Position numbers and translations under genes: made by a program. From Nakamurella sp. PAMC28650 (GTDB lineage: Bacteria > Actinomycetota > Actinomycetes > Mycobacteriales > Nakamurellaceae): a DNA stretch of 64,000 nt. Shown here piece after piece: positions 1 to 64,000 of this stretch. Position 1 is the stretch's first letter, and each line of letters opens with the position of its first letter. Below the pieces are notes generated by a model that was not told the DNA's origin, did no database searches, and worked only from the letters and a program-made list of their open reading frames with translations. The DNA lies in the NCBI RefSeq assembly GCF_014303395.1, contig NZ_CP060298.1, forward strand, positions 1,426,001 to 1,490,000, in the 5' to 3' direction.

Positions 1-14
1 AGGAAAGAGCCATC

Positions 15-1424
15 ATGGATCACTTCGACCTGATCGTCATCGGGTCCGGCCCGGCCGGCCAGAAGGCCGCCATCGCAGCCGCCAAGCTCGGGAGGAAGGC
101 GGCTGTCATCGAGCGCCGCAACATGGTCGGCGGCGTCTGCATCAACACCGGGACCATTCCGTCCAAGACGCTGCGCGAGGCCGTGCTGTACCTGACGGGT
201 CTGAACCAGCGCGAACTGTACGGCCAGGCCTACCGGGTCAAGGACGACATCACCGTCGCCGACCTGTCCGCCCGCACCCAGCACGTGATCAACCGCGAGA
301 TCGACGTGATCCGCAACCAGCTGTCCCGCAACCGGGTGGCGCTGATCGCAGGCACCGCGAAGTTCACCGACGCGCACAGCATCGAGGTGGAGAACGAACA
401 CGGGATCAAGCAGAAGCTGACCGCGGACAAGTTCGTCATCGCGGTCGGGACCCGGCCGGCGCGGCCGAGCAGCGTCGAGTTCGACGGCGAGACGATCGTC
501 GACTCCGACCAGATCCTCAACATGAACAAGGTGCCGGCCTCGATGGTGGTGGTCGGCGCCGGCGTCATCGGCATCGAGTACGCCTCGATGTTCGCGGCGC
601 TGGGGACCAAGGTGACCGTGGTGGAGAAGCGGGCCGCCATGCTGGACTTCTGCGACGACGAGATCATCGAGGCGCTGAAGTACCAACTGCGGGACCTGGC
701 CGTGACGTTCAGGTTCTCCGAGTCCGTGCGCACGGTCGAGCGGCACGCGAGCGGCACCCTGACCATCCTCGAATCGGGCAAGAAGATCCCGGCCGACACG
801 GTGCTGTACTCGGCGGGCCGCCAGGGCGCCTCCGACGAGGTCGACGTGCTGGTGGCGGGCATCGAGCCGGCCGAGCGCGGACGGCTGGAGGTCAACGAGA
901 ACTTCCAGACCTCCGTCGACCACATCTACGCCGTCGGTGACGTGATCGGCTTCCCCGCGCTGGCCGCGACGTCGATGGAGCAGGGCCGGCGGGCCAGCTA
1001 TCACGCGTTCGGCGAGTCGGTCGGCGGCAAGCTCGGAGACCTGCAGCCGATCGGCATCTACTCGATTCCGGAAATCTCCTACGTCGGTCGCACCGAGAAG
1101 CAGCTGACGAGCGAGAACGTGCCGTTCGAGGTCGGTGTTTCCCGCTACCGCGAACTGGCTCGCGGCGCCATTCTCGGGGATTCCTACGGAATCCTGAAGC
1201 TGTTGGTGCACGCCGAATCCCGTGAGCTGCTCGGTGTGCACGTGTTCGGGACGAACGCCACCGAACTGGTGCACATCGGCCAGATGGTGATGGGGTGCGG
1301 CGGTACTGTCGACTTCCTGGTCGACGCCGTTTTCAACTACCCGACCCTGGCCGAGTCCTACAAGGTGGCCGCGCTGGACGCGGTCAACAAGATGCGCGCG
1401 ATCGCCCGGGTCACCCAGGCCTGA
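15..1424 (+). CDS. sthA: Si-specific (soluble) NAD(P)+ transhydrogenase
   Basis: Predicted FAD enzyme that transfers hydride between NADPH and NADH in the cytoplasm, balancing the two pools. The 469-residue length is normal for the family. The N-terminal FAD loop [10 protein letters not shown] is at about residue 10, a second dinucleotide loop [12 protein letters not shown] lies near residue 180, and a C-terminal FAD/dimer region carries [12 protein letters not shown]. The region equivalent to the disulfide-reductase CxxxxC reads [11 protein letters not shown], so the second Cys is replaced by Thr. This is the usual mark separating SthA from lipoamide or mycothione reductases. An AGGAAAGAG ribosome site sits 5-13 bases before the ATG. 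The gene stands alone. No competing family fits as well. Confidence 0.93.
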
Positions 1425-1909
1425 CCGGGTGGTCGCTGTGATCCGAGCCCTGCGCAGGTGCATGTCGAAGGTGCTCGCCCGGATCGACGAACGCGTCGAT
1501 CGACCGCCGGACCCGGACGCCCTAACCGGCCGGCGGAGCCCCCGACGTCGCGGGCGGCCCGTCGACGGGTCGCTCCCGGACCGGTCCACGGATCGACCCC
1601 CGCACGACGATGCGCCGCCGGCCGAGCCGCCGCGGTCCGACGACGGTGACCTTCGATCAGGCGACGCCCTGGATCGGATCCGGGCCGACCAGCATCGGCG
1701 GATGCGTCGTGGCTCTCTCGGGCGACGGTCGGACCCCGGGAGCGGTTGACGGGGCCGGCCACCGGCACCGCCGTCCCCGGGGCCGAAGCGCTCATCCGGC
1801 TCCCAGCGCGCAGGAGTAGCTTGGCGACGCCCGACCATTCGGGTCCGCTTCCCGACCGATTGCGGGCAGGAGACGGTGCCAGCAGGACACGGTGCCAGCA
1901 GGAGGCGTC
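1425..1909. other. Intergenic stretch without a recognisable gene
   Basis: 485 bases of very GC-rich sequence between the transhydrogenase and the YbjQ-type cluster. Open frames exist on both strands but encode Arg/Pro/Asp-rich low-complexity products with no plausible ribosome site, so I call no gene. Short direct repeats (two copies of GGTGCCAGCAGGA at the right edge, about 1876 and 1892) lie just before the next start codon. Confidence 0.5.
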
Positions 1910-2776
1910 ATGACAACCGGTGCGGGACTTCCCCAGGTTGCGCTCGACCGGATCGCCAGGGCTTCTGCCTCCGGCGTCCGCACGTCACTGCTGTCGGTGC
2001 CCAGCGCATTCAGTGCCCGCGCGGTCGGTTTGACGCCCATCGGCGAGGTGATGGGCTGCATCGTGCAGCACATCGGCTGGCAGGGCTGGGCCGGATGCGG
2101 CTACTGGGGCAACAACTACCGTCAGGCGCGGGTGACGACCTTCGGCAGTTACCAGCCGTACGTCGATTCCGTCCGTCACGGCTATGACACCGCGCTGCAA
2201 CGACTCTCGCACGAGGCCAGGCTTCTGGGCGCCGATGGCGTCATCGACGTCCGCATCACGGTGACCTCGCTGGGGACGGACAACCACGAGTTCGTCGCGC
2301 TCGGCAGTGCGGTTCGGCTCGGTGACGAACGCACCGGGATCGGCAACCTCCCCCAGTCGCTCCCCGAGCCCTTCCTGACGGACCTGCCCGGTGCCGACGT
2401 CGCCAAGCTGATGCTCAACGGCTGGATGCCGATGTGCATCGTCTACGGGATCTCGCTGGCCATCCGTCATGACGATTGGGCGACCTACGCGCAGACCCGT
2501 AGTTGGCTCAACACCGAGGTTTCCGGATACACGGAGCTGACGAACAACGTCCGTCACCAGGCCAGGCAGGTGCTCTCGGCGCAGGCCGCCGGCAAGGGCG
2601 CGAGCGGGGTGTTGCTGAATTCCTCGACGATGCGGGTCTGGGAGCAGGAACCGTCCGACGGGCACCGTGACCACCTGGCCGAGGCCACCATGTTCGGCAC
2701 CGGTGTTCTGCCATTCCCCCGGCTGGGTGTGAAGCCGGCCCCGGTGAAGACCCTGACGTTCCTACCGCTGCTGTGA
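1910..2776 (+). CDS. YbjQ-like (heavy-metal-binding domain family) protein, duplicated domain
   Basis: 288 residues. The family (YbjQ/UPF0145, labelled heavy-metal-binding only by similarity) has no settled function. Two diverged copies can be read. Copy 1 is about residues 15-110, with the helix LQRLSHEARLLGADGVIDVR, the typical ALGADGVVxVR signature. Copy 2 is about residues 135-270 and is more diverged (QVLSAQAAGKGASGVLL). The ATG at 1910 is preceded by a perfect AGGAGG (1900-1905, four-base spacer), which is better than the in-frame GTG at 1892. It is the first gene of a likely co-transcribed set with the paralogue at 2835 and two small genes. No signal peptide or membrane helix is seen. 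Confidence 0.75.
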   Translation: MTTGAGLPQVALDRIARASASGVRTSLLSVPSAFSARAVGLTPIGEVMGCIVQHIGWQGWAGCGYWGNNYRQARVTTFGSYQPYVDSVRHGYDTALQRLSHEARLLGADGVIDVRITVTSLGTDNHEFVALGSAVRLGDERTGIGNLPQSLPEPFLTDLPGADVAKLMLNGWMPMCIVYGISLAIRHDDWATYAQTRSWLNTEVSGYTELTNNVRHQARQVLSAQAAGKGASGVLLNSSTMRVWEQEPSDGHRDHLAEATMFGTGVLPFPRLGVKPAPVKTLTFLPLL

Positions 2777-2834
2777 CGGCCGAAGCCTTACTTCCACGAC
2801 CACCCATCTGGACGAACACCCATCTGAACACATC

Positions 2835-3668
2835 ATGACCATTGATCCGAATCCCATGGGCATCCCGCAGGACGCATTGCGCCGATTGTCGGCGATGCGC
2901 CCCGGCCAGCCGACATCCATTTTCACCTCGGACCTCTCGGTCAACGAATTCCTGCTCGTGAGGGAAGCCGGATTCCGCCCGCTGGGGCTGGTGTTCGGTT
3001 CCAGCATCTACCACGTCGGATTCCAGGCCGGCCGGTGGAGCAAGAACCAGGAGATGGGCACCCTGTCGGCTGCGATGTATCACGCGCGGGAACTGGCGAT
3101 GACCCGGATGGAGGCCGAGGCCGACGTTCTGGGCGCCGACGGGGTGGTCGCCGTCCGGCTGAACATCGAGTTCAAGGAATTCGGTTCGGATCTGGCTGAA
3201 TTCACCGCAGTCGGGACGGCCGTGCACGCCGATACCGCCCTTGCCCCCGATGGTTTCGGGTGGAAGCCGAACACCGGCAAGCCGTTCACCTCCGACCTGT
3301 CCGGGCAGGATTTCTGGACCCTGCTGCAGGCCGGATATGCGCCGCTCGGAATGGTGATGGGCACCTGCGTCTATCACATCGCCCACCAGAAGTTCGGACA
3401 GTCGTTCTCCAACATCGGCCAGAACGTGGAGATCCCACAGTTCACCGAAGCCCTCTACGACGCAGGGGAACTGGCCATGAGCCGGATGCAGGCCGAGGGG
3501 GAGGCGCTGCACGCCGAGGGCATCGTGGGGGTCAACCTGCTGTCCCTCCCGCACCGCTGGGGTGGCCACACCACGGAGTTCTTCGCCGTCGGGACGGCGG
3601 TCCGCCCGCTCCGCGCCGACCACTCGATCCCCACCCCGCAGCTGATGTTGCCGTTGGCCGACCGATGA
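2835..3668 (+). CDS. YbjQ-like (heavy-metal-binding domain family) protein, tandem domains
   Basis: 277 residues containing two clear copies of the YbjQ-type fold. The first spans about residues 35-130 (ARELAMTRMEAEADVLGADG) and the second about 150-265 (AGELAMSRMQAEGEALHAEG). Each copy opens with FTSDLS, an internal duplication marker. It is paralogous to the gene at 1910, so four domain copies sit side by side. Members of this family form ring-like oligomers, and the biochemical role is unknown. Its stop overlaps the ATG of the next small gene (ATGA at 3665), implying translational coupling. Confidence 0.8.
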   Translation: MTIDPNPMGIPQDALRRLSAMRPGQPTSIFTSDLSVNEFLLVREAGFRPLGLVFGSSIYHVGFQAGRWSKNQEMGTLSAAMYHARELAMTRMEAEADVLGADGVVAVRLNIEFKEFGSDLAEFTAVGTAVHADTALAPDGFGWKPNTGKPFTSDLSGQDFWTLLQAGYAPLGMVMGTCVYHIAHQKFGQSFSNIGQNVEIPQFTEALYDAGELAMSRMQAEGEALHAEGIVGVNLLSLPHRWGGHTTEFFAVGTAVRPLRADHSIPTPQLMLPLADR

Positions 3669-3874
3669 CGGGCGGCGGCGGGCCGGACCCGCACGGCCGG
3701 CCCGGGATGCCCTCTGTCCCAGGCATTCCGGATGTTCCGGCTGTTCCGGATCTTTCGGATGTTCTACCGGGAAGCGCGCTCGGGGTTCCGCCGGCCAGCG
3801 GGCTCGGGGCCCTCGGGGACGTCCAGCTGCTCGCCGTCATGCTCCGCAACGATCGCAACGACGTCGCGTCCTAA
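3665..3874 (+). CDS. Small proline-rich hypothetical protein
   Basis: 69 residues. The ATG overlaps the stop of the upstream YbjQ-type gene in an ATGA junction, the strongest reason to call it. The N-terminal half is Gly/Pro-rich with a VPxxPDVPAVPD-type pattern. The C-terminal half (LGDVQLLAVMLRNDRND) could form one amphipathic helix. I do not recognise a family. It may be an accessory subunit of the YbjQ-type cluster. A spurious frame in GC-rich DNA is the alternative. Confidence 0.5.
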   Translation: MTGGGGPDPHGRPGMPSVPGIPDVPAVPDLSDVLPGSALGVPPASGLGALGDVQLLAVMLRNDRNDVAS

Positions 3875-3880
3875 GCCAGG

Positions 3881-4204
3881 GTGCTGACCGGTTCGCCGGG
3901 CGATGCCCTGCCGCCTGGTGTGGTGGACGTCGAGTACCAGCGATCCCTGGGTGACCGGATGGCCGGCCGGCCCGGTCGGCCGGTCCGTCTGATCGTGCGC
4001 GGAACCGACCGCGAGCTGGAACTGGCCGAGGGTGCGCGGGGCACGGTCCAGGCGCAGACCCGCAAGGTGGTCGGGGGTGTCGTCATCGCGCGCAAGCAGA
4101 TCGGCATCGACGAATGGGTGCAGCAGTTCGCCGCCGAGCTGTCGGCACTCGCCGCGGCCAACGCCTCCGCCCGGCAGGCCCTCGCCGCGCTTCTGGGGAT
4201 GTAG
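3881..4204 (+). CDS. Hypothetical protein, last gene of the YbjQ-type cluster
   Basis: 107 residues starting at a GTG six bases after the previous stop. The sequence has a beta-strand-rich core (RPVRLIVRGTDRELELAEG, VVGGVVIARKQIGIDEW) and ends in an Ala-rich helix (FAAELSALAAANASARQALA). I do not recognise the family. The tight packing suggests a four-gene transcriptional unit running 1910-4204. It is followed by an inverted repeat that could terminate transcription. Confidence 0.55.
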   Translation: MLTGSPGDALPPGVVDVEYQRSLGDRMAGRPGRPVRLIVRGTDRELELAEGARGTVQAQTRKVVGGVVIARKQIGIDEWVQQFAAELSALAAANASARQALAALLGM

Positions 4205-4213
4205 AAGGAGGGC

Positions 4214-4276
4214 CGCGCTGATCAACTCGTCGACTCCTGTCCCACCCGTCACCAATGGGGCAAGTTGATCAGCGCG
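4214..4276. terminator. Inverted repeat between convergent genes, possible bidirectional terminator
   Basis: CGCGCTGATCAACT (4214-4227) is exactly complementary to AGTTGATCAGCGCG (4263-4276), a 14-bp stem with a 35-base loop, placed between two convergent genes. The right arm is one unit of a 19-bp tandem duplication that runs through the stop codon of the glycosylase gene, so an alternative hairpin with the second copy (4282-4295) is equally possible. There is no T-run. Confidence 0.5.
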
Positions 4277-4295
4277 GGCGAAGTTGATCAGCGCG
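4258..4295. repeat. 19-bp tandem duplication spanning the stop codon of the glycosylase gene
   Basis: Two units (4258-4276 and 4277-4295) share GAAGTTGATCAGCGCG or its single-base variant. On the minus strand the coding end reads through the first unit and the TGA lies in the second, so the protein's last residues (ADQLRPR) are encoded by the repeat. Part of a recurring pattern in this window. Confidence 0.85.
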
Positions 4296-5012
4296 AGCCA
4301 GGACGGCGTCGAGCATCGCCGGGGTCAGGCGTCCGGTGAAGGTGTTCTGCTGGCTCACGTGATAGCAGCCGAGCAGAGTCAGCTGCTGTCCGTCCGGCGA
4401 CGTCACCTGGACCTCCGCCCCGTGTCCGAACTTCGGGCGGGGTTTCGGGATCACCCACCCCAGGCCGCTCAACGTCGACAGCAGCGCCTGCCACCCGAAG
4501 CCGCCCAGCACCAGCAGCACGTGGACACTCGGCGTCATCAGGTGGAGTTCGCGTGCCAGGAACGGAGCGCAGCTGTCCCGCTCGGCGGGCGTCGGTGCGT
4601 TGTCGGGCGGCGCGCAGTGCACCGGAGCCGTGATCCGCACGCCCGTCAGCGCCAGACCGTCGTCGATGGCCACCGAATGCGGCTGCGAGGCCAGGCCGGC
4701 CCGGTGCAACGCCGCGAACAGCACGTCCCCGCTGCGGTCACCGGTGAACATCCGGCCGGTGCGGTTGGCGCCGTGCGCGGCGGGGGCCAGCCCGACGATC
4801 AGCAACCAGGCGTCGGCCGGACCGAAGCCCGGTACCGCACGGCCCCAGTAGGTCTCGTCGCGATAGGCCGCCCGCTTCTGGACCGCGACCGACTCGCGCC
4901 AGGCGACCAGGCGCGGGCAGGCCCGGCACTCGCTGACCAGGAGATCGAGCCGACGCATCTCCCCCGCCGTCGAGCTCATCGAGGACACCGCCGATGTATC
5001 CGGGAACACCAC
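4269..5012 (-). CDS. Family 5 uracil-DNA glycosylase (UdgB type)
   Basis: Removes uracil, and in studied relatives also other deaminated bases, from DNA to start base-excision repair. Motif 1 is GLAPAAHGANRTG and motif 2 is YHVSQQNTFTGRLT, the family 5 patterns in which the usual catalytic Asp/Asn of motif 1 is replaced by Ala. Four Cys suited to a 4Fe-4S cluster are present: ECRACPRL near the N-terminus and HCAPPDN...SCAPFL mid-protein. A GGAGG lies six bases before the GTG at 5012 on the minus strand, so I prefer that start (247 residues). A longer GTG start at 5048 is possible. The C-terminal codons are made of a tandem repeat. Confidence 0.88.
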   Translation of the reverse strand: MVFPDTSAVSSMSSTAGEMRRLDLLVSECRACPRLVAWRESVAVQKRAAYRDETYWGRAVPGFGPADAWLLIVGLAPAAHGANRTGRMFTGDRSGDVLFAALHRAGLASQPHSVAIDDGLALTGVRITAPVHCAPPDNAPTPAERDSCAPFLARELHLMTPSVHVLLVLGGFGWQALLSTLSGLGWVIPKPRPKFGHGAEVQVTSPDGQQLTLLGCYHVSQQNTFTGRLTPAMLDAVLARADQLRPR

Positions 5013-5173
5013 GATCGACCTCCGATGCTCCGGCTGAGAGGACGCCACCGGTCGCCGGTGAGGACGACACGGTCGTGTCGGAACGCCAAGCTACCCGCCT
5101 ACGCCGCCGCCCCGGCGAACCGGAGCGGCGGCGTCATCGGCAGGACGCCTGGATGATCGTGCCCGACCCGTTC

Positions 5174-6571
5174 CTACAGGGCGGACAGCGACTGCCAGGT
5201 CGGCCAGGAAAGGGCCCAGTCGTAGATGTCGCCGTCGGCCGGGGAGAGCTGCACGCTGGTGCCGGTGATCTCCACCGGGTCACCGTAGATCGCGGAGTTG
5301 TAGTAGGCGATGGCGCTGGATTCGGACAGGTTGATGCAGCCGTGGCTGACGTTCGTGTTGCCCTGATCCCCCACGGTGTTGGGGTTCTCGTGGATGAACT
5401 CCCCGTTGTCGCTGATCCGCACGGCCCAGTGCTCCACCGAGTTGGTGTAGTGGTACTTGGGGTTGCTCATCGAGACGGTCTCCTGCTTGTCCATCACGAT
5501 GTGGATGCCGGAGCGGGTGACGAGGTCGGGGTTGATGCCGTAGCGGCTGTTCGGGTCGTCGCCCATGCCGTAGGACCCCGGGTACGTGGCCACCGTCTGG
5601 CCCGAGCGCTGGACCACGATGTCGTACTTCTTGGCATCGGCGATCACCACCTGGTTCCGGCCGATGGTGAAATCACTGGTGGTGTCGGCTGATCCGTAGA
5701 CGTCGCTGGAGAACGCGGCGCCGTAGACGTCGGCCTCGACGTGCACCCTGGTGAACTGGGGCCAGTAGGCCTTGGGGCGCCAGTCGAGGGACGGGTAGGT
5801 GTCGCCGTCGTGGGTGATCCAGGCCCAGGCGCCCTGGACGGCCGGGGTGGTGACGACCTTCATCCGCTTCTGGATCGCGGCCTTCTGCGCCGACGGATCC
5901 GAGCTGAACCGCACGATGATCGGTGCCGCGACCCCGACGACGGCGCCGTCACCGGGGGAGATGCTGGACGTCGCGGTGTCGGCCGGTGTCAGGGTCGAGT
6001 AGGTGCCACTGATCGGGACGCTGCGGCCGTCCTCGCCGACGGCGGTACCCCTGACGGTGTACGTCTTGCCGTACCCGAGATCCTCGCCGAGGGTCCAGCT
6101 GGCGGCGTCGGCCGACAGCTTGCCGGTCACCGTCTTGCCGGCGGCGTTGACCAGGGTCAGGGCCTTGATGGTCCCGTCCTTGACGTCGATCATGATCGGG
6201 GTGGTCGGGGAGATGCCGCTCGAGCCCAGGGCCGGCGAGGCGACGACGGCGGCGGCCGGCTTCTTCGGCGCCATCGAACTGGTCGTCGTCGGTGCCAGGG
6301 CGCTCGACACGCTCGGAGCCGTCGCGGCGGCAGTGCTCCCGCCGGACGGTTCCGCGACGTGGACGGACGCCGAGGGGGCCGGCAGCGACGAACCGGGGGC
6401 GGACGTGCCGGAGCTGCTGCTCCCGGCGGAGGAGGCGCTGGGGGCGACGGTGGCCGACCCCCCGGCAGAGTTGGCGGACGTGCAGGCGACGGCGCCGGCC
6501 AGCAGGCCGACCGTCATGCCGATCAGGGCCGTCCGGCGGCCCCAGGTCCTCAGGTGCGTGGTGATCCTCAT
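5174..6571 (-). CDS. L,D-transpeptidase with tandem Ig-like domains (YkuD), lipoprotein
   Basis: 465 residues. Forms 3-3 cross-links in peptidoglycan or attaches proteins to it, acting outside the membrane. The N-terminus is a signal peptide with lipobox LLAGAVAC, so it should be lipid-anchored. A Ser/Ala/Pro-rich linker (about 35-110) is followed by two Ig-like domains (about 110-290) and a C-terminal YkuD domain whose catalytic motif is VSHGCINLS. This is the layout of mycobacterial LdtMt2/LdtMt5-type enzymes. The ATG has AGGGA upstream. It is divergent from the methyltransferase gene across 334 bp. Confidence 0.93.
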   Translation of the reverse strand: MRITTHLRTWGRRTALIGMTVGLLAGAVACTSANSAGGSATVAPSASSAGSSSSGTSAPGSSLPAPSASVHVAEPSGGSTAAATAPSVSSALAPTTTSSMAPKKPAAAVVASPALGSSGISPTTPIMIDVKDGTIKALTLVNAAGKTVTGKLSADAASWTLGEDLGYGKTYTVRGTAVGEDGRSVPISGTYSTLTPADTATSSISPGDGAVVGVAAPIIVRFSSDPSAQKAAIQKRMKVVTTPAVQGAWAWITHDGDTYPSLDWRPKAYWPQFTRVHVEADVYGAAFSSDVYGSADTTSDFTIGRNQVVIADAKKYDIVVQRSGQTVATYPGSYGMGDDPNSRYGINPDLVTRSGIHIVMDKQETVSMSNPKYHYTNSVEHWAVRISDNGEFIHENPNTVGDQGNTNVSHGCINLSESSAIAYYNSAIYGDPVEITGTSVQLSPADGDIYDWALSWPTWQSLSAL

Positions 6572-6905
6572 TGCGTGTCCCTATGGCTAGTGTGCTTCCC
6601 AGATGCCGACGCCGGGCGCTGCGATGAGGCTTCGCCGTTGCGGGTGGTCCGGTGGGGCCGCCCCTGCCCATCGGGCAACCTGCTTGCTGTTGCTGTACTG
6701 ACGCACGACGATAGGTCCATGTTGCGTCCGCTCCTGGCCGTATTCGTCGAGTTCCCTGCTGTGTTTTGGCCATGAAAGCGGTGAACGTTCCGATGAGATA
6801 TCGGTGTGGCAGTTCCGCCACCCCGCGGCGCATCGGTCCGGTAGCCTGCGTCCTCGCGGTGAGGTTCCCCGATAATCCGCTGGCCGACCCGGATACGGTG
6901 CGGAC
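6572..6905. promoter_or_regulatory. Divergent intergenic region between L,D-transpeptidase and methyltransferase genes
   Basis: 334 bases that must hold promoters for both divergent genes. I checked for a ydaO-type (c-di-AMP) riboswitch, which controls cell-wall genes in many actinobacteria, and could not find its conserved purine-rich core. No strong palindrome is seen. Confidence 0.4.
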
Positions 6906-7667
6906 ATGCAGCTGGACCTCCACTACACCGACGAATTGCTGGTGTCCCTGTATGACATCGAGAACAGCGGACGTCAGGACGTCGACTTCTATCTGGCGCT
7001 GACGGCGGAGCTCGGCGCCCGGAGCGTGATCGATCTCGGCTGCGGAACGGGCGTGCTGGCCTGTGACCTGGCCGCGGCGGGCGCGATGACGACCGGCGTC
7101 GATCCGGCGCGCGCGATGCTGGAGTACGCCAGGACCCGGCCGGGCGGGGAGCGGGTCGACTGGGTCTGCGGGGATGCTTCGGCGCTGGCGCCGGAATCGG
7201 CGGACCTGGTGGTGATGACGGGCCACGTCGCGCAGGTCTTCCTGGACGACGACGACTGGGACGCAGCGCTCCGGAATTGTCTTCGTGCGCTCCGCCCGGG
7301 AGGCCACCTCGCGTTCGAGACGCGCAACCCGGAATCGGCGGGATGGAACCGGTGGAACCGGGATAGCACCCTCGGCGAGTATCCGCTGCCCGACGGAGGG
7401 TCATTCCAGTCGTGGGTCGAGGTCACCGGCGTGCGCCCCGGGCTGGTCGATTTCGAGGGCCACAACATCATCAGCGGGCCGGGTGATCTCTCGGATCTGC
7501 CCAGGGAACTGACCGCGACGAGCACCCTGCGCTTCCGGACCCGGTCCGAGGTGCAGGAGTCCCTGTCGCGGGCCGGCTTCGAGGTCGGTGCGCTCTACGG
7601 GGACTGGAGTCGCGGTCCGGTGCACCCGGCGAGCCCCGAGCTGATCTTCGTGGCCGGGCGCCCCTGA
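6906..7667 (+). CDS. Class I SAM-dependent methyltransferase
   Basis: 253 residues with a Rossmann-fold methyltransferase core: motif I VIDLGCGTGVLACDL at about residue 38, acidic motif II (TTGVDPARAML), and a post-motif VVMTGHVAQVFLDD. The C-terminal half is a small beta domain as in ubiquinone/malonyl-type small-molecule methyltransferases. The substrate cannot be read from the sequence. It stands alone and is divergent from the L,D-transpeptidase. Confidence 0.82.
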   Translation: MQLDLHYTDELLVSLYDIENSGRQDVDFYLALTAELGARSVIDLGCGTGVLACDLAAAGAMTTGVDPARAMLEYARTRPGGERVDWVCGDASALAPESADLVVMTGHVAQVFLDDDDWDAALRNCLRALRPGGHLAFETRNPESAGWNRWNRDSTLGEYPLPDGGSFQSWVEVTGVRPGLVDFEGHNIISGPGDLSDLPRELTATSTLRFRTRSEVQESLSRAGFEVGALYGDWSRGPVHPASPELIFVAGRP

Positions 7668-7695
7668 TCTGCGCCCGGCCCACCGCGAAGCAGCG

Positions 7696-9534
7696 TCAGA
7701 ACGCGCCTTCCGGCACCTCCATGAGGGAGCTGTCCGCCGCCTCCAGGATGGCCCGGCGGGAGGCGAGCTCCGGCAGGACGTTGCGTGAGAACCAATGCGC
7801 GACCGCCAGCTTGCCGGCGTAGAAGTCGAGATCCTTGGCGGCTGCGCCGGCGTCCAGCGCCGCCTGGGCGATCACCGACTGCTTGACGAGCAGGTAGCCG
7901 ATCAGCAGATCGCCGGCGCTCATCAGGAGCGACACCGCGTGCTCGCCGATCTTGTACAGACTGGCCGGATTCTGGCCCGAGGCCATCGCGTAGCCGATGA
8001 GAGCGCCGACCATGCCCTGGAAGTCGGTCAGTGCCGTCCCCAGCAGGGCCAGTTCCTCCTTGTGCCGACTGCCCTCGGTGCTCTGCGTCGTCAGGAAATC
8101 GCCGATCTCGCCGGCGATCACCGACAGCGCGGCGCCGTTGTCCTTGATGATCTTGCGGAAGAAGAAGTCCTGCGCCTGGATCGCGGTCGTGCCCTCGTAG
8201 AGCGTGTCGATCTTGGCGTCCCGGATGTACTGCTCGATCGGGTAGTCCTGGGTGTATCCGGAGCCGCCGTAGACCTGGAGCGACAGCGCGAGGTTCTCGT
8301 AGGCACGTTCGGACCCGACGCCCTTGACGATCGGCAGCAGGAGGTCGTTGACCTTCTTGGCCAGTGCGACATCGCCCTCCTCGCAGGCGATCCGGTCCTG
8401 CCAGCTCCCGGTGTACAGGTAGGTGGCACGCAGACCCTCGGCGTAGGACTTCTGCTTCAACAGGATTCGGCGTACGTCCGGGTGCTGGATGATCCGTACC
8501 CGCGGCGCAGTCTTGTCGCCGGACCTCGTCAGGTCCGCGCCCTGGACACGCTCCTTGGCGTATTCCAGAGCGTTCAGGTATCCGGTCGACAGGGTGGCGA
8601 TCGCCTTGGTGCCCACCATCATCCGGGCGTACTCGATGACGTGGAACATCTGGGCGATCCCGTCGTGGACCTCGCCGACCAGGAGGCCGACGGCGGGCGT
8701 GCCGTTGAGTCCGAAGCTGAGTTCGCAGGTGGCCGAGACCTTCAGTCCCATCTTGTGCTCGACACCGGTGACGAAAGCGCCGTTGCGCTCGCCACTCTCA
8801 CCCGTCTCCGGGTCGAAGTGGCACTTCGGCACGATGAAGAGACTGAGACCCTTGGTGCCCGGCCGGGTCTCGATGCCGGGGCCCTCCGGGCGAGCCAGCA
8901 CCAGGTGGATGATGTTCTCCGTCATGTCCTGGTCGCCCGACGTGATGAACCGCTTGACGCCCTCGAGGTGCCAGCTGCCGTCCTCCTGGAGGATGGCCTT
9001 CGTCCGGCCGGCGCCGACGTCGGAGCCCGCGTCGGGTTCGGTGAGCACCATGGTGGAACCCCAGAGGCGGTCCCACATCAGCTGGGCGATCTTCTTCTGG
9101 TCCGGTGTCCCCAGATCGTGGACGACCTTGGCGAAGTTGGGCCCGGCGCCGTACATGAACAATCCCGGATTGGCGCCGAGGATGAGCTCGGCGGCGGCCC
9201 AGCGCATCGTCGGCGGTGCACCGTAACCACCGAGCTCCGACGGCAGTTCCAGCCTCCACCAGTCGCCGTCCATCATCGTCCTGAACGACTTCCGGAACGA
9301 CTCGGGCAGGCTCACCGAGTAGGTGGTCGGGTCGTAGACGGGCGGATTGCGGTCGGACTCGACGAAGGAGGCGGCGAGGGGGCCGGAGGCGACCTTCTCC
9401 AACTCGGTCAGGACGCTGCGGGCGGTTTCCGGGTCCATCTCGGCGAACGGGGCCGTGCCCATGCGATCACCGGACCCGAAGACCTCGAAGAGGTTGAACT
9501 CCAGGTCGCGAAGGTTGGAACGGTAATGACTCAC
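7696..9534 (-). CDS. FadE5-type acyl-CoA dehydrogenase
   Basis: 612 residues, much longer than classical acyl-CoA dehydrogenases but matching the FadE5 (Rv0244c) type. The N-terminus reads [20 protein letters not shown], the family hallmark. It contains the FAD-side motifs [17 protein letters not shown] and [19 protein letters not shown], plus a C-terminal helical extension. It catalyses the first, FAD-dependent oxidation of fatty acyl-CoA, passing electrons to ETF. GTG start with AGGAG upstream. Two copies of an operator-like palindrome lie 70-110 bases upstream (9605-9644), and the same sequence occurs upstream of etfD at 25.5 kb, suggesting coordinated control. Confidence 0.92.
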
Positions 9535-9604
9535 GATGCAATGCTCCTGTCATCAATTCACTTGCCGTCAGCAACGGGGAGCGCCGGACGGGTCGAAGCG
9601 ACAA

Positions 9605-9644
9605 GTTACCGGCGAGTAGCAACAGGTTATTACTGGCGAGTAAC
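9605..9644. promoter_or_regulatory. Two operator-like palindromes between fadE5-type and esterase genes
   Basis: Site 1 is TTACCGGCGAGTAG (9606-9619) and site 2 is TTACTGGCGAGTAA (9630-9643), 24 bp apart start to start. Half-sites are TTACT and AGTAA around a GGCG centre; site 2 is perfectly symmetric in both arms. The size and symmetry suit a TetR-family regulator. Site 1 recurs exactly, inverted, at 25485-25498 upstream of etfD. I do not know the cognate regulator. Confidence 0.75.
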
Positions 9645-9715
9645 TTAGGCAAGGTCGGTCGCATGTGACCTTCCTGGGTGATCCTGGCCACAGCGCGGAT
9701 GCAAGACTTGCCGTC

Positions 9716-11017
9716 ATGGATCTGGACCCGGCACTGCAGGCCCTGTTCGACAGGGTGACCTTCGATCACATCTCCGACGTGGGGGTCGAGCGCTTCCGGG
9801 CGTTGTACCTCGAGCGGGCCGCGCTGACCCCCAGTCCGGTCGTGATCGCCGATGTCTCCGACCGCACGATCTGCGGTGGTCTCGGGGCGCGGATCTACCG
9901 GCCGGATCCCGGGGCGACCGGCGCTGCGGTGGTCGTGCTGTTCCACGGCGGCGGCTGGACGATCGGCAACCTGGACACCCACGACCACCTCGCGCGCGAG
10001 GTCGCCCGGCAGACCGATGCCGTCGTGGTCTCGGTCGACTACCGGTTGGCTCCGGAGCATCCGTACCCGGCGGCGGTGGAGGACGCCTGGTCGGCGCTGC
10101 AGTGGGTGGCCGAACACGCCGCCGAGCTGGGCGGCGATCCCGCGCGGCTCGCGGTGGCCGGCGACTCGGCCGGTGGGAACCTCGCCGCGGTGGTCGCCCA
10201 GATGGCCCGGGATCACGGCGGGCCGGCCCTGCGCTTCCAGCTGTTGTGGTACCCGGCCACGTCCCTGGACCCGGACCTTCCGTCGATGACGGACAACGCG
10301 GAGGCGCCGATCCTCAATCGCGCCGACATGTTGCTGTTCCAGCACTGCTACACCGGCGACAGCGACCCGTCGAGCTTTCCGGCCGGTGTGGTCCCGGCCC
10401 GGGGTGACCTGACGGGCCTCCCGCCGGCCTACATCGCCACCGCGGGATTCGACCCGCTCCGAGACGACGGAGCTCTGTATGCGGAGCTGTTGCACGCCGG
10501 CGGCAGTGACGTCGAACTGCGGCTGCACGACGGGCTGACCCACGGGTTCATCGGCTACGCGCAATGGGTTCCGTCGGCCGCGGCCGCCCTGGCGCGTTCG
10601 TTGTCCGCGCTGGAGATCGGCCTGGCCCGGGCGGGGGATGCCGGGTCGCCTAGGCCGCCGGACGCCGTGCCGCCGCCGCTGGACGACGACGAGGACGTGT
10701 TCGACGCCGAAATCGTCGAGACCACGACGCCCGGGTCGTCCCCGGCGATCTCGATCGGGTCGTCCCCGGCGGTCTCGCCCGCTCCGGACTACTCCGCTGC
10801 GGGGGTTCCGAGCCTGGACTACGTGCGTGACCGGATCGAGGGTCGGCTCGCGACCGCGACCGGCAGCGCCGAACTGGCCGAGGCGGCTGCGGCCCGCGAA
10901 GCGGCGAGCAAGGCGGCCGCCGAGCACCGGGCGGTCATCACCGCCGATCAGCAACGCGAAGCGCGGGAACAGGCGGCCAGGGACCGGCTCGCGGAGATCC
11001 GGCGCTCCCTGGAGTGA
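9716..11017 (+). CDS. Alpha/beta-hydrolase (hormone-sensitive lipase family) with a long C-terminal extension
   Basis: 433 residues from the ATG at 9716. An in-frame GTG at 9665 would run through the promoter region and is less likely. The catalytic core (about 1-305) has the HSL oxyanion motif FHGGGWTIGN, nucleophile elbow GDSAGG and the catalytic His in DGLTHGF. It should hydrolyse short- to medium-chain esters. The remaining ~125 residues are unusual: an acidic stretch, a Ser/Pro repeat (two copies of IGSSPA-type sequence) and a charged Ala-rich coiled-coil-like tail (REAASKAAAEHR). The gene is divergent from the fadE5-type gene and may share its operators. Confidence 0.82.
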   Translation: MDLDPALQALFDRVTFDHISDVGVERFRALYLERAALTPSPVVIADVSDRTICGGLGARIYRPDPGATGAAVVVLFHGGGWTIGNLDTHDHLAREVARQTDAVVVSVDYRLAPEHPYPAAVEDAWSALQWVAEHAAELGGDPARLAVAGDSAGGNLAAVVAQMARDHGGPALRFQLLWYPATSLDPDLPSMTDNAEAPILNRADMLLFQHCYTGDSDPSSFPAGVVPARGDLTGLPPAYIATAGFDPLRDDGALYAELLHAGGSDVELRLHDGLTHGFIGYAQWVPSAAAALARSLSALEIGLARAGDAGSPRPPDAVPPPLDDDEDVFDAEIVETTTPGSSPAISIGSSPAVSPAPDYSAAGVPSLDYVRDRIEGRLATATGSAELAEAAAAREAASKAAAEHRAVITADQQREAREQAARDRLAEIRRSLE

Positions 11018-11116
11018 ACACGCTGCCGGCGCCTGGAGGTCGTCGCGGGACCGTCAGGTACAGGAAGCAACCGGGCCCGCCGGAGTCCGTCAGGGGGCGG
11101 TGGGACGATCGCACTC

Positions 11117-12490
11117 ATGACCTGGATCGATCGCACGCTGTTCGAGCACCTGTGGTCGGCCGTCGGTGGGTCCGCGGAGCTGGTCGAACACGTTTCCTTC
11201 GACGGATCAAGGGTGCTGAGTTCGCGCTATCCGGTCAATGACCTGGCCGCTGCCGTGGTCGGCTGCGCCGGGCTCGCCCTCGCCGAATTCGCCGCCCCGT
11301 CCGGACGATGCCCGCCGGTTGCGGTGGACCGAGGGCTCGCCGGTGCCTGGTTCGGATCCACCTTCCGGCCGCGGGGATGGGAGCCGCCTCCGCCCTGGGA
11401 CCTGATCGCCGGCGACTACCGGTGCGCCGATGGCTGGATCAGGTTGCATACCAACGATTTTCGTCATCGGGTGGTGGCCCTGGAGGTCTTGGGCATTGCT
11501 GCAACAGGGGCCCGTCCGGCGGACCGGGGGACCGTCGCCACGCGGGTCCTGGATTGGGCCGGCGAACGGCTGGAATCGGCGGTCGTCGATGCGGGCGGGT
11601 GCGCGGCACAGCTCCGCACCCCGGAGCTGTGGCGCAACCACCACCAGGGCATGGCGGTGGCCCACGAACCGATCCTGGCCAGGGTTTTCACCGACATCAC
11701 CGGCTCCCCCACCGATCCCGGTCCAGCGGCCCGCCCGCTGGCCGGGCTGAAGGTCCTCGACCTGACGAGGGTGCTGGCCGGACCGGCCGCCACCCGGTGG
11801 CTGGCCGGGTTCGGCGCGCAGGTGTTGCGGGTCGACCCGGTCGACCGGGGCGAATCATCCCTCGAGGTCGAGATGACGATCGGAAAGCATTGCGCTCGAA
11901 TGGATCTGCGGCGGAATCGGGCCGACCTGCTGGCACTGCTCGCGAGTGCCGACGTGCTGATCCACGGTTACCGACCGGGTGCGATGGATCGCCTCGGTCT
12001 CGGCGAGCGGGAGCTGCACGCTGCGCGTCCGGGGTTGGTCGAGGTGATGCTCGACGCCTACGGCTGGTCGGGCCCGTGGCGCGCGCGGCGTGGGTTCGAT
12101 TCGCTGGTCCAGATGAGCACCGGCATCGCCTGTCCCGTGGATGGCGACGCCGATGCGGCCCCCACCCCGCTACCGGTGCAGGCGCTCGACCACGCGACCG
12201 GGTACCTCGCGGCCACCGCGGCCCTGCGGGGACTGTCCGAGCGTCGACGGACGGGACTGGGAAGTGTCAGCCGGGTCTCGCTCGCCCGGACTGCAATGTT
12301 CCTGCAGGACTTCAAGTCCGACCGTGACGAGGATTTGATCACGGCGCCCGACCTGGGTGGCGCCATGGCCGAGGAAACATTCTGGGGCCCGGGTCACCGG
12401 CTTCCGGGTCCGGTGACCGTCGGGGCCGCCGAGATGTCCTTCTCCGTCAGGGCCGCGCCGCTCGGATCTGCCGTCCCGGCCTGGTGGTGA
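11117..12490 (+). CDS. CoA transferase, CaiB/BaiF (family III)
   Basis: 457 residues. Family III enzymes move CoA between carboxylic acids or racemise acyl-CoA (AMACR branch). The central segment LKVLDLTRVLAGPAATRWLA followed by FGAQVLRVDP is the canonical N-terminal family motif, here at about residue 210. A ~200-residue upstream domain is therefore a diverged duplicate or extension, as in other two-domain actinobacterial members. The catalytic Asp of the family would fall near the sequence LIHGYRPGAMDRLGLG. Weak ribosome site before the ATG. Substrate unknown; position next to fatty-acid genes is suggestive only. Confidence 0.8.
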   Translation: MTWIDRTLFEHLWSAVGGSAELVEHVSFDGSRVLSSRYPVNDLAAAVVGCAGLALAEFAAPSGRCPPVAVDRGLAGAWFGSTFRPRGWEPPPPWDLIAGDYRCADGWIRLHTNDFRHRVVALEVLGIAATGARPADRGTVATRVLDWAGERLESAVVDAGGCAAQLRTPELWRNHHQGMAVAHEPILARVFTDITGSPTDPGPAARPLAGLKVLDLTRVLAGPAATRWLAGFGAQVLRVDPVDRGESSLEVEMTIGKHCARMDLRRNRADLLALLASADVLIHGYRPGAMDRLGLGERELHAARPGLVEVMLDAYGWSGPWRARRGFDSLVQMSTGIACPVDGDADAAPTPLPVQALDHATGYLAATAALRGLSERRRTGLGSVSRVSLARTAMFLQDFKSDRDEDLITAPDLGGAMAEETFWGPGHRLPGPVTVGAAEMSFSVRAAPLGSAVPAWW

Positions 12491-12600
12491 CTCCGGTACG
12501 TCGGGTCTCATGATCCTGGGTCAGACGTCGCCGGGCAGGTCCTGGACCTGTCCGGACTTGCCGTTCGCGCGCTCGACCTCCAACGCACAGATCAGCGCCG

Positions 12601-12720
12601 GCAACCTACCTCGACATCACCCGCATCAATCAGGACAACGGATTTCGGCCCGACGACACCGACCGGGCCCCCGCCGACGACATCACCTGGCTGAGGGCAG
12701 GCAACGCCCCGACAGATGCG
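12601..12720 (+). pseudogene. Remnant of an NAD-dependent epimerase/dehydratase C-terminus
   Basis: The frame beginning at 12604 reads TYLDITRINQDNGFRP and, further on, DDITWLRAGN. These are the closing motifs of extended short-chain dehydrogenase/epimerases (xLDxxRxxxDxGFxPxxxxxxAxxDYxxWLRxG). No start, Rossmann motif or upstream homologous sequence is found in the 110 bases before it, so only a C-terminal scrap remains. This is judged from pattern alone. Confidence 0.4.
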
Positions 12721-12747
12721 CGCATCGCTCCGGGGGTGGCCCGAGCG

Positions 12748-13095
12748 TCAGTGGATCCGATCCTGCCAGTCCTCCGGCACCCGCCCGGCCGGCCCAGGCG
12801 TGGGTTGGTCCAGGGGGTGACTGGTCGGCGGCGCGAGTTCCGGGCCTTCGTACATCTGGTCGTCGGCGTAGTTGTAGAACCATTCCTCGCCCGGCTCGAA
12901 GCTCCGGATGAACGGGTGCCCGGTCGTCTTCGCGTGAGCGCTCGCGTGCTGGGCCGGCGAGCTGTCGCAGCAGCCGATGTGGCCGCAGTCCGCGCACCGT
13001 CGCAGGTGGAACCACCAGCCGCCGACGGCGTCGCATTCCACGCAGCCGGTCCCGGAGGGCGCGGCCGTGACGTTGATTCCTTCGATCTCGCTCAT
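12748..13095 (-). CDS. UBP-type zinc finger domain protein
   Basis: 115 residues. An N-terminal UBP-type (ZnF-UBP/PAZ) finger occupies about residues 17-80 with ligands GCVECDA, CADCGHIGCCD and HASAHAKTTGHPF. The remaining ~35 residues are Pro-rich. In eukaryotes this fold binds the free C-terminus of ubiquitin. The bacterial role is unknown, and binding a Gly-Gly or similar tail is only an analogy. It is the third gene of a minus-strand operon after the REC-flavoprotein and the cNMP-domain kinase (154-bp gap). Confidence 0.88.
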   Translation of the reverse strand: MSEIEGINVTAAPSGTGCVECDAVGGWWFHLRRCADCGHIGCCDSSPAQHASAHAKTTGHPFIRSFEPGEEWFYNYADDQMYEGPELAPPTSHPLDQPTPGPAGRVPEDWQDRIH

Positions 13096-13249
13096 GTTGC
13101 ATCTCCTGGGTCTCGGCGGTGCTTCGGTTCGCTGCGCATGTGTTCGAACGTCCGTTTCGCTGGCCTGGCGACCGATTTCGGGGCGAATTGGATGCGCCGG
13201 GTCCTTCTGGATGCGCCGGGTAGGGGGTCGGGAGGCGGGGGCAGGTGGG

Positions 13250-14686
13250 TCAGGGGCGTTCGGCGGAGACCAGGGGCAGTCGGATCTGGAATCTGGTGTC
13301 CCCCGGAGCCGGGACGAGCCTCAGATCGCCGTGGTGCTTCTCGACGATGATGCGCCACGAGATGTCCAGACCCAGCCCCGTCCCCTGGCCCACCGGCTTC
13401 GTGGTGAAGAACGGCTCGAAGATGCGGCTCCTGATGTCCTGGGGCACACCTGGCCCGGTGTCGCCGATCTCGACCAGCATCGAATCGTCCGCACGGGCGG
13501 TGCGGATCGTCAGCGTGCCGACCCCGGCCATCGCCTGGATCGCGTTGTCGATGATGTTGGTCCAGACCTGGTTCAGCTCGGAGGCGTAGGCCGAGACCTG
13601 CGGGAGGGTCCGGTCGTAGTCCTTGACCACCCTGATCTGCTTGCCGATCTTGGCGCTCAGCATCAGCAGGGTGGCCTCCAGCAGTTCGTGCACGTCGACC
13701 ACCTGGAACGGAGCGCGATCCAGCTGCGAGTACTGCTTGGCCGATGCCACCAGGGTCGAGATCCGGGTGACCGAGTCCTCGATCTCGTTCATCAGCAGTT
13801 CCGTCTCGACGCTGTAGTTGATCCAGCGGACCGCGCCTTCGAGCACGTCCGGCGCAACCACGGCTTCGACGTCGTCGAGCCAGTCGGCGGCGAGCCCGGC
13901 CTGCACGAACGTCGGGGCGAGGTCCCAGCCGCCGACGATTCCATGATCGGAGAACCACTCGCCGAGTGCGTCCTCGCGGTCGGAGGCCTCCATCGGGCTC
14001 AGGGTCGGGGCCTTGGCCACCTGTTCCACGGCCTTCTCCTGCAGCTTCATCAGCTGCTCCATCGTCATCCGATCCCACGGACCGGCGGCGATCGCGCCCA
14101 GCTTGTGACGCATTCCGGCGACCCGGTCGCGCAGAACCGACGTCGCGCGGACCGCCGCGGCGGCCGGATTGTTGAGCTCGTGGGTCAGTCCGGCCGACAG
14201 AGAACCCAATGCCAGCAGACGTTCTCGCTGATCGGTCACCTGACGCATGTTCTGCTGGCCCCAGAACAGGCCCTCGAGAAGATGCACCGCCATCGGGAAC
14301 CAGTCCTGCATGATCAGAGCGAGGTCCCTGGCGTCCAGCACCAGCAGGCGTGACGGGACGACGACGCGCATCGAGTGGTTGTAGGCCTGCGGAGCACGAT
14401 CGCCCAGGTAGGCCTGCCAGGCGCCCGTGTAGGCACCGACCTGGCCGGTCCTGGTCATCTCGACGTCGCCGCCGCCGATCAGCCGCGACAGCACCAGAGT
14501 GCCCTCGAGCAGCACGTAGAAGCAGGCCGCCGTCTCGCCCTCGGTGTAGACCTGGCCCGGCTCTGCGTGAATGGTGTGCCCGTGCTCGCACAACCATTGC
14601 AACTGCTCGTCATTAAGCTTCTCGAACAGGAAAAGTGTTCGCAGCTCGTCGATGTCACAGGGAACAGGATCGGTGCGGACGCTCAT
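13250..14686 (-). CDS. Cytoplasmic sensor histidine kinase with N-terminal cyclic-nucleotide-binding-type domain
   Basis: 478 residues from the ATG at 14686, which overlaps the TGA of the upstream gene (ATGA). Residues ~10-130 form a cNMP/CRP-like sensor domain (EGETAACFYVLLEGTLVLS). The H-box is LSAGLTHELNNP with phospho-His about residue 169. The N-box is VWTNIIDNAIQAM (~374-386), and G boxes are IGDTGPGVP and GQGTGLGL. There is no membrane segment, so the signal is intracellular. The receiver partner is most likely the REC domain of the gene immediately upstream. Longer in-frame starts exist but lie inside that gene. Confidence 0.9.
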   Translation of the reverse strand: MSVRTDPVPCDIDELRTLFLFEKLNDEQLQWLCEHGHTIHAEPGQVYTEGETAACFYVLLEGTLVLSRLIGGGDVEMTRTGQVGAYTGAWQAYLGDRAPQAYNHSMRVVVPSRLLVLDARDLALIMQDWFPMAVHLLEGLFWGQQNMRQVTDQRERLLALGSLSAGLTHELNNPAAAAVRATSVLRDRVAGMRHKLGAIAAGPWDRMTMEQLMKLQEKAVEQVAKAPTLSPMEASDREDALGEWFSDHGIVGGWDLAPTFVQAGLAADWLDDVEAVVAPDVLEGAVRWINYSVETELLMNEIEDSVTRISTLVASAKQYSQLDRAPFQVVDVHELLEATLLMLSAKIGKQIRVVKDYDRTLPQVSAYASELNQVWTNIIDNAIQAMAGVGTLTIRTARADDSMLVEIGDTGPGVPQDIRSRIFEPFFTTKPVGQGTGLGLDISWRIIVEKHHGDLRLVPAPGDTRFQIRLPLVSAERP

Positions 14687-16374
14687 AGCTTCTCCAGGTA
14701 GCGGTGCACGAACATCACGGCCATGGCGCCCTCGCCGACCGCGGAGGCCACCCGCTTCGCCGACTCGGCTCGCGCGTCGCCGGCCACGAACACCCCGGGC
14801 ACGCTGGTCTCCAGGTGATAGGGCGCCCTGTCCAGTGTCCACCCCGGAGGGCGGCCGTCGGGGGCGAGATCGGGACCGGCCAGCACGAACCCGTGGTCGT
14901 CCCGCAGCACGACGCCGTCGAGCCAGTGCGTGTGCGGGGCCGCCCCGGCGAAGATGAAAAGCCATCCGCTTTCGACGGTCTCGGTCTCGCCGGTGTTGCT
15001 GTCACGCAACGTCAGGCGCTCGAGGTGGTCGGAACCGGCGGCCTCGATCACCTCGCTACCGGTCCGGACGTGGATGTTCGGGACGGTGGCGATCTGCTGG
15101 ATCAGGTAGTACGACATGGAAGCCTCGAGCGAACTCCCCCGCACCACGATCGTCACGTTCCTCGCGGACCTGGCGAGATAGATGGCCGCCTGACCCGCGG
15201 AGTTGGCTCCGCCGACGATGTAGACGTCCTGCGAGGCGCACCGCGGAGCCTCCGTCATCGCGGACCCGTAGAAGACGCCGATGCCCGTGAAGTCCTGCAG
15301 TCCAGGAGCCGTCAGCTGCCGATAGGCGACACCGGTGGCCAGGATGACGGAATGGGCGTCGATCGACGCGCCGTCGGCGAACCGGACGGTGCGGGCCGAC
15401 CCGTTGACCTCGAGCCCGACCACGTCCCGGGTGGTGATCAACTCGGCCCCGAACCTGGTGGCCTGTCTCCGGGCGCGTTCGGTGAGCTGCGCCCCGGAGA
15501 CGCCGTCCGGGAACCCGAGGTAGTTCTCGATGAGCGAGCTCTGGCCGGCCTGTCCGCCCGTCGCGGTGCGCTCCACCAGGACCGTCCGCAGACCTTCGGA
15601 CGCGCCGTAGACCGCGGCGCCGAGCCCGGCCGGCCCTCCGCCGATGACCACGATGTCGTAGAAATTGCCCTCCGGTGACGTGGTCATCCCGACCGTCATG
15701 GCCAGTTCGGTGTCGGTCGGCTGGACGCTGACGGTGCCGTCCGGGGAGATGACGATCGGGAGGCGTGTCGAATCGGTCTCGGCGGCGGCCAGCAGGCGGA
15801 CCCCCTCTGGCTCCTCGCTGGAGAACCACCGGTAGGAGATCTGGTTGCGGGCCAGGAACTCTCGCACCTCCGAGGAGCGGGCCGACCAGCGGTGCCCGAC
15901 GACCTTGATCTCCGAGACCGGCCGGCGGTCGGCGGCCAGCCACGAATCGAGCTGGGCGTCGATGACGGGATAGAACTTCTCCTCCGGCGGATCCCACGGC
16001 TTGAGCAGGTAGTGGTCCAGGTCGACCACGTTGATGGCCTCGATGGCCGCGCCGGTGTCGGCATAGGCGGTCAGCAGCACGCGCCGGGCCCACGGGAAGA
16101 GGTCCATCGCCTGCTCGAGAAATTCGATCCCGCTCATCTGCGGCATCCGGTAGTCGGCCAGCAGGACTGCCACCTCGTCGCCGCGGAGCTTCATCTCCCG
16201 GAGGGCCTCGAGCGCCGCCTCGCCGGATTCGGCGCGGACGATCCGGTATCTCTCGCCGTAGTTTCTGCGCAGGTCCCTGGCGATCGCGCGGGAGACGGCC
16301 GGGTCGTCGTCGACCGTCAGGATGGCCGCGCGCGCCGGCGGGCGGACGCCTGGCTGGACGGCCGGCGAGGTCAC
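14683..16374 (-). CDS. Response regulator fused to a thioredoxin-reductase-like flavoprotein
   Basis: 563 residues. Residues ~15-130 are a REC domain with acidic pocket TVDDDP, phospho-acceptor Asp near 74 (LLADYRMP) and Lys near 125 (LLKPWD). Residues ~155-225 resemble a glutaredoxin-like fold without a CxxC. Residues ~238-563 are the TrxR fold, with FAD loop VVIGGGPAGLGAA and NAD(P)H loop YIVGGANSAGQAA. Where thioredoxin reductases carry the CATC dithiol, this protein reads VFYGSAMTEAPRCAS, so the active-site cysteines are missing. It may therefore be a redox or NAD(P)H sensor, or an oxidase, rather than a disulfide reductase. First gene of the operon with the kinase. Confidence 0.9.
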   Translation of the reverse strand: MTSPAVQPGVRPPARAAILTVDDDPAVSRAIARDLRRNYGERYRIVRAESGEAALEALREMKLRGDEVAVLLADYRMPQMSGIEFLEQAMDLFPWARRVLLTAYADTGAAIEAINVVDLDHYLLKPWDPPEEKFYPVIDAQLDSWLAADRRPVSEIKVVGHRWSARSSEVREFLARNQISYRWFSSEEPEGVRLLAAAETDSTRLPIVISPDGTVSVQPTDTELAMTVGMTTSPEGNFYDIVVIGGGPAGLGAAVYGASEGLRTVLVERTATGGQAGQSSLIENYLGFPDGVSGAQLTERARRQATRFGAELITTRDVVGLEVNGSARTVRFADGASIDAHSVILATGVAYRQLTAPGLQDFTGIGVFYGSAMTEAPRCASQDVYIVGGANSAGQAAIYLARSARNVTIVVRGSSLEASMSYYLIQQIATVPNIHVRTGSEVIEAAGSDHLERLTLRDSNTGETETVESGWLFIFAGAAPHTHWLDGVVLRDDHGFVLAGPDLAPDGRPPGWTLDRAPYHLETSVPGVFVAGDARAESAKRVASAVGEGAMAVMFVHRYLEKL

Positions 16375-16436
16375 GAACGAGGCAGCCGGGTCTGGATGCA
16401 GGTCACCGGGTCACGATAGCGGGCCGGTCCGGCAGG

Positions 16437-17591
16437 TCAGGCGCGGTCCTGACGCGGGAGCCAGACTTCGCGCAGCAGGAGTTGCAGCGCCGCGGCCACC
16501 GGGATCGCAACCAGCGCACCGAGCACCCCGAGCAGGGCCCCACCGACCAGCACCGCGACCACCGTCACCAACGCGGGGACCTCGACGGCCCGTCCGATGA
16601 TCCTCGGCACCAGCAGGTAGTCCTCCAGGAGCCGGTAGACGACGAAGAACGCCACCGTGCCCACCGCCACCGGCAGCGACACCGTCAGGCAGACGAGTGC
16701 GACGACCACGCCGGCGATGGTCGAACCCACTACCGGGACGAGGTCCAGCAGGGCGACCATGATGGACAGCAGGAAGGCGTACGGCACTCCGAAGGCCAGC
16801 AGCCAACCGAAGGTCAGCGCACCGGCGATCACCGAGATGACGAGGTTGCCCAGCACGTATCCGCCGACCTTGTCGGCGATGTCGTCCCCGATCAGGATGG
16901 CGCGCGGTCGCCGGCTGTGGGGGAAGAGCCGGTAGGCCAGCCGCCGGATCCGGGGCATGTCGGCGAGGAAGTAGGCCGTCAGGACGAGCACGATCAGGGT
17001 GTCGCTGACGGCGCCGAACACGGCGACCCCCGCGCCCACGAGCCCGTTGGCGATGGTCGAGGACGACGTCTTGAGCAGCGCCTGGATCTTGGTCTCGAGC
17101 CCGAACTGGTCGTTGATCCGGCCCAGCAGGGAGTGGTGGTCGTTGGCCTGCTGCACCCAGATCGGGATGCTCTTGACCAGCGACGACCCCTGGCTGACCA
17201 GGGCCGGGATGGCGGCCGCGAGGAACCCGCCGATGATCGCCAGGATGACGACGAGGACGATCACCACGGAGGCCCAGCGTGGTAGCCGCCGCCGCACCAG
17301 GAACTTGACGGCCGGTTCCAGCCCGACGGCCAGGAACACCGCGAGGCCGATCAGGATCAGGATCGGCCTGGCCGTGTCGAGCAGCAGGATGACCCCGTAC
17401 GTGACGGCCACGCCGGCCGCCCCGAACATGCCGAAGAAGAACGGTGATCGACGGTCGAACGGCTTTCCCGGCCGGCCCATCGGTTGGTCGTCGGTGCTCA
17501 TCCGGGCGGCCGCGTACTCGGCGGGAAGCAGGTGCTCGCCGGGTTCCGGCGTGTGCTGTGGGCTCGCACCGACGTTCGTGGACTCGCTCAT
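16437..17591 (-). CDS. AI-2E family transporter (PerM/YdiK type)
   Basis: 384 residues from the ATG at 17591, which has GGAG five bases upstream. Longer starts lie in the divergent promoter region. Eight or so hydrophobic helices flank a soluble insert (WVQQANDHHSLLGRINDQFG), the family layout, and the C-terminal motif PVVGSTIAGVVVALVC is typical. Substrates proposed for the family include autoinducer-2 and Na+/Li+ by antiport, so the exact cargo is open. It is divergent from the DNA polymerase gene. Confidence 0.88.
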   Translation of the reverse strand: MSESTNVGASPQHTPEPGEHLLPAEYAAARMSTDDQPMGRPGKPFDRRSPFFFGMFGAAGVAVTYGVILLLDTARPILILIGLAVFLAVGLEPAVKFLVRRRLPRWASVVIVLVVILAIIGGFLAAAIPALVSQGSSLVKSIPIWVQQANDHHSLLGRINDQFGLETKIQALLKTSSSTIANGLVGAGVAVFGAVSDTLIVLVLTAYFLADMPRIRRLAYRLFPHSRRPRAILIGDDIADKVGGYVLGNLVISVIAGALTFGWLLAFGVPYAFLLSIMVALLDLVPVVGSTIAGVVVALVCLTVSLPVAVGTVAFFVVYRLLEDYLLVPRIIGRAVEVPALVTVVAVLVGGALLGVLGALVAIPVAAALQLLLREVWLPRQDRA

Positions 17592-17728
17592 CATGTCTCC
17601 GACCTCGTGGAATGTGGAACGACCAGCAGTACCCGTTGCATAGCATCGCCAACCATCTGTCACCGGGATGGACGCCGCGGGCGGGCGCCGGACGCCGGCG
17701 GCCCGGGACGGCCTGCGCACACGGGACA

Positions 17729-19402
17729 ATGAAGGGTGTGATCGTCGCCCTGGCGCCGGCCGGTCCGTCCTGGCAGGTGCAGACCCTCGCCGGCGACGGG
17801 TCCCCGCTGGCCGAACCCGAACTGGTGAAGACGGCAGATGCGTTGCGGCGCTGGGAATCCGACGGGACCCGCTGGGTGTGGGACACCACCGAGCCGATCT
17901 ATGCGCCGTTGCTGGCGGCCGGCTTCACACCCTCCCGATGCCACGACGTCAGTCTGACGGAGAAGATCCTGCTCGGCCGGGCCGGGCGCCACGGGGAGCC
18001 CTGGTCCGCGGCAGCCGTCCATGCGCGCCGCCATTCACTCCCTGTTCCACCCGACCGCGTCGGCGAACCGACCGTCGGCGCGACCGCCCGGCACCCGGCG
18101 CTGTTCGAGTCCGGTCCGGGCGCCGATGCGGTCGATCCGCTGACCGCCGTCCGTGAGGCGTACGCGGACCAGGTGAGGCGAACCGGGTCGAACAATCCGC
18201 TGAAGTTGTTGCTGGCGGCCGAGTCCGCCGCCGCACTGGCCGCCGTCGAGATGGGTCTGATCGGTCTCCCGCTGCGGGCCGACGTACTGGATCGGATCCT
18301 GACCGGGGCGCTCGGGCCGCGCCCGCCGACCGGGGTCCGACCTGAGCGCCTGACTGCCCTCGCCGCCCAGATCGTCGAGGCCTTCGGCAGCCCGGTCAAT
18401 CCCGATTCGGCGGCCGATCTGCGGGCCGCGTACCAGCGGGCCGGCTTCGAGATCGAGAACACGCGCTCCTGGGTGATCCGGGAGATCGACCATCCGGCGA
18501 CGGCCCCGGTTCTGGCCTACAAGGAACTCTCCCGGCTGTGGACCGCCAACGGGTGGAGCTGGCTGGCGGAATGGGTGCGCGACGGGCGTTTTCACGCCGG
18601 CTACCTGCCCGGTGGTGTGGTCTCCGGCCGATGGGCCGCCAGAGGCGGTGGCGCCCTGCAGATCCCGAAGCTGGTGCGGCAGGCGGTGATCGCGGAGCCC
18701 GGGCGCACCTTCGTGGTGGCCGACGCGGCGCAGCTGGAACCCAGGGTGCTGGCCGCGATCTCACGAGATCCGCTGCTGGCGCGCTTCTCCCAGCAGAACG
18801 ACCTCTACACCGCACTCGCCGACGACGGCTTCGGCGGCGATCGGGCCCACGCGAAGATGGCCATGCTGGGGGCGATGTACGGGGCGACCTCCGGCGAGGC
18901 CGGCCGACTGCTGCCCACCTTGCGGCGCCGCTACCCGGTCGCGATGGCCTGCGTCGAGGACGCGGCCCGGCAGGGCGAGCTCGGCGGGGTCGTCGCCTCC
19001 GTCCTCGGAAGGACCAGCCCCCGGCCCGGACCGGACTGGTGGGACCTGCTGCAGGCCGGGTCGCTACCCGATGCCACCCCGGCCCAGGAGCGTCGGGCGC
19101 GGCAGATCGCCAGGGACCGCGGACGGTTCACCCGGAACTTCGTGGTGCAGGGGTCGGCCGCCGATTGGGCCGGGGTCTGGCTCTCCGGGCTGCGCCGGGA
19201 CCTGCGGAGCGTTCCGGGGGCCGAGCTGGTGTTCTTCCAGCACGACGAGCTGGTCGTGCACTGCCCGGTCGAATCAGCGCAGGAGGTGGCTTCCCTGACG
19301 GTCGCGGCCGCCGAGTCGGCCCGTGACCTGGTGTTTCCGGGTAGCAAGGTGGCCACCCCGGTCCGACCGGTGCTGGTCGACTGCTACGCAGATGCCAAGT
19401 AG
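17729..19402 (+). CDS. Family A DNA polymerase-like protein (bifunctional 3'-5' exonuclease/polymerase type)
   Basis: 557 residues from ATG 17729 (a GTG at 17738 is also possible). It lacks the 5'-nuclease domain of PolA. The polymerase motifs are visible but altered: motif A is VVADAAQLEPRVLA where PolA has D-Y-S-Q-I-E-L-R, motif B is RAHAKMAMLGAMYG, and motif C keeps HDELVVHCP. The fingers template-binding block SGRWAARGGG is present. The N-terminal exonuclease-like region has few recognisable acidic motifs. Such genes are widespread in actinobacteria as a second polA-like gene of uncertain duty. Confidence 0.85.
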   Translation: MKGVIVALAPAGPSWQVQTLAGDGSPLAEPELVKTADALRRWESDGTRWVWDTTEPIYAPLLAAGFTPSRCHDVSLTEKILLGRAGRHGEPWSAAAVHARRHSLPVPPDRVGEPTVGATARHPALFESGPGADAVDPLTAVREAYADQVRRTGSNNPLKLLLAAESAAALAAVEMGLIGLPLRADVLDRILTGALGPRPPTGVRPERLTALAAQIVEAFGSPVNPDSAADLRAAYQRAGFEIENTRSWVIREIDHPATAPVLAYKELSRLWTANGWSWLAEWVRDGRFHAGYLPGGVVSGRWAARGGGALQIPKLVRQAVIAEPGRTFVVADAAQLEPRVLAAISRDPLLARFSQQNDLYTALADDGFGGDRAHAKMAMLGAMYGATSGEAGRLLPTLRRRYPVAMACVEDAARQGELGGVVASVLGRTSPRPGPDWWDLLQAGSLPDATPAQERRARQIARDRGRFTRNFVVQGSAADWAGVWLSGLRRDLRSVPGAELVFFQHDELVVHCPVESAQEVASLTVAAAESARDLVFPGSKVATPVRPVLVDCYADAK

Positions 19403-19440
19403 GTCGGGCCCGACGGAAGCTGCCGTCAGGATCTGCGTGA

Positions 19441-20319
19441 CTAGCGGGTCGACACCAGGCTGGCGAAGGCGACGATGTTGCTCTCGTAGCTGCTGATGGA
19501 CGGGTCGAAGGTGCCGCCGCAGGTGATCAGGCGCAGTCCGGCGTGGTCCAGGTTGCCGTAGACGACGCTCGTCGGGAAGGCGCTCTTGGGATAGGTCCGG
19601 ACGCCGTCGACCTTGAACACCGCGACCGAGCCGTCCTGACGGTTCACGTCGATCTCGTCACCCGGCTTGAGGTTGCCCAGATCGTAGAAGACGCCGGGGC
19701 CGTACTTCTTGGAGTCGATGTGTCCGAGGATGATCGAGGGACCGACCGACCCTGGGGTCGGCGAGTTCTTGTACCAACCGGCCTTGGAACTCGGATCGTC
19801 GAGCGAGGGCACCTGCACGGTGCCGTCTGGGTTGAGTCCGAGGGTGACCAGGTCGGACTTCACGCCGATGGCCGGAACGCTCAGCGACACCGGCTGCGAC
19901 GGAAGCATGACCGGCCCCTTGGCCGCGTTCGCGAACGACGGCGGCGCGATCTTGGTGGTGGGACCGGCCGGGCCGACGCCGGTCTTCGCAGGGGATGAAG
20001 AGTTGACCTTGCTGGTGGACGGAGCTGGAGAGCTCTTGCCCACCGATGCCGACGATTCCGAGGAGCCCGGCGTGGCGACCGGGGACGTGGATGGTGCCGC
20101 CGAAGCGGAGGCCGCGGTCGCGGGAGCGTTCGCCGAGCTGCCGTCGCTGGTGCCGCCGATGGTGCCGGCCGCCGCTGCCGAGGGCTGCGGAGGGCCCGAG
20201 CGGGAGCTGCAGGCGGCCAGGGTGATCAGCAGAGCTCCGATGATCGCCAGCGCGAGCGCTGCGACCGCCGGAACCCGCCGACCCTTCGCCGGGGTGAAGC
20301 GGTGTCGTGCGTTCGTCAT
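19441..20319 (-). CDS. Class F sortase, lipoprotein-like
   Basis: 292 residues from ATG 20319, with GGAGG eight bases upstream. An N-terminal hydrophobic segment ends in a lipobox-like LLITLAAC, followed by a ~110-residue Ser/Ala/Thr-rich linker. The sortase domain holds the catalytic His in IILGHIDSKK and the Cys in LITCGGTFD. It should cleave and transfer a surface protein outside the membrane. Class F enzymes are poorly assigned to substrates. The upstream gene's stop overlaps its start (TGATG), which marks the upstream product as a likely partner or substrate. Confidence 0.9.
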   Translation of the reverse strand: MTNARHRFTPAKGRRVPAVAALALAIIGALLITLAACSSRSGPPQPSAAAAGTIGGTSDGSSANAPATAASASAAPSTSPVATPGSSESSASVGKSSPAPSTSKVNSSSPAKTGVGPAGPTTKIAPPSFANAAKGPVMLPSQPVSLSVPAIGVKSDLVTLGLNPDGTVQVPSLDDPSSKAGWYKNSPTPGSVGPSIILGHIDSKKYGPGVFYDLGNLKPGDEIDVNRQDGSVAVFKVDGVRTYPKSAFPTSVVYGNLDHAGLRLITCGGTFDPSISSYESNIVAFASLVSTR

Positions 20320-21062
20320 CAGATGGTCCTCCGGAAGCCGTTCGACACCACCACCGGTACGGATTGGGCCGCGTTGCGCCGGCGGAGGGCCACCAGTGCG
20401 GCAACGACGGCGGCGAGCAGTGCGGTGATCCCGAGTGTCAGCAGGGTCGGGTGAGAGGTCGCGGACGCCGAGCCGCCGCCGGTATCGGCGGCACCCTGAG
20501 GTGTCGTGACCATCTGTGACGCAACGAAGGCACCGCACAGCGAGGGGCCGTCGGCCCGCGTTCCGCCATCGACGACGCCCCTGACGATCAGTACGGCAGT
20601 GCCGGCCCTGACGGCTGACACCACCCCCGGGTCGACCGTGAAGGTCCGGGAGTAGGTGAAGTCGGCCGCGGTCGGGTAGCGGGTCGACGCCAGGGCCGAA
20701 TTCGCCGACGTGTCTCCGGAGGTCGTCAGCGAAGCTGCCACCTCGGCCGGTGCCGCGGCGGTGCACGCACCCCGGGCCCCGATGGCGAGGTGCGACAGGT
20801 GCGGGGTGCCGGCCGCGAGCCCGGTGACGTGGAGGGTGAACCTGGCCGAGTCGCCGGTGAACGACACCCACGCCTCGCCACTGGCCGAGGCCGACCGGGA
20901 GGCCACCGGACGCAGCATGGAGATGAAATTCGTGCCCGCAGCCGGAGGGGACGACGTGCCGGGCGATGTCACGGGGGCCGCCGAGGCCGCCACCGGCATC
21001 AGGAGTGCTGCGCCCAGGAGCAATCCGGTCGCCCCGACCAGCGCGAGTGCCCTCTTGGCCAT
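20319..21062 (-). CDS. Secreted, C-terminally membrane-anchored protein coupled to the sortase (CHRD-like domain possible)
   Basis: 247 residues. A clear signal peptide ends near AASAAP. The mature part contains a beta-rich domain with ARFTLHVTGLAAGTPHLSHL and a CTAAAP segment that faintly resembles CHRD domains. A C-terminal hydrophobic helix (LGITALLAAVVAALVAL) is followed by RRR, a cell-wall-sorting-like tail, but no LPxTG motif is visible before it. Start-stop overlap TGATG with the sortase gene implies coordinated expression. The product may be the sortase substrate. Domain assignment is tentative. Confidence 0.72.
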   Translation of the reverse strand: MAKRALALVGATGLLLGAALLMPVAASAAPVTSPGTSSPPAAGTNFISMLRPVASRSASASGEAWVSFTGDSARFTLHVTGLAAGTPHLSHLAIGARGACTAAAPAEVAASLTTSGDTSANSALASTRYPTAADFTYSRTFTVDPGVVSAVRAGTAVLIVRGVVDGGTRADGPSLCGAFVASQMVTTPQGAADTGGGSASATSHPTLLTLGITALLAAVVAALVALRRRNAAQSVPVVVSNGFRRTI

Positions 21063-21357
21063 GGTGGTCCTTTCGTGGGAGGAGGGGTCCTCGGGTTCGT
21101 TGGTCGCCGAGCAGCGCCGGACTGTGAGCAGGATCGCAGTGTGACGCAGCACCGCACTGTACTGGTGACCCTCTGCCGATGAACAGACCCACCGGGCGGG
21201 GGATGGCCTTCCCCGGGAGGGTCCCGGGATGCCGGTGACGGCCCGCCCACGCCGTCCGGCCGACAATGGGGATAATTCCTCGACGGTGTCGTCGGCACCG
21301 TCGAGGTCGTCACCGATCACGAGGTGGACAAGCGACGGGCGGGGACAGGATGCCGAG

Positions 21358-23202
21358 GTGAGCGGGTCGAGTCGGATGGGTCGGCGGTCGGCACTGCGGA
21401 CCGGTCTCCTGGTCGCCGCTCTGCTGCTGAGCGCCTGTTCGGGCGGGGGCGGCTCGGCACCCACCGGTGCGGCCACCTCGCCGCTGTCCTCGCCGCGGCC
21501 GGTCACCAGCCCGTCCCGCACCCTGGGTGTCGGCCCGCTGGTCTCGGTCACCGACACGACGGCGGGGGCTCCGACGTTTCCGGCCGCCGTGTCGCTGGCG
21601 TGGTTGGACGGCGTCAGCCAGGAGCCGGCCGTCAGGTTGCCCGGCAACGGGCTGGTGCGATGGCAGGGGTCCAGGCCCGGTGCGGCGGCGGAGCTCCTGC
21701 CTGACGGCGCCTACCGCTGGGTCGGGCCCGACGGTTCGATGGTCGGCTGCGGTCCACGTCCGAAAGTTGGCCGTGCGGCCTGCATCGGCGTCGATCCGGC
21801 CGGCGACACCGCGGTCACCGGTGGCACCTCGGCGGTGCGGGTCGTCTACGGCCCCGGCGGCGACTGGCTCGGAGATTTCGAGGTGGGTGGGGATCACACG
21901 GCCGGAGCCCACCCGACGCGGACACGCGACGAGGCCGTGAGATCGACCGGCGTCGACATGGGCGCTCTGGTCGATTTCGTCACCAGACGGGCGCCGTTCG
22001 CCGGTGGCGTGACCGGCGATCCGCACCTGATCACCGCGGGCGGGATCCGGGTGACCAGCCAGCAACTCGGAGATTTCGATGCACGAACGGGTGATCCGGC
22101 CCACCAGGTACAGATCCGGACCGAAGCGATGCCCTACCGGACCGACGTCGCGGAGGTCACGGCCGTCGTGGTCGGCGCGTCAGGACACCGGATCGAGTTC
22201 CGGCGGACCGGAGAGCTCCTGGTCGGGGGCGTCCAGATCGTCACCAGAGGCAGCTTCCGGCAGATCGACGTCCCTGGTGGAGTGGTCGTCGGCTGGTGGC
22301 CGCCCGGCCCCGACGGTGTCGTCGATGTGGTGGTGCTGTGGCCCGGTGGCGAGACGGTCTCGATGGCGGCGGACTCTGCTCTGGGCATGACCGTGGTCGA
22401 CCATCTGCCGACGGCTGCGGTGGGTGGGCTGTTCGGAACCGAGCAGGCCGGCCCGATGGCCGCGCCGGTGGTGGCGAGTACAGCGCCGGAGGTGCCGGAC
22501 CCGGCCGCCACGGGTTCGCGCGGAGATTTCCTCGGTCGGGCGACCTCGTCGGCGGTCCTGACGACGGACGCCATCGTGCAGAGCTGGCGGGTCAGGGTCG
22601 GCGAGTCGATGTTCGCGGATGTGCCGCCTGCGCCGGTACCCCAGGCCGCCGGCCCGGCGATCGGTGCCGCCGCGTCGCTGGCGGCCGAGAAGTACTGTGC
22701 TGCTGCCGAGATGACCAATACGAGCGACATCGCGAGCTGTGTCTTCGACGTGGCGCGGACCGGCGACTCGGGCTACGTGGAGTATCACGGCGAGCTCGCG
22801 GCGTCCGCCGAGCAGCCTGCGTTCCCGGCTGCGATCGCCGCCCACTGGCCGGCGCTCCAACTCGGCACGGTGGGGACGCCGGTGGGTCTCGAGCTGGGGA
22901 CACAGGTGGACACGTCCGTGCCGGCCGGCGGCCGGCGGGTCTACCTGCTGGACGTGACATCCGCTGCTGGGCTGTCGATCCGGGCTGCGCCCTGCCCTGG
23001 TGGCGGTCGCGGCGACGAGGCCGCGAGCGACGCTGCGGCGCTGCGCGTGTTCGACGGCGGCGGGCATCCGGTCTCGGAGCGGCGCTCCAACTGCGGTCGC
23101 GGACAGACCGACGTTCTCGCGGCCGGAAGCTACTACCTGGTGCTGGCCGGGCCGAACGCCGGTCCCGCGGCCAACTTCAAGCTCCGTGTGTCCCCGAACT
23201 GA
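21358..23202 (+). CDS. Large secreted lipoprotein with a VWD-like domain
   Basis: 614 residues from GTG 21358 (ACAGGA upstream); ATG 21376 is an alternative. Signal peptide with lipobox LLLSACSG. From about residue 220 it contains FAGGVTGDPHLITAGG and LGDFDARTGDPAHQVQIR, the GDPH...F-D opening of von Willebrand factor type D-like domains. The rest is beta-rich with several Cys and a C-terminal domain ending GSYYLVLAGPNAGPAANF, like a bacterial pre-peptidase (PPC) domain. Probably an extracellular adhesive or binding protein. Divergent from the sortase pair, so all three may serve the cell surface. Its stop codon opens a 16-bp tandem array. Confidence 0.72.
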   Translation: MSGSSRMGRRSALRTGLLVAALLLSACSGGGGSAPTGAATSPLSSPRPVTSPSRTLGVGPLVSVTDTTAGAPTFPAAVSLAWLDGVSQEPAVRLPGNGLVRWQGSRPGAAAELLPDGAYRWVGPDGSMVGCGPRPKVGRAACIGVDPAGDTAVTGGTSAVRVVYGPGGDWLGDFEVGGDHTAGAHPTRTRDEAVRSTGVDMGALVDFVTRRAPFAGGVTGDPHLITAGGIRVTSQQLGDFDARTGDPAHQVQIRTEAMPYRTDVAEVTAVVVGASGHRIEFRRTGELLVGGVQIVTRGSFRQIDVPGGVVVGWWPPGPDGVVDVVVLWPGGETVSMAADSALGMTVVDHLPTAAVGGLFGTEQAGPMAAPVVASTAPEVPDPAATGSRGDFLGRATSSAVLTTDAIVQSWRVRVGESMFADVPPAPVPQAAGPAIGAAASLAAEKYCAAAEMTNTSDIASCVFDVARTGDSGYVEYHGELAASAEQPAFPAAIAAHWPALQLGTVGTPVGLELGTQVDTSVPAGGRRVYLLDVTSAAGLSIRAAPCPGGGRGDEAASDAAALRVFDGGGHPVSERRSNCGRGQTDVLAAGSYYLVLAGPNAGPAANFKLRVSPN

Positions 23203-23312
23203 ATCTGCACCTCACCGAATCTGCACCTCACCGAATCTGCACCTCACCGAATCTCGACCTCCGCGAATCTCGACCTCACCGAATCTGCACATCAGTGAAT
23301 CTGCACGTCACC
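23201..23312. repeat. 16-bp tandem array, seven units, starting at a stop codon
   Basis: Unit GAATCTGCACCTCACC is repeated seven times without gaps (23201-23312). Units 1-3 are identical; units 4-5 carry CGA for GCA; units 6-7 vary at one to three bases. The first unit begins within the TGA stop of the VWD-like lipoprotein gene. No spacer diversity and no length typical of CRISPR. Confidence 0.95.
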
Positions 23313-23361
23313 GCTCAACCTTGCGGTCGTCAGGCGGCTGGCGCCGACTATCGTTCGGCCC

Positions 23362-23895
23362 ATGACCACCGGCCCCGCCGTCCCGGATCCCGACGACAAG
23401 GACTGGACGTGGGTGCTGCAGCGGGCCTGTCCCGAGTGCGGCTTCGACTCCGGTTCAGTCGGACGTGCGCAGATCGCCGGACGACTCCTGGCCGCGAACC
23501 CCCGATGGCAGAGCGTGCTGCGGGGTCCCCGCGTCGCGGTCCGTCCGGCCCCGCAGGTCTGGTCCGCTCTGGAATACGCCTGCCATGTCAACGATGTACA
23601 TGCCCTGTTCGCACAGCGCGGGAAATTGATCCAGGACTCCGTCGATCCGGCCTTCGTCAACTGGAACCAGGACGAGACGGCTCTGCAGAAGCGTTACTGG
23701 GAGGCCGATCCCGCCGAGGTCGCGGCTCGGATCGAGGAGGGGGCCAGGACCGCCGCGTCCGTCTTCACCGACCTTTCGCCCGAGCAGTGGTCCCGGTCCG
23801 GCCGGCGGAGCAACGGTTCGGTCTTCACCATGGAGACCCTTGGCCTCTACTACCTGCACGACATCGAGCACCACCTGTACGACGTGGAATGCTGA
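23362..23895 (+). CDS. DinB family protein
   Basis: 177 residues of the DinB/YfiT four-helix fold, a metal-binding superfamily that includes thiol-dependent S-transferases (bacillithiol or mycothiol dependent in some members). Candidate metal ligands are His in EYACHVNDVH and the pair in YYLHDIEHHLYD, matching the three-His pattern. An N-terminal CPECGFDSG segment is a small extra. Substrate unknown. Convergent with trxA. Confidence 0.85.
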   Translation: MTTGPAVPDPDDKDWTWVLQRACPECGFDSGSVGRAQIAGRLLAANPRWQSVLRGPRVAVRPAPQVWSALEYACHVNDVHALFAQRGKLIQDSVDPAFVNWNQDETALQKRYWEADPAEVAARIEEGARTAASVFTDLSPEQWSRSGRRSNGSVFTMETLGLYYLHDIEHHLYDVEC

Positions 23896-23907
23896 GGGCG
23901 TGCCACT

Positions 23908-23967
23908 GCTCGGGATTGCTCGGGATTTCTCGGGATTGCTAGGGATTGCTAGGGATTTCTCGGGTCT
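23908..23967. repeat. 10-bp tandem array, six units, abutting the trxA stop codon
   Basis: Unit GCTCGGGATT, six times with one- or two-base changes (23908-23967). It fills nearly the whole gap between the convergent dinB and trxA genes. Its last base directly precedes the complement of the trxA TAG stop. Confidence 0.93.
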
Positions 23968-24336
23968 CTACTTGTCGGTCGATCCGGCCGCAACTGCCGC
24001 GCGAACGTCTTCCATGTCAAGGCCTTTGACTCCGGCGATGACCTCGTCCAGCGCTTTCCGGGGCAGCGCACCCGGCTGGGAGAACACCAGGATCCCTTCG
24101 CGGAAGGCCATCAGGGTCGGGATGGAGGAGATGCCGGCGGCGCCGGCGAGGGCCTGCTCGGCCTCGGTGTCGACCTTGGCGAAGACGATGTCCGGGTTGT
24201 CGGTCGCGGCGGCTTCGTACACCGGGGCGAACTGACGACACGGCCCACACCAGGACGCCCAGAAGTCGACGAGGACGATGTCGTTGCCGAGCACCGTCTC
24301 CTCGAACGTGGTGCCGGTCAGGGTCGACGTACTCAT
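23968..24336 (-). CDS. trxA: Thioredoxin
   Basis: 122 residues with the full thioredoxin fold: VDFWASWCGPCRQFAPVYE carries the WCGPC dithiol at about residues 29-33, the cis-Pro is in SSIPTLMAF, and the Asp of VLVDF is present. It reduces protein disulfides in the cytoplasm. It is not next to a thioredoxin reductase. A ~14-residue C-terminal tail (EDVRAAVAAGSTDK) extends past the usual end. GAGGAACACC precedes the ATG. Confidence 0.93.
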   Translation of the reverse strand: MSTSTLTGTTFEETVLGNDIVLVDFWASWCGPCRQFAPVYEAAATDNPDIVFAKVDTEAEQALAGAAGISSIPTLMAFREGILVFSQPGALPRKALDEVIAGVKGLDMEDVRAAVAAGSTDK

Positions 24337-24668
24337 GTGGTGTTCCTCCAGGGTCGGGTGCCTCGCTGATCGGGTTCAACGCCGGTGGCGCCGGTGCGCA
24401 TTCCCGGTGCTGGGAGAGTCCGCGAGCCAGCGGTCTCACCTGGTTGACCTGCGTGCGCCCCTCTCGCGACGTAATGCCGTCGGGACTGTCGTAGCACCCG
24501 TTTCGGGGGCTTTGTCCGATTACCAGAGGTTGTATGGCATTACGTGGCTCAAGGGAACGAGGCATGAGCCCTCGACTGCGGGCGGGCGCGGGGCGAGCGG
24601 GGCGGGGCGGGGCGGAGGGAGGGAGGGCGTGGCAGGGAAAAGGGGCCGGGGCCCTACCTCAGGAACGG
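24337..24668. promoter_or_regulatory. Region upstream of trxA, no gene
   Basis: 332 bases between trxA and tRNA-Gly. An inverted pair ACGTAATGCC (24469-24478) and GGCATTACGT (24536-24545), separated by 57 bases, could be paired operator half-sites or a stem. The right third is a G-rich low-complexity tract (GGGCGGGGCGGGG, GGAGGGAGGG around 24590-24630). No coding frame is convincing. Confidence 0.45.
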
Positions 24669-24742
24669 TGGAGCGGGTGACGAGAATCGAACTCGCGCTA
24701 TCAGCTTGGGAAGCTGAAGTTCTGCCACTGAACTACACCCGC
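24669..24742 (-). tRNA. tRNA-Gly (anticodon CCC)
   Basis: Minus strand begins GCGGGTG at 24742 and pairs with CACCCGC near the 3' end. The anticodon stem-loop is TCAGC-TTCCCAA-GCTGA, giving anticodon CCC. The T arm contains GTTCGATTC. Discriminator T at 24672 is followed by an encoded CCA (24671-24669). It lies just upstream of and divergent from dcd. Confidence 0.95.
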
Positions 24743-24837
24743 ATTGTGGGCCAACTATAGCGAACACGCGACGGCTCGTCGGACCGCGCAGGTGCCTGAT
24801 AGCGGGGCGGCTGACATGCTGACATAGGGTGACCGGC

Positions 24838-25419
24838 ATGTTGCTGTCCGACCGTGACCTGCGCGCCGAGATCGAGGCCGGCGCCCTCGGCCTCGATCCT
24901 TTCGATCCGACGTTGATCCAGCCCGCCAGTATCGACGTGCGTCTGGATCACTTCTTCCGGGTCTTCAACAACCAGAAGTACACCCACATCGACCCGGCGC
25001 AGCAGCAGGACGAGCTGACCAGCCTCGTCGAGGTCGAGCACGGTGCGGCCTTCGTCCTGCATCCGGGGGAGTTCGTCCTCGGCTCCACCTTCGAAGCGGT
25101 GACCTTGCCCGAGACACTGGCCGGTCGGCTCGAGGGCAAGTCGTCCCTCGGCCGTCTGGGGCTGCTGACACATTCGACCGCCGGCTTCATCGATCCGGGG
25201 TTCACCGGTCACATCACCCTGGAACTCAGCAATGCGGCCAATCTGCCGATCACTCTGTGGCCTGGCATGAAGGTGGGCCAACTCTGCATCTTCCGGCTGT
25301 CCTCGGCGTCGCTGCACCCCTATGGATCGTCGGTCTACGGGTCCCGCTACCAGGGACAACGCGGGCCCACGCCATCCCGTTCGCATCTGAACTTCCGTCG
25401 GGACGACACCCGGCGCTGA
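24838..25419 (+). CDS. dcd: dCTP deaminase (probably bifunctional, dCTP to dUMP)
   Basis: 193 residues from ATG 24838 (in-frame GTG at 24829 less likely). Family motifs include the N-terminal [11 protein letters not shown], the active-site block [21 protein letters not shown] with catalytic Ser/Arg, and the following [16 protein letters not shown]. The [12 protein letters not shown] block closely matches the mycobacterial enzyme that both deaminates dCTP and hydrolyses the triphosphate, so a bifunctional dCTP deaminase/dUTPase is likely. Supplies dUMP for thymidylate synthesis. Confidence 0.93.
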
Positions 25420-25484
25420 TGCTCCCGGGCCTGCGCGCGTGATGCCCGCCACTGGCACGATCCGGTCGCTCGATCGAGCACCTT

Positions 25485-25499
25485 CTACTCGCCGGTAAC
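25485..25499. promoter_or_regulatory. Operator-like site upstream of etfD, identical to the fadE5-type site
   Basis: The minus strand of 25485-25498 reads TTACCGGCGAGTAG, identical over 14 bases to site 1 upstream of the fadE5-type gene. A -10-like TATTGT (25504-25509) follows five bases later, so a bound protein would cover the core promoter of etfD. Sequence identity is direct observation; repression is inference. Confidence 0.72.
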
Positions 25500-25626
25500 C
25501 TCGTATTGTCCGAGCCGATCGACGTGCCGCAGCGCACGCTCGATGACCACGTCGGGCCCGCAAAGGAGCGACCACGCGCATGTACGTCCTGCGTTCGAAC
25601 TGCGACCGTGTCAGCAAGGATCTTCG

Positions 25627-27804
25627 ATGAATACGCTCCAGTGGTTCACCGGCTTGATCAGTGCGGCGTTCATCGTCGTCGGCTTCGCGATGCTCGGTCA
25701 GGCGTCGCTGAAGATCTACCGCATCGTCAGGTTGGGCCAGCCCGATCCGACGCGCGGTGGTCCGGTCGTGGCCCGTTCGAAGACGCTGGTCAAGGAGTTC
25801 CTGGGACATACCCGGATGCTCAAGTGGGGCATCGTCGGGGTCGCGCACTGGTTCGTCATGGTCGGCTTCGGGGCGCTGGTGCTCACGCTGGTCGAGGCCG
25901 TCGGTGAGACCTTCTACCCGCGGTTCGAGATCCCCTGGCTGGGACATCAGGCCTGGTACGGGCTGTTCGTCGAGCTGATCGCGCTCACCACCGTGCTGGG
26001 CATCGGGACCTTGATCGTCATCCGGCAGCTCGCTCACCCGCGCCGGTCGAACCGTCGGTCACGCTTCGCCGGATCGAGCTTCCCGGCCGCGTACTTCGTC
26101 GAGGCGGTGATCCTGTCCATCGGGTTCTGCATCTTCCTGATCCGCGGGTTCAAGGCCGCGACCGGCAACCTGCCCTATCCGACGTGGGCCGCTCCCATCT
26201 CGCACGGGCTGGGCGACATCCTGCCGGCCTCGCTGGCGGCGGTCAGCGTCGTGGCGTTGATCAAGGTGATCATCTCGATGGCATGGGCCATCGTCATCGC
26301 CCGCAACCTGACGATGGGCATTGCCTGGCACCGGTTCCTGGCGTTCTTCAACATCTACTTCAAGCGCGAGGACTCCGGACGGACCACCTTGGGCGCGTTG
26401 CGTCCGATGATGAGCAACGGTGCCCCGCTGGACTTCGAGAAGGCCGATCCCGAGAAGGACACCTTCGGCGCGGGCAAGATCGAGGACTTCACCTGGAAGG
26501 GCTGGTTGGACTTCTCCACCTGCACCGAGTGCGGTCGTTGCCAGTCCCAGTGCCCGGCCTGGAACACCGCGAAGCCACTGTCGCCGAAGATCGTCATGCT
26601 GGCGCTTCGCGATCATGCGTTCGCCAAGGCGCCGTACCTGGCCGCCGGTGGTGGCACCGACATGGGCGGCGTGGAAAAACTCGGCGAAGCCGAACTGGCC
26701 GCCTTCGCCCACGCCAATCCCTTGGCCATGCTCGAGGCCGGTCGTCCGCTGATCGGTGGGCCGGAGGTCAACGGCATCATCGACCCAGAGGTGCTGTGGG
26801 ACTGCACGACCTGCGGCGCGTGCGTCGAGCAGTGCCCGGTGGACATCGAGCACGTCGACCACATCGTGGACATGCGGCGCTACCAGGTGATGATCGAGTC
26901 GGAATTCCCCTCCGAACTGGGCGGCCTGTTCCGGAATCTGGAGAACAAGGGCAACCCCTGGGGTCAGAACCAGAAGGACCGGATGGACTGGGCCAAGGGG
27001 CTGGATTTCGACGTCCCGGTGATCACCGACGTCATGAGCGACGACCACGAGTACCTGTTCTGGGTCGGCTGCGCCGGTGCGTTCGAGGACAAGGCGAAGA
27101 AGACGACGCGGGCGATCGCGGAACTCCTGCACATCGCGGGGGTGGGCTTCGCGGTGCTGGGGACCGGCGAGACCTGCACGGGCGACCCGGCCCGGCGCGC
27201 GGGGAACGAGTTCCTGTTCCAGATGCTCGCGCAGCAGAACGTCGACACCATCAATGCAGCGTTCGGCAGTCGGGCGCAGAAGAAGATCGTCGTCTCGTGC
27301 GCGCACTGCTTCAACACGCTGCTTAACGAGTACCCGCAGCTGGGCGGGCAGTACGAGGTGGTGCACCACACGCAGTTGCTGAACAAGTTGGTGCGCGACA
27401 AGCGGTTGGTGCGGAAGGTGGAGGTCGAGGCGACCAACGTCACCTACCACGACCCGTGCTACCTGGGTCGGCACAACAAGGTCTACTCCCCGCCCCGGGA
27501 GCTGATCGGTGCCGCCGGAGCCAACCTGACGGAGATGCCACGGAACTCGGCCCGCTCGATGTGCTGCGGCGCCGGCGGTGCGCGGATGTGGATGGAGGAG
27601 AAGATCGGGAAGCGGATCAACCTCGAGCGCGTCGACGAGGCGCTGGACACCAAGGCGCAGAAGATCGTCACCGGCTGCCCGTTCTGCCGCATCATGCTGA
27701 CCGACGGGCTGACCGCCCGGCAGGGTCAGGAGGAGCCGGCCGGGGAGAACGTCGAGGTCGTCGACGTCGCGATGATGCTGCTCGCCGGGGTCAAGGGGAG
27801 CTGA
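25627..27804 (+). CDS. etfD: EtfD-type membrane Fe-S oxidoreductase (ETF electron acceptor)
   Basis: 725 residues, ATG with AAGGA eight bases upstream. Residues ~1-260 hold about five to six membrane helices of the respiratory nitrate reductase gamma type. Two 4Fe-4S motifs follow: CTECGRCQSQCPAW (~299) and CTTCGACVEQCPVD (~393). Two CCG-type modules come next, with SCAHCFNTL, HDPCYLGRHN and MCCGAGGARMWM (~645). This is the architecture of Rv0338c/EtfD, shown in M. tuberculosis to be needed for fatty acid beta-oxidation by taking electrons from EtfAB to the respiratory chain. An operator-like site shared with the fadE5-type gene lies upstream. Confidence 0.9.
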   Translation: MNTLQWFTGLISAAFIVVGFAMLGQASLKIYRIVRLGQPDPTRGGPVVARSKTLVKEFLGHTRMLKWGIVGVAHWFVMVGFGALVLTLVEAVGETFYPRFEIPWLGHQAWYGLFVELIALTTVLGIGTLIVIRQLAHPRRSNRRSRFAGSSFPAAYFVEAVILSIGFCIFLIRGFKAATGNLPYPTWAAPISHGLGDILPASLAAVSVVALIKVIISMAWAIVIARNLTMGIAWHRFLAFFNIYFKREDSGRTTLGALRPMMSNGAPLDFEKADPEKDTFGAGKIEDFTWKGWLDFSTCTECGRCQSQCPAWNTAKPLSPKIVMLALRDHAFAKAPYLAAGGGTDMGGVEKLGEAELAAFAHANPLAMLEAGRPLIGGPEVNGIIDPEVLWDCTTCGACVEQCPVDIEHVDHIVDMRRYQVMIESEFPSELGGLFRNLENKGNPWGQNQKDRMDWAKGLDFDVPVITDVMSDDHEYLFWVGCAGAFEDKAKKTTRAIAELLHIAGVGFAVLGTGETCTGDPARRAGNEFLFQMLAQQNVDTINAAFGSRAQKKIVVSCAHCFNTLLNEYPQLGGQYEVVHHTQLLNKLVRDKRLVRKVEVEATNVTYHDPCYLGRHNKVYSPPRELIGAAGANLTEMPRNSARSMCCGAGGARMWMEEKIGKRINLERVDEALDTKAQKIVTGCPFCRIMLTDGLTARQGQEEPAGENVEVVDVAMMLLAGVKGS

Positions 27805-27910
27805 TCCGTTCCCTCGCCCGTCACCCGTCACCCGTCGCCCTCACCCCCCGCCCTCATCGACCGGATGGCTATCGTCAATTTCTGTCCGAAATGCCCGCTT
27901 CAACCATCCG

Positions 27911-27970
27911 CTCGACGCGCGGGCCCATGACTCGACGTGCGGGCCCATGACTCGACGCGTGGGTCCATGA
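27911..27970. repeat. 20-bp tandem array, three units
   Basis: Unit CTCGACGCGCGGGCCCATGA with one or two substitutions per copy (27911-27930, 27931-27950, 27951-27970), between convergent etfD and the GH15 gene. A further CCGTCAC-type heptamer repeat lies at about 27816-27835, closer to the etfD stop. Confidence 0.9.
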
Positions 27971-28000
27971 GCAGCCCGGCCCACCAGGAGCGGAAAGTCG

Positions 28001-30034
28001 TCACCCCTGCCGGTTGGCCGGGTTGAAGCCGGAGGCGTGGGAATTCTCCTCGGCCCGGATGACGTGGGTGACGGCGTTGATCAGGGCAAGGTGGGTGAAG
28101 GCCTGGGGAAAGTTGCCGAGGTGCCGGCCGGTGATCGGGTCGAGTTCCTCCGCGTACAGCCCGAGACTCGAGGCATGCGAGAGCAATCGCTCGCACAGCG
28201 CGTGGGCCCGTTCCACCTCCCCGATCTCGACGAGCGCCGACACCAGCCAGAACGAGCAGATCGTGAACGTGCCCTCCTCGCCGGCCAGCCCGTCATCGGT
28301 CTCGTGGACCCGGTAGCGCAGCACCAGACCCTCGTGCGTCAGCTCGTCGGCAATGGCCAGTACGGTGGCGCGGATCCGCGGGTCGTCCGGTGGCAGGAAC
28401 CGCACCAACGGTGCCATCAGCAGCGATGCGTCCAGTGCGTCGTCCCCGTAGCGCTGGACGAGCACGCCGCGCTCGTCGACGCCGTTGGTCAGGATGTCCT
28501 CGTGGATCTCGTCGGCGATCGCCTGCCACTTGTCGGCGGTCGCGTTCGAGTCGTGCAACCGGGCCAGCCGTACCCCGCGGTCCAGCGCCACCCAGCACAT
28601 GATCTTGGAGGACGTGAAGTGCTGCGGTTCGCCGCGCACCTCCCACATGCCGCGGTCCGGGGCACGCCAGTGCGCACTGGCCTGCTCGACCTGGCCCACC
28701 ACGATCGGCCACAGTTCTTCCGGCATCTGCTCCCGTGAGCGGGTGTGCAGGTAGATGGAGTCCAGCAGCGCGCCCCAGACGTCGTGCTGCTGCTGTCCGT
28801 AGGCGCCGTTGCCGATCCGGACCGGGCGGGCGTCGTCGTAGCCGGAAAGGTGGTCCAGGGTGGACTCCTCCAGGTGCCTCTCACCGCCCACGCCGTACAT
28901 GATCTGCAGGTCACCGGGGTTGTCGCGGGTGACGTCGTGGATGAAGAAGAAGAAGTCGTTCGCCTCGCGGTCGAAGCCCAGCGTGTACAGGCCCCACAGG
29001 GCGAAGGTGGAATCCCGGATCCAGGTGTACCGGTAGTCCCAGTTGCGCTCGCCCTGGGGAGTTTCCGGCAGGGACGTGGTGGCCGCCGCCAGCAGCGCCC
29101 CGGTCGGCGCATAGGACAGACCCTTCAGTGCCAGCGCCGACGACTGCAGGAAGACCCGCCACGGGTGGTCCGGGAACGAACCCTGGGTCAGCCACTCCCG
29201 CCAGAACTCGCCGGTCTCGTCGATCTTTCGGTGGGCGTGGGCGGTGTTCTCCGGTGGCGGGAGCTCGGAGAAGGTCAGCGCGACGAAGTGCGAATCGCCG
29301 ACGGACATCTTCGTCCTGGCCATCGCGGCCCGTCCTTCGACGCCGATCCGCAGCGAGCTGGTCAGCGTCAGGCTGGGCTGCCCGTCGGCCTTGGCGATCA
29401 CCTGGCAGTAGTCCGAATTGGGGTAGACCCAGGTGGCCCCGACCCTCGCGTAGTCGAACACCGGCTCGCAGTTCATCGAGAGGTCGACGGTCCCGTAGAT
29501 GCAACGGATGGTCCGCAGCAGGCAGTGCTCTGCGTCGTTGTCCGTAGGCGATCGGCGGTGCGTCTTGGACCGCTCGTCGACGTTGTGCCACGGCCCCATG
29601 GTCAGCGCATCCCGGACGACCAGCCATCCGGTGGGCGTCTGCCAGGTGGTTTCCAGGACCAGCGTGCCGGGGAGATAGCGGCGCGCGGCCGGTACCTGGA
29701 CGCCGAACGGACCCACCCGGAACGATCCGCCGGATCGGTCCAGCAGTGCGGTGAACACGCTGGGTGAGTCCGGGCGGGGCAGGCAGAACCATTCCACGGC
29801 ACCTGACGGGGCGATCAGGCAGTTGGTCTCGCAGTCGGAGAGGAAGGCGTAGTCGGCGATGTTGGGGAAGTTGCTCGTCGCGAAGTGCTGCAGCATGATC
29901 GTGTCGTCGGCGATCCCGGTGGAGGCCGTGGAGCTGAAGGTGCCCTGTCCGGGATCGGCCGGGTAGGCCGGATGCGCTGGTTCGTACAGCCCGTTGGTCG
30001 TCAGGGGCTGGGCGTCCGTATTGATGTCGTTCAC
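28001..30034 (-). CDS. Glycoside hydrolase family 15 protein (trehalase/glucoamylase type)
   Basis: 677 residues from GTG 30034; a TTG at 30085 in frame would add 17 residues. An N-terminal beta domain begins with IADYAFLSDCETNCLIAPSG and the (alpha/alpha)6 barrel follows. The substrate-binding block is NWDYRYTWIRDS. A likely general-acid Glu is in GMWEVRGE, and the second Glu is in YAEELDPITG. Actinobacterial members of this subgroup include the GH15 trehalases (Rv2402 type), so trehalose hydrolysis is the best guess, with glucoamylase activity as the alternative. No signal peptide, so cytoplasmic. Divergent from the DUF1697 gene. Confidence 0.87.
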   Translation of the reverse strand: MNDINTDAQPLTTNGLYEPAHPAYPADPGQGTFSSTASTGIADDTIMLQHFATSNFPNIADYAFLSDCETNCLIAPSGAVEWFCLPRPDSPSVFTALLDRSGGSFRVGPFGVQVPAARRYLPGTLVLETTWQTPTGWLVVRDALTMGPWHNVDERSKTHRRSPTDNDAEHCLLRTIRCIYGTVDLSMNCEPVFDYARVGATWVYPNSDYCQVIAKADGQPSLTLTSSLRIGVEGRAAMARTKMSVGDSHFVALTFSELPPPENTAHAHRKIDETGEFWREWLTQGSFPDHPWRVFLQSSALALKGLSYAPTGALLAAATTSLPETPQGERNWDYRYTWIRDSTFALWGLYTLGFDREANDFFFFIHDVTRDNPGDLQIMYGVGGERHLEESTLDHLSGYDDARPVRIGNGAYGQQQHDVWGALLDSIYLHTRSREQMPEELWPIVVGQVEQASAHWRAPDRGMWEVRGEPQHFTSSKIMCWVALDRGVRLARLHDSNATADKWQAIADEIHEDILTNGVDERGVLVQRYGDDALDASLLMAPLVRFLPPDDPRIRATVLAIADELTHEGLVLRYRVHETDDGLAGEEGTFTICSFWLVSALVEIGEVERAHALCERLLSHASSLGLYAEELDPITGRHLGNFPQAFTHLALINAVTHVIRAEENSHASGFNPANRQG

Positions 30035-30134
30035 CCGAACATTGTGGCGGCTGCGAGCGCCTGGAGATCCACTTCCGTTCGACAAATCTCATCACCGGTG
30101 GTGCGACACGGTGCGGCAGGGTGAAAGGGACCTC

Positions 30135-30695
30135 ATGACGGTGGTCAGATGCGTGGCCCTGCTCAAAGGCGTCAACGTCGGCCGGGCCAAGCGGGTCGCG
30201 ATGGCCGACCTGCGGGCGCTGCTCGGCGATCTCGGCTACCGGGACGTCGTCACCCATCTGCAGAGCGGCAATGCGGTCTTCACCACCACCCGGCCGGTCG
30301 GCGCGGTGATCAGCGCGATCGAGCAGGGCCTGTCCGCCGAGTTGGGGGTCGACGCGCGGGTGGTCGTGCGGACCCACCGGCAGCTGGTCGAGGCGATCGC
30401 GGCCGATCCGTTCGCAGAGATCGCGACGGATGAGTCCCGACACCTGGTGGGCTTCTTCTCCGCGACACCCGAAGCGAGCCGGCTGACCGCCTTCGAGGAG
30501 TTCGTCGCGGCCAGGAACCCTGATCCGGAAGTAGTGGGGCTGCACCGGATCTCCGACGATCACTGCTACCTGTGGTGCCCGCAGGGTGTGCACGGATCGC
30601 TCTTCGGCGCCGTCGACTGGGATCGGAAGCTGGGCGTCACGGTGACCATGCGGAACTTCGCCACGGCGCGCAAGCTCGTCGAGCTCAGCGGCTGA
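30135..30695 (+). CDS. DUF1697 family protein
   Basis: 186 residues from ATG 30135 with AAAGGGA upstream. The family signature ALLKGVNVG opens the protein, followed by LGYRDVVTHLQSGNAVF. The C-terminal KLGVTVTMRNFATARKL is the other conserved block. DUF1697 has no established function. The 3' end overlaps the convergent MFS gene by 11 bases (30685-30695). Confidence 0.88.
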   Translation: MTVVRCVALLKGVNVGRAKRVAMADLRALLGDLGYRDVVTHLQSGNAVFTTTRPVGAVISAIEQGLSAELGVDARVVVRTHRQLVEAIAADPFAEIATDESRHLVGFFSATPEASRLTAFEEFVAARNPDPEVVGLHRISDDHCYLWCPQGVHGSLFGAVDWDRKLGVTVTMRNFATARKLVELSG

Positions 30696-31989
30696 CCGCC
30701 AGGATCCGGTCGCCGGCGGCCGGCTGTCGGATCCATCCGGCGAGCACCACGATGCAGACGGCCGCGCCGACGAGGATCATCAGCGCGAACCGCAGACCCA
30801 CCAGGCCGGCGATCACCCCGATCAGCGGAGGGCCGAGCAGCATCGCCGGCCACTGGCCGAAGGCGACCACCGAAACGCCTCGACCGGTCGGGATCCCGGG
30901 CTGATTGCCGGCCAGGCTCATCACGCCGGGCACGATGCAACCGGACCCCAGTCCGAGGACGGCGAACCCGACGAAGGCTGCGACCGGGGTGCCGACCAGC
31001 AGCGCCACTGCGAAGCCGATCGCGACGAAGGCCTCCGACAGCCGGATGAACCGCCGCTGTCCGAGCCGGTTGACCAGGCGGTCACCGGTGCTCCGCGAGA
31101 TCGTCATCGCAATCGTGAAGCAGGTGTAGGTGACGGCTCCGGCGGCAGCGCCGGCCCCCAGCGCGCCGGCCGTGTACTGGGCGCTCCACTGCGACGCCGC
31201 ACCCTCGTTGATCGAGGACAGCAGTGCCACGGCGGCCAGCAGCAGTAGCTGCGGGGTGATCCGCCGGGCGCGGGCCGATAGCTCCGGTGGGTTGACCGTC
31301 CTCGCCGTCCCCGTCGGTGGGAGCGGGGCCGGCGAGAGCGGGTCCGGGGCGACCGCGGCGTGTGGCGTCGGCGGGGCGAACGGCGCGAGCGGGGCGAGCG
31401 GGGCGGTGTCGCGGGGCAGGCCGCGCCGGGTCAGCAACAGGACCACGGCCAGCACTGCACCGGAACAGGCCAGTTGCAGCGACGGGCTGACGTCCGCCCT
31501 GGCCGCGAACGTGCCGATGACGCCGCCCGCCAGTTGCCCGAGGCTGAAACAGGCGTGGAAGCTGGACATGATCCGGCGGCCGTAGCGGCGTTCCACCTCG
31601 ACCGCCTGGGCGTTCATCGGCGTGGCCAGCAGCCCGGTGGCGATGCCCTGGGTGAACAGCCCCGCCACCAGCGCGGGGGTGCTGTGCGAGCCGGCCAGCA
31701 GTGGTGCGTTGATCAGCAGCAACGGGCCACCGACCAGGGCGAGCCGGCGTGGGCCGGTCCGGACGATGAGGGTCGTCACCAGCGTCAGCGAGATGAGGCT
31801 CCCGGCCGTCGACCCGAGATTGGCCAGGCCCCACTGGGCATCCGTGACCGTCAACTGGTGGCGGACGCCCGGGATCCGGGCGGCCCAGCTCCCGGTCGTC
31901 AGGCCCATCAGCACGAACAGCACGATGACCGACGACCTGGCGCGGCGCAACGTCGAATCAGGGCGCGGAGCAGGCACGGCGTCCATCAT
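30685..31989 (-). CDS. MFS transporter
   Basis: 434 residues with about twelve hydrophobic helices and the N-terminal family feature TTGSWAARIPGVRHQL, typical of a sugar/unknown-cargo MFS branch (YbjJ-like). The loop between helices 6 and 7 is a long Pro/Ala-rich segment (about 200-250). No substrate can be deduced. ATG 31989 or 31986 both fit. A 40-bp perfect palindrome lies 32 bp upstream of the start. Confidence 0.85.
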   Translation of the reverse strand: MMDAVPAPRPDSTLRRARSSVIVLFVLMGLTTGSWAARIPGVRHQLTVTDAQWGLANLGSTAGSLISLTLVTTLIVRTGPRRLALVGGPLLLINAPLLAGSHSTPALVAGLFTQGIATGLLATPMNAQAVEVERRYGRRIMSSFHACFSLGQLAGGVIGTFAARADVSPSLQLACSGAVLAVVLLLTRRGLPRDTAPLAPLAPFAPPTPHAAVAPDPLSPAPLPPTGTARTVNPPELSARARRITPQLLLLAAVALLSSINEGAASQWSAQYTAGALGAGAAAGAVTYTCFTIAMTISRSTGDRLVNRLGQRRFIRLSEAFVAIGFAVALLVGTPVAAFVGFAVLGLGSGCIVPGVMSLAGNQPGIPTGRGVSVVAFGQWPAMLLGPPLIGVIAGLVGLRFALMILVGAAVCIVVLAGWIRQPAAGDRILAVSR

Positions 31990-32020
31990 CGTCGCTCGCC
32001 CCGTCGTCGTGGTTCCTGAT

Positions 32021-32060
32021 GTCCTGCACATCGCTGCCTATAGGCAGCGATGTGCAGGAC
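32021..32060. repeat. 40-bp perfect palindrome
   Basis: The left half GTCCTGCACATCGCTGCCTA (32021-32040) is followed by its exact reverse complement (32041-32060), with no mismatch and no loop. It lies between the MFS start and the 3' end of the DDN-type gene. A relative with the same outer arms and TATAGG centre is at 34549-34590. It could act as a terminator for the DDN-type gene, a cruciform, or a dispersed palindromic repeat. Confidence 0.95.
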
Positions 32061-32100
32061 GCAACGGCCGCAGGACGCAACGGCCGCAGTCGCAACGGCC
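32054..32100. repeat. 16-bp tandem array, three units, next to the stop of the DDN-type gene
   Basis: Unit GCAGGACGCAACGGCC at 32054-32069 and 32070-32085, then a 15-base variant at 32086-32100. The first unit overlaps the right arm of the 40-bp palindrome, and the last ends four bases from the complement of the TGA stop at 32105. Confidence 0.9.
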
Positions 32101-32104
32101 GTCG

Positions 32105-32551
32105 TCAGGCGGTGGTGACGAGGAAGACCGGGTAGCCGGAGGCGATGGCCAGCAGTTGCTCGTCCGAGGCATCGGGGCCGACACCCTGGAAGAAGGCGCC
32201 GATCTCGAACTTCCACCGCTTCAGGTAGGCGCGGAGGATGGCCGGCTTCTGCTCGTCGGCGAGCTCGACCGGGATGAACTTCTCGATACGGCGGCCGAGG
32301 CGGAGTTCGCCCTCGCCGGCGACCCGGATGTTGCGCACCCACTGGGTGATGCCGCGCGGGGCGACCAGGTAGCGGCGGCCTTCGAAGGTCAGCAGGTTGA
32401 CCGGCGTCTGGCGCAGTTCGCCGCTGGAGCGTCCGCGGACGTAGAGCTGGCGACTTCCCCAGACGGTGACGCCGAGGCGGGTCGCCAGGGCGACCATCGA
32501 GTTGAACACCCTCGTCCAGATGCCGGGCTCGATGTAGCGGGTGTCGGTCAT
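32105..32551 (-). CDS. Nitroreductase family deazaflavin-dependent oxidoreductase (DDN type)
   Basis: 148 residues. The split-barrel fold of F420H2-dependent reductases of the Ddn (Rv3547) family is seen in VNLLTFEGRRYLVAPRGITQWVRN and the preceding RQTPVNLL-type strand; YVRGRSSG leads into it. Uses reduced F420 to reduce quinones or nitro compounds in studied relatives; the substrate here is unknown. It is divergent from a TetR gene, whose product probably controls it. Stop codon is adjacent to a tandem array. Confidence 0.88.
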   Translation of the reverse strand: MTDTRYIEPGIWTRVFNSMVALATRLGVTVWGSRQLYVRGRSSGELRQTPVNLLTFEGRRYLVAPRGITQWVRNIRVAGEGELRLGRRIEKFIPVELADEQKPAILRAYLKRWKFEIGAFFQGVGPDASDEQLLAIASGYPVFLVTTA

Positions 32552-32596
32552 GTCGGTTCTCCCGGTCGGTGAGATGTTCCATTGGTCCTGACGAAT

Positions 32597-32682
32597 CGAG
32601 AGCGCCGCTCTCGTTATAGATCAGTGAACTCCGCAGTGCAGGCTCTGTCAAGAGCATTGATCTCTTTCTTGATCGATGCTCT
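32597..32682. promoter_or_regulatory. Palindromic operator candidates between DDN-type and TetR genes
   Basis: CGAGAGC-GCC-GCTCTCG (32597-32613) is a perfect 7-bp-arm palindrome. AGAGCATTGATC (32651-32662) and GATCGATGCTCT (32671-32682) form a second inverted repeat with 11 of 12 bases paired across eight bases. Both use the AGAGC half-site, the second lying 22 bp before the TetR ATG, as expected for autoregulation plus control of the divergent gene. Confidence 0.65.
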
Positions 32683-32703
32683 CGGCTAGGGCATCCTGAA
32701 GAC

Positions 32704-33423
32704 ATGAACGCAGGCGTGACGGCACGGGAATTGGCCAGGGCGAACCTGACGCAGGCCATCAGGGACGCGGCGAGAGGGCAGTTGGCGGTACAGGGTGCGG
32801 GTCATCTGTCGGTCCGCGCGGTGGCCCGGGAGATCGGCATGGTTTCCTCCGCCGTCTACCGCTACTTCCCGACCAGGGACGACCTGCTGACGGCCTTGAT
32901 CGTGGATGCCTACAACGCGCTGGGTGCGGCGGTCGAGAGGGCCGATGCCGGGGTCGAGCCGGATGACGTGCGCGGTCGGTGGCGGGCGATGTGTCACGCG
33001 GTCCGCGCCTGGGCGGTGGGGCATCCGCATGAGTACGGACTGATCTTCGGCTCGCCGGTGCCGGACTACCGCGCGCCCCAGGACACCGTCGGGCCGGCGG
33101 CCAGGGTGCCGATCGCCCTTTTCGCGGCAGTGCACCACGGCGTTTCCATCGGGGCCGTCCTGGTGGCGGACAGCTCGCGCGGGCCCGCCGTTCCCGCTGC
33201 GCTGTCCGCACAGATGGCCGTCGTCATCGCCGAAGTTGCACCCGGGGTGCCCGAGACGGTGGCCCTGCGCGCGGCGATCGCCTGGACGCAACTGTTCGGC
33301 ATGGTCACCTTCGAGCTCTTCGGCCAACTCGTCGGCACCATGGATCCGGCGGACGACTTCTTCGCCACCTCCGTCGATCTGATGGCGGAACTGGTAGGGA
33401 TCCGCCCGCATCCCACCCGGTAG
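32704..33423 (+). CDS. TetR/AcrR family transcriptional regulator
   Basis: 239 residues. The N-terminal HTH (about 20-65) contains HLSVRAVAREIGMVSSAVYRYFPTRDDL split across helices 2-3, the TetR signature. The ligand-binding part resembles the TetR_C/WHG type (RAWAVGHPHEYGLIFGSPVP). It is divergent from the DDN-type reductase across 152 bp with two palindromes, so it probably represses itself and that gene in response to a substrate of the reductase. It is not obviously tied to the TTACT...AGTAA sites elsewhere in the window. Confidence 0.9.
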   Translation: MNAGVTARELARANLTQAIRDAARGQLAVQGAGHLSVRAVAREIGMVSSAVYRYFPTRDDLLTALIVDAYNALGAAVERADAGVEPDDVRGRWRAMCHAVRAWAVGHPHEYGLIFGSPVPDYRAPQDTVGPAARVPIALFAAVHHGVSIGAVLVADSSRGPAVPAALSAQMAVVIAEVAPGVPETVALRAAIAWTQLFGMVTFELFGQLVGTMDPADDFFATSVDLMAELVGIRPHPTR

Positions 33424-33439
33424 CACCCCGGGGTCCGGA

Positions 33440-33620
33440 CGGCGGCTGGTCGTGAATCGGGTCGAAGACGCCTCCGGCCTCGAAGGTCACCATGCGCATT
33501 GGAAGTTGGCGCCCTCCTGCACCCTTGATCTCGGAGCACAGGTCGACGGTTGCAAGTAGCTGCACCGCAACATCTTTCGTCTCAGCTACCGGCTGCTTCT
33601 CGCTGATCTGGCTCTCGTCT
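33440..33620 (-). pseudogene. Cupin-domain protein remnant
   Basis: Minus strand reads VDLCSEIKGAGGRQL, then MRMVTFEAGGVFDPIHD, which matches the first half of small cupins (xGRELRMRMVTFEPGGxFGPIHDHxDRPG). After DPIHDQ the similarity breaks into unrelated residues, so the second metal/beta motif is gone. The surrounding 33424-33795 region has no intact gene and lower GC than its neighbours. Judged from motif memory; only a fragment. Confidence 0.45.
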
Positions 33621-33795
33621 GCAGTCGCCGCTGAGGTTCGACCTTCATGCCCCGCGGCGCAATGGGATGGCCCTTCGCGAGAGGGGTCATCCATTGGTCC
33701 CGGCAAGGGGATCGAGCGAAGGCTCGGTGGATTCCGGATATGGCTTCATCAGGTCGCGGTGATGGGCTGAGACCACTACGAGTGCGGGCGGTCCA

Positions 33796-34455
33796 TCACT
33801 TGGCCGTCGCCCCGAGCACCTGGAAGATCTGCCCCTGCTGGCAGTAGCTCATCAGGTCCTTCCTGATGATTCCGACGACCGTCAGGGTCGCACCTGGCTT
33901 CACCACGGCCGCGTTACCACCCGTCAGGTTGTACCGCAGCCCCGTGGCGGTGTCCTTCAGCAGCAGGCAGCCACGTTCGACCCCCTCCTCCACGGTGCCG
34001 TGCAACGTCAGTCTCTGGGTGGTCGGAAGGGTGACCGGCGCTGTGGGGGGCGACGTCGGAGCCGAGCCCGGACCGGTCGGGACCGGCGTCGGCGTCGCGG
34101 GGGTGCTCGACCCGATCGGCCGGCCGGTCGCACCCGGGGCCGACGTCGAGGCCGCCGACGTCGAGGCCGCGGACGTCGAGGCCGCGGACGTCGAGGCCGC
34201 CGATGTCGACGCCCCCGGCGCAGAACTGGCGGTCGGACCCGACGCCGGAGCCGAGGTCACCGGTGCAGGCCTCACCAGGACCGGACTGCTGATGGTCGGC
34301 ATGCCGGCGACCGTGGACAGCGGCGCCGAGACCGTGCCGGTGCCAGATGGGCCGGTCGACGTGGACCCGCCCGTAGAGGTTGTTCCCTGCCCGGCGCAGG
34401 CCGTGAGCACCGTCACCGCCAGCACCCCGATCGCAAGCTGTTCGATCCGCTTCAT
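33796..34455 (-). CDS. Lipoprotein with Ser/Thr/Ala repeat stalk and small C-terminal domain
   Basis: 219 residues from ATG 34455, with AAGGAG upstream. Signal peptide with lipobox AVTVLTAC. Residues ~20-145 are a low-complexity stalk including five STSAA units encoded by 15-bp tandem repeats (34142-34216). The C-terminal ~70 residues form a beta-rich domain with two Cys (RGCLLLKD and MSYCQQGQ) and the line LTLHGTVEEG, like small OB-type DUF5818 domains. Probably surface exposed; function unknown. Confidence 0.75.
   Translation of the reverse strand: MKRIEQLAIGVLAVTVLTACAGQGTTSTGGSTSTGPSGTGTVSAPLSTVAGMPTISSPVLVRPAPVTSAPASGPTASSAPGASTSAASTSAASTSAASTSAASTSAPGATGRPIGSSTPATPTPVPTGPGSAPTSPPTAPVTLPTTQRLTLHGTVEEGVERGCLLLKDTATGLRYNLTGGNAAVVKPGATLTVVGIIRKDLMSYCQQGQIFQVLGATAK
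34142..34216. repeat. In-frame 15-bp tandem repeats in the lipoprotein stalk
   Basis: Unit GACGTCGAGGCCGCC/G repeated five times (last copy diverged), encoding STSAA on the minus strand. Unit length is a multiple of three, so copy number can change the stalk length without frameshift. Confidence 0.92.
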
Positions 34456-34548
34456 CGCTCTCTCCTTGCCCTCCGGCCACTTCGAACCGACGTGGCCACA
34501 CTGCTCGGACGCGATCGCCCACCCCCAGGGTTGCACCCGCCCCCCGGA

Positions 34549-34590
34549 CGTCCTGCAGAGTGCTCGCTATAGGCCGCACTCTGCAGGACG
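34549..34590. repeat. 42-bp imperfect palindrome related to the 40-bp palindrome
   Basis: Arms CGTCCTGCAGAGTG (34549-34562) and CACTCTGCAGGACG (34577-34590) are exact complements around a 14-base centre holding CTATAGG. Outer GTCCTGCA/TGCAGGAC and the TATAGG centre are shared with 32021-32060. Sits between the lipoprotein start and the truncated monooxygenase, near the latter's broken 5' end. Confidence 0.9.
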
Positions 34591-34645
34591 CTGCGGCAGG
34601 TCGCGGGCGCGTCCAGGAGTCTCGGCGAAGGGTACGGATGTCAGG

Positions 34646-35308
34646 TCAGCCGGCACCTGGACCCAACCGTTCTGGCCCCGCTATCCCGGTGCCGCCGACT
34701 TTGCCGGCCGACAACTGCACACCCACGACTACCGCGGCCCGGAGGCCTTCGACGGATCGCGCGTCGTGGTGATCGGAGGAGGGATCTCGGCGGTGCAACT
34801 GCTCATGGAGATCGCCCCGCACACGGCAGCCCACACGTGGGTCACCAGGCGTCCGCCGGTCTTCGTCGAGCGGGAGTTCAACTCGGAACTGGGCCGGTCC
34901 GCCGTGGCGATGGTGACAGAGAGGGTCAGCCGGGGCCTGCCGCCGCTCTCGGTCGTCTCGGTGACCGGCCTGCCCCTGACGCCGACCATCGCCGCCGCCC
35001 GTCGGTCCGGTGTCCTGGTGCGCCGGGTCATCTTCGATCGCATCGTCCCGGACGGCGTGACCTGGGCGGACGGCCGCTTCGTGGCGGCCGACGTGTTGTT
35101 CTGGTGCACCGGGTTTCGCGCGGCGCTGCACCATCTGGGGCCGCTGCACCTGCGGAGCCCCGGCGGGGGGATCGTGATGGACGGAACCGCGGTGGCCGCC
35201 GACCGACGGGTCCACCTGATCGGCTATGGGCCTTCGGCCTCGACGATCGGTGCGAATCGGGCCGGACGGCTCGCGGTGCGCGACATTCGTCAGCTCCTGC
35301 AGCTCTGA
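34646..35308 (+). pseudogene. 5'-truncated flavin-containing monooxygenase/NAD(P)-binding oxidoreductase
   Basis: Homology starts abruptly at GTWTQPFWPRYPG, which in intact family members lies about one third into the protein. The FAD-binding N-terminus (GxGxxG) is absent. What remains is the NADPH loop VVVIGGGISAVQLL, the VLFWCTGFRAAL block and the C-terminal HLIGYGPSASTIGANRAG. The frame has no stop and runs on upstream through unrelated sequence, with no suitable start near the break. A palindromic repeat lies about 56 bases before the break. Probably a decayed gene; a domain-only protein cannot be excluded. Confidence 0.65.
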
Positions 35309-35390
35309 ATGTCGCGGAGACGGCCATCGGTGCCGACTCGGGTGGTACGGCTGAGTGGCTGGCCGGGGCGGTATGACCGTCGCTGTGCTG

Positions 35391-35432
35391 GTAGGACGCT
35401 TGAGCGTCATACGGCCGGGTGCCCGGTCATAC
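35391..35432 (+). repeat. 42-bp dispersed repeat, copy A
   Basis: Begins GTAGGACGCTTGAGCG and ends GTCATAC. It matches copy B (44882-44923, opposite strand) at 37 of 42 positions. The inner GACGCTTGAGCGTC is a near-perfect palindrome. It lies between the truncated monooxygenase and cspA, next to an 18-bp tandem array. Confidence 0.88.
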
Positions 35433-35438
35433 GAGTTC

Positions 35439-35507
35439 CGTCGGGGCCGCAAGTCCCGTCAGGGCCAGGAGTCCCGTCAGGGCCGCGAGTCCCGTCGGGG
35501 CCCCAAG
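35439..35507. repeat. 18-bp tandem array
   Basis: Unit CGTCAGGGCCGCGAGTCC, three full copies (35439-35456, 35457-35474, 35475-35492) and a partial fourth. A frame across it would read PSGPxV repeats, but no credible gene contains it. Confidence 0.88.
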
Positions 35508-35523
35508 CCGGGCCCCGAACGCA

Positions 35524-35561
35524 CTTCAGGGTGCCACTTACGAAGAAGTGACACCCTGAAG
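35524..35561. terminator. Strong hairpin between convergent genes
   Basis: CTTCAGGGTGCCACTT (35524-35539) pairs with AAGTGACACCCTGAAG (35546-35561) with one mismatch and a six-base loop ACGAAG. It lies 40 bases beyond the cspA stop and downstream of the plus-strand remnant. No U-tract, as is common in actinobacteria. Confidence 0.7.
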
Positions 35562-35601
35562 ATGAAGGTCTAGGACCCGAGGGGCCTGGGATCTACGCAG
35601 A

Positions 35602-35805
35602 TCAGACGGCGGTGACGCCGGTGGCCTGCGGGCCCTTGGCACCCTGGGTGACCGTGTAGGTCACCTTCTGGTTCTCCTCGAGCGAGCGGTAGCCGCCCGA
35701 CTGGATCTCCGAGTAGTGGACGAAGACGTCCGGTCCGTCACCCTCGGGGGTGATGAAGCCGAAGCCCTTTTCAGCGTTGAACCACTTGACGGTTCCCTGT
35801 GCCAT
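35602..35805 (-). CDS. cspA: Cold shock protein (CspA family)
   Basis: 67 residues, the standard size. RNA-binding motifs RNP1 KGFGFIT and RNP2 VFVHYS are intact, and the opening [18 protein letters not shown] is typical. Binds single-stranded nucleic acid and unwinds RNA structure. Start chosen at ATG 35805 with AAGGAG upstream. A 480-bp region without genes precedes it, leaving room for a long structured leader as in other csp genes. Confidence 0.95.
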
Positions 35806-36286
35806 GTTGTTTCTCCTTGCATGTGACCGAGCAGAGCGACGTGTTTCGTCTCTCCGGGTTCGTCGACGAGTGCGACATTTCGGACACAAGATCCGAGAGG
35901 CCCCAAGACGATTCGACTGCCTTGGGACCGCTATGACACGAACTCAAGAACTGTAACCAGGAACCAGTATTCCATGACACGGACTGAACACCGAATCCGG
36001 GCGGAAACTTCGGACTCATTACACCCATCCGGAGCAGTGGATCACCCTGTGATCACGGTCCGATGACCCAACGACGATCGTGCCCGCGCCGAGGCCGGGC
36101 GGCAATGCCGAGGCCGTAGGCCGTGCGGGGCCGATCCACGGCCACCACCCAACGATGCTCCGTCTGGGCATGCATCACCCGATTGCACGTGACCTGTCGG
36201 TGGTTCGAGCCTCGCCGACCCTCTCCGATCCCGTTGCGCGGCTCGCCGACCCGGGACGGAGTCCCTGATCCACGGATGCCGGCTGA
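35806..36286. promoter_or_regulatory. Long region upstream of cspA
   Basis: 481 bases, less GC-rich than average near 35900-36030, consistent with a promoter and long 5' leader. It holds the palindrome GATCAC-CCT-GTGATC (36040-36054), a possible operator. I see no gene. Confidence 0.45.
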
Positions 36287-36850
36287 TCAGAGCTCGTCGA
36301 GCAGCCGCACCTTGGCGGCCTGGAAATCGCTCTCGGTGATGGTCCCGGCCGTCCGGCGTTCGCGGAGTTCGAGCAGTTCCTGCACCGGGTCGCGCTCCGG
36401 GAGTCGCGCCGGGTCGGCGAGTTGTGCCCGTAGATCCTGAGCGAACTGTGCGGCCTGGACCCCGAGGATCTTCGTCATCTCGATCTGCCCCTGCGCGCAG
36501 CTGACGACGACCCGACCGGTCATGCCCCTGGCCCGATCCGATACGTCGGAGACGTCGGCGAGCCCGATCTCGTCGGCGGCACCCGGCGCGGCGCCGTGCC
36601 AGCGGTGCACCACCCGTTCGGTGGTCAGCGCCAGGAAACCCAGACGTCGGGCCCGATCGCCCTCGACGACGGTGATCACCGACTCGGTGTCGGTCAACAG
36701 GGCCTCCAGGGCGACGATCTCCCGGTCCGAGCGCTCGTCCGAGACCATCTTCAGCGCCGCTCTGGCCAGGTCGGGGCGCAGATCGAGCCCGGCCAGCCGC
36801 TGTTCCGCGGTGGGTACGCCGAACAGCTTCTTCAGGTCGAAGGACACCAT
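36287..36850 (-). CDS. PH-like and SHOCT domain protein
   Basis: 187 residues from ATG 36850, with AAAGGAG upstream. The middle (about 50-125) looks like a bacterial PH-type beta domain (FLALTTERVVHRW, VVVSCAQGQIEMTKI). The C-terminal 30 residues form a SHOCT motif (PVQELLELRERRTAGTITE, ending FQAAKVRLLDEL). SHOCT segments are short oligomerisation modules at protein termini. Function unknown. Confidence 0.8.
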   Translation of the reverse strand: MVSFDLKKLFGVPTAEQRLAGLDLRPDLARAALKMVSDERSDREIVALEALLTDTESVITVVEGDRARRLGFLALTTERVVHRWHGAAPGAADEIGLADVSDVSDRARGMTGRVVVSCAQGQIEMTKILGVQAAQFAQDLRAQLADPARLPERDPVQELLELRERRTAGTITESDFQAAKVRLLDEL

Positions 36851-37052
36851 TGCGCTGCTCCTTTGCACTGCTCCCTGCCGAGGTTGGCGGACCAAATCCG
36901 AGTGTGGCACGGCTGTATGCCGTACGGTGCCCGCGGTCGGTTGGTCGGGGTCGGCGCCATGGGCGGCTACCGTGCGGGGGCGCGGATCACCATGTGCGCC
37001 ATGAGAGCCACGCCGAACGCATCGGCGCCGTTCAGGTACCGAGGAGGACGAG

Positions 37053-37499
37053 ATGATCAGTCTGGCGAAGAGAGCCGAGGCGCTGGCCCGGTCGGCCCAC
37101 GCCGATCAGGTCGACAAGGCGGGGCTCCCCTACGTCGATCATCCGGCCCGAGTGGCCGCGAGGGTCCGGATCTCCCTCCCCGGCGACGGCCCGGCCGAGG
37201 CGGTGGCCTGGCTGCACGACGTGGTCGAGGACACCAGCGTCACGCTCGACGACCTGGCCGACGAGTTCGGCTCGTTGGTGGCAGCCGGTGTGGAGGCCAT
37301 CACCCGCCGGCCGGGCGAGGACCAGGACCGGTACTACCGCAGGGTGACGGCGAATCGGCTCGCCTCGGTCGTCAAGGCCGCCGACCTGGAGGACAACACC
37401 GATCCGGCCCGCCTGGCCAAGCTCGATCCGTCCGTTCGTGCACGACTCGAGGCCAAGTACGCCCACGCTCGCAACGTCCTGGCAGGAATGGCCGAATAG
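37053..37499 (+). CDS. HD domain protein (small ppGpp-hydrolase-like)
   Basis: 148 residues, ATG with GAGGAGG upstream. Conserved elements of RelA/SpoT-type hydrolase domains are in order: AHADQVDKAG and DHPARVA, the HD pair in WLHDVVEDT, the EFGSLVAAGVEAIT helix, and VKAADLEDN. There is no synthetase or TGS domain, so it resembles stand-alone MESH1-type hydrolases acting on (p)ppGpp or NADPH-like phosphates. The substrate is inferred. The stop codon is inside a 27-bp duplicated unit. Confidence 0.8.
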   Translation: MISLAKRAEALARSAHADQVDKAGLPYVDHPARVAARVRISLPGDGPAEAVAWLHDVVEDTSVTLDDLADEFGSLVAAGVEAITRRPGEDQDRYYRRVTANRLASVVKAADLEDNTDPARLAKLDPSVRARLEAKYAHARNVLAGMAE

Positions 37500-37543
37500 G
37501 CCGGGTGGGATGACAGGGCCGAATAGGCCGGGTGGGGCGGCAG
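37490..37543. repeat. 27-bp tandem duplication spanning the stop codon of the HD gene
   Basis: Unit starts GGCCGAATAGGCCGGGTGGG; copies at 37490-37516 and 37517-37543, with a partial third copy (GGCCGAACAG) at 37544. The TAG stop of the HD gene lies in copy 1 and an in-register TAG recurs in copy 2. Confidence 0.92.
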
Positions 37544-37648
37544 GGCCGAACAGCCGGGGGAGGACTGCGCGCCACCTCGTCCGTCGCGGTGCCTGGTAGG
37601 AAAGAGGGGACCACAGCAGGTCTGTCGAGTGCGAGGGGTTGTTCCGCG

Positions 37649-38092
37649 ATGAATCGGATGGACGTCGTCGAGTTGATCGTGGCCGCACGGCTGCGAAAAG
37701 GCATGCAGTGGGCCGAGATCGCCGCCGCGGTGGGAGCCAGCAAGGAATGGGTGACGGCGGGTTGTCTCGGGGAGATGACGTTCACCGCCGAGCAGGCCCG
37801 CGTCGTCGGTGAGCTCTTCGACCTACCGGCCGAGGCCGTCACGCTGCTCGGCGTCCCGCCCTACCGCGGGTCCCTCCCGACGGCCGTGCCGACCGATCCA
37901 CTCGTCTACCGCTTCTACGAGCTGGTCAGCGTCTACGGGACGACCTTCAAGGAGCTGATCCACGAGGAATTCGGTGACGGCATCATGAGCGCCATCGACT
38001 TCCGGATGAACCTGGTCCGCGAGCCCGACCCGGCCGGCGATCGCGTCAACATCACGATGAGCGGCAAGTTCCTGCCCTACCGCCAGTACTGA
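37649..38092 (+). CDS. cynS: Cyanate hydratase (cyanase)
   Basis: 147 residues. Converts cyanate and bicarbonate to ammonia and CO2 in the cytoplasm as a decamer. The N-terminal helical domain (KGMQWAEIAAAVGASKEWVTA) and the C-terminal catalytic domain are both present. Catalytic Arg and Glu are in VYRFYELVSVYG and the catalytic Ser in GIMSAIDF. ATG 37649 chosen; ATG 37658 is also in frame. No carbonic anhydrase or cyanate transporter gene is adjacent, so it is not a classical cyn operon. Confidence 0.93.
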   Translation: MNRMDVVELIVAARLRKGMQWAEIAAAVGASKEWVTAGCLGEMTFTAEQARVVGELFDLPAEAVTLLGVPPYRGSLPTAVPTDPLVYRFYELVSVYGTTFKELIHEEFGDGIMSAIDFRMNLVREPDPAGDRVNITMSGKFLPYRQY

Positions 38093-38285
38093 CGCTCCGA
38101 GCCGCCGGGTCCGGTCCCTGCACTGCCCGATCCCCGCCCGATCCCAGCCGTGCGACGTCTGCCCGTGCGGAGATCGAGGGAGCCGTGGAACCCGCCCCGG
38201 CGATCCGGCGTCGGACGTCCGTGCTCCGGTGTGCCGGCCGGAAGCGCCCGCCCAGGGCCAGGGATCAACGGAGGTCGATCGCACG

Positions 38286-38936
38286 ATGAGTTCACCGCAG
38301 CCAGATTCGAACCCCGCCCCCGGGGGCTACGGTCCGGCCGGCTATCGGCCGCCGGGACAGCCGCCTCAGCAGTCCGGACCTCAGCGGTCCGGACCTCAGC
38401 AGTCCGGACCTCAGCCCCCGCCGGGCCCTTCGGGTTCCTACCCGGGCGCGCCCTATCCAGGCGTGCCCTACCCAGGTGCGCCCTACCCGCCCGGCCCATT
38501 CCCGCCGAACCCGCCCGCGGGTCAATTCCCGCCGAATGCAACCCCTGGTCAATTCGCGCCGAACCCGCCCCCGGCGGTATCGAATGCTTCGTCGCAGTCC
38601 CTGCTCGCCCTCTGCGGGCCGCTGTCCGTACTGGTGGTGGCCCTGGGGCTGTCGATCCCGTTCGACTCGTCCAACGCCTGGACCACCCAGCTCGCATGGG
38701 CGATCTTCGCGCAGTGCGCCGCCATGGTCGCGGCCGCTCCCGTACTGGTGACCGGCGCCGGACGGTCGCCGGCAACCGCCTGGCGGGTGGGAGCGGCGGG
38801 CAGCGTCGCCCTCGCTGCGCACTGGCTCCTCGTCGTCCTGCCCTCGGTCGGGTCGAACGCAGGCTTCGTCCTGACGGTCGGCACCGCACTGGCCGCCGCT
38901 GCCACCTGGTTCTCCCCGCACCGCCCACGCCGATGA
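38286..38936 (+). CDS. Membrane protein with Pro/Gly-rich cytoplasmic N-terminus
   Basis: 216 residues from ATG 38286 (GGAGG upstream). Residues 1-105 are a Pro/Gly/Tyr-rich tail with SGPQQ and GAPYPGVPYP repeats (an 18-bp in-frame repeat at about 38376-38430). Four hydrophobic helices follow. The tail style is common in actinobacterial membrane proteins (DUF4190-like). The stop overlaps the next gene's ATG (ATGA), indicating coupling. Confidence 0.7.
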   Translation: MSSPQPDSNPAPGGYGPAGYRPPGQPPQQSGPQRSGPQQSGPQPPPGPSGSYPGAPYPGVPYPGAPYPPGPFPPNPPAGQFPPNATPGQFAPNPPPAVSNASSQSLLALCGPLSVLVVALGLSIPFDSSNAWTTQLAWAIFAQCAAMVAAAPVLVTGAGRSPATAWRVGAAGSVALAAHWLLVVLPSVGSNAGFVLTVGTALAAAATWFSPHRPRR

Positions 38937-39391
38937 CGACACGCAGGTGGGTCGTGCTGGGCATCGCGCTCGTGGTGGTCGGTCTCGCCCTGCCCTGGCA
39001 CGCATCGAGGTTGGACGTCCATCTGCTCCCGGTCTACCTGCCGGGAGCGTGCACCACGAGTTCCTTCGACGGATCCCTGGATTGCGGCCCCGGCTCCACC
39101 GGTTTCAGCACGGTGGCCTCGGTCCGGCCGGCGGTGATGGGATTCGGGCAGCCGATCAGGGTTTTCGCCGTCGTCGCAGCGCTGCTGGTCGGGTCGGGAT
39201 GGCGGCGTCGGTCGACCTCGACGGTCGGCTGGGGGCTGGGGGTGGCCGCTCTCGGGGTCGTGGCCGCAGGCGTCAGCACACCGTCGGGTCCGGCGGTGTT
39301 CGTGCTGGGCGTCCTCGTCATCGCGCTGGTCCTCCGTCGGGAGGACCTGTTGCCGCGACGATGGGCGCCCGCCGGTGGTCGCCGGACCTGA
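38933..39391 (+). CDS. Small polytopic membrane protein
   Basis: 152 residues coupled to the upstream gene by an ATGA overlap. Three to four hydrophobic helices; the first ends VGLALPWHASRLDVH and a loop contains two Cys (GACTTSSFDGSLDCG) that could form an extracellular disulfide. I do not recognise the family. Probably works with the preceding membrane protein. Confidence 0.68.
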   Translation: MTTRRWVVLGIALVVVGLALPWHASRLDVHLLPVYLPGACTTSSFDGSLDCGPGSTGFSTVASVRPAVMGFGQPIRVFAVVAALLVGSGWRRRSTSTVGWGLGVAALGVVAAGVSTPSGPAVFVLGVLVIALVLRREDLLPRRWAPAGGRRT

Positions 39392-39415
39392 CGGGCCCAC
39401 GTCCGGACCCTTGCG

Positions 39416-40414
39416 TCAGGAGCTCTCGACGGCCATCCGGCTGCCCGCGTCGTGGGCTTGCGTGTGACGAGCCCCGGGAGTCATCAGTGGCCCCGCAGGG
39501 ATGGCGGAGAAATGCGCGAGCGCGACCGCCCCGGAGATGGCCAGGACGAAGCCGAACGCGGCGGGCACCGCCCAACCGTCCCGGATGGAATCCCCGAGCA
39601 GTGTCAGACCGATGACCGATGGCAGCACGGTGTTGGTGGTGAACATCACGGCCGACATGGTGGTGGCGGTGCCCTTCTGCAGGGCCAGGGCGAAAACGGC
39701 GGTCGCGGCCACGCCGTTCAGGATGATCGCCCAGACCGAGGGATCGCGGAACCACTGCAGGAACTCGTGCGGAAGGTGCAGCGTCCGGGCCGACACCGCC
39801 ACTGCGGTGAAGCCGAGTCCGGCCCCGAACGCCAGCGCGGCAGCGCACCACCGGGAGCCCGATCGACTGCCGTAGAAGCCGATCAGGCAGACCGGGATCA
39901 CCATGCCCAGGATGATCCAGCGCCAGCCGGGCGGCAGCGAATGGGCGGGTCCAGGTTGCGCGGACAGCCCGAGCGCGACCAGGCCGGTGGCCGCGACACC
40001 GAGGCTCGTCCAGCCCATCCGGCCGAGCCGGGTGCCCATGATCGCCGAGATGGTCGCCGTCACCCCGACGCTGAACGCCAGCACCGACTGGACGAGGAAC
40101 AGGGGCAGTCGATGCAGTGCAGCCGCACCGGCGACGAATCCCAGGATGTCGATGGTGACGCCGGTGAAGTAGAGCGGCTGCCGGCCGATCTTGCCGAAGT
40201 CATCGGAATCGCCGCCGAAGGCACCCGCCCGGCGGATGCCCGCCGACTCCAGCACCGAACCGACCCCGGACCCCAGGGCCGCCATGGCGGCGAGCAGGTA
40301 ACCGATGATCAACAGCCGGCCTCTCGTTGCGGGGGTGCGTTGCGTGCGTACGTCCTGGCCGGGAGCCGGCTGGGCCGCCGGGCAGGATCGGGGGTGCGAT
40401 GGCCCCGGGTCCAT
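39416..40414 (-). CDS. DMT/NIPA-like multispanning transporter
   Basis: 332 residues from ATG 40414. About nine hydrophobic helices in the EamA/NIPA-type arrangement, including ALGSGVGSVLESAGIRRAG after helix 1 and ALQKGTATTMSAVMFTTNTVLPS near the C-terminus. NIPA relatives move Mg2+; DMT relatives move metabolites; the cargo here is unknown. Divergent from hrpA across 104 bp. Confidence 0.72.
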   Translation of the reverse strand: MDPGPSHPRSCPAAQPAPGQDVRTQRTPATRGRLLIIGYLLAAMAALGSGVGSVLESAGIRRAGAFGGDSDDFGKIGRQPLYFTGVTIDILGFVAGAAALHRLPLFLVQSVLAFSVGVTATISAIMGTRLGRMGWTSLGVAATGLVALGLSAQPGPAHSLPPGWRWIILGMVIPVCLIGFYGSRSGSRWCAAALAFGAGLGFTAVAVSARTLHLPHEFLQWFRDPSVWAIILNGVAATAVFALALQKGTATTMSAVMFTTNTVLPSVIGLTLLGDSIRDGWAVPAAFGFVLAISGAVALAHFSAIPAGPLMTPGARHTQAHDAGSRMAVESS

Positions 40415-40518
40415 TGTCTCAGAATGTTCCGGGCCGATCGGTGAGCCTCGCGCCGATCGGCTACGCGGAGAGATAAATCGACCGGCCCCGGAAGCCGGCG
40501 ACATATTCTGGCCAGGAC

Positions 40519-43500
40519 ATGGATGAATCTCCGGTGCCTCCGGTGCCTCCGGTGCCTCTGGCGCCTGACGGGGTGGTCGGCACGAACCGCGGCGCCGGTG
40601 CAGTCGGCACCGTCGGCGAGCTGACCCAGCGCCTCGACCTGCTGATGACGACGGACGCCGCCCGGCTGGGCCGGCGGCTCGGCGGCCTGCGACGCATCTC
40701 GGACAAGGGCAAGCGGGCGAGGGCGCTGGCCGACCTGGACACGCAGATCGGCCGCGCGGAGCAGAAGCTCGCCCGCCGGGCCGCGGCCGTCCCGCAGATC
40801 TCCTTTCCCCCGGAACTCCCGGTGTCCGAGCGCGTCGACGACCTGGCCGCCGCCATTCGGGACCACCAGGTGGTGATCGTCGCGGGCGAGACCGGGTCGG
40901 GCAAATCGACGCAGCTGCCCAAGATCTGCCTCTCCATCGGGCGGGGGGTGCGCGGGTTGATCGGCCACACGCAGCCCCGGCGGATCGCCGCCAGGGCGTT
41001 GGCCGAACGGATCGCCGAGGAGACCGGGACCGAGATGGGCCGGGCGATCGGCTACACCATTCGGTTCGGCGACCACACCGGTGAGGACACCCTGGTCAAG
41101 CTGATGACCGATGGCATCCTGCTCGCGGAGATCGGCCGGGACCGGCTGCTGTCCGCGTACGACACGATCATCATCGACGAGGCCCACGAACGCAGCCTCA
41201 ACATCGACTTCCTGCTGGGCTATCTCGTCGAGTTGTTGCCCCGTCGACCCGATCTCAAGGTGATCATCACCTCGGCGACGATCGATCCGCAGCGGTTCTC
41301 CCGTCACTTCGGCGACGCCCCGATCGTCGAGGTGTCCGGCCGCACCTACCCGGTCGAGGTTCGTTACCGGCCGTACGGGGCCGACGACCTGTCCGACGAC
41401 GAGGACGAGCAGGAGACGCCGAAGCCCAGAAATCCCAGGGCCGCGCGGGACGACAGCAGTCGGGATCTGGCCCAGGCGATCTGCGACGCCACCGACGAGC
41501 TGGCGCGCGAGGGTGACGGCGACATCCTGGTCTTCCTGTCCGGTGAACGCGAGATCACCGATACTGCAGAGGTTCTCCGCGGCCACCTCGCTTCCCGGCC
41601 GGGGGTCACCGAGGTGCTGCCGCTGTACGGGCGGCTCTCCGCCGCGGATCAGCACAAGGTGTTCTCCGCCCACGTGGGACGGCGGATCGTGTTGTCCACC
41701 AACGTGGCCGAGACGTCGCTGACGGTTCCCGGCATCCGCTACGTCATCGATCCCGGTACGGCGCGCATCTCGCGGTACTCGCCCCGGACCAAGGTGCAGC
41801 GGTTGCCGATCGAACCGATCTCGCAGGCCTCGGCCGGTCAGCGGGCCGGCCGGTGCGGGCGGGTGGCGGACGGCATCTGCATCCGCCTCTACCCGGAGGA
41901 GGATTTCGACGGCCGTCCGGAGTACACCGATCCGGAGATCTCCCGGACCTCGCTCGCATCGGTGATCCTGCAGATGGCCTCGCTCGATCTGGGCGACATC
42001 GCGTCGTTCCCGTTTCTCGAACCACCGGATACGCGTCAGATCACCGACGGCGTAACGGTTCTCACCGAGCTCGGCGCGCTGGACAAGTCCCAGGACGACG
42101 GTCGCGTTCGGCTGACGCCCACCGGCCGGTCCCTCGCCGCCCTTCCGCTGGACCCACGGCTGGCCCGGATGATCGTCGAGGCGGACCGGCTCGGCTGCCT
42201 GGCCGACGTCCTGGTGATCACCTCTGCGATGGCGATCCAGGACGTCCGTGAGTACCCGTTGGAGGACCGCGATCGGGCCACCGCCTCGCACCGTCGCTTC
42301 GCTGATCCGAAGTCGGACTTCCTGTCCCTGCTGAACCTCTGGAACTATCTTGCGGACGAGGCGAAGTCACGGTCGGGCAACGCGTTTCGCCGGATGTGCC
42401 GGGCCGAGTACCTGCACTACCTGCGGATCCGGGAGTGGCAGGACCTGCACGCGCAGCTCCGTCAGGTCGCCCGGGGCCTGAAGATGGACACGGAGTCGCG
42501 GGCGATGATCGGCGTCGGGCAGGTGAAGCTCGATCCGGATTCGCCGGACGGACCGGCTGCCGGGGTGGGGCAGGCTGCGACATCCACCGGGCCGCAGCAG
42601 GGATCGAGATCTGCCTCCGGTCGCAGCTCCGCCGCCGGCGGGCGTCGGCGTGGCCGCCGTCCGGTGGAACACGACCCGGCGAGGGTGGAGGCGAAACTTC
42701 CCGCGGTCACCCAGGTACTCGCCGACGCCCGCCAGGGGTCGCTGGTGGCGTTCGTCGACACCGAACGTGTGCACACGGCCCTGCTGTCCGGCCTGCTCTC
42801 GCACATCGGTCTGCGTCTGGAGCCGGGCAAGGAATACCAGGGGACCCGGGGGACGAAGTTCGTCATCTGGCCGGGGTCGGCGCTGGCGAAGTCCGGGCCA
42901 CGTCTCGTGGTGGCCGCCGAACTGGTCGAGACGTCACGGCTGTGGGGCAGGGTGGTGGCCTCGATCGACCCGCTGTGGGTGGAGAAGGTCGGTGGAGACC
43001 TGTTGCGGCGCAGCTACTCGGAGCCGCGGTGGGACGCGCGCCGGGGTCAGGTGACCGCGACGGAGAAGGTGACCCTGCTCGGTGTCACGCTGATCGGCGC
43101 CAGATCGATCCAGTTCGACCGGATCGATCCCGTCCTGAGTCGCGAGATGTTCATCCGACATGCCCTGGTGGAGGCGGACTGGGAGACCCGGCATGCGTTC
43201 TTCGCGGCCAATCTGGCTGCCCTCGACGAGGTGGCGCAGCGCGAGGACCGGGCCCGGCGTCGCGACATCGTCATCGACGACGAGTCGCTGTTCGCGCTCT
43301 ACGAGGAGAGAATCCCGGCCGAGGTCACCTCCGCACGCCACTTCGACAGCTGGTGGCGCAAGGCTTCCCGGGACAATCCGGCGATGCTCACGTTCACCCC
43401 GGACATGCTGCTGGCCGCCGGTGCGAAGGATGTCGACACGGCGGCCTATCCGGACACCTTCAGTGCCGGACCCGTCGATCTCGGTCTGGACTACGTCTTC

Positions 43501-44808
43501 GAGCCGGGCCGATCCGACGACGGCGTGACGGTGACCATTCCGCTGGCCGTGCTGGCCCGGATCGACCCGGCCGCGTTCGAGGCCCAGATCCCTGGCCTGC
43601 GCAAGGATCTGGCGATCGCGCTGATCAGGTCGCTACCGAAGACGCTCCGTCGGAACTTCGTCCCGGTCCCGGATTTCGCCGCCGCGGCGCTGTCGCAGAT
43701 ACCGGACGACGGCGTCGCCGCACTGGGGGCCTCGCTCGCCGCCACGCTGACCGCCATGACCGGGATCGTCGTCAGGGCAGCGGATTTCGACCCGGAGAAG
43801 GTCCCGGATCATCTACGGATGGGCTTCAACGTGGTCGACGACTCCGGCCGCTCGGTCGGGGCGGGCAAGGATCTGGGGGCACTGCAGGAGGCGTTGCGGG
43901 CCGACGGCCGCAAGGCGGTCGCGAAGGTGTCCGGCACCGTCGAGCGCACCGGGCTCACCACATTTCCGGCCGATCCGATCCCTAGGACGACCACGACCAC
44001 GGTGGGCGGCCATCAGGTGCAGGGCTTCCCCTCCCTGGTCGACGAGGGTGCGAGCGTGGGCATCACGGTGTTCACCTCGGAGGCCGATCAGCGTCGGGCG
44101 ATGCGCGGAGGTACCCGTCGACTGCTCGCCCTCGGGGCCAGGAGCCCGCTCGCCCACGTCAGGAACGGGCTCTCCCGGGCGCAGATGCTGACGCTGACCG
44201 TCACCCGGCACGGCAGCGTCGCGGGGGTGTTAGCCGACGCGACCGAAGCGGCGATCGACGCGCTCCTGGACTGGGCCGGCGGGCCGGCGTTCACCCCCGC
44301 GGGGTTCGCAGCCCTGGTCAGGAAGATCTCGCCGCAGCTCGATCGTGCGGTACTGGACATCGTCGTCGCAGCCGAGCTGGTACTCGCCGAGGCGCACGAA
44401 GCCGAGCGCGAGATCGACGACGTGCGCGGTACCGCTCTGGCGGCACAGGGGGCCGACATGCGCGCCCAGCTCGGGAGGCTGGTGCACCCGGGATTCCTGA
44501 CGGCCACCACCGCCGCACATCTGCCTGATCTGGTCCGCTACGTGCAGGCCTCGAAGATCAGGGCCGGGCGCGCCCGGGAGAACCCCGAGCGGGACCGCCA
44601 GCGGATGGATGAGATCAACGCGCTGGCCTCGGAGATCGAGCAGATGGTCGGCACCCTCCGGCCGGAGCGCTCGGGTGACGCGGACGTGGCCGACGTGCGG
44701 CGGTTGTTGGAGGAGTACCGGGTGGCCAGCTTCGCCCAACCGATGCGGACGGCCGTCCCGGTCTCGGAGAAACGGCTCCGCACCGCCATCGCCGCTCTCG
44801 CTCGCTGA
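40519..44808 (+). CDS. hrpA: ATP-dependent RNA helicase, DEAH family (HrpA)
   Basis: 1429 residues. Walker A is GETGSGKSTQLPK (~125), the DEAH box is IIDEAHERSLNIDFLLGYL, motif III TSATID, and motif VI QRAGRCGR. The C-terminal half (about 800-1390) is the DUF3418 region characteristic of HrpA. It unwinds RNA and in E. coli rescues stalled ribosomes or processes mRNA. It is slightly longer than usual, with an Ala/Gly-rich insert near residue 690 and a VPPVPPVP N-terminus from a 9-bp repeat. The stop codon lies in a 21-bp tandem duplication. Confidence 0.95.
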   Translation: MDESPVPPVPPVPLAPDGVVGTNRGAGAVGTVGELTQRLDLLMTTDAARLGRRLGGLRRISDKGKRARALADLDTQIGRAEQKLARRAAAVPQISFPPELPVSERVDDLAAAIRDHQVVIVAGETGSGKSTQLPKICLSIGRGVRGLIGHTQPRRIAARALAERIAEETGTEMGRAIGYTIRFGDHTGEDTLVKLMTDGILLAEIGRDRLLSAYDTIIIDEAHERSLNIDFLLGYLVELLPRRPDLKVIITSATIDPQRFSRHFGDAPIVEVSGRTYPVEVRYRPYGADDLSDDEDEQETPKPRNPRAARDDSSRDLAQAICDATDELAREGDGDILVFLSGEREITDTAEVLRGHLASRPGVTEVLPLYGRLSAADQHKVFSAHVGRRIVLSTNVAETSLTVPGIRYVIDPGTARISRYSPRTKVQRLPIEPISQASAGQRAGRCGRVADGICIRLYPEEDFDGRPEYTDPEISRTSLASVILQMASLDLGDIASFPFLEPPDTRQITDGVTVLTELGALDKSQDDGRVRLTPTGRSLAALPLDPRLARMIVEADRLGCLADVLVITSAMAIQDVREYPLEDRDRATASHRRFADPKSDFLSLLNLWNYLADEAKSRSGNAFRRMCRAEYLHYLRIREWQDLHAQLRQVARGLKMDTESRAMIGVGQVKLDPDSPDGPAAGVGQAATSTGPQQGSRSASGRSSAAGGRRRGRRPVEHDPARVEAKLPAVTQVLADARQGSLVAFVDTERVHTALLSGLLSHIGLRLEPGKEYQGTRGTKFVIWPGSALAKSGPRLVVAAELVETSRLWGRVVASIDPLWVEKVGGDLLRRSYSEPRWDARRGQVTATEKVTLLGVTLIGARSIQFDRIDPVLSREMFIRHALVEADWETRHAFFAANLAALDEVAQREDRARRRDIVIDDESLFALYEERIPAEVTSARHFDSWWRKASRDNPAMLTFTPDMLLAAGAKDVDTAAYPDTFSAGPVDLGLDYVFEPGRSDDGVTVTIPLAVLARIDPAAFEAQIPGLRKDLAIALIRSLPKTLRRNFVPVPDFAAAALSQIPDDGVAALGASLAATLTAMTGIVVRAADFDPEKVPDHLRMGFNVVDDSGRSVGAGKDLGALQEALRADGRKAVAKVSGTVERTGLTTFPADPIPRTTTTTVGGHQVQGFPSLVDEGASVGITVFTSEADQRRAMRGGTRRLLALGARSPLAHVRNGLSRAQMLTLTVTRHGSVAGVLADATEAAIDALLDWAGGPAFTPAGFAALVRKISPQLDRAVLDIVVAAELVLAEAHEAEREIDDVRGTALAAQGADMRAQLGRLVHPGFLTATTAAHLPDLVRYVQASKIRAGRARENPERDRQRMDEINALASEIEQMVGTLRPERSGDADVADVRRLLEEYRVASFAQPMRTAVPVSEKRLRTAIAALAR

Positions 44809-44833
44809 GAATCCGCTCTTGCTCGCTGAGAAT
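44792..44833. repeat. 21-bp tandem duplication spanning the hrpA stop codon
   Basis: Units CCGCTCTCGCTCGCTGAGAA plus T (44792-44812) and a one-base variant (44813-44833). The TGA of hrpA (44806-44808) is inside unit 1, and the last codons (AALAR) are part of the unit. Confidence 0.93.
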
Positions 44834-44881
44834 GCGGGGGTGCCTCGCGGTGCCTTCGTCTCGTATGACCGGCCACCCGCG

Positions 44882-44923
44882 GTATGACGGGCCACCCGGT
44901 GGTATGACGCTCGAGCGTCCTAC
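44882..44923 (-). repeat. 42-bp dispersed repeat, copy B
   Basis: On the minus strand it starts GTAGGACGCTCGAGCG and ends GTCATAC, matching copy A at 35391-35432 over 37 of 42 bases. The core GACGCTCGAGCGTC is a perfect 14-bp palindrome. Like copy A, it is between convergent genes and next to a minisatellite. Confidence 0.88.
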
Positions 44924-44938
44924 CACCGAGGCTCCGGT

Positions 44939-45014
44939 GCTACGAGCCGCGCCCGGTGCTACGAGCCGCGACTGGTGCTACGAGCCGCGACTGGTGCTAC
45001 GAGCCGCGCCCGCT
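44939..45014. repeat. 19-bp tandem array, four units
   Basis: Unit GCTACGAGCCGCGACTGGT at 44939, 44958, 44977 and 44996, with CCC for ACT in units 1 and 4. It ends about 28 bases before the complement of the antitoxin-like gene's stop. Confidence 0.93.
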
Positions 45015-45041
45015 GCTAGGAGACGAACGAGCGGAACCCGA

Positions 45042-45254
45042 TCAGACGGCGGGCGGGGCGGGCGTCTCGCCCGCCGGCTGGTCGCCGAGGGTGTCGACGT
45101 AGTCGGTGAGCTTCTGCTCGATGCCGTCGACCTTGTCGTGTCCGATCTTGTTGCCGACGAAGTCACCGACCTTGCCGATGCCCTGCTTGACCTGATCGTC
45201 GTGCTCGGCCACGAAGTCCTCGGCCTTGGCCCTCAATTCACCGAAATCCACCAT
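45042..45254 (-). CDS. Rv0909/MT0933-family antitoxin-like protein
   Basis: 70 residues. The pattern DFGELRAKAEDFVAEH, then IGKVGDFVGNKIGHDK and LTDYVDTLG, matches the small Rv0909-type antitoxins. In M. tuberculosis the partner Rv0910 toxin is an SRPBCC-fold protein. No such gene is adjacent; the nearest SRPBCC protein is 16 kb away. It may be an orphan or do something else. GAAGG precedes the ATG. Confidence 0.75.
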   Translation of the reverse strand: MVDFGELRAKAEDFVAEHDDQVKQGIGKVGDFVGNKIGHDKVDGIEQKLTDYVDTLGDQPAGETPAPPAV

Positions 45255-45328
45255 GATGCACCTTCACCTTCGCTGTCGGGGGCCGGGAGGTCGCGGACCG
45301 AACTGCTTTGCCCGGCCTTTACGTCCCT

Positions 45329-45916
45329 CTACCGTAGACGATCCGACAGACCGGGGAAGTGGAGCACGAAGCCGTCGGCGTCGACGGTCAGCTCGCGCTC
45401 GCCGACCGGGCCGGTGTAGAGGATCACCGCTCCGTTGGCATCGGCCGAGACGGTGCGGTAGACGTGCTCGACGGGTGTCACCTCGGGATCCAGCCCGCCG
45501 ATCGAGGCCACCGTCAGGGTGGCCTCGCCGACGTTGCGATGCAGTCCCAGACGACGGATGGCCAACGAGTTGGTGAAGGCGGAGGCGACCAGGTCGACGT
45601 CGACGGCGGCTTCGACCTGCGTCATCGAACGGGGTCCGCTGCCGTGATCGGCCACCCACTGGCCACCGGGGACCCGGGAGATCGACAGGGTGCGCTCGCC
45701 GGTTCCGGAGTCGCTCTGCACCGTCAGCCGGCGGCTGCGGCCCTCCGGGTCCACCAGCAGCGTGTGCGAGACGCCGAAGGCCTCGCCGACGGCGCTCACG
45801 ATGTGCCCGCTGGCCCGGAGGCCGCGATCGGTCAGGACCACCCGGACGGTCTCCAGCCGATGCTGGTCGTCCGAGGTCCAGGTCAGCATCCGGGTGGACG
45901 TCGTCGTATTACTCAC
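45329..45916 (-). CDS. Putative glycolipid-binding domain protein (DUF1089 family)
   Basis: 195 residues from GTG 45916; ATG 45889 is an alternative. The family features are a repeated beta-sheet fold with YRTVSADANGAVILY, the FTNSLAIRRLGLHRNVG segment and terminal LTVDADGFVLHFPGL. Homologues are labelled glycolipid-binding from structural resemblance only. No signal peptide. Divergent from the ABC-F gene. Confidence 0.8.
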   Translation of the reverse strand: MSNTTTSTRMLTWTSDDQHRLETVRVVLTDRGLRASGHIVSAVGEAFGVSHTLLVDPEGRSRRLTVQSDSGTGERTLSISRVPGGQWVADHGSGPRSMTQVEAAVDVDLVASAFTNSLAIRRLGLHRNVGEATLTVASIGGLDPEVTPVEHVYRTVSADANGAVILYTGPVGERELTVDADGFVLHFPGLSDRLR

Positions 45917-46092
45917 AGGGACTGACGTTAATCCTGTTGCCGCGCTGCGCAAGACCCATCGCGCACGATGGTGAAGATCTTCACTCGAATCCGCACTTCC
46001 GGCCAGTCATCGGCGTCCGGACGCCGACCGTCATCGTCGCCGCGCCGCTATCCGGTTGACGCGGCCGCCTGCTGTCGGCGACTGTCAACGTC

Positions 46093-47787
46093 GTGGGACA
46101 CCTCGAGGTTGCCGGCATCAGCTACTCGCTCGCCGACGGGCGGCCGCTGCTCGCCGACATCAGTTTCCGTCTGGGGCAGGGCAGCGTGACGGCCGTCATC
46201 GGGCCGAACGGGACCGGCAAGACCACGCTGCTGCGGATCATCACCGGTGAACTGGACGCGGAGGACGGGGCGATCACCCGTTCCGGGGGGCTCGGCGTGA
46301 TGCCGCAGTTCATCGGATCGGTGCGGGACGAATCGACCGTCCGGGACCTGTTGCTGACCGTGTCACCGCCGCCGATCCGGAAGGTGGCGGCGGAGATCGA
46401 CGCGGCGGAGCTGGAGATGATGACGTTGGACGGGGGACCGGACGACGACCGGAAATCGATCGTCTACGCGCAAGCCCTGGCCGACTGGGCGGACGTGCAC
46501 GGTTACGAGCAGGAGAACGCGTTCGACTTCGCCTGCGTGGCCGCGCTGGGAATCCCCTACGACCGGGCGAAGTTCCGGGCCGTCACCAGCCTTTCCGGCG
46601 GCGAGCAGAAGCGGCTGGTGCTGGAGCTGCTGCTCGCCGGGCCGCAGGAGACGCTGCTGCTGGACGAGCCGGACAACTACCTCGACGTGCCGGGCAAGAT
46701 CTGGCTGGAGGGCAAGCTGTCCGAGACCACCAAGGCCGTCCTGCTGATCAGCCATGATCGCGAGTTGCTGGCCAGGGCCGCCGACCGCATCGTGACGCTG
46801 GAACCCGGTGTCGCAGGCGCGGTCTCGTGGGTGCACGGCGGTTCGTTCGCCACCTACCACCAGGCCAGGATCGACCGGAACTCCCGCTTGGAGGAGTTGC
46901 GCCGCCGCTGGGACGAGGAGCACGCGAAGCTCAAGGCCCTGGTGCTGATGTACAAGACCAAGGCGGCTTTCATGGACAGCCTCGCCTCCCGGTACCAGGC
47001 GGCCAAGACCAGGCTGTTCAAGTTCGAGGAGGCCGGCCCGCCCGAGGAACTGCCGCTGAGCCAGCAGGTCACCATGCGGCTCAAGGGCGGGCGGACGGCC
47101 AAGCGGGCGGTGGTCTGCACGAAGCTGGAACTGACCGGTCTGATGCAGCCGTTCGATCTGGAGATCTTCTACGGCGAGCGGTTGGCCGTCCTGGGCGCCA
47201 ACGGGTCCGGGAAGTCGCATTTCCTGCGACTGCTGGCCGCCGGCGGTTCCGACCCGGACATCGAGCACCAGCCGGTCGGCGATGCCCCGGTCGATCCGGT
47301 ACGCCACACCGGGACGGTGGTGCTCGGCTCGCGGGTGCGGCCCGGCTACTTCCGGCAGACGCACTCCCACCCGGAGCTGTCCGGGAGGACGCTGCTGGAG
47401 ATCCTGCACCGCGGTGACGACCATCGGTCCGGGATGGGACGTGAGCAGGCGGCCAGGGCGCTGGACCGGTACGGCCTGGCCAGGTCGGGGGAGCAGACCT
47501 TCGACACGCTGTCCGGTGGCCAGCAGGCGCGCCTGCAGATCCTGCTGCTCGAGCTTTCCGGCGCCACCCTGCTGTTGCTGGACGAGCCGACCGACAACCT
47601 TGATCTGCATTCCGCGGAGTCCCTCGAGCAGGCCCTGGACGCCTTCGACGGGTCGGTGGTCGCGGTCACCCACGACCGGACCTTCGCCAGGACCTTCGAC
47701 GCGTTCCTGGTCTTCGACACCGGTGGCGAGGTCGCCAGGTACGACGAACCGCGGTGGGAGGTCTCCCGGGTGCAGCGGGCCCGTTGA
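46093..47787 (+). CDS. ABC-F family ATP-binding protein
   Basis: 564 residues with two ABC ATPase domains on one chain. Domain 1 has Walker A GPNGTGKTT, signature LSGGEQKR and Walker B LLLDEPDNYLDVP. Domain 2 has Walker A GANGSGKSH, signature LSGGQQAR and Walker B LLLDEPTDNLDL. A charged linker (RRRWDEEHAKLKALVLMYKTK) joins them. There are no membrane helices, so it is an ABC-F translation factor or antibiotic-resistance type protein acting on ribosomes. In domain 2 the residue after the Walker Lys is Ser-His rather than Thr/Ser-Thr, a small deviation. GTG start. Confidence 0.9.
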   Translation: MGHLEVAGISYSLADGRPLLADISFRLGQGSVTAVIGPNGTGKTTLLRIITGELDAEDGAITRSGGLGVMPQFIGSVRDESTVRDLLLTVSPPPIRKVAAEIDAAELEMMTLDGGPDDDRKSIVYAQALADWADVHGYEQENAFDFACVAALGIPYDRAKFRAVTSLSGGEQKRLVLELLLAGPQETLLLDEPDNYLDVPGKIWLEGKLSETTKAVLLISHDRELLARAADRIVTLEPGVAGAVSWVHGGSFATYHQARIDRNSRLEELRRRWDEEHAKLKALVLMYKTKAAFMDSLASRYQAAKTRLFKFEEAGPPEELPLSQQVTMRLKGGRTAKRAVVCTKLELTGLMQPFDLEIFYGERLAVLGANGSGKSHFLRLLAAGGSDPDIEHQPVGDAPVDPVRHTGTVVLGSRVRPGYFRQTHSHPELSGRTLLEILHRGDDHRSGMGREQAARALDRYGLARSGEQTFDTLSGGQQARLQILLLELSGATLLLLDEPTDNLDLHSAESLEQALDAFDGSVVAVTHDRTFARTFDAFLVFDTGGEVARYDEPRWEVSRVQRAR

Positions 47788-47829
47788 ACCAGGATCGTCG
47801 GACGACTGCCCGCGTGCCACGATGAACCG

Positions 47830-48963
47830 GTGATCGACACTCGGAGCAGCCGGCGGGGTCCGGCGGCACAGCGCGGCCGGACCGCGATCCCGGTGCGCCG
47901 TAGACCGGTCGAGGGCCCCGGTTCCGTACGGGGGCCGGTACCGAGATTCGCGGGCCTGCTGACCTCGGCCGGCTGGTTCACCGTGCTGGTGGCGGCCGCG
48001 GCGCTGCTGGTGAACGTCATCGGCACCAGGGTGACGGAGCCGGGTGCGGTGATCGGGATCGCGTCGCCGCCGTGGATCGTCCGGATCGGGGTGCCTGCCG
48101 TCCGGACGCTGCTCGACCTCGGGGCGGTGGCCGCGGCCGGGCTCTCCCTGCTGTCCAAGCTGGTCGGATTCGACCGTCCCGAACGCACCGAGGCCGTCAT
48201 CCGCCGGGCCCGCCGGTATGCGGTGTGGGCGTCGGGGGTGTGGGGTGTCGCGGCGCTCGTCTCGATCGTCCTGCTGTCGGTCGAACTCGACCCGACGCAG
48301 ACCGTCACGCTCGCCTCGGTCTGGTCGTACGTCACGAACATCGCGGCCGGGAAGGGCCTGCTGATGTCGGCCGGCTGCGCGGCGCTGTCCTTCTGGCTGG
48401 CCAGGTTGGCCGTCCGCCACGGCGAGAAGGTTCCCGCGGAACTGCGCATCGGCATCGCACTGTTCGGGTTGCTCCCGCTCCCGCTCACCGGCCACGCGGC
48501 GAACTGGTACTACCACGACCTGTCGATGGTCTCGATGGAACTCCACGTCGTCGCCGCGACCGCCTGGGCGGGGGGCCTGTTCGCGCTGGTCGTCTTCCTG
48601 GCCCGCGAGCCCGTCCTGCTGGCCCTGGCACTGCCACGGTTCTCGACGCTGGCCACCTGGTGCGTCTTCACGGTGGGTGTGACGGGTGTGTTCAACGGCC
48701 TGCTGGAGCTGGCGCTGTCACCGATCACCCACCTGCCCGGCTCGATCTTCAGCACCCGCTACGGGGTGCTGCTGCTGGCCAAGGCGTTCTGCATGGTCGT
48801 CGTCGCGGTCATCGCGGTGCACGTCCGTCGCCGTGTGCTGCCACGGGTGCTGGAGAAACGACGTCACGCGGTCGCGCTCTGGTGCGGGTGGGAGGTGATC
48901 ACGCTGGGTGCGGCCTTCGGCATCGCAGTCGTGCTGACTAGGGCGTCGGTCACCACGTTCTGA
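47830..48963 (+). CDS. CopD-family copper resistance membrane protein
   Basis: 377 residues, GTG start. After a ~40-residue basic N-terminus come about eight to nine helices. The core ALPLTGHAANWYYHD and LHVVAATAWAGGLFALV motifs carry the His residues typical of CopD (and of the CopD half of YcnJ), proposed to pass copper across the membrane. No CopC or copper-chaperone gene is next to it; the ABC-F gene upstream is 42 bp away on the same strand. Confidence 0.85.
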   Translation: MIDTRSSRRGPAAQRGRTAIPVRRRPVEGPGSVRGPVPRFAGLLTSAGWFTVLVAAAALLVNVIGTRVTEPGAVIGIASPPWIVRIGVPAVRTLLDLGAVAAAGLSLLSKLVGFDRPERTEAVIRRARRYAVWASGVWGVAALVSIVLLSVELDPTQTVTLASVWSYVTNIAAGKGLLMSAGCAALSFWLARLAVRHGEKVPAELRIGIALFGLLPLPLTGHAANWYYHDLSMVSMELHVVAATAWAGGLFALVVFLAREPVLLALALPRFSTLATWCVFTVGVTGVFNGLLELALSPITHLPGSIFSTRYGVLLLAKAFCMVVVAVIAVHVRRRVLPRVLEKRRHAVALWCGWEVITLGAAFGIAVVLTRASVTTF

Positions 48964-48982
48964 CCAGCCACGATGATGCCCG

Positions 48983-49630
48983 TCAGGTGACTGGAGCGAT
49001 GACGCCCATCTCGGTGAGCAGCTCGGTGCTCGCCTGGATCTCGCGGTCGATGGCCGGAAGCGGCCACTCCGGAGAGCCCCCGAAGGCCCAGAGCCAGCAC
49101 CGCTCGGCGACCCCGGCCGCAGTGTTGGCGATGGCGGTGGCGGTGGGCTTGCTGCCGTTCCACTCGATGTCGGCGGCGAGCCGGCGGGGTTCCCGCGCCA
49201 TCCGGTTCCGGTGTGGCGCCTCGATGACGCGGGGTCCGGTCTCACCGCCGTGCTCGCCGAACGAGAGGTACAGCTCGAAGTCCGCCGCCGACGGGGAGCC
49301 CTGCCGGGAGGCTGTCCGGAACGCTGCGCAGGCCAGCTGGCGTACCGGTTCGTAGAGGGTGTGGTCGCCGGTGAACGGCACGTCCCGCAGAATTCGGGAT
49401 CCCTCCAGCAGCACGTCGTGGGCGCCGTGCAGATCGAGGATGATCAGGGCGCTGACCAGGTCCTGGGTGGGCCGCACGGCCGAGGCCTTGAACTTGGCGA
49501 TCGCGGACCGGACTGTCTTGTCGCCGGTGGGTGGGAGCTGCGCGCCCGCCGCCGCGACGAGCGCCTCCACCCGGTCGTGGACGGAGCCGGTGATCTGGTC
49601 CCACTCGGTTCTGGACGGGTGGACGATCAC
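48983..49630 (-). CDS. Hypothetical protein, last gene of the WXG100/toxin operon
   Basis: 215 residues from GTG 49630, overlapping the TGA of the immunity gene (GTGA) with GAGG upstream. A helical N-terminal half (DRVEALVAAAGAQLPP, AHDVLLEGSRILRD) is followed by a segment with FELYLSFGEHGGETGPR and RRLAADIEWNG, then a closing helical part. I do not recognise a family. Coupling to the immunity protein suggests a second immunity or chaperone protein. Confidence 0.7.
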   Translation of the reverse strand: MIVHPSRTEWDQITGSVHDRVEALVAAAGAQLPPTGDKTVRSAIAKFKASAVRPTQDLVSALIILDLHGAHDVLLEGSRILRDVPFTGDHTLYEPVRQLACAAFRTASRQGSPSAADFELYLSFGEHGGETGPRVIEAPHRNRMAREPRRLAADIEWNGSKPTATAIANTAAGVAERCWLWAFGGSPEWPLPAIDREIQASTELLTEMGVIAPVT

Positions 49631-50235
49631 CGGTCCTCGCCGATCTGCACGGCCGTCACCCTGGCGCCGTTGGGAGCGGAGGCGACCTGCTCCCAGAGCT
49701 GGGACAGGACCGCCAGGTGGACGGACAGATCGCCGGCCTCGAGATTGCCGACCGTCGGCGTACCGCCGAGGAATTCCGGTACCTTTTCGCCGGCGCACTG
49801 ATCGAAGGGCAGCCCGGACAACGACACCGCGGTGCGCCAGCGGTCGAAGAGATCAAATTCCAGCAATTGGAGCATCAGTGGTGTCTGGAATGCCTGCAGA
49901 AACTCGTCGGGCTCCACCACGCTCTCGACGGAATGACCATGGAGATCGAAGAACGCGACGTCGTCGGCTCCGGTTTCGGAATGGCCGGCACCGATGACCG
50001 CGAATTGCCGGCCCAGCCAGTCGAAGGCAAAAACTGCGACGTCTCCGTCCAGTTCCGGCCACATCGAGATCACCGTCTCCTGGGCGTCCACCGCTGCGGT
50101 CGAATCGTGGAAACGCAGTAGACCTCGCCCGAAGGAGCGACCACAGGCACCGATCTTCGAGAATCGATCCGCGATCAGGGGGGGAGTCCACGGACCCGCC
50201 GTGCCGATGAGATCGGAATCAATGGTCAGGCCCAT
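49627..50235 (-). CDS. Immunity protein, Tdi1/DUF1851-like
   Basis: 202 residues. Blocks VFAFDWLGRQFAVI, EFLQAFQTPLM, CAGEKVPEFLGGTPTVGN and LSVHLAVLSQLW follow the pattern of the Tdi1/DUF1851 immunity superfamily, which ends in xVPxFLGGxxxxxN...W. The gene lies 89 bp after the nuclease toxin gene in the same operon, the classical place for its immunity protein. The product would sit in the cytoplasm and bind the toxin's nuclease domain. Cognate pairing is inferred from position. Confidence 0.8.
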   Translation of the reverse strand: MGLTIDSDLIGTAGPWTPPLIADRFSKIGACGRSFGRGLLRFHDSTAAVDAQETVISMWPELDGDVAVFAFDWLGRQFAVIGAGHSETGADDVAFFDLHGHSVESVVEPDEFLQAFQTPLMLQLLEFDLFDRWRTAVSLSGLPFDQCAGEKVPEFLGGTPTVGNLEAGDLSVHLAVLSQLWEQVASAPNGARVTAVQIGEDR

Positions 50236-50324
50236 CGTCCACCTCCTCCAATCTCTGTCGTGCCCTCCGGGGCCCGTGCGCCGTAGCCTCTGGTGGTGCG
50301 ATGGTGGGTCTTCACCGTTCGGTG

Positions 50325-51797
50325 CTACCGGCGCGGAACGATCGACACGCCACCATACCTGGTGCCCTCCACGTGATCCTTGATCTGGTGGCGGATCTGG
50401 GATCCGACGCTCCGGTTCACGCTGCGATCCAGGGCCTGCACGTTCCCGAGCTCGTCACGGCCGCCGAGCTGCAGCTCGTGGATGTGGTCGACGTCCTGGT
50501 CCTTGGTGACGGCACCGTCGCCGAAAGCCTTCTTGAACCTGGACCGGAGTCCGCTCAGGCGCTCGGGATCCGTCTTCTCCAACTTGCCCTGGAGAGCCAG
50601 ATCGTGCAGTTGCCGGGCCTTGGTGTCGGCTGCGGCGCGTTGGGCCGGGGACCAGGAGTTCTTGTACTTCAACGTGATGGTCGGCAGGGGGTCGGGGCCG
50701 GGGTCCGCGTACTTCGCGTCACCGGCGTTGCCGGTGACGTCCTTGCCCCCGGTCTCGGCCCGGGAGGCGGCGTTCTTCATCCCGGTCGCCTCGGTCGCGA
50801 TGGTGTCGGCCTTCCTGGCCTCGCTCGCCACGTTCTCGACGGCCTTCGCATCGTGTGCGACCGTCGAGACGGCCTTGACGGCGCCGGTGGCGGCCTCCGC
50901 GCCCTTGACGGCATCGCCGGCCAGCCGTCCACCGGGAATGAGACCGACGGTGTCCATGACGATGTCGGTCCACGACCCCTGTCCGGTGGTGACCTTGACC
51001 GTGACGTCGATCAACAGGGCCGCTCCACCGGCGATCAGCGCGATCGGCCCCATGATCGGCGTCAGGCACGGGATCAGGGCCAGCAGGCCGGCGATGCCGG
51101 AGATGGTCTTGAGCACCGACGAGATCGTCTTCAACACGTCGGCGTGTTCGGAGATCCAGCCGCTCACCGAGTTCCCCAGGCGCCCCCAGAAACCCGGCGG
51201 CTCCTCGAATCTCAGACCGGCGGCCCGGTCGATCGCGTTCACGCACGTCTGGACCGCGGCGTCGTGTTCCTGGTGTACCCGGTTCGCCGCGTCGGTGGTG
51301 GCCTGCAGTGCGTTGTTCGCGCCGCTGAGCTCCGAGGACGCATCAGCGGCCTGTGGCCGGTAGGTGTCCGGGGGCAGCGTCTGCCCGGGCGTGAGCGCCT
51401 TGGTCTGCGCCTGCACGGCCGTGGTGTGCTGGGCGTCTGCCGTTTTCGCGTGGGCGACCGCATTGTTCGCCGAATCGACCTGGCTCTGCTGGTCCGAGGC
51501 CTGCGCCGAGAGCGAGGACAACCGCTGCTGCAGGGATTCCAGCGTTGCCGCGTAGTTCTGCAGTGCGGCGGCCACCGCGGACCAGGCGTCCGAGGTGGTG
51601 TCCAGATGGGGCGGGAGGTCCTGGTTCAGCTTGTCCCGGTAGGTGTCGGCCTCGTCCCCGATGAAGTCACCGGAGTCGATCCGGCGGATGTCATCGGCCG
51701 CGGATGCGGCCGATGCTGCGAACTGGGACCACCGGACCGATGACGAGCTGATCGAGCCCGCGTCACCGGTCAGCGAGAAGACCGGACCAACCACCAT
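50325..51797 (-). CDS. Type VII secretion polymorphic toxin with C-terminal HNH-type nuclease domain
   Basis: 490 residues from ATG 51797. The N-terminus (about 1-120) is a WXG100/LXG-like helical hairpin (VRWSQFAASAASAADDIRR, AALQNYAATLESLQQRLSS). A mid region (~205-260) contains strongly hydrophobic segments (AGLLALIPCLTPIMGPIALI). The C-terminal ~60 residues carry DVDHIHELQLGGRDELGN and NRSVGSQIRHQI, an HNH/EndoVII-like nuclease signature with the DHxxE/H pattern. Probably exported by an ESX/type VII system and lethal to neighbours by DNA cleavage. No secretion machinery is in the window. Confidence 0.85.
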   Translation of the reverse strand: MVVGPVFSLTGDAGSISSSSVRWSQFAASAASAADDIRRIDSGDFIGDEADTYRDKLNQDLPPHLDTTSDAWSAVAAALQNYAATLESLQQRLSSLSAQASDQQSQVDSANNAVAHAKTADAQHTTAVQAQTKALTPGQTLPPDTYRPQAADASSELSGANNALQATTDAANRVHQEHDAAVQTCVNAIDRAAGLRFEEPPGFWGRLGNSVSGWISEHADVLKTISSVLKTISGIAGLLALIPCLTPIMGPIALIAGGAALLIDVTVKVTTGQGSWTDIVMDTVGLIPGGRLAGDAVKGAEAATGAVKAVSTVAHDAKAVENVASEARKADTIATEATGMKNAASRAETGGKDVTGNAGDAKYADPGPDPLPTITLKYKNSWSPAQRAAADTKARQLHDLALQGKLEKTDPERLSGLRSRFKKAFGDGAVTKDQDVDHIHELQLGGRDELGNVQALDRSVNRSVGSQIRHQIKDHVEGTRYGGVSIVPRR

Positions 51798-51850
51798 GAC
51801 CAACACCCCGCTCGCTCGTAGCGGAGACGGACGCGGTCGGCGCCCGGCTC

Positions 51851-51933
51851 CTGGTTCAAGACCGTTTCTGGTTCAGGACAGCATCTGGTTCAAGACGGCA
51901 TCTGGTTCAGCAGAGCCTGGTGCAGGACGACAT
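51851..51933. repeat. 17-bp tandem array, five units, starting at a WXG100 stop codon
   Basis: Unit CTGGTTCAAGACGGCAT in five copies (one shortened to 15 bases) at 51851, 51868, 51885, 51902 and 51917. The last base is the first base of the complement of the WXG100 TGA stop, so the array runs from that stop towards the toxin gene. Confidence 0.92.
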
Positions 51934-52244
51934 CAGTGCGCGGTCAGCGCGTTGCGGACCTGGCCGCGCATGTCCTTGACGCCGGAAGTCGTGGAGGACA
52001 ACGACTTCGACACTGCACTCAGGATGTCCTCCACCGTCTTGGCTGCGGAGTCCCACTTGGCCTGGACACCCGAATAGGTGTCCTGCTCGTCACCCTCCCA
52101 GGAGGACTTGACGCTCGCCACGAAACCGGAGAGGTCGGACAGGGACCCCTCGAGCCCCGAGATCACCGACCCCAGAGATCCCAACGACGCCTCGGCCGTT
52201 GCCTCGTTATAGGAAAAAACAGATCCACTCGCCACAACAATCAT
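51933..52244 (-). CDS. WXG100-family protein 2
   Basis: 103 residues forming a helical hairpin with a central SWEGDEQDTY (W-x-G) turn and the D-x3-Y-like DEQDTY downstream. Such proteins form dimers and accompany ESX cargo across the membrane. ATG 52244; a GTG at 52235 fits the upstream GGGG slightly better. It is 36 bp downstream of WXG100 protein 1. Confidence 0.88.
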   Translation of the reverse strand: MIVVASGSVFSYNEATAEASLGSLGSVISGLEGSLSDLSGFVASVKSSWEGDEQDTYSGVQAKWDSAAKTVEDILSAVSKSLSSTTSGVKDMRGQVRNALTAH

Positions 52245-52280
52245 CCCCTGATCAAATCGAGAAAAACGGATTGGAAGGAC

Positions 52281-52616
52281 TCAGAACTTGAACTTCGCGC
52301 CGTCCCAGTCGGCGGACCCGTTCGCGGCGGCCAGCGACTCGGTCATCTGGGCCTCGTAGGAGTCGTACAGACCGCCGGCATTCTTCACGTTCCCCTTGAT
52401 GGAGGCCAGTGCGGCGTTCAGGTCTTTCATCGCCGCGGTCCACGCCGCCGTCAGCGATTCCCAGGACGAGTAGGACGAACCCTTCCAGTCCTGCGGGAGC
52501 GGCTCGATCGCCTGCAGGAAAGCGTTGGCCTGCGCATTCATCGATTGCTCCGACTGCTCCAAATTCGAAGCATGTACGTTCACCGCATTGTCATGGACTG
52601 CAAACTTCGGACCCAT
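52281..52616 (-). CDS. WXG100-family protein 1
   Basis: 111 residues from ATG 52616 (GGGGTG upstream), another WXG100 helical hairpin with DWKGSSYSSWESL at the turn. Likely heterodimer partner of the second WXG100 protein and export chaperone for the toxin. First gene of the five-gene minus-strand operon reaching 48983. Confidence 0.88.
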   Translation of the reverse strand: MGPKFAVHDNAVNVHASNLEQSEQSMNAQANAFLQAIEPLPQDWKGSSYSSWESLTAAWTAAMKDLNAALASIKGNVKNAGGLYDSYEAQMTESLAAANGSADWDGAKFKF

Positions 52617-52737
52617 GCGAAACACCCCAATCCCGACATGACTGCCGGTGGCCTACCCACCGACTCATCCTCAGACGATAGCGAGTCGACATCGGTTCCG
52701 ACCGATCCGGAGCAAAAATGTGGACGGGGGCCAGGGT

Positions 52738-54042
52738 TCAGCCGGCCGCGCGGCCGACGGTCGGCGCACGGGTCGGCACCTGGGCCGGCAGGGCCGGGCC
52801 GTCCAGGAATCCGCGGCTGTCCCGGCGCGGTTCGGGCGCGAATCCGACGCTGAGGTCAGGCGGCCGCGGTGAGGACGGACCGGCCGCCCGCTCGGCAAGG
52901 GCGCTCACCCCGATCCAGCTCAGGACGGCGACGGGAAGGGCGATCCAGATCGACGTCCACGAGATCGGCGGGGTCAGCAGGTGGGCGCCGCCCGCCACCG
53001 CGGCCCTGATCCGGCCGATGTCCATGTCGGCGAGGTCGGTGGGCGTGCCGGTGATCACCGTGCTCAGCCACAGCAGGCCGTCACCGATGGCGGTCAGCGC
53101 GACGGCCCCGATCGCCGCGCGCAGATACGGATTCACCCTGACCATCAGGGCCAGGTCGACCGCGGCGCCGACCGGCAGCAGCCACACCGGCAGGTAGCTC
53201 GGCGGAAAGGTGCCCAGCACCAGCAGGGGCCACATCACGCACCGGTAGAGGACGTAGCCCAGCACCACGGCCGAAGCGGTCCACCGGAAGCCGACCGTCA
53301 TCCGGGCCAGCGCCAACAGCGCGACGCAGATGCCGAGAATCCAGACCGGGTAGACCCAGGGTGGGATCGGCATCGCGAAGTGCTCCAGCGCGACATCGTC
53401 CACCGGCCGGCCGAGTTGGCCTGCCGCAAAGGTCAGCAGCGACGGTTCGGCAAAGGGAGCGCCTCGCAGCCAGGAGGCGACCTCCATGACGCCGTACTCC
53501 TGTTGACCGGTCGGGAAGTAGAAGTCCTCGAAGAGGAAGGTGAACAGCGCGATCAGCCCGAACCTCCACTGCCGGGCGTAGGCCCCGTCACGGGGATACG
53601 TGCGGAAGAAGTTCCTGATGACGCCGATGACCATGATGGCCGTACCGGTGTAGAGCATCAGGTGCGAGGGTGACCAGGCCGTCAGGTCGAGGCCGTTGAC
53701 GCGGTGGTTGATCACGTCGATGGGGCCGGCGACGACGAAGATCCCGGTGCCCCACTGCATGATGCGCAGCGAGCGTCGCTCGACCCCGTACCCGGTGAAC
53801 GAATGCGCGAGGACGAGGCCGATCGCCGTGGCCGTGCCGATCGTGTTCAGGACGTGCGGCGGCGCGAAATCGTCACGCAGCCACTTGAAGTGCCAGGAGA
53901 CGTCCCAGGACGAGCCGAGCAGTTTGAGGGCCAGCGCCACCATCCACATGCGCTGCATGAACACGGCCAGCGATTGCGGCGTGGGCCGCCCGGGTTCACC
54001 GCGCGTCCAGTAGGTCCGCATGAATCCGGAAAGACGCTGCAT
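52738..54042 (-). CDS. Polytopic membrane protein of unknown function
   Basis: 434 residues from ATG 54042 (GAAGGG upstream). About ten hydrophobic helices with conserved-looking loops WDVSWHFKWLRDDFAPPH, FLFEDFYFPTGQQEYG and HFAMPIPPWVYPVW. The C-terminus is a basic cytoplasmic tail. I do not recognise a transporter family. It is on the same strand just upstream of the WXG100 operon (121-bp gap), so a link to it is possible but unproven. Confidence 0.7.
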   Translation of the reverse strand: MQRLSGFMRTYWTRGEPGRPTPQSLAVFMQRMWMVALALKLLGSSWDVSWHFKWLRDDFAPPHVLNTIGTATAIGLVLAHSFTGYGVERRSLRIMQWGTGIFVVAGPIDVINHRVNGLDLTAWSPSHLMLYTGTAIMVIGVIRNFFRTYPRDGAYARQWRFGLIALFTFLFEDFYFPTGQQEYGVMEVASWLRGAPFAEPSLLTFAAGQLGRPVDDVALEHFAMPIPPWVYPVWILGICVALLALARMTVGFRWTASAVVLGYVLYRCVMWPLLVLGTFPPSYLPVWLLPVGAAVDLALMVRVNPYLRAAIGAVALTAIGDGLLWLSTVITGTPTDLADMDIGRIRAAVAGGAHLLTPPISWTSIWIALPVAVLSWIGVSALAERAAGPSSPRPPDLSVGFAPEPRRDSRGFLDGPALPAQVPTRAPTVGRAAG

Positions 54043-54209
54043 GGCACTGCCCTTCACTCCCGTGGACCGGGATCGCCGGCGCCGACCGGGATCGTCACCG
54101 TCGACCCGCCACCGCCGCCGCCGATCTGACCGTCGACCTGTGCAGGGTAGGGCCTTGGGCACCGTCGGCCGATGTCCGGCCCGGTCGAGCGGGTGCGGTG
54201 TCGCTCACC

Positions 54210-55214
54210 TCAGATCTCGTCCGGGTACCGCACGTGGACCTGGGTCTGGGCGCCCGAGCCCTCGACGGCGGTGACGTGACCACCGGCCGAACCCACCGAG
54301 ATCAGCTGGTCCAGCAGATCCTCACCGCTCAGCGTCAGCTCCGTCAGGCCCGCGTACCTGTTGTCGAACGCCTCCCTGGCCTCGTGTCCGCCGGAGGTTA
54401 TCTTCTGCAGCGAACCGGTCGAGGCCAGGGATCCGCGCGCGACGCCGAGGATGCCGAGCACGTCGTCCATCGCGCTGATCAGCGCCTTCCGGTTTCCCTC
54501 GCACATCGCCCTGATCAGTTCCGGACGGGTGCCGGCCACGCGCGTCCCGTCGGCGAAAGACGAGGCCGCCAGGGAGAGCGCGAGGGAGCCCCCGGCCTCC
54601 CCGACCTGGGCCAGGGCCAGGGCCAGCAGGTGGGGCAGGTGGGAGACCCTGGCCACCGCCTCGTCGTGGGCCGGCGCCTCCGCCGGGACCACCCGGCTGC
54701 CCATCCGCAGTGCGAGGTGGGCGACGTCGGCCCAGACCTGCAGGTCGGACATCTCATCGAGACAGGTGACCCAGGCGGCCCCGTCGAAGAGGGTCGCCGA
54801 CCCGGCGGCCCACCCGCTGGACGCGGTGCCGGCCATCGGGTGCGAACCGATGTAACGCGCACTGGGACAAAGACTCTCGACCTGATCGGCCACCACGCCC
54901 TTGACGCTGGCCACGTCGGTCAACCTGGCCGTCGGGGCCAGTTCGCCGATGCGGGTCAGGAGGGTCTCGAAGGCGGTCAGCGGAGCCGCCAGCACGAGGA
55001 GCCCGTCCCGTTCGGCGGCACGCATGATCGTCTCGTCGAGGGTGTCGTGGACGGTGAAGCCGTCGGCGGCCGCCGCGGACCTCGTCTCCGGGCTCGGGGA
55101 CCACCCGGCCACCGGGCCGAGAGGAGCGGCCGCGCGGACCAGGGACCCGCCGATCAGTCCGAGGCCGAGCACGAAGATTTCGGGCGAGGGGCTGCCATCT
55201 CCTGGACCTGTCAT
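54210..55214 (-). CDS. tyrA: Prephenate dehydrogenase
   Basis: 334 residues from ATG 55214. The NAD loop is VLGLGLIGGSLVRA, the catalytic region VASVKGVVADQVES and the substrate-binding GSHPMAGTASSGW are all present, with the helical C-terminal dimerisation domain (HLPHLLALALAQVG). Converts prephenate to 4-hydroxyphenylpyruvate for tyrosine. No ACT domain is evident, although the C-terminus extends ~40 residues (GEDLLDQLISVGSAGG). Divergent from the tadA pair, as in many actinobacteria. Confidence 0.92.
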   Translation of the reverse strand: MTGPGDGSPSPEIFVLGLGLIGGSLVRAAAPLGPVAGWSPSPETRSAAAADGFTVHDTLDETIMRAAERDGLLVLAAPLTAFETLLTRIGELAPTARLTDVASVKGVVADQVESLCPSARYIGSHPMAGTASSGWAAGSATLFDGAAWVTCLDEMSDLQVWADVAHLALRMGSRVVPAEAPAHDEAVARVSHLPHLLALALAQVGEAGGSLALSLAASSFADGTRVAGTRPELIRAMCEGNRKALISAMDDVLGILGVARGSLASTGSLQKITSGGHEAREAFDNRYAGLTELTLSGEDLLDQLISVGSAGGHVTAVEGSGAQTQVHVRYPDEI

Positions 55215-55389
55215 CTGCCCATCATTCCTGGGTTGACCTGTGTGCAGAAGCCCGCACCCCGAACTCGCGCGCCGACCGGGTTCGGTCGTCGGTCCCCCGT
55301 GATCCGCCGGTGTGCGGGCCCAGGGCCCTGGCCTGGATCGATGACCTGTGCGTGGCCCCGGGGGAAGAACCTGCGTAACGTCTGCATCC

Positions 55390-55866
55390 GTGACTATCGA
55401 CGGGTTCGCCGCGGCCGTCGTCCGCGAGGACGGCGCTTGGAAATGCTCGCTGCTCGCCGAAGAGTTGCTGGAGGACCTGGACGGGGTGATCACCGCCCTG
55501 CGCAGGGTCGCGGCCACCGGTGCGGTCTTCGGGCTGCTCGCCGTGGACGACGAATTCTTCGTGATCGTCCGGCCGATCCCCGGTGGTGCCTCCCTGCTGC
55601 TGTCCGACGCCACCGCGGCGTTGGACTACGACCTTGCCGCCGATGTGCTCGATCTGCTGCAGATCGCAACGCCGGAAGAGGACGAGGTCGACGACGATCC
55701 GTGGCCGGAGGGCGACCTGAGCCTGCTCGCCGACCTGGGGCTGCCGGACCAGGAGATGCAGTTGATCGTCGGCGAGGCGGAACTGTATCCGGACGAGCAA
55801 CTGGCACTGATCGCCCAGCGATGCGGCTTCGGTGACCAGTTCGCCGCCCTGCTGGAGAAGGCGTGA
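55390..55866 (+). CDS. tRNA adenosine deaminase-associated protein
   Basis: 158 residues from GTG 55390. The actinobacterial family starts IDGFAAAVVREDGAW and has an acidic mid section (EEDEVDDDPWPEGDL) followed by ELYPDEQLALIAQRCGF. It is always found beside tadA; the next gene here is tadA. Its role (perhaps a TadA partner) is not established. Confidence 0.9.
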   Translation: MTIDGFAAAVVREDGAWKCSLLAEELLEDLDGVITALRRVAATGAVFGLLAVDDEFFVIVRPIPGGASLLLSDATAALDYDLAADVLDLLQIATPEEDEVDDDPWPEGDLSLLADLGLPDQEMQLIVGEAELYPDEQLALIAQRCGFGDQFAALLEKA

Positions 55867-55900
55867 GGACTCGGCGAGGTCCGAGGGGCTAGTTCCTGCC

Positions 55901-56374
55901 GTGCCGGGCTTCTCGGAACTGCGACGATCGGACGAAGGTCTGATGCGGACGGCCCTGACGGTCGCCGGACGGGCCGCCTCCACCGGGGATGTCCCGATCG
56001 GTGCGCTGCTCGTCGACGCCGAGGGGAATCGGGTCGCAGCCGCGTGCAATGCCAGGGAGGCGACCGCCGACCCGACGGCGCACGCGGAGATCCTGGTGCT
56101 GCGTGCGGCGGCCGAGGTGGCCGGGACCTGGAACCTGTCCGGGTCGACGCTCGTCGTCACGGCCGAACCCTGCACCATGTGCGCGGGCGCGATGGTGCTG
56201 GCCAGGATCTCGGTGGTGGTGTTCGGATGCTGGGAGCCGAAGACCGGCGCCGCCGGTTCGCTCTGGGACGTCCTGCGTGATCGGCGCCTGACCCATCGGG
56301 TGGAGGTGCGCGGCGGAGTACTCGCCCCGGAGTGCGCCGCCCTGCTGGTGGACTTCTTCGCAGGCCGCCGCTGA
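55901..56374 (+). CDS. tadA: tRNA(Arg) adenosine-34 deaminase
   Basis: 157 residues from GTG 55901; ATG 55942 would shorten it. Converts A34 of tRNA-Arg(ACG) to inosine. The zinc/catalytic motifs are HAEILVL (proton-shuttling Glu) and PCTMCAGAMV. The standard size and neighbours (associated protein upstream, tRNA-Ser downstream) fit. No close ribosome site before the GTG, so coupling to the previous gene is likely. Confidence 0.93.
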   Translation: MPGFSELRRSDEGLMRTALTVAGRAASTGDVPIGALLVDAEGNRVAAACNAREATADPTAHAEILVLRAAAEVAGTWNLSGSTLVVTAEPCTMCAGAMVLARISVVVFGCWEPKTGAAGSLWDVLRDRRLTHRVEVRGGVLAPECAALLVDFFAGRR

Positions 56375-56432
56375 CCCGCTCCGCCCCGGTCATGGTCGGG
56401 ATGCATCCCGGATCTCCCCTATACTTCTCGGC

Positions 56433-56520
56433 GGTGGCGTGTCCGAGCGGCCTAAGGAGCACGCCTCGAAAGCGTGTGAGGTGAGAGCCTCCGAGGGTTC
56501 AAATCCCTCCGCCACCGCCA
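56433..56520 (+). tRNA. tRNA-Ser (anticodon CGA)
   Basis: 5' GGTGGCG pairs with CGCCACC; the anticodon stem-loop CACGC-CTCGAAA-GCGTG gives anticodon CGA. The long variable arm (GAGGTGAGAGCCTC) is typical of serine tRNA, the T arm holds GGTTCAAATCC, and CCA is encoded (56518-56520). A TATACT (56420-56425) lies just upstream. No integrase gene follows. Confidence 0.96.
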
Positions 56521-56650
56521 TAGCTCCAGACGCAGAACCCCGTGACGCCACTCGGCGCGCGGGGTTCTGTGCTGTCCGGGGGCGGACCATCCGCCCGTTT
56601 CACAGACGGCTCACTGCGAGCGTCCAGGCAGCGAACGCACTGTGGATCTC

Positions 56651-56956
56651 ATGGCCAAACTCATCGGATCCGGACGGCCCAGGATGCGGCACCGTGTCGT
56701 CGCGTACCTGGAGTGCGCCGTCCCCACGGCCGGTCGGAGGGTGCCGCGTGCCCCCGGCGGAACCTGGCGCTGGCTGTTCGCCGATGCGGCCGGCGTGGCC
56801 GTGCCGGGCCCTCCGGTCTGCTTCACCTCCGAGCAGGTGGCCGAGAAGTGGCTTGCGTCGCAGTGTTCCCAGCTGCGGGACATCGGCGTGAGCGCGGTGA
56901 CGCTGCTCGATGGTGAACACGCCGTCTACGGGCCGGCGTCGCTGCCCGCCGCCTGA
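56651..56956 (+). CDS. Small conserved-type hypothetical protein
   Basis: 101 residues from ATG 56651 (GTG 56642 possible). Contains GTWRWLFADAAGVAV, CFTSEQVAEKWL and VTLLDGEHAVYG, a compact alpha/beta pattern I have seen in unnamed actinobacterial proteins. No catalytic residue is obvious. It lies between tRNA-Ser and another small gene. Confidence 0.6.
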   Translation: MAKLIGSGRPRMRHRVVAYLECAVPTAGRRVPRAPGGTWRWLFADAAGVAVPGPPVCFTSEQVAEKWLASQCSQLRDIGVSAVTLLDGEHAVYGPASLPAA

Positions 56957-57162
56957 CGGGCCTGCTCCCCGCCCGGTGTGTCAGGCGGCGGCGTCGCTGT
57001 TGCACTACCTCGGCCGGGACCAGGCTGTGCGGCGAAGGGCTGCGCCGGTCGAGGGGTGGTCGCTGCGGCCGGGTTTGCGCCGGGCGGCTATCGGGTAGTT
57101 GACCTCTCAGGTCGCCCACGGCCACGGACGTCCGTGTCGGCGAAGAAGCAGAACGGGGTCCC

Positions 57163-57489
57163 ATGCAGATTTCAGCCGGTATTCACCCTGCAGTGCAACA
57201 AGATCCAGCGATACCGGTGGTCGACTGGCCGGTGTTCCACAGCTGGAGTCCGGCAGACGGCGACTTCGACGGGACGGTGTTCCTGTTCGACCAGGACGGC
57301 CTGCCGGTCGCCGAGACACGCTGGAATCTGCCGACAGATGTCGCGGCGGACGAGGCTCTGGAGCGACTCGAATGGGTGCGCGCCGAGTCCTGGCACATCG
57401 ACGACCGGGGGCGGCGGGTTGCTGCGGTCGTACCGCTGGAGCCGAACCGGCCGGTCGTCCTCCCGGCGCAGGGGACCTCCGGCAGATAA
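57163..57489 (+). CDS. Small hypothetical protein
   Basis: 108 residues from ATG 57163. Beta-strand-rich: DGTVFLFDQDGLPVAETRW, followed by a helix (AADEALERLEWVR) and RRVAAVVPLEPNRPVVL. I do not recognise a family. A good terminator-like hairpin begins six bases after its stop, which supports it being a real transcription unit. Confidence 0.6.
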   Translation: MQISAGIHPAVQQDPAIPVVDWPVFHSWSPADGDFDGTVFLFDQDGLPVAETRWNLPTDVAADEALERLEWVRAESWHIDDRGRRVAAVVPLEPNRPVVLPAQGTSGR

Positions 57490-57494
57490 ATCGA

Positions 57495-57524
57495 TGTCGG
57501 AGCCGGGCAGGCCCGGCCCCGACA
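57495..57524 (+). terminator. Hairpin terminator after the small hypothetical gene
   Basis: TGTCGGAGCCGGGC (57495-57508) pairs with GCCCGGCCCCGACA (57511-57524), one mismatch, tight loop. It starts six bases after the TAA at 57487-57489. A C/T-rich stretch follows. Confidence 0.7.
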
Positions 57525-57540
57525 CCCTCGTCCTTTCGTC

Positions 57541-57592
57541 TGGGTCCGCGTCCTGGGTCTGCGCCCTGGGTCTGCGTCCTGGGTCTGCGTCC
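57541..57592. repeat. 13-bp tandem array, four units
   Basis: Unit TGGGTCTGCGTCC at 57541, 57554, 57567 and 57580, the first two with one or two substitutions. It lies inside a 422-bp region (57490-57911) with no gene that separates the small hypothetical gene and its terminator from the aldo/keto reductase. A second repeat, TTGGACGGCG twice, follows near 57611. Confidence 0.9.
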
Positions 57593-57911
57593 GGGACGGC
57601 GGACAGTGGTTGGACGGCGGTTGGACGGCGCCGGTGCTCCGACCGGAGGATGGGCTTCGATCAGAGCACCGGTGCCGTGAGAACAACAGTCGTCCGCCGT
57701 CCTGTGACGCCGCAGTGCCCACCCTGGGTGCGCGCCATGTGCTGTCGGCCTGCGTCCGGTCTGCGCTGACCGGCCCGCACGATGCGCGCGGGACGTGATC
57801 AATGGAACTCGATCGGGCCCGGTGGGATGGGCGGGCACCTGGCCTGCGTTGACCGGACAGTGCCGGTCGCTGGGCGATCGGCAACCAGAAGAGGAACAAG
57901 AGGAGAAGAAC

Positions 57912-58781
57912 ATGACGAGCACGCAGAACCGTCCCGCGCAGTCCGCCGGAACCTTCAGCATCGGCGGGGACCTGCCGGTCCACCGCCTCGGCTACGGCAC
58001 CATGCAGCTGCCGGGAAAGGGAGTCTGGGGTCAACCCGCCGACCATGACGAAGCCATCCACGTCTTGCGGCGCTCCATCGAGCTGGGTGTCAACCTGATC
58101 GACACGGCGGATGCCTACGGCCCGTTCGTCACCGACGCACTGATCCACGAAGCCCTCCACCCGTACTCCGACGATCTGGTGATCGCGACCAAGGTCGGTC
58201 TGACCCGGCAGGGCCCGAATGTGTGGACCCCCGTCGGCCGCCCGGCCTACCTGCGGCAGCAGGTCGAGCTGAACCTTCGCAACCTCGGGGTGGACCGCAT
58301 CGATCTGCTGCAGTTGCACCGCATCGATCCCGATGTCGCACTGGAGGACCAGATCGGCGAGTTGGCCGAACTGCAGTCCGAGGGCAAGATCCGGCACATC
58401 GGCCTGTCCGAGGTCTCGGTCGAGCAGATCAAGGCGGCGGCGGCCATCGCCACGATCGTCTCGGTCCAGAACCTGTACAACCTGGCCGACCGATCGGCCG
58501 AGGACGTCCTGGACTACGCCGAGGCCAACGACATCGCCTTCATCCCGTGGTTCCCGCTGGCCACCGGCAAGCTGGCCGAGCCCGGTAGCCCGCTGGAGGA
58601 GCTCGCCGGGCAGCACGAGGTTTCCGCCTCGCAGCTGGCGTTGGCCTGGTTGCTCCGCCGGTCCCCGGTGATGCTGCCGATCCCCGGTACGTCCTTGGTG
58701 GCGCACCTGGAGGACAACGTCGCGGCAGCCCTGATCGACCTGACCGACGAGGAGTACGACGTCCTGACGAAGGCCGTCTGA
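57912..58781 (+). CDS. Aldo/keto reductase
   Basis: 289 residues from ATG 57912 (AGGAG 11-7 bases upstream). TIM-barrel family with the catalytic set in NLIDTADAYG (Asp, Tyr), VIATKVG (Lys) and LLQLHRID (His). NADPH site residues are in WFPLATGKL. Substrate is not deducible. A divergent or upstream regulator is not evident. The upstream 13-bp array and low-complexity DNA suggest it has its own promoter near 57850. Confidence 0.9.
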   Translation: MTSTQNRPAQSAGTFSIGGDLPVHRLGYGTMQLPGKGVWGQPADHDEAIHVLRRSIELGVNLIDTADAYGPFVTDALIHEALHPYSDDLVIATKVGLTRQGPNVWTPVGRPAYLRQQVELNLRNLGVDRIDLLQLHRIDPDVALEDQIGELAELQSEGKIRHIGLSEVSVEQIKAAAAIATIVSVQNLYNLADRSAEDVLDYAEANDIAFIPWFPLATGKLAEPGSPLEELAGQHEVSASQLALAWLLRRSPVMLPIPGTSLVAHLEDNVAAALIDLTDEEYDVLTKAV

Positions 58782-58850
58782 GCCTGTCTGTCCCCGGCCC
58801 CTGGCGGTGTCAGCGCGGTCGTCAGTGGCGGGGGCGGTCCATGATGTGAT

Positions 58851-60062
58851 GTGCCGGTGACTTCCTTCGCCGTCGGCACCCGTCTTCCAGGGGTGCAGGG
58901 TCGGACCGGAGTGCTCACGACCCCGCACGGGGACATCGCCACCCCGGCCTTCGTCGCGGTCGGCACCAAGGCGACGGTGAAAGCGGTTTTGCCGGAGAGC
59001 ATGTCGGCGCTCGGGGCGCAGGCCGTGTTGGCCAACGCCTACCACCTGTATCTCCAACCCGGTGCCGACATCGTCGAGGCCGGGGGTGGGCTCGGCCGGT
59101 TCATGAACTGGCCGGGCCCGACCTTCACCGACAGCGGCGGATTCCAGGTCCTCTCGCTGGGCGCCGGCTTCAAGAAGGTGCTGGCGATGGACGTCAAGGG
59201 TCTGCAGTCCGACGACGTCATCGCAGCGGGAAAGACCAGGCTGGCCACCGTGGACGACGACGGGGTGACCTTCAAGTCGCACCTGGATGGCTCGAAACAC
59301 CGCTTCACGCCGGAGATCTCGATGCAGATCCAGCATCGGCTCGGCGCCGACATCATCTTCGCCTTCGACGAGTGCACCACGCTGATGAACACCCGGGAGT
59401 ACCAGGAGCGGTCGGTCTCCCGGACCCAGGACTGGGCCGTCCGCTGCATCGACGAACACCGCCGGCTCACCACCGACCGGGTGGGAAAGCCCTATCAGGC
59501 ACTCTTCGGCGTGATCCAGGGCGCCCAGTACGAGGATCTGCGCCGGCAGGCCGTCCGGGACCTCCTTCCGCTCGGCTTCGACGGGTTCGGTATCGGCGGG
59601 GCCCTGGAGAAGGAGAATCTGGGCACCATCGTGCGCTGGTGCTGCGAGGAGATGCCGGAGACCATGCCCCGGCACCTGCTGGGCATCAGCGAACCGGACG
59701 ACATCTTCACCGCCATCGAGAACGGCGCGGACACCTTCGATTGCGTCTCGCCGTCGCGGGTCGCGCGCAACGGGGCCATCTATTCACCCGACGGGCGCTA
59801 CAACGTGGTGACCGCCAGGTACCGGAGAGATTTCTCGCCGCTGGCCGACGGCTGCGACTGCTACACGTGCACGCACTACACCCGGGCCTACCTGCATCAC
59901 CTGTTCAAGGCCAAGGAGATGGTGTCCTGCACCCTGGCGACCATCCACAACGAACGATTCATCGTGAAACTGGTCGATGATGTGCGGCGCAGCATCGACG
60001 CCGGCCACTTCTCCGAGTTCAGGACGGACTTCCTGGGTCGTTACTACGCGGTCAGGTGCTAG
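58851..60062 (+). CDS. tgt: Queuine tRNA-ribosyltransferase
   Basis: 403 residues, GTG start. Exchanges G34 of GUN-anticodon tRNAs (Asp, Asn, His, Tyr) for queuine or its precursor. The proton-acceptor motif is FTDSGGFQVLSLG, the nucleophile Asp lies in TFDCVSPSRVARNG, and the zinc ligands are in CDCYTCTHYTRAYL with a later His (TIHNERF). The gene ends 30 bp from the convergent gluQRS. No queuosine precursor genes are in the window, so a salvage route is possible. Confidence 0.93.
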   Translation: MPVTSFAVGTRLPGVQGRTGVLTTPHGDIATPAFVAVGTKATVKAVLPESMSALGAQAVLANAYHLYLQPGADIVEAGGGLGRFMNWPGPTFTDSGGFQVLSLGAGFKKVLAMDVKGLQSDDVIAAGKTRLATVDDDGVTFKSHLDGSKHRFTPEISMQIQHRLGADIIFAFDECTTLMNTREYQERSVSRTQDWAVRCIDEHRRLTTDRVGKPYQALFGVIQGAQYEDLRRQAVRDLLPLGFDGFGIGGALEKENLGTIVRWCCEEMPETMPRHLLGISEPDDIFTAIENGADTFDCVSPSRVARNGAIYSPDGRYNVVTARYRRDFSPLADGCDCYTCTHYTRAYLHHLFKAKEMVSCTLATIHNERFIVKLVDDVRRSIDAGHFSEFRTDFLGRYYAVRC

Positions 60063-60092
60063 ACCACCGATACCGAAGGTCTGAGTCCCCGA

Positions 60093-61064
60093 CTACGGCG
60101 GACGATCACCTTCGTTGTGGACGGTTGTGGTCGGTGGGTCGAACACCCACGGATCTCCTGAGATTTCTGTCGGGTCGAATCGGTCCAGAATTTCCGTCAC
60201 GGTGACGGATCGGCCCGGTCTGATCGCCGAGATGGACCCGGCGATCAAGGTCACCACGTCCGCCGATGAGAAGCCCAGGACGCGGAGATCGGCCAGGGTC
60301 ACCGCGCCGTCGCGTTTGGCCAGCCGTGCGCCGGAGGTGTTGAGCGCGAGCGGGACGTGCGCGTATCCGGGTGGGGCCAGCCCGAGCGTGTGGGCGAGGT
60401 AGGCCTGCCGGGGTGCGGAGCTCAGCAGGTCATCGCCCCGGACCACCTGGTCGATGCCCTGAGCCGCATCGTCGACCACCACGGCGAGGTTGTAGGCGAA
60501 CACGCCGTCCCCGCGCCGCAGCACGACGTCATCGACCGGCCCCGTGTGGTCGCCGTGCAATTGATCGTGGACGGTCCACTGCTCGACGGCTGCGCGCAGA
60601 CGGAGCGCGGGCGGCCGGCCGGAGTTCCGCCGCGCCCGCACCTGTGCCGGGGAGAGGTTCCGGCAGGTGCCCGGATAGGCGCCGTCCGGCCCGTGCGGCG
60701 CAGAGGCCGCCCGCTGGATCTCCTGACGCGTGCAGAAGCACTCGTAGACCAGTCCAGACCGTTCGAGTTGCTCGATGGCGGCCTGGTAGGCGTGGGACCG
60801 GTCGGACTGCCGGAGCACCTCGCCGTCCCAGTCCAGGCCGAGAGCGGCCAGATCGCGGAGTTGACGGTCGGCGGCCCCGGCGGCGACCCGGTCCAGATCT
60901 TCGAAGCGGAGCAGGAAGCGTCGGCCGCTCGCCCTGGCGAAGAGCCAGGCGAGCATTGCCGTCCGTAGGTTGCCCACGTGCAGGTCGCCGGAGGGGCTGG
61001 GTGCGAACCTGCCCGCGCCCCTCGTCCCACCCACGCTGGTCCCTCCCACGACTGCCCGGTCCAT
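60093..61064 (-). CDS. gluQRS: Glutamyl-Q tRNA(Asp) synthetase
   Basis: 323 residues, much shorter than glutamyl-tRNA synthetase because the anticodon-binding domain is absent. Class I motifs HIGH-like DLHVGNLRTA and KMSKS-like ARLAKRDGAV are present. Zinc ligands CFCTRQ and YPGTCRN are the GluQRS pattern. It attaches glutamate to queuosine-34 of tRNA-Asp, so it acts on the product of the convergent tgt gene. Confidence 0.92.
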   Translation of the reverse strand: MDRAVVGGTSVGGTRGAGRFAPSPSGDLHVGNLRTAMLAWLFARASGRRFLLRFEDLDRVAAGAADRQLRDLAALGLDWDGEVLRQSDRSHAYQAAIEQLERSGLVYECFCTRQEIQRAASAPHGPDGAYPGTCRNLSPAQVRARRNSGRPPALRLRAAVEQWTVHDQLHGDHTGPVDDVVLRRGDGVFAYNLAVVVDDAAQGIDQVVRGDDLLSSAPRQAYLAHTLGLAPPGYAHVPLALNTSGARLAKRDGAVTLADLRVLGFSSADVVTLIAGSISAIRPGRSVTVTEILDRFDPTEISGDPWVFDPPTTTVHNEGDRPP

Positions 61065-61196
61065 GTGCTGCAGGGTATTCGGCCGGCGCCACTTGCCGTG
61101 GCCGGGACGGGTACGGCCGCGATGGCCGAGCGTAGCGGTGTCGTGTTCGTGATCAAGCCCGCAGTAGCGGCTTCAGCGCCCGGCACGCGATGGCTC

Positions 61197-61928
61197 TCAC
61201 GGCGACCGGTGCAGGGCGGCCGGGTCCATCGACGGGTAAGGGGTGCGAGGGGTGCCGGTGCCGGTTCGAACCCGATCGGCGAGCCCGGCGAACAGCCAGC
61301 TGATCGTCAGCCAGTCCACCAGCCCCCCCAGCGTGCCGGTGATCAGCCCGGCGCGCCCGAGGCGCATCTTGAGCCGGATGTGCAGTCGACTGACCTCGCC
61401 GAGGTCGGTCAGGACCAGGGCCCAGCTCAGCGCCGTCAGGTCGTGCCGATTCTCGTCGGCCGGCCATCCGTGACCGGCCCGCCGGTCCCGCAGCGAGAGG
61501 TAGACGATGGCCCGGCCCGGGTCGATCCGTTCGGCCCGGAAACGTGGGTCACCGGGTCCCCAGTCCGGGATCAGGTCCCCGACCTGCAGTTGCTGCCACC
61601 GGGGATCGATCACCCACAGGCCGCGTCCGCGGGCCGGGAGCAGGCGCCCGGCCCGACGGGAGAAGTACCACCCGGCGCGTCGTCTGCCCAGCTGGACGAG
61701 CCACGGCCAGACGATCTCGGCGCGGGCCGGGAGGGTGACCGCCCGGTCGATGACGTCAGTGGCATCCGGTAGGAGGTCGTCACCGGGGAGTTGCGCGGCG
61801 ACCTCGGCATCGGTGACCCCCGACCGCAGGGCCAGACGCCGCAGCCGGACACAGGCGAGGGCCGCGCCCGCCGTCACCGCGGCGGTCCTCACGACGGTCC
61901 CGACGACGTTCCTACGACCTGCACCCAT
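61197..61928 (-). CDS. SRPBCC (START-like) family protein
   Basis: 243 residues from ATG 61928. An N-terminal hydrophobic/Ala-rich segment (TAAVTAGAALACVRL) may be a membrane anchor. The SRPBCC core runs from about residue 60 (DRAVTLPARAEIVWPWLVQLG) through GRLHIRLKMRLG-like closing strands. It binds hydrophobic ligands in known relatives; ligand unknown. It is not adjacent to the Rv0909-like antitoxin. Confidence 0.72.
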   Translation of the reverse strand: MGAGRRNVVGTVVRTAAVTAGAALACVRLRRLALRSGVTDAEVAAQLPGDDLLPDATDVIDRAVTLPARAEIVWPWLVQLGRRRAGWYFSRRAGRLLPARGRGLWVIDPRWQQLQVGDLIPDWGPGDPRFRAERIDPGRAIVYLSLRDRRAGHGWPADENRHDLTALSWALVLTDLGEVSRLHIRLKMRLGRAGLITGTLGGLVDWLTISWLFAGLADRVRTGTGTPRTPYPSMDPAALHRSP

Positions 61929-62065
61929 GGTTGCTCCCGGACGGCGGCTTCGGGTCACGGTAGCCGAATGTGGATGGACGGGGTTCGTTGTCGGCGGATC
62001 CGCCTACCCTGCAGAGGCCGGTCGAGTCCCGGCGCACGAGGACGTGGTGACGAGTGGGGATGAAC

Positions 62066-64000
62066 ATGAAGACGGACGACATGACGACGGTGGCACTTCG
62101 CGGGCGCGCCGAGGAGCACCTGCAGGCGCTGGTCGGATCGGCGGCCGCGACGCTCCGTGACGATCAGTGGACGGCGATCGAGGCGCTCGTCGCCGGGCGC
62201 CGCCGGGCCCTGGTGGTGCAGCGCACCGGGTGGGGCAAGTCGGCCGTCTACTTCGTGGCCACCGCACTGCTGAGGGAGCAGGGCTCCGGTCCGACCATCA
62301 TCATCTCCCCGCTGCTGTCCCTGATGCGGAACCAGATCGCGGCCGCCTCCCGCGCCGGGATCAACGCGGTCACCATCAACTCGGCGAACATCGGCGAATG
62401 GGCCGTGGTCCACGAGAAGGTGCGTACCGGCGAGGTCGACGTCCTGCTGGTGTCGCCGGAGCGGCTCAACAATCCGGGCTTCCGGGACGAGGTGCTACCG
62501 CAACTGGCCGCGACCGCGGGGCTGGTGGTCGTCGACGAGGCGCACTGCATCTCCGACTGGGGCCACGACTTCCGTCCGGACTACCGCCGCATCCGCACGC
62601 TGCTGACCGATCTGCCGGCCGGGATCCCGGTGCTGGCGACGACGGCGACCGCGAACGCCCGGGTCACCTCGGATGTGGCCGAGCAGCTGCAGATCGCCGA
62701 TGCAGAGCCGGTGCTGGTGTTGCGGGGGACCCTGGATCGGGAGTCGCTGCACCTGGGCGTGGTCAAGTTACCGGACCAGCCGTCGCGTCTGGCCTGGCTG
62801 GCCCAGCACCTGCCGGAACTACCGGGGTCCGGGATCATCTACTGCCTGACCGTGGCGGCCACCGAGCAGGTGGCAGACTTCCTGCGTGGCAACGGGTTCC
62901 AGGTGGCCGCCTACTCGGGGCAGACCGAGCAGTCCGACCGGCTGCAGGCCGAGGAGGACCTGCTGGACAACCGGGTGAAGGCGTTGATCGCCACCTCTGC
63001 GCTCGGGATGGGTTTCGACAAACCGGATCTCGGGTTCGTCGTGCACCTCGGTGCCCCCAACTCGCCCATCGCCTACTACCAGCAGGTCGGGCGGGCCGGC
63101 CGCGGCGTCGAGCGGGCCACCGTGGTGCTGCTGCCGGGCCGGGAGGACCAGGACATCTGGAACTACTTCGGGTCCCTGGGGTTCCCGGCCGAGTTCGACG
63201 TGTTGCAGACGCTGAGCGAGCTGGAGGCGGCCGGGCGGCCGTTGTCCCTGCCCGCCCTGGAACCTCGGGTCCAGCTGCGCCGGTCGCGGCTGGAGATGAT
63301 GCTCAAGGTGCTCGACGTCGACGGTGCGGTCCGGCGTGTGCAGGGCGGCTGGACGGCTACCGGGCAGCCGTGGAAGTACGACGCGGACCGGTACGCCCGG
63401 GTGGCCCAGGCCCGCCGGACCGAGGAGCAGGCCATGCTGGAATACCAGTCGACGTCGGGCTGCCGGATGAACTACCTCCGGACCCAGCTCGACGACGATC
63501 CGGGCACCGTGGGCTGTGGTCGGTGCGACAACTGTGGCGGGCTGAGCCTGTCCACCGACGCCGACGATGCGGGTGTCGAAGCGGCCAGGGCCAAGCTGTC
63601 GGTGCCCGGAGTGCCGGTCGATCCCCGCGCGCAGTGGCCCACCGGCATGTCGTCGATGGGGATCCCGCTGTCGGGCAAGATCCCGGTGGGGGAGCGGGCC
63701 GAGCCCGGTCGTGCCGTCGGACGGCTGGACGGAATCGGTTGGGGTGCAGCCCTTCGTGACGCACTACGCGCTGATGCGCCGGATGGTCAGACGCCGGTGC
63801 CGTTGCGGCATGCCGCGGTCCAGGTGCTCGACGCGTGGCCCGAGGTCGCGGCACTGGACGGTGTGGTGTTCCTGGAATCGGTCACCCGGCGGCAGCTCGT
63901 CGAACACCTGGCCGGTGGCATGGCGCGCTACCGGAAGATCCCCGTGCTGACCCGTTTCGAGCTGTTGAACGATTCGCCGCCCCCGCCCTCGGCGGTGAAC
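62066..64000 (+). CDS. recQ: RecQ-family ATP-dependent DNA helicase (3' end beyond the window)
   Basis: At least 645 codons, open at the right edge. Start ATG 62066 (GGGG six bases upstream) or 62060. Motif I RTGWGKSAVYF has a G-x-G-K-S in place of the usual GGGKS, Walker B VVDEAHCISDWGHDFRPDY is the RecQ hallmark, and motif VI GRAGRGVERATV is intact. A four-Cys zinc element is split between SGCRMNYL and GCGRCDNCGG. A long C-terminal part (>150 residues) follows, unlike typical RecQ RQC/HRDC domains. Confidence 0.9.
   Translation, partial: MKTDDMTTVALRGRAEEHLQALVGSAAATLRDDQWTAIEALVAGRRRALVVQRTGWGKSAVYFVATALLREQGSGPTIIISPLLSLMRNQIAAASRAGINAVTINSANIGEWAVVHEKVRTGEVDVLLVSPERLNNPGFRDEVLPQLAATAGLVVVDEAHCISDWGHDFRPDYRRIRTLLTDLPAGIPVLATTATANARVTSDVAEQLQIADAEPVLVLRGTLDRESLHLGVVKLPDQPSRLAWLAQHLPELPGSGIIYCLTVAATEQVADFLRGNGFQVAAYSGQTEQSDRLQAEEDLLDNRVKALIATSALGMGFDKPDLGFVVHLGAPNSPIAYYQQVGRAGRGVERATVVLLPGREDQDIWNYFGSLGFPAEFDVLQTLSELEAAGRPLSLPALEPRVQLRRSRLEMMLKVLDVDGAVRRVQGGWTATGQPWKYDADRYARVAQARRTEEQAMLEYQSTSGCRMNYLRTQLDDDPGTVGCGRCDNCGGLSLSTDADDAGVEAARAKLSVPGVPVDPRAQWPTGMSSMGIPLSGKIPVGERAEPGRAVGRLDGIGWGAALRDALRADAPDGQTPVPLRHAAVQVLDAWPEVAALDGVVFLESVTRRQLVEHLAGGMARYRKIPVLTRFELLNDSPPPPSAVN

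Follow-up and report, generated by a model that had tools for sequence, protein, structure and literature searches.

A receiver-bearing flavoprotein of the thioredoxin reductase fold without redox dithiols, and its linkage to a histidine kinase and a UBP-type zinc finger

Here we describe a three-gene set from Nakamurella sp. PAMC28650 that suggests a form of signalling in which a redox protein, and not a gene, is switched directly. The window, i.e. the whole stretch of 64,000 nucleotides that was analysed, encodes on its minus strand a flavoprotein with an N-terminal receiver (FL), a soluble histidine kinase (HK) and a zinc finger protein of the UBP type (ZF). The genes are linked, the redox motifs of FL have been lost, the phosphorelay residues are intact, and the receiver site has decayed in a clade that lacks the kinase. 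In our preferred reading, to which we give an even chance, the set is a two-component system with a NAD(P)H/FAD redox flavoprotein as its output instead of a transcription factor. The REC-TrxR architecture of FL is already recorded; the FL-HK-ZF set is widespread but functionally unstudied.

Gene order and neighbourhood

All three open reading frames are present where the earlier note, made from the sequence alone, had placed a three-gene unit:

14683..16374, minus strand: FL, REC, glutaredoxin-like and TrxR-like flavoprotein; 563 aa, GTG start (Pfam PF00072 and PF07992)
14683..14686, minus strand: ATGA, where the stop codon of FL overlaps the start codon of HK (sequence)
13250..14686, minus strand: HK, cytosolic cNMP-domain histidine kinase; 478 aa (Pfam; AF2 model, mean pLDDT 81.5)
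13096..13249, minus strand: HK-ZF gap of 154 nt (sequence)
12748..13095, minus strand: ZF, UBP-type zinc finger protein; 115 aa (Pfam PF02148; homologue 2ida)

The unit is not private to this genome, as 585 FL relatives were found among genome contigs. Among the 80 closest FL loci, HK adjoins FL in every one of the 79 that could be tested, which bears out the earlier view of a dedicated pair, and the ATGA overlap proposed to join the two genes is likewise confirmed, a 4-nt overlap recurring in 66 of the 79 relatives. HK and ZF are separated by 154 nt in the window, whereas they overlap by 4 nt in 60 of 69 relatives. Outside the closest group FL and HK occur together in Cyanobacteria, Deinococcus and Burkholderiales, including Deinococcus, Gloeothece and Caballeronia plasmids, and in Nostoc they lie ~3 kb apart. 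Because the three-gene neighbourhood is conserved across genera, and the FL-HK pair across phyla, it is not due to chance. Two or three HKs stand beside a single FL at five loci (L130, L193, L195, L197, L198).

The place of ZF in the unit stands in part: of the 80 closest FL loci 69 have ZF next in order, but it is absent beside many FL-HK pairs outside this group. In 296 genomes of the phylum, ZF occurs in 67, FL-family genes in 61 and both together in 47. ZF is also found beside some HK-free relatives in which a cNMP domain is fused straight to the flavoprotein (fusions at L124, L126-L128), at places adjoining chaperone genes, and on a Rhodococcus plasmid trxA, ZF and a cNMP-TrxR gene are consecutive. 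A first tblastn suggested that in L127 ZF is fused to the flavoprotein, but ZF proved to be encoded there by a separate adjacent gene in another frame.

Universal stress protein genes adjoin FL in Streptomyces; the accessible text of the Streptomyces OsdR paper names no such flavoprotein. Members of the FL family are often annotated as ‘FAD-dependent oxidoreductase’ or as thioredoxin-disulfide reductase, and the latter name is misleading.

The kinase and the receiver

The features of the putative phosphorelay are as follows:

14267..14644, minus strand: cNMP-like sensory domain of HK, about residues 15-140 (Pfam; degenerate phosphate-binding cassette)
14180..14182, minus strand: His169 codon within THELNNP, predicted autophosphorylation site (invariant in alignment)
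13271..13582, minus strand: HATPase_c domain of HK, residues 369-472 (Pfam E 3e-22)
15982..16326, minus strand: FL receiver, residues ~17-131 (Pfam Response_reg at 18-130, E 9e-15; D23, D24, D74, T102, K125)
16153..16155, minus strand: Asp74 codon, predicted phospho-acceptor (alignment columns)

Pfam finds no receiver domain in HK, as had been claimed. Its match to HisKA is weak, with H169 inside THELNNP; the invariant residues H169, N377/N381, D409/G411/G413, F426/F427 and G435/G437/G439 correspond to the H-box and the N, G1, F and G2 boxes. The N-terminal domain matches cNMP_binding slightly below the Pfam cut-off (E 8e-6, 26.1 bits against 27.5). A cyclic-nucleotide signal, which the earlier note had named as one possible input, is not supported: in 80 aligned kinases neither the Glu nor the Arg of a phosphate-binding cassette stands at its position, the best PDB sequence match to this part is the CRP-type protein DNR, and no class III cyclase (PF00211) was found in the genome by a search that was positive in some control genomes. 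We thus reject cAMP as the input of HK.

The receiver of FL has all the expected residues, namely the acidic pair D23/D24, T102, K125 and D74, which aligns as the probable phospho-acceptor, in agreement with the earlier assignment. The corresponding residues (D, D/E, D, T, K) are intact in every one of the 116 FLs that adjoin an HK but in only 3 of the 33 that do not; one of these three lies at a contig end and another has an HK ~3 kb away. The receiver site has therefore decayed in the kinase-less FLs. These belong almost entirely to one clade of the tree, so that the co-variation of receiver and kinase represents few independent events, and an independent-pairs test on the FL tree had too few pairs to reach significance.

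The direction of information flow might be reversed, with FL as the sensor: it would read the NAD(P)H/NAD(P)+ ratio or the redox state of its flavin and set HK activity or phosphate flow, the readout lying elsewhere, for instance in ZF. The loci at which one FL is served by several HKs would fit such an integrating hub, as would the loss of the dithiols, which removes ordinary turnover but spares the motifs that bind FAD and NAD(P)H. However, a REC domain is the receiving end in two-component logic, and the cNMP-flavoprotein fusions have no kinase, so that the flavoprotein must be the output there; we hold this reading to be unlikely. The same fusions are expected if the flavoprotein answers to a cNMP-fold sensor, whether joined to it directly or acting via HK and REC, as our preferred two-component reading supposes.

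A flavoprotein without thiol pairs

Downstream of the receiver, FL contains two redox modules:

15688..15912, minus strand: glutaredoxin-like domain of FL, about residues 155-229 (AF2 element order; alignment with WCxxC-bearing Grx-TrxR fusions L205-L209)
15874..15888, minus strand: WSARS, residues 163-167, replacing the WCxxC of relatives (alignment)
14686..15666, minus strand: TrxR-like FAD/NAD(P)H module, residues 237-563 (Pfam; structural match to 5mh4)
15238..15267, minus strand: GSAMTEAPRC, residues 370-379, replacing CATCDG (alignment); C379 is the sole Cys of FL

The C-terminal module is matched by Pyr_redox_2 over residues 239-549 (Pfam, E 2e-29) and superimposes on the L. lactis thioredoxin reductase 5mh4 (VIA-align Z 32.0, rmsd 2.1 over 296 residues). 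FL shares the FAD/NAD(P)H fold with low-molecular-weight thioredoxin reductase TrxB (Z about 32, about 25-34% identity) but differs in the absence of the CxxC and in the NADPH 2'-phosphate motif, where HRRxxxR has become VRGSSLE; it scores 210 against a cut-off of 343 for the NCBIfam thioredoxin-disulfide reductase (TrxB) model.

The earlier note had recognised the missing CxxC of this module and overlooked the second loss, that in the glutaredoxin-like domain. Here Ser164 of WSARS is found in 80 of 81 aligned sequences and neither a CxxC nor a CxxS glutaredoxin site is present. The modelled order of elements, beta-alpha-beta-alpha-beta-beta-alpha, fits a glutaredoxin-type fold and P206, the candidate for its cis-Pro, is invariant, while a full-length Pfam search, in which the domain was not taken alone, gave no glutaredoxin match; matches in a structure search with the whole FL model were dominated by TrxR. 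The AF2 model is only moderate (mean pLDDT 74.5, pTM 0.49), and the packing of the domains is therefore uninformative. Since the whole chain has a single Cys, a hidden dithiol is ruled out. Judged from its sequence, FL cannot act as an ordinary thioredoxin reductase, as had been proposed, and the host genome has a separate CATCDG enzyme adjoining a WCGPC thioredoxin (L215).

FL could nevertheless remain a disulfide or thioredoxin reductase if C379 and a partner Cys in trans, on thioredoxin or ZF, replaced the CxxC. C379 is invariant among the 81 closest sequences, the Rhodococcus plasmid places trxA next to ZF and cNMP-TrxR, and ATII-TrxR, a purified cNMP-TrxR enzyme for which no CxxC is described in the accessible text, is reported to reduce DTNB and thioredoxin (PMC6544261). 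On the other hand C379 is lost in several other FL-HK members (e.g. L132, L133, L134, L137, L145, L155-L158), the FL of the window has no second Cys, and a canonical TrxR/Trx pair already exists in the genome, so we consider this improbable. That FL is a catalytically dead scaffold, its REC and two redox-dead domains forming a phosphorylation-controlled adaptor, would explain why both active-site dithiols were lost and the folds kept; it is very doubtful, as few parts of FL are better conserved than its FAD and NAD(P)H motifs and the KRVASAVGEGA signature, which is not what one expects of a scaffold that no longer binds cofactors.

Several known systems share parts of this architecture. FL is a member of the ‘Mycobacterium-like’ REC-TrxR response regulators recorded in a census (PMC5847659), the accessible text of which names the architecture only, without kinase pairing, missing dithiols, glutaredoxin-like domain or zinc finger. 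With the cNMP-TrxR-like proteins, named ‘cyclic nucleotide-binding domain-containing thioredoxin-disulfide reductase’ by NCBI, it shares the CxxC-less body of glutaredoxin-like and TrxR-like modules (fusions L124-L129, L148); these carry their sensory domain directly fused, with neither kinase nor receiver, in contrast to the receiver and separate HK of the FL system. ATII-TrxR is of the same family by architecture, going by its description and not its sequence. AhpF, the top Foldseek match of FL, and the Grx-TrxR fusions L205-L211 likewise place a thioredoxin-fold domain before the TrxR module, but keep the CxxC of that module, and most also that of the thioredoxin fold, whereas FL has neither and adds a receiver. 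The CxxC-less ferredoxin/flavodoxin-NADP reductases of the TrxR type match the fold (Z about 25) and have a flavin-covering C-terminal extension; FL stops at 563 without one.

The earlier statement that no experimental description exists holds for the three-gene set, for which no functional study was found in the literature, including REC-TrxR with a UBP finger and bacterial ‘UBP-type zinc finger’; it does not hold for the surroundings, given the recorded REC-TrxR architecture and the cNMP-TrxR enzyme reported as active.

The zinc finger and the proposed switch

The UBP-type zinc finger is known chiefly from eukaryotic ubiquitin biology. ZF belongs to this class by its match to zf-UBP (PF02148; E 2e-14, 53.8 bits against a cut-off of 22.7) and its conserved Cys/His zinc ligands (C18, C21, C34, C37, C42, C43, H50, H54 and H60 in the alignment). 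A close bacterial homologue has been solved (PDB 2ida, E 5e-24), the record giving ‘Hypothetical protein’ as the molecule name and no function. The Arg that binds the C-terminal carboxylate of ubiquitin, R221 in USP5, aligns with H39 of ZF, a His shared by 68 of the 70 family members. Binding of the USP5/HDAC6 type to a ubiquitin tail, as first suggested for ZF, is thus not supported by the alignment.

In the two-component reading, soluble HK would sense an intracellular condition other than cAMP via its degenerate cNMP fold, autophosphorylate on His169 and pass the phosphate to Asp74 of FL. Phosphorylation may then shift the receiver relative to the glutaredoxin-like domain, itself devoid of thiols, and to the FAD/NAD(P)H module. 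What is switched in this way would be either the reduction of FAD by hydride from NAD(P)H or the ease with which an acceptor reaches the reduced flavin. With neither CxxC pair present, the electrons of the flavin would have to be passed on differently, for which a docked protein, a quinone, oxygen or some other acceptor may serve. ZF may be a partner of the flavoprotein in an accessory or a targeting role. A bolder proposal, which we regard as distinctly unlikely, is that such systems form a widespread bacterial signalling class: a histidine kinase would have direct control of a NAD(P)H flavoprotein devoid of thiols, and the reduced flavin would act on a dedicated partner, either the UBP zinc finger itself or a client that it recruits. 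Under stress this would provide a post-translational redox control of protein quality, and in other lineages the same flavoprotein would be driven by a directly fused cNMP-fold sensor.

To our knowledge, only a few response regulators have enzyme outputs beyond the cyclic-di-GMP, phosphatase and methylesterase types, and these are not well understood. In the present set the proposed output is a TrxR fold without either thiol pair; it is nevertheless conserved in hundreds of genomes across several phyla, linked to a kinase of its own and in many cases to a zinc finger of the UBP type. If the flavoprotein is indeed gated by the kinase, phosphorylation-dependent control of NAD(P)H chemistry would be directly testable in Streptomyces or Rhodococcus.

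Gene organisation and kinase pairing

The three-gene unit claimed in the earlier note is present in the window, and the observation was sound:

14683-16374, minus strand: FL, a flavoprotein of 563 aa with a receiver and a pyridine nucleotide-disulphide oxidoreductase module (Pfam)
13250-14686, minus strand: HK, a cytosolic histidine kinase of 478 aa with HATPase_c, HisKA (weak) and cNMP (borderline) domains (Pfam)
12748-13095, minus strand: ZF, a UBP zinc finger protein of 115 aa (zf-UBP, Pfam)

FL and HK share an ATGA, 154 nt lie between HK and ZF, and none of the matches listed for FL or HK reached the NCBIfam cut-off. A gene for an AI-2E-type transporter-like membrane protein (16437-17729, minus) ends 62 nt ahead of FL, and in this genome the two may be cotranscribed; a family A DNA polymerase-like ORF of 652 aa occupies 17444-19402 on the plus strand.

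The proposal that FL and HK are a dedicated pair is well supported. Among the best 80 named FL loci, all from Actinobacteria, HK follows FL in 79 (the remaining contig stops inside HK), with a 4-nt overlap in 66 of the 79. HK also adjoins FL in Deinococcus aetherius, Gloeothece verrucosa and Caballeronia; in Nostoc edaphicum some 3 kb separate them. A single FL is followed by two or three HKs in several genomes. In the HK model the predicted phosphorylated histidine, H169, sits in a long helix (131-201), separated by a helical insert from the second helix of the pair (279-322). All 116 FLs with an adjacent HK keep an intact set of receiver residues (D, D/E, D, T, K), as do 3 of the 33 without one, two of these three being explained by a contig end or a nearby HK. 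The kinase-less receivers form approximately one clade in a tree of the TrxR part, and within it these residues decay in many different ways, a pattern that fits relaxed selection after kinase loss, though in statistical terms it amounts to little more than one event. Members of the degenerate clade (loci L131, L139-L143, L159-L179 and relatives), in which the phospho-Asp or other key residues are replaced and no kinase is adjacent, carry pseudo-receivers on the same flavoprotein.

Loss of thiols from the flavoprotein

The absence of the TrxR dithiol was confirmed: GSAMTEA occupies the CxxC position, and a hidden dithiol elsewhere, which the earlier note would have taken as refuting its claim, does not exist, C379 being the sole cysteine of the chain. 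Residues 155-229, left undescribed in that note, show the glutaredoxin-fold order of elements in the AF2 model (strands 156-160, 181-185, 207-209 and 215-217; helices 165-176, 189-197 and 221-227) and align with the glutaredoxin-like domain of L205-L209, which carry WCxxC at that site and have CATCDG in their TrxR module. FL reads WSARS in place of WCxxC, and by this alignment a second dithiol really does appear to be gone. Ser164 and Ser167 are each found in 80 of 81 closely aligned sequences and C379 in all 81; C379 is absent from a number of wider FL-HK members. L205-L211 are Grx-TrxR fusions of ~410-450 aa found elsewhere in the phylum, in other lineages, and most of them retain both CxxC pairs (L210 and L211 diverge more); they make a useful outgroup and are possibly self-contained disulfide reductases.

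Since a canonical TrxR (CATCDG), adjoining a thioredoxin gene, is encoded elsewhere in the genome, FL is not needed in that role. The altered NADPH 2'-phosphate motif of FL (VRGSSLE versus HRRxxxR) suggests relaxed cofactor use or NADH. Compared with TrxR structures, the AF2 model of FL (mean pLDDT 74.5, pTM 0.49) scores Z values as high as 32.0, and its top Foldseek match is AhpF over 591 columns. Among the best matches, L. lactis TrxR superposes with an rmsd of 2.1 in the flavin-reducing form and 7.0 in the flavin-oxidising form, which would fit a protein past the need of a thiol-facing state, although a model of this quality cannot bear that conclusion.

ATII-TrxR, a cNMP-TrxR protein, has been purified with bound FAD, and reduction of DTNB and thioredoxin was reported; the available text describes no CxxC, and its authors proposed two redox centres, Cys206-Cys223 and Cys376-Cys467 (PMC6544261). 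Judged by domain architecture and by resemblance to a Cupriavidus protein, ATII-TrxR is a probable FL-family member. Two Cupriavidus family members lack CxxC at the TrxR site; neither is the ATII homologue itself.

Sensor input

A cNMP domain is fused straight to the same Grx-like/TrxR-like body in the HK-free loci L124, L126, L127 and L128, which implies two wirings of one theme; a cNMP-fold sensor would act on the flavoprotein either by direct fusion or via HK-REC phosphotransfer. A cyclic-nucleotide signal was not supported. cAMP is an unlikely ligand because the cyclic nucleotide cassette positions in the cNMP domain of HK lack Glu and Arg (80 aligned members) and no class III cyclase (PF00211) was found in this genome, whereas five of the control genomes gave a hit. 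C10 and C33 of the HK sensory domain (gene at 13250-14686), invariant in a 30-member alignment, could serve as a redox switch or bind a metal. A DAC-type (diadenylate cyclase, PF02457) gene follows the kinases at six loci from five genomes, two being from one genome (L216:7082-7687, L217:7072-7662, L130:8054-8659, L218, L219 and L220). All belong to related lineages in which FL is followed by two or three HKs. This gene order hints at c-di-AMP as an input in those lineages; the single DAC gene of the genome studied here lies away from FL.

The zinc finger, stress contexts and overall reading

ZF follows HK in 69 of the best 80 named loci, with a 4-nt overlap in 60 of these, and adjoins HK-free forms too (L127, L128, L149, L151, L173 and L212). 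Across 296 sampled genomes of the phylum, 22 of the 90 UBP fingers compared lie ≤10 kb from an FL-family gene, and the overlap of genomes is strong, FL-family genes occurring in 47 of 67 ZF genomes (Fisher p 3e-26, with neither kinship nor genome size corrected for). Among solved structures 2ida is the nearest to ZF, and H39 aligns with the USP5 Arg that binds the ubiquitin carboxylate. A second UBP finger in this genome (G000:C1:695163-695351; L214, about 4664-4852) adjoins a gene reading like a sodium/proton antiporter; such antiporters also lie near UBP fingers in L216 and L220.

A Rhodococcus plasmid has the order DnaJ-like, CbpM, ClpB, TrxA, ZF and cNMP-flavoprotein. On plasmid pDK4 of Rhodococcus sp. 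DK176 (L151:875-6708), a run of CbpM, ClpB, thioredoxin, UBP finger and cNMP-flavoprotein, followed by DUF1931, forms a plasmid-borne proteostasis cluster with an FL-type flavoprotein. A Paraburkholderia plasmid runs flavoprotein, ZF, Clp ATPase, Hsp20, HdeD. In Streptomyces a universal stress protein often lies upstream. These contexts, a handful of cases, point to stress and protein quality, though in Streptomyces the neighbourhood may reflect shared ancestry.

A census of two-component systems in archaea lists the REC-TrxR combination as 'Mycobacterium-like' (PMC5847659), and FL is an enzyme-output response regulator of this already recorded architecture; for the three-gene set, no paper was found in the open-licence literature. 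The leading mechanism, to which we give an even chance, is control by HK of the NAD(P)H/FAD chemistry of FL, in which electrons would leave the flavin by a non-thiol route. Made explicit here are the double thiol loss, the co-dependence with the kinase and the link to the zinc finger.
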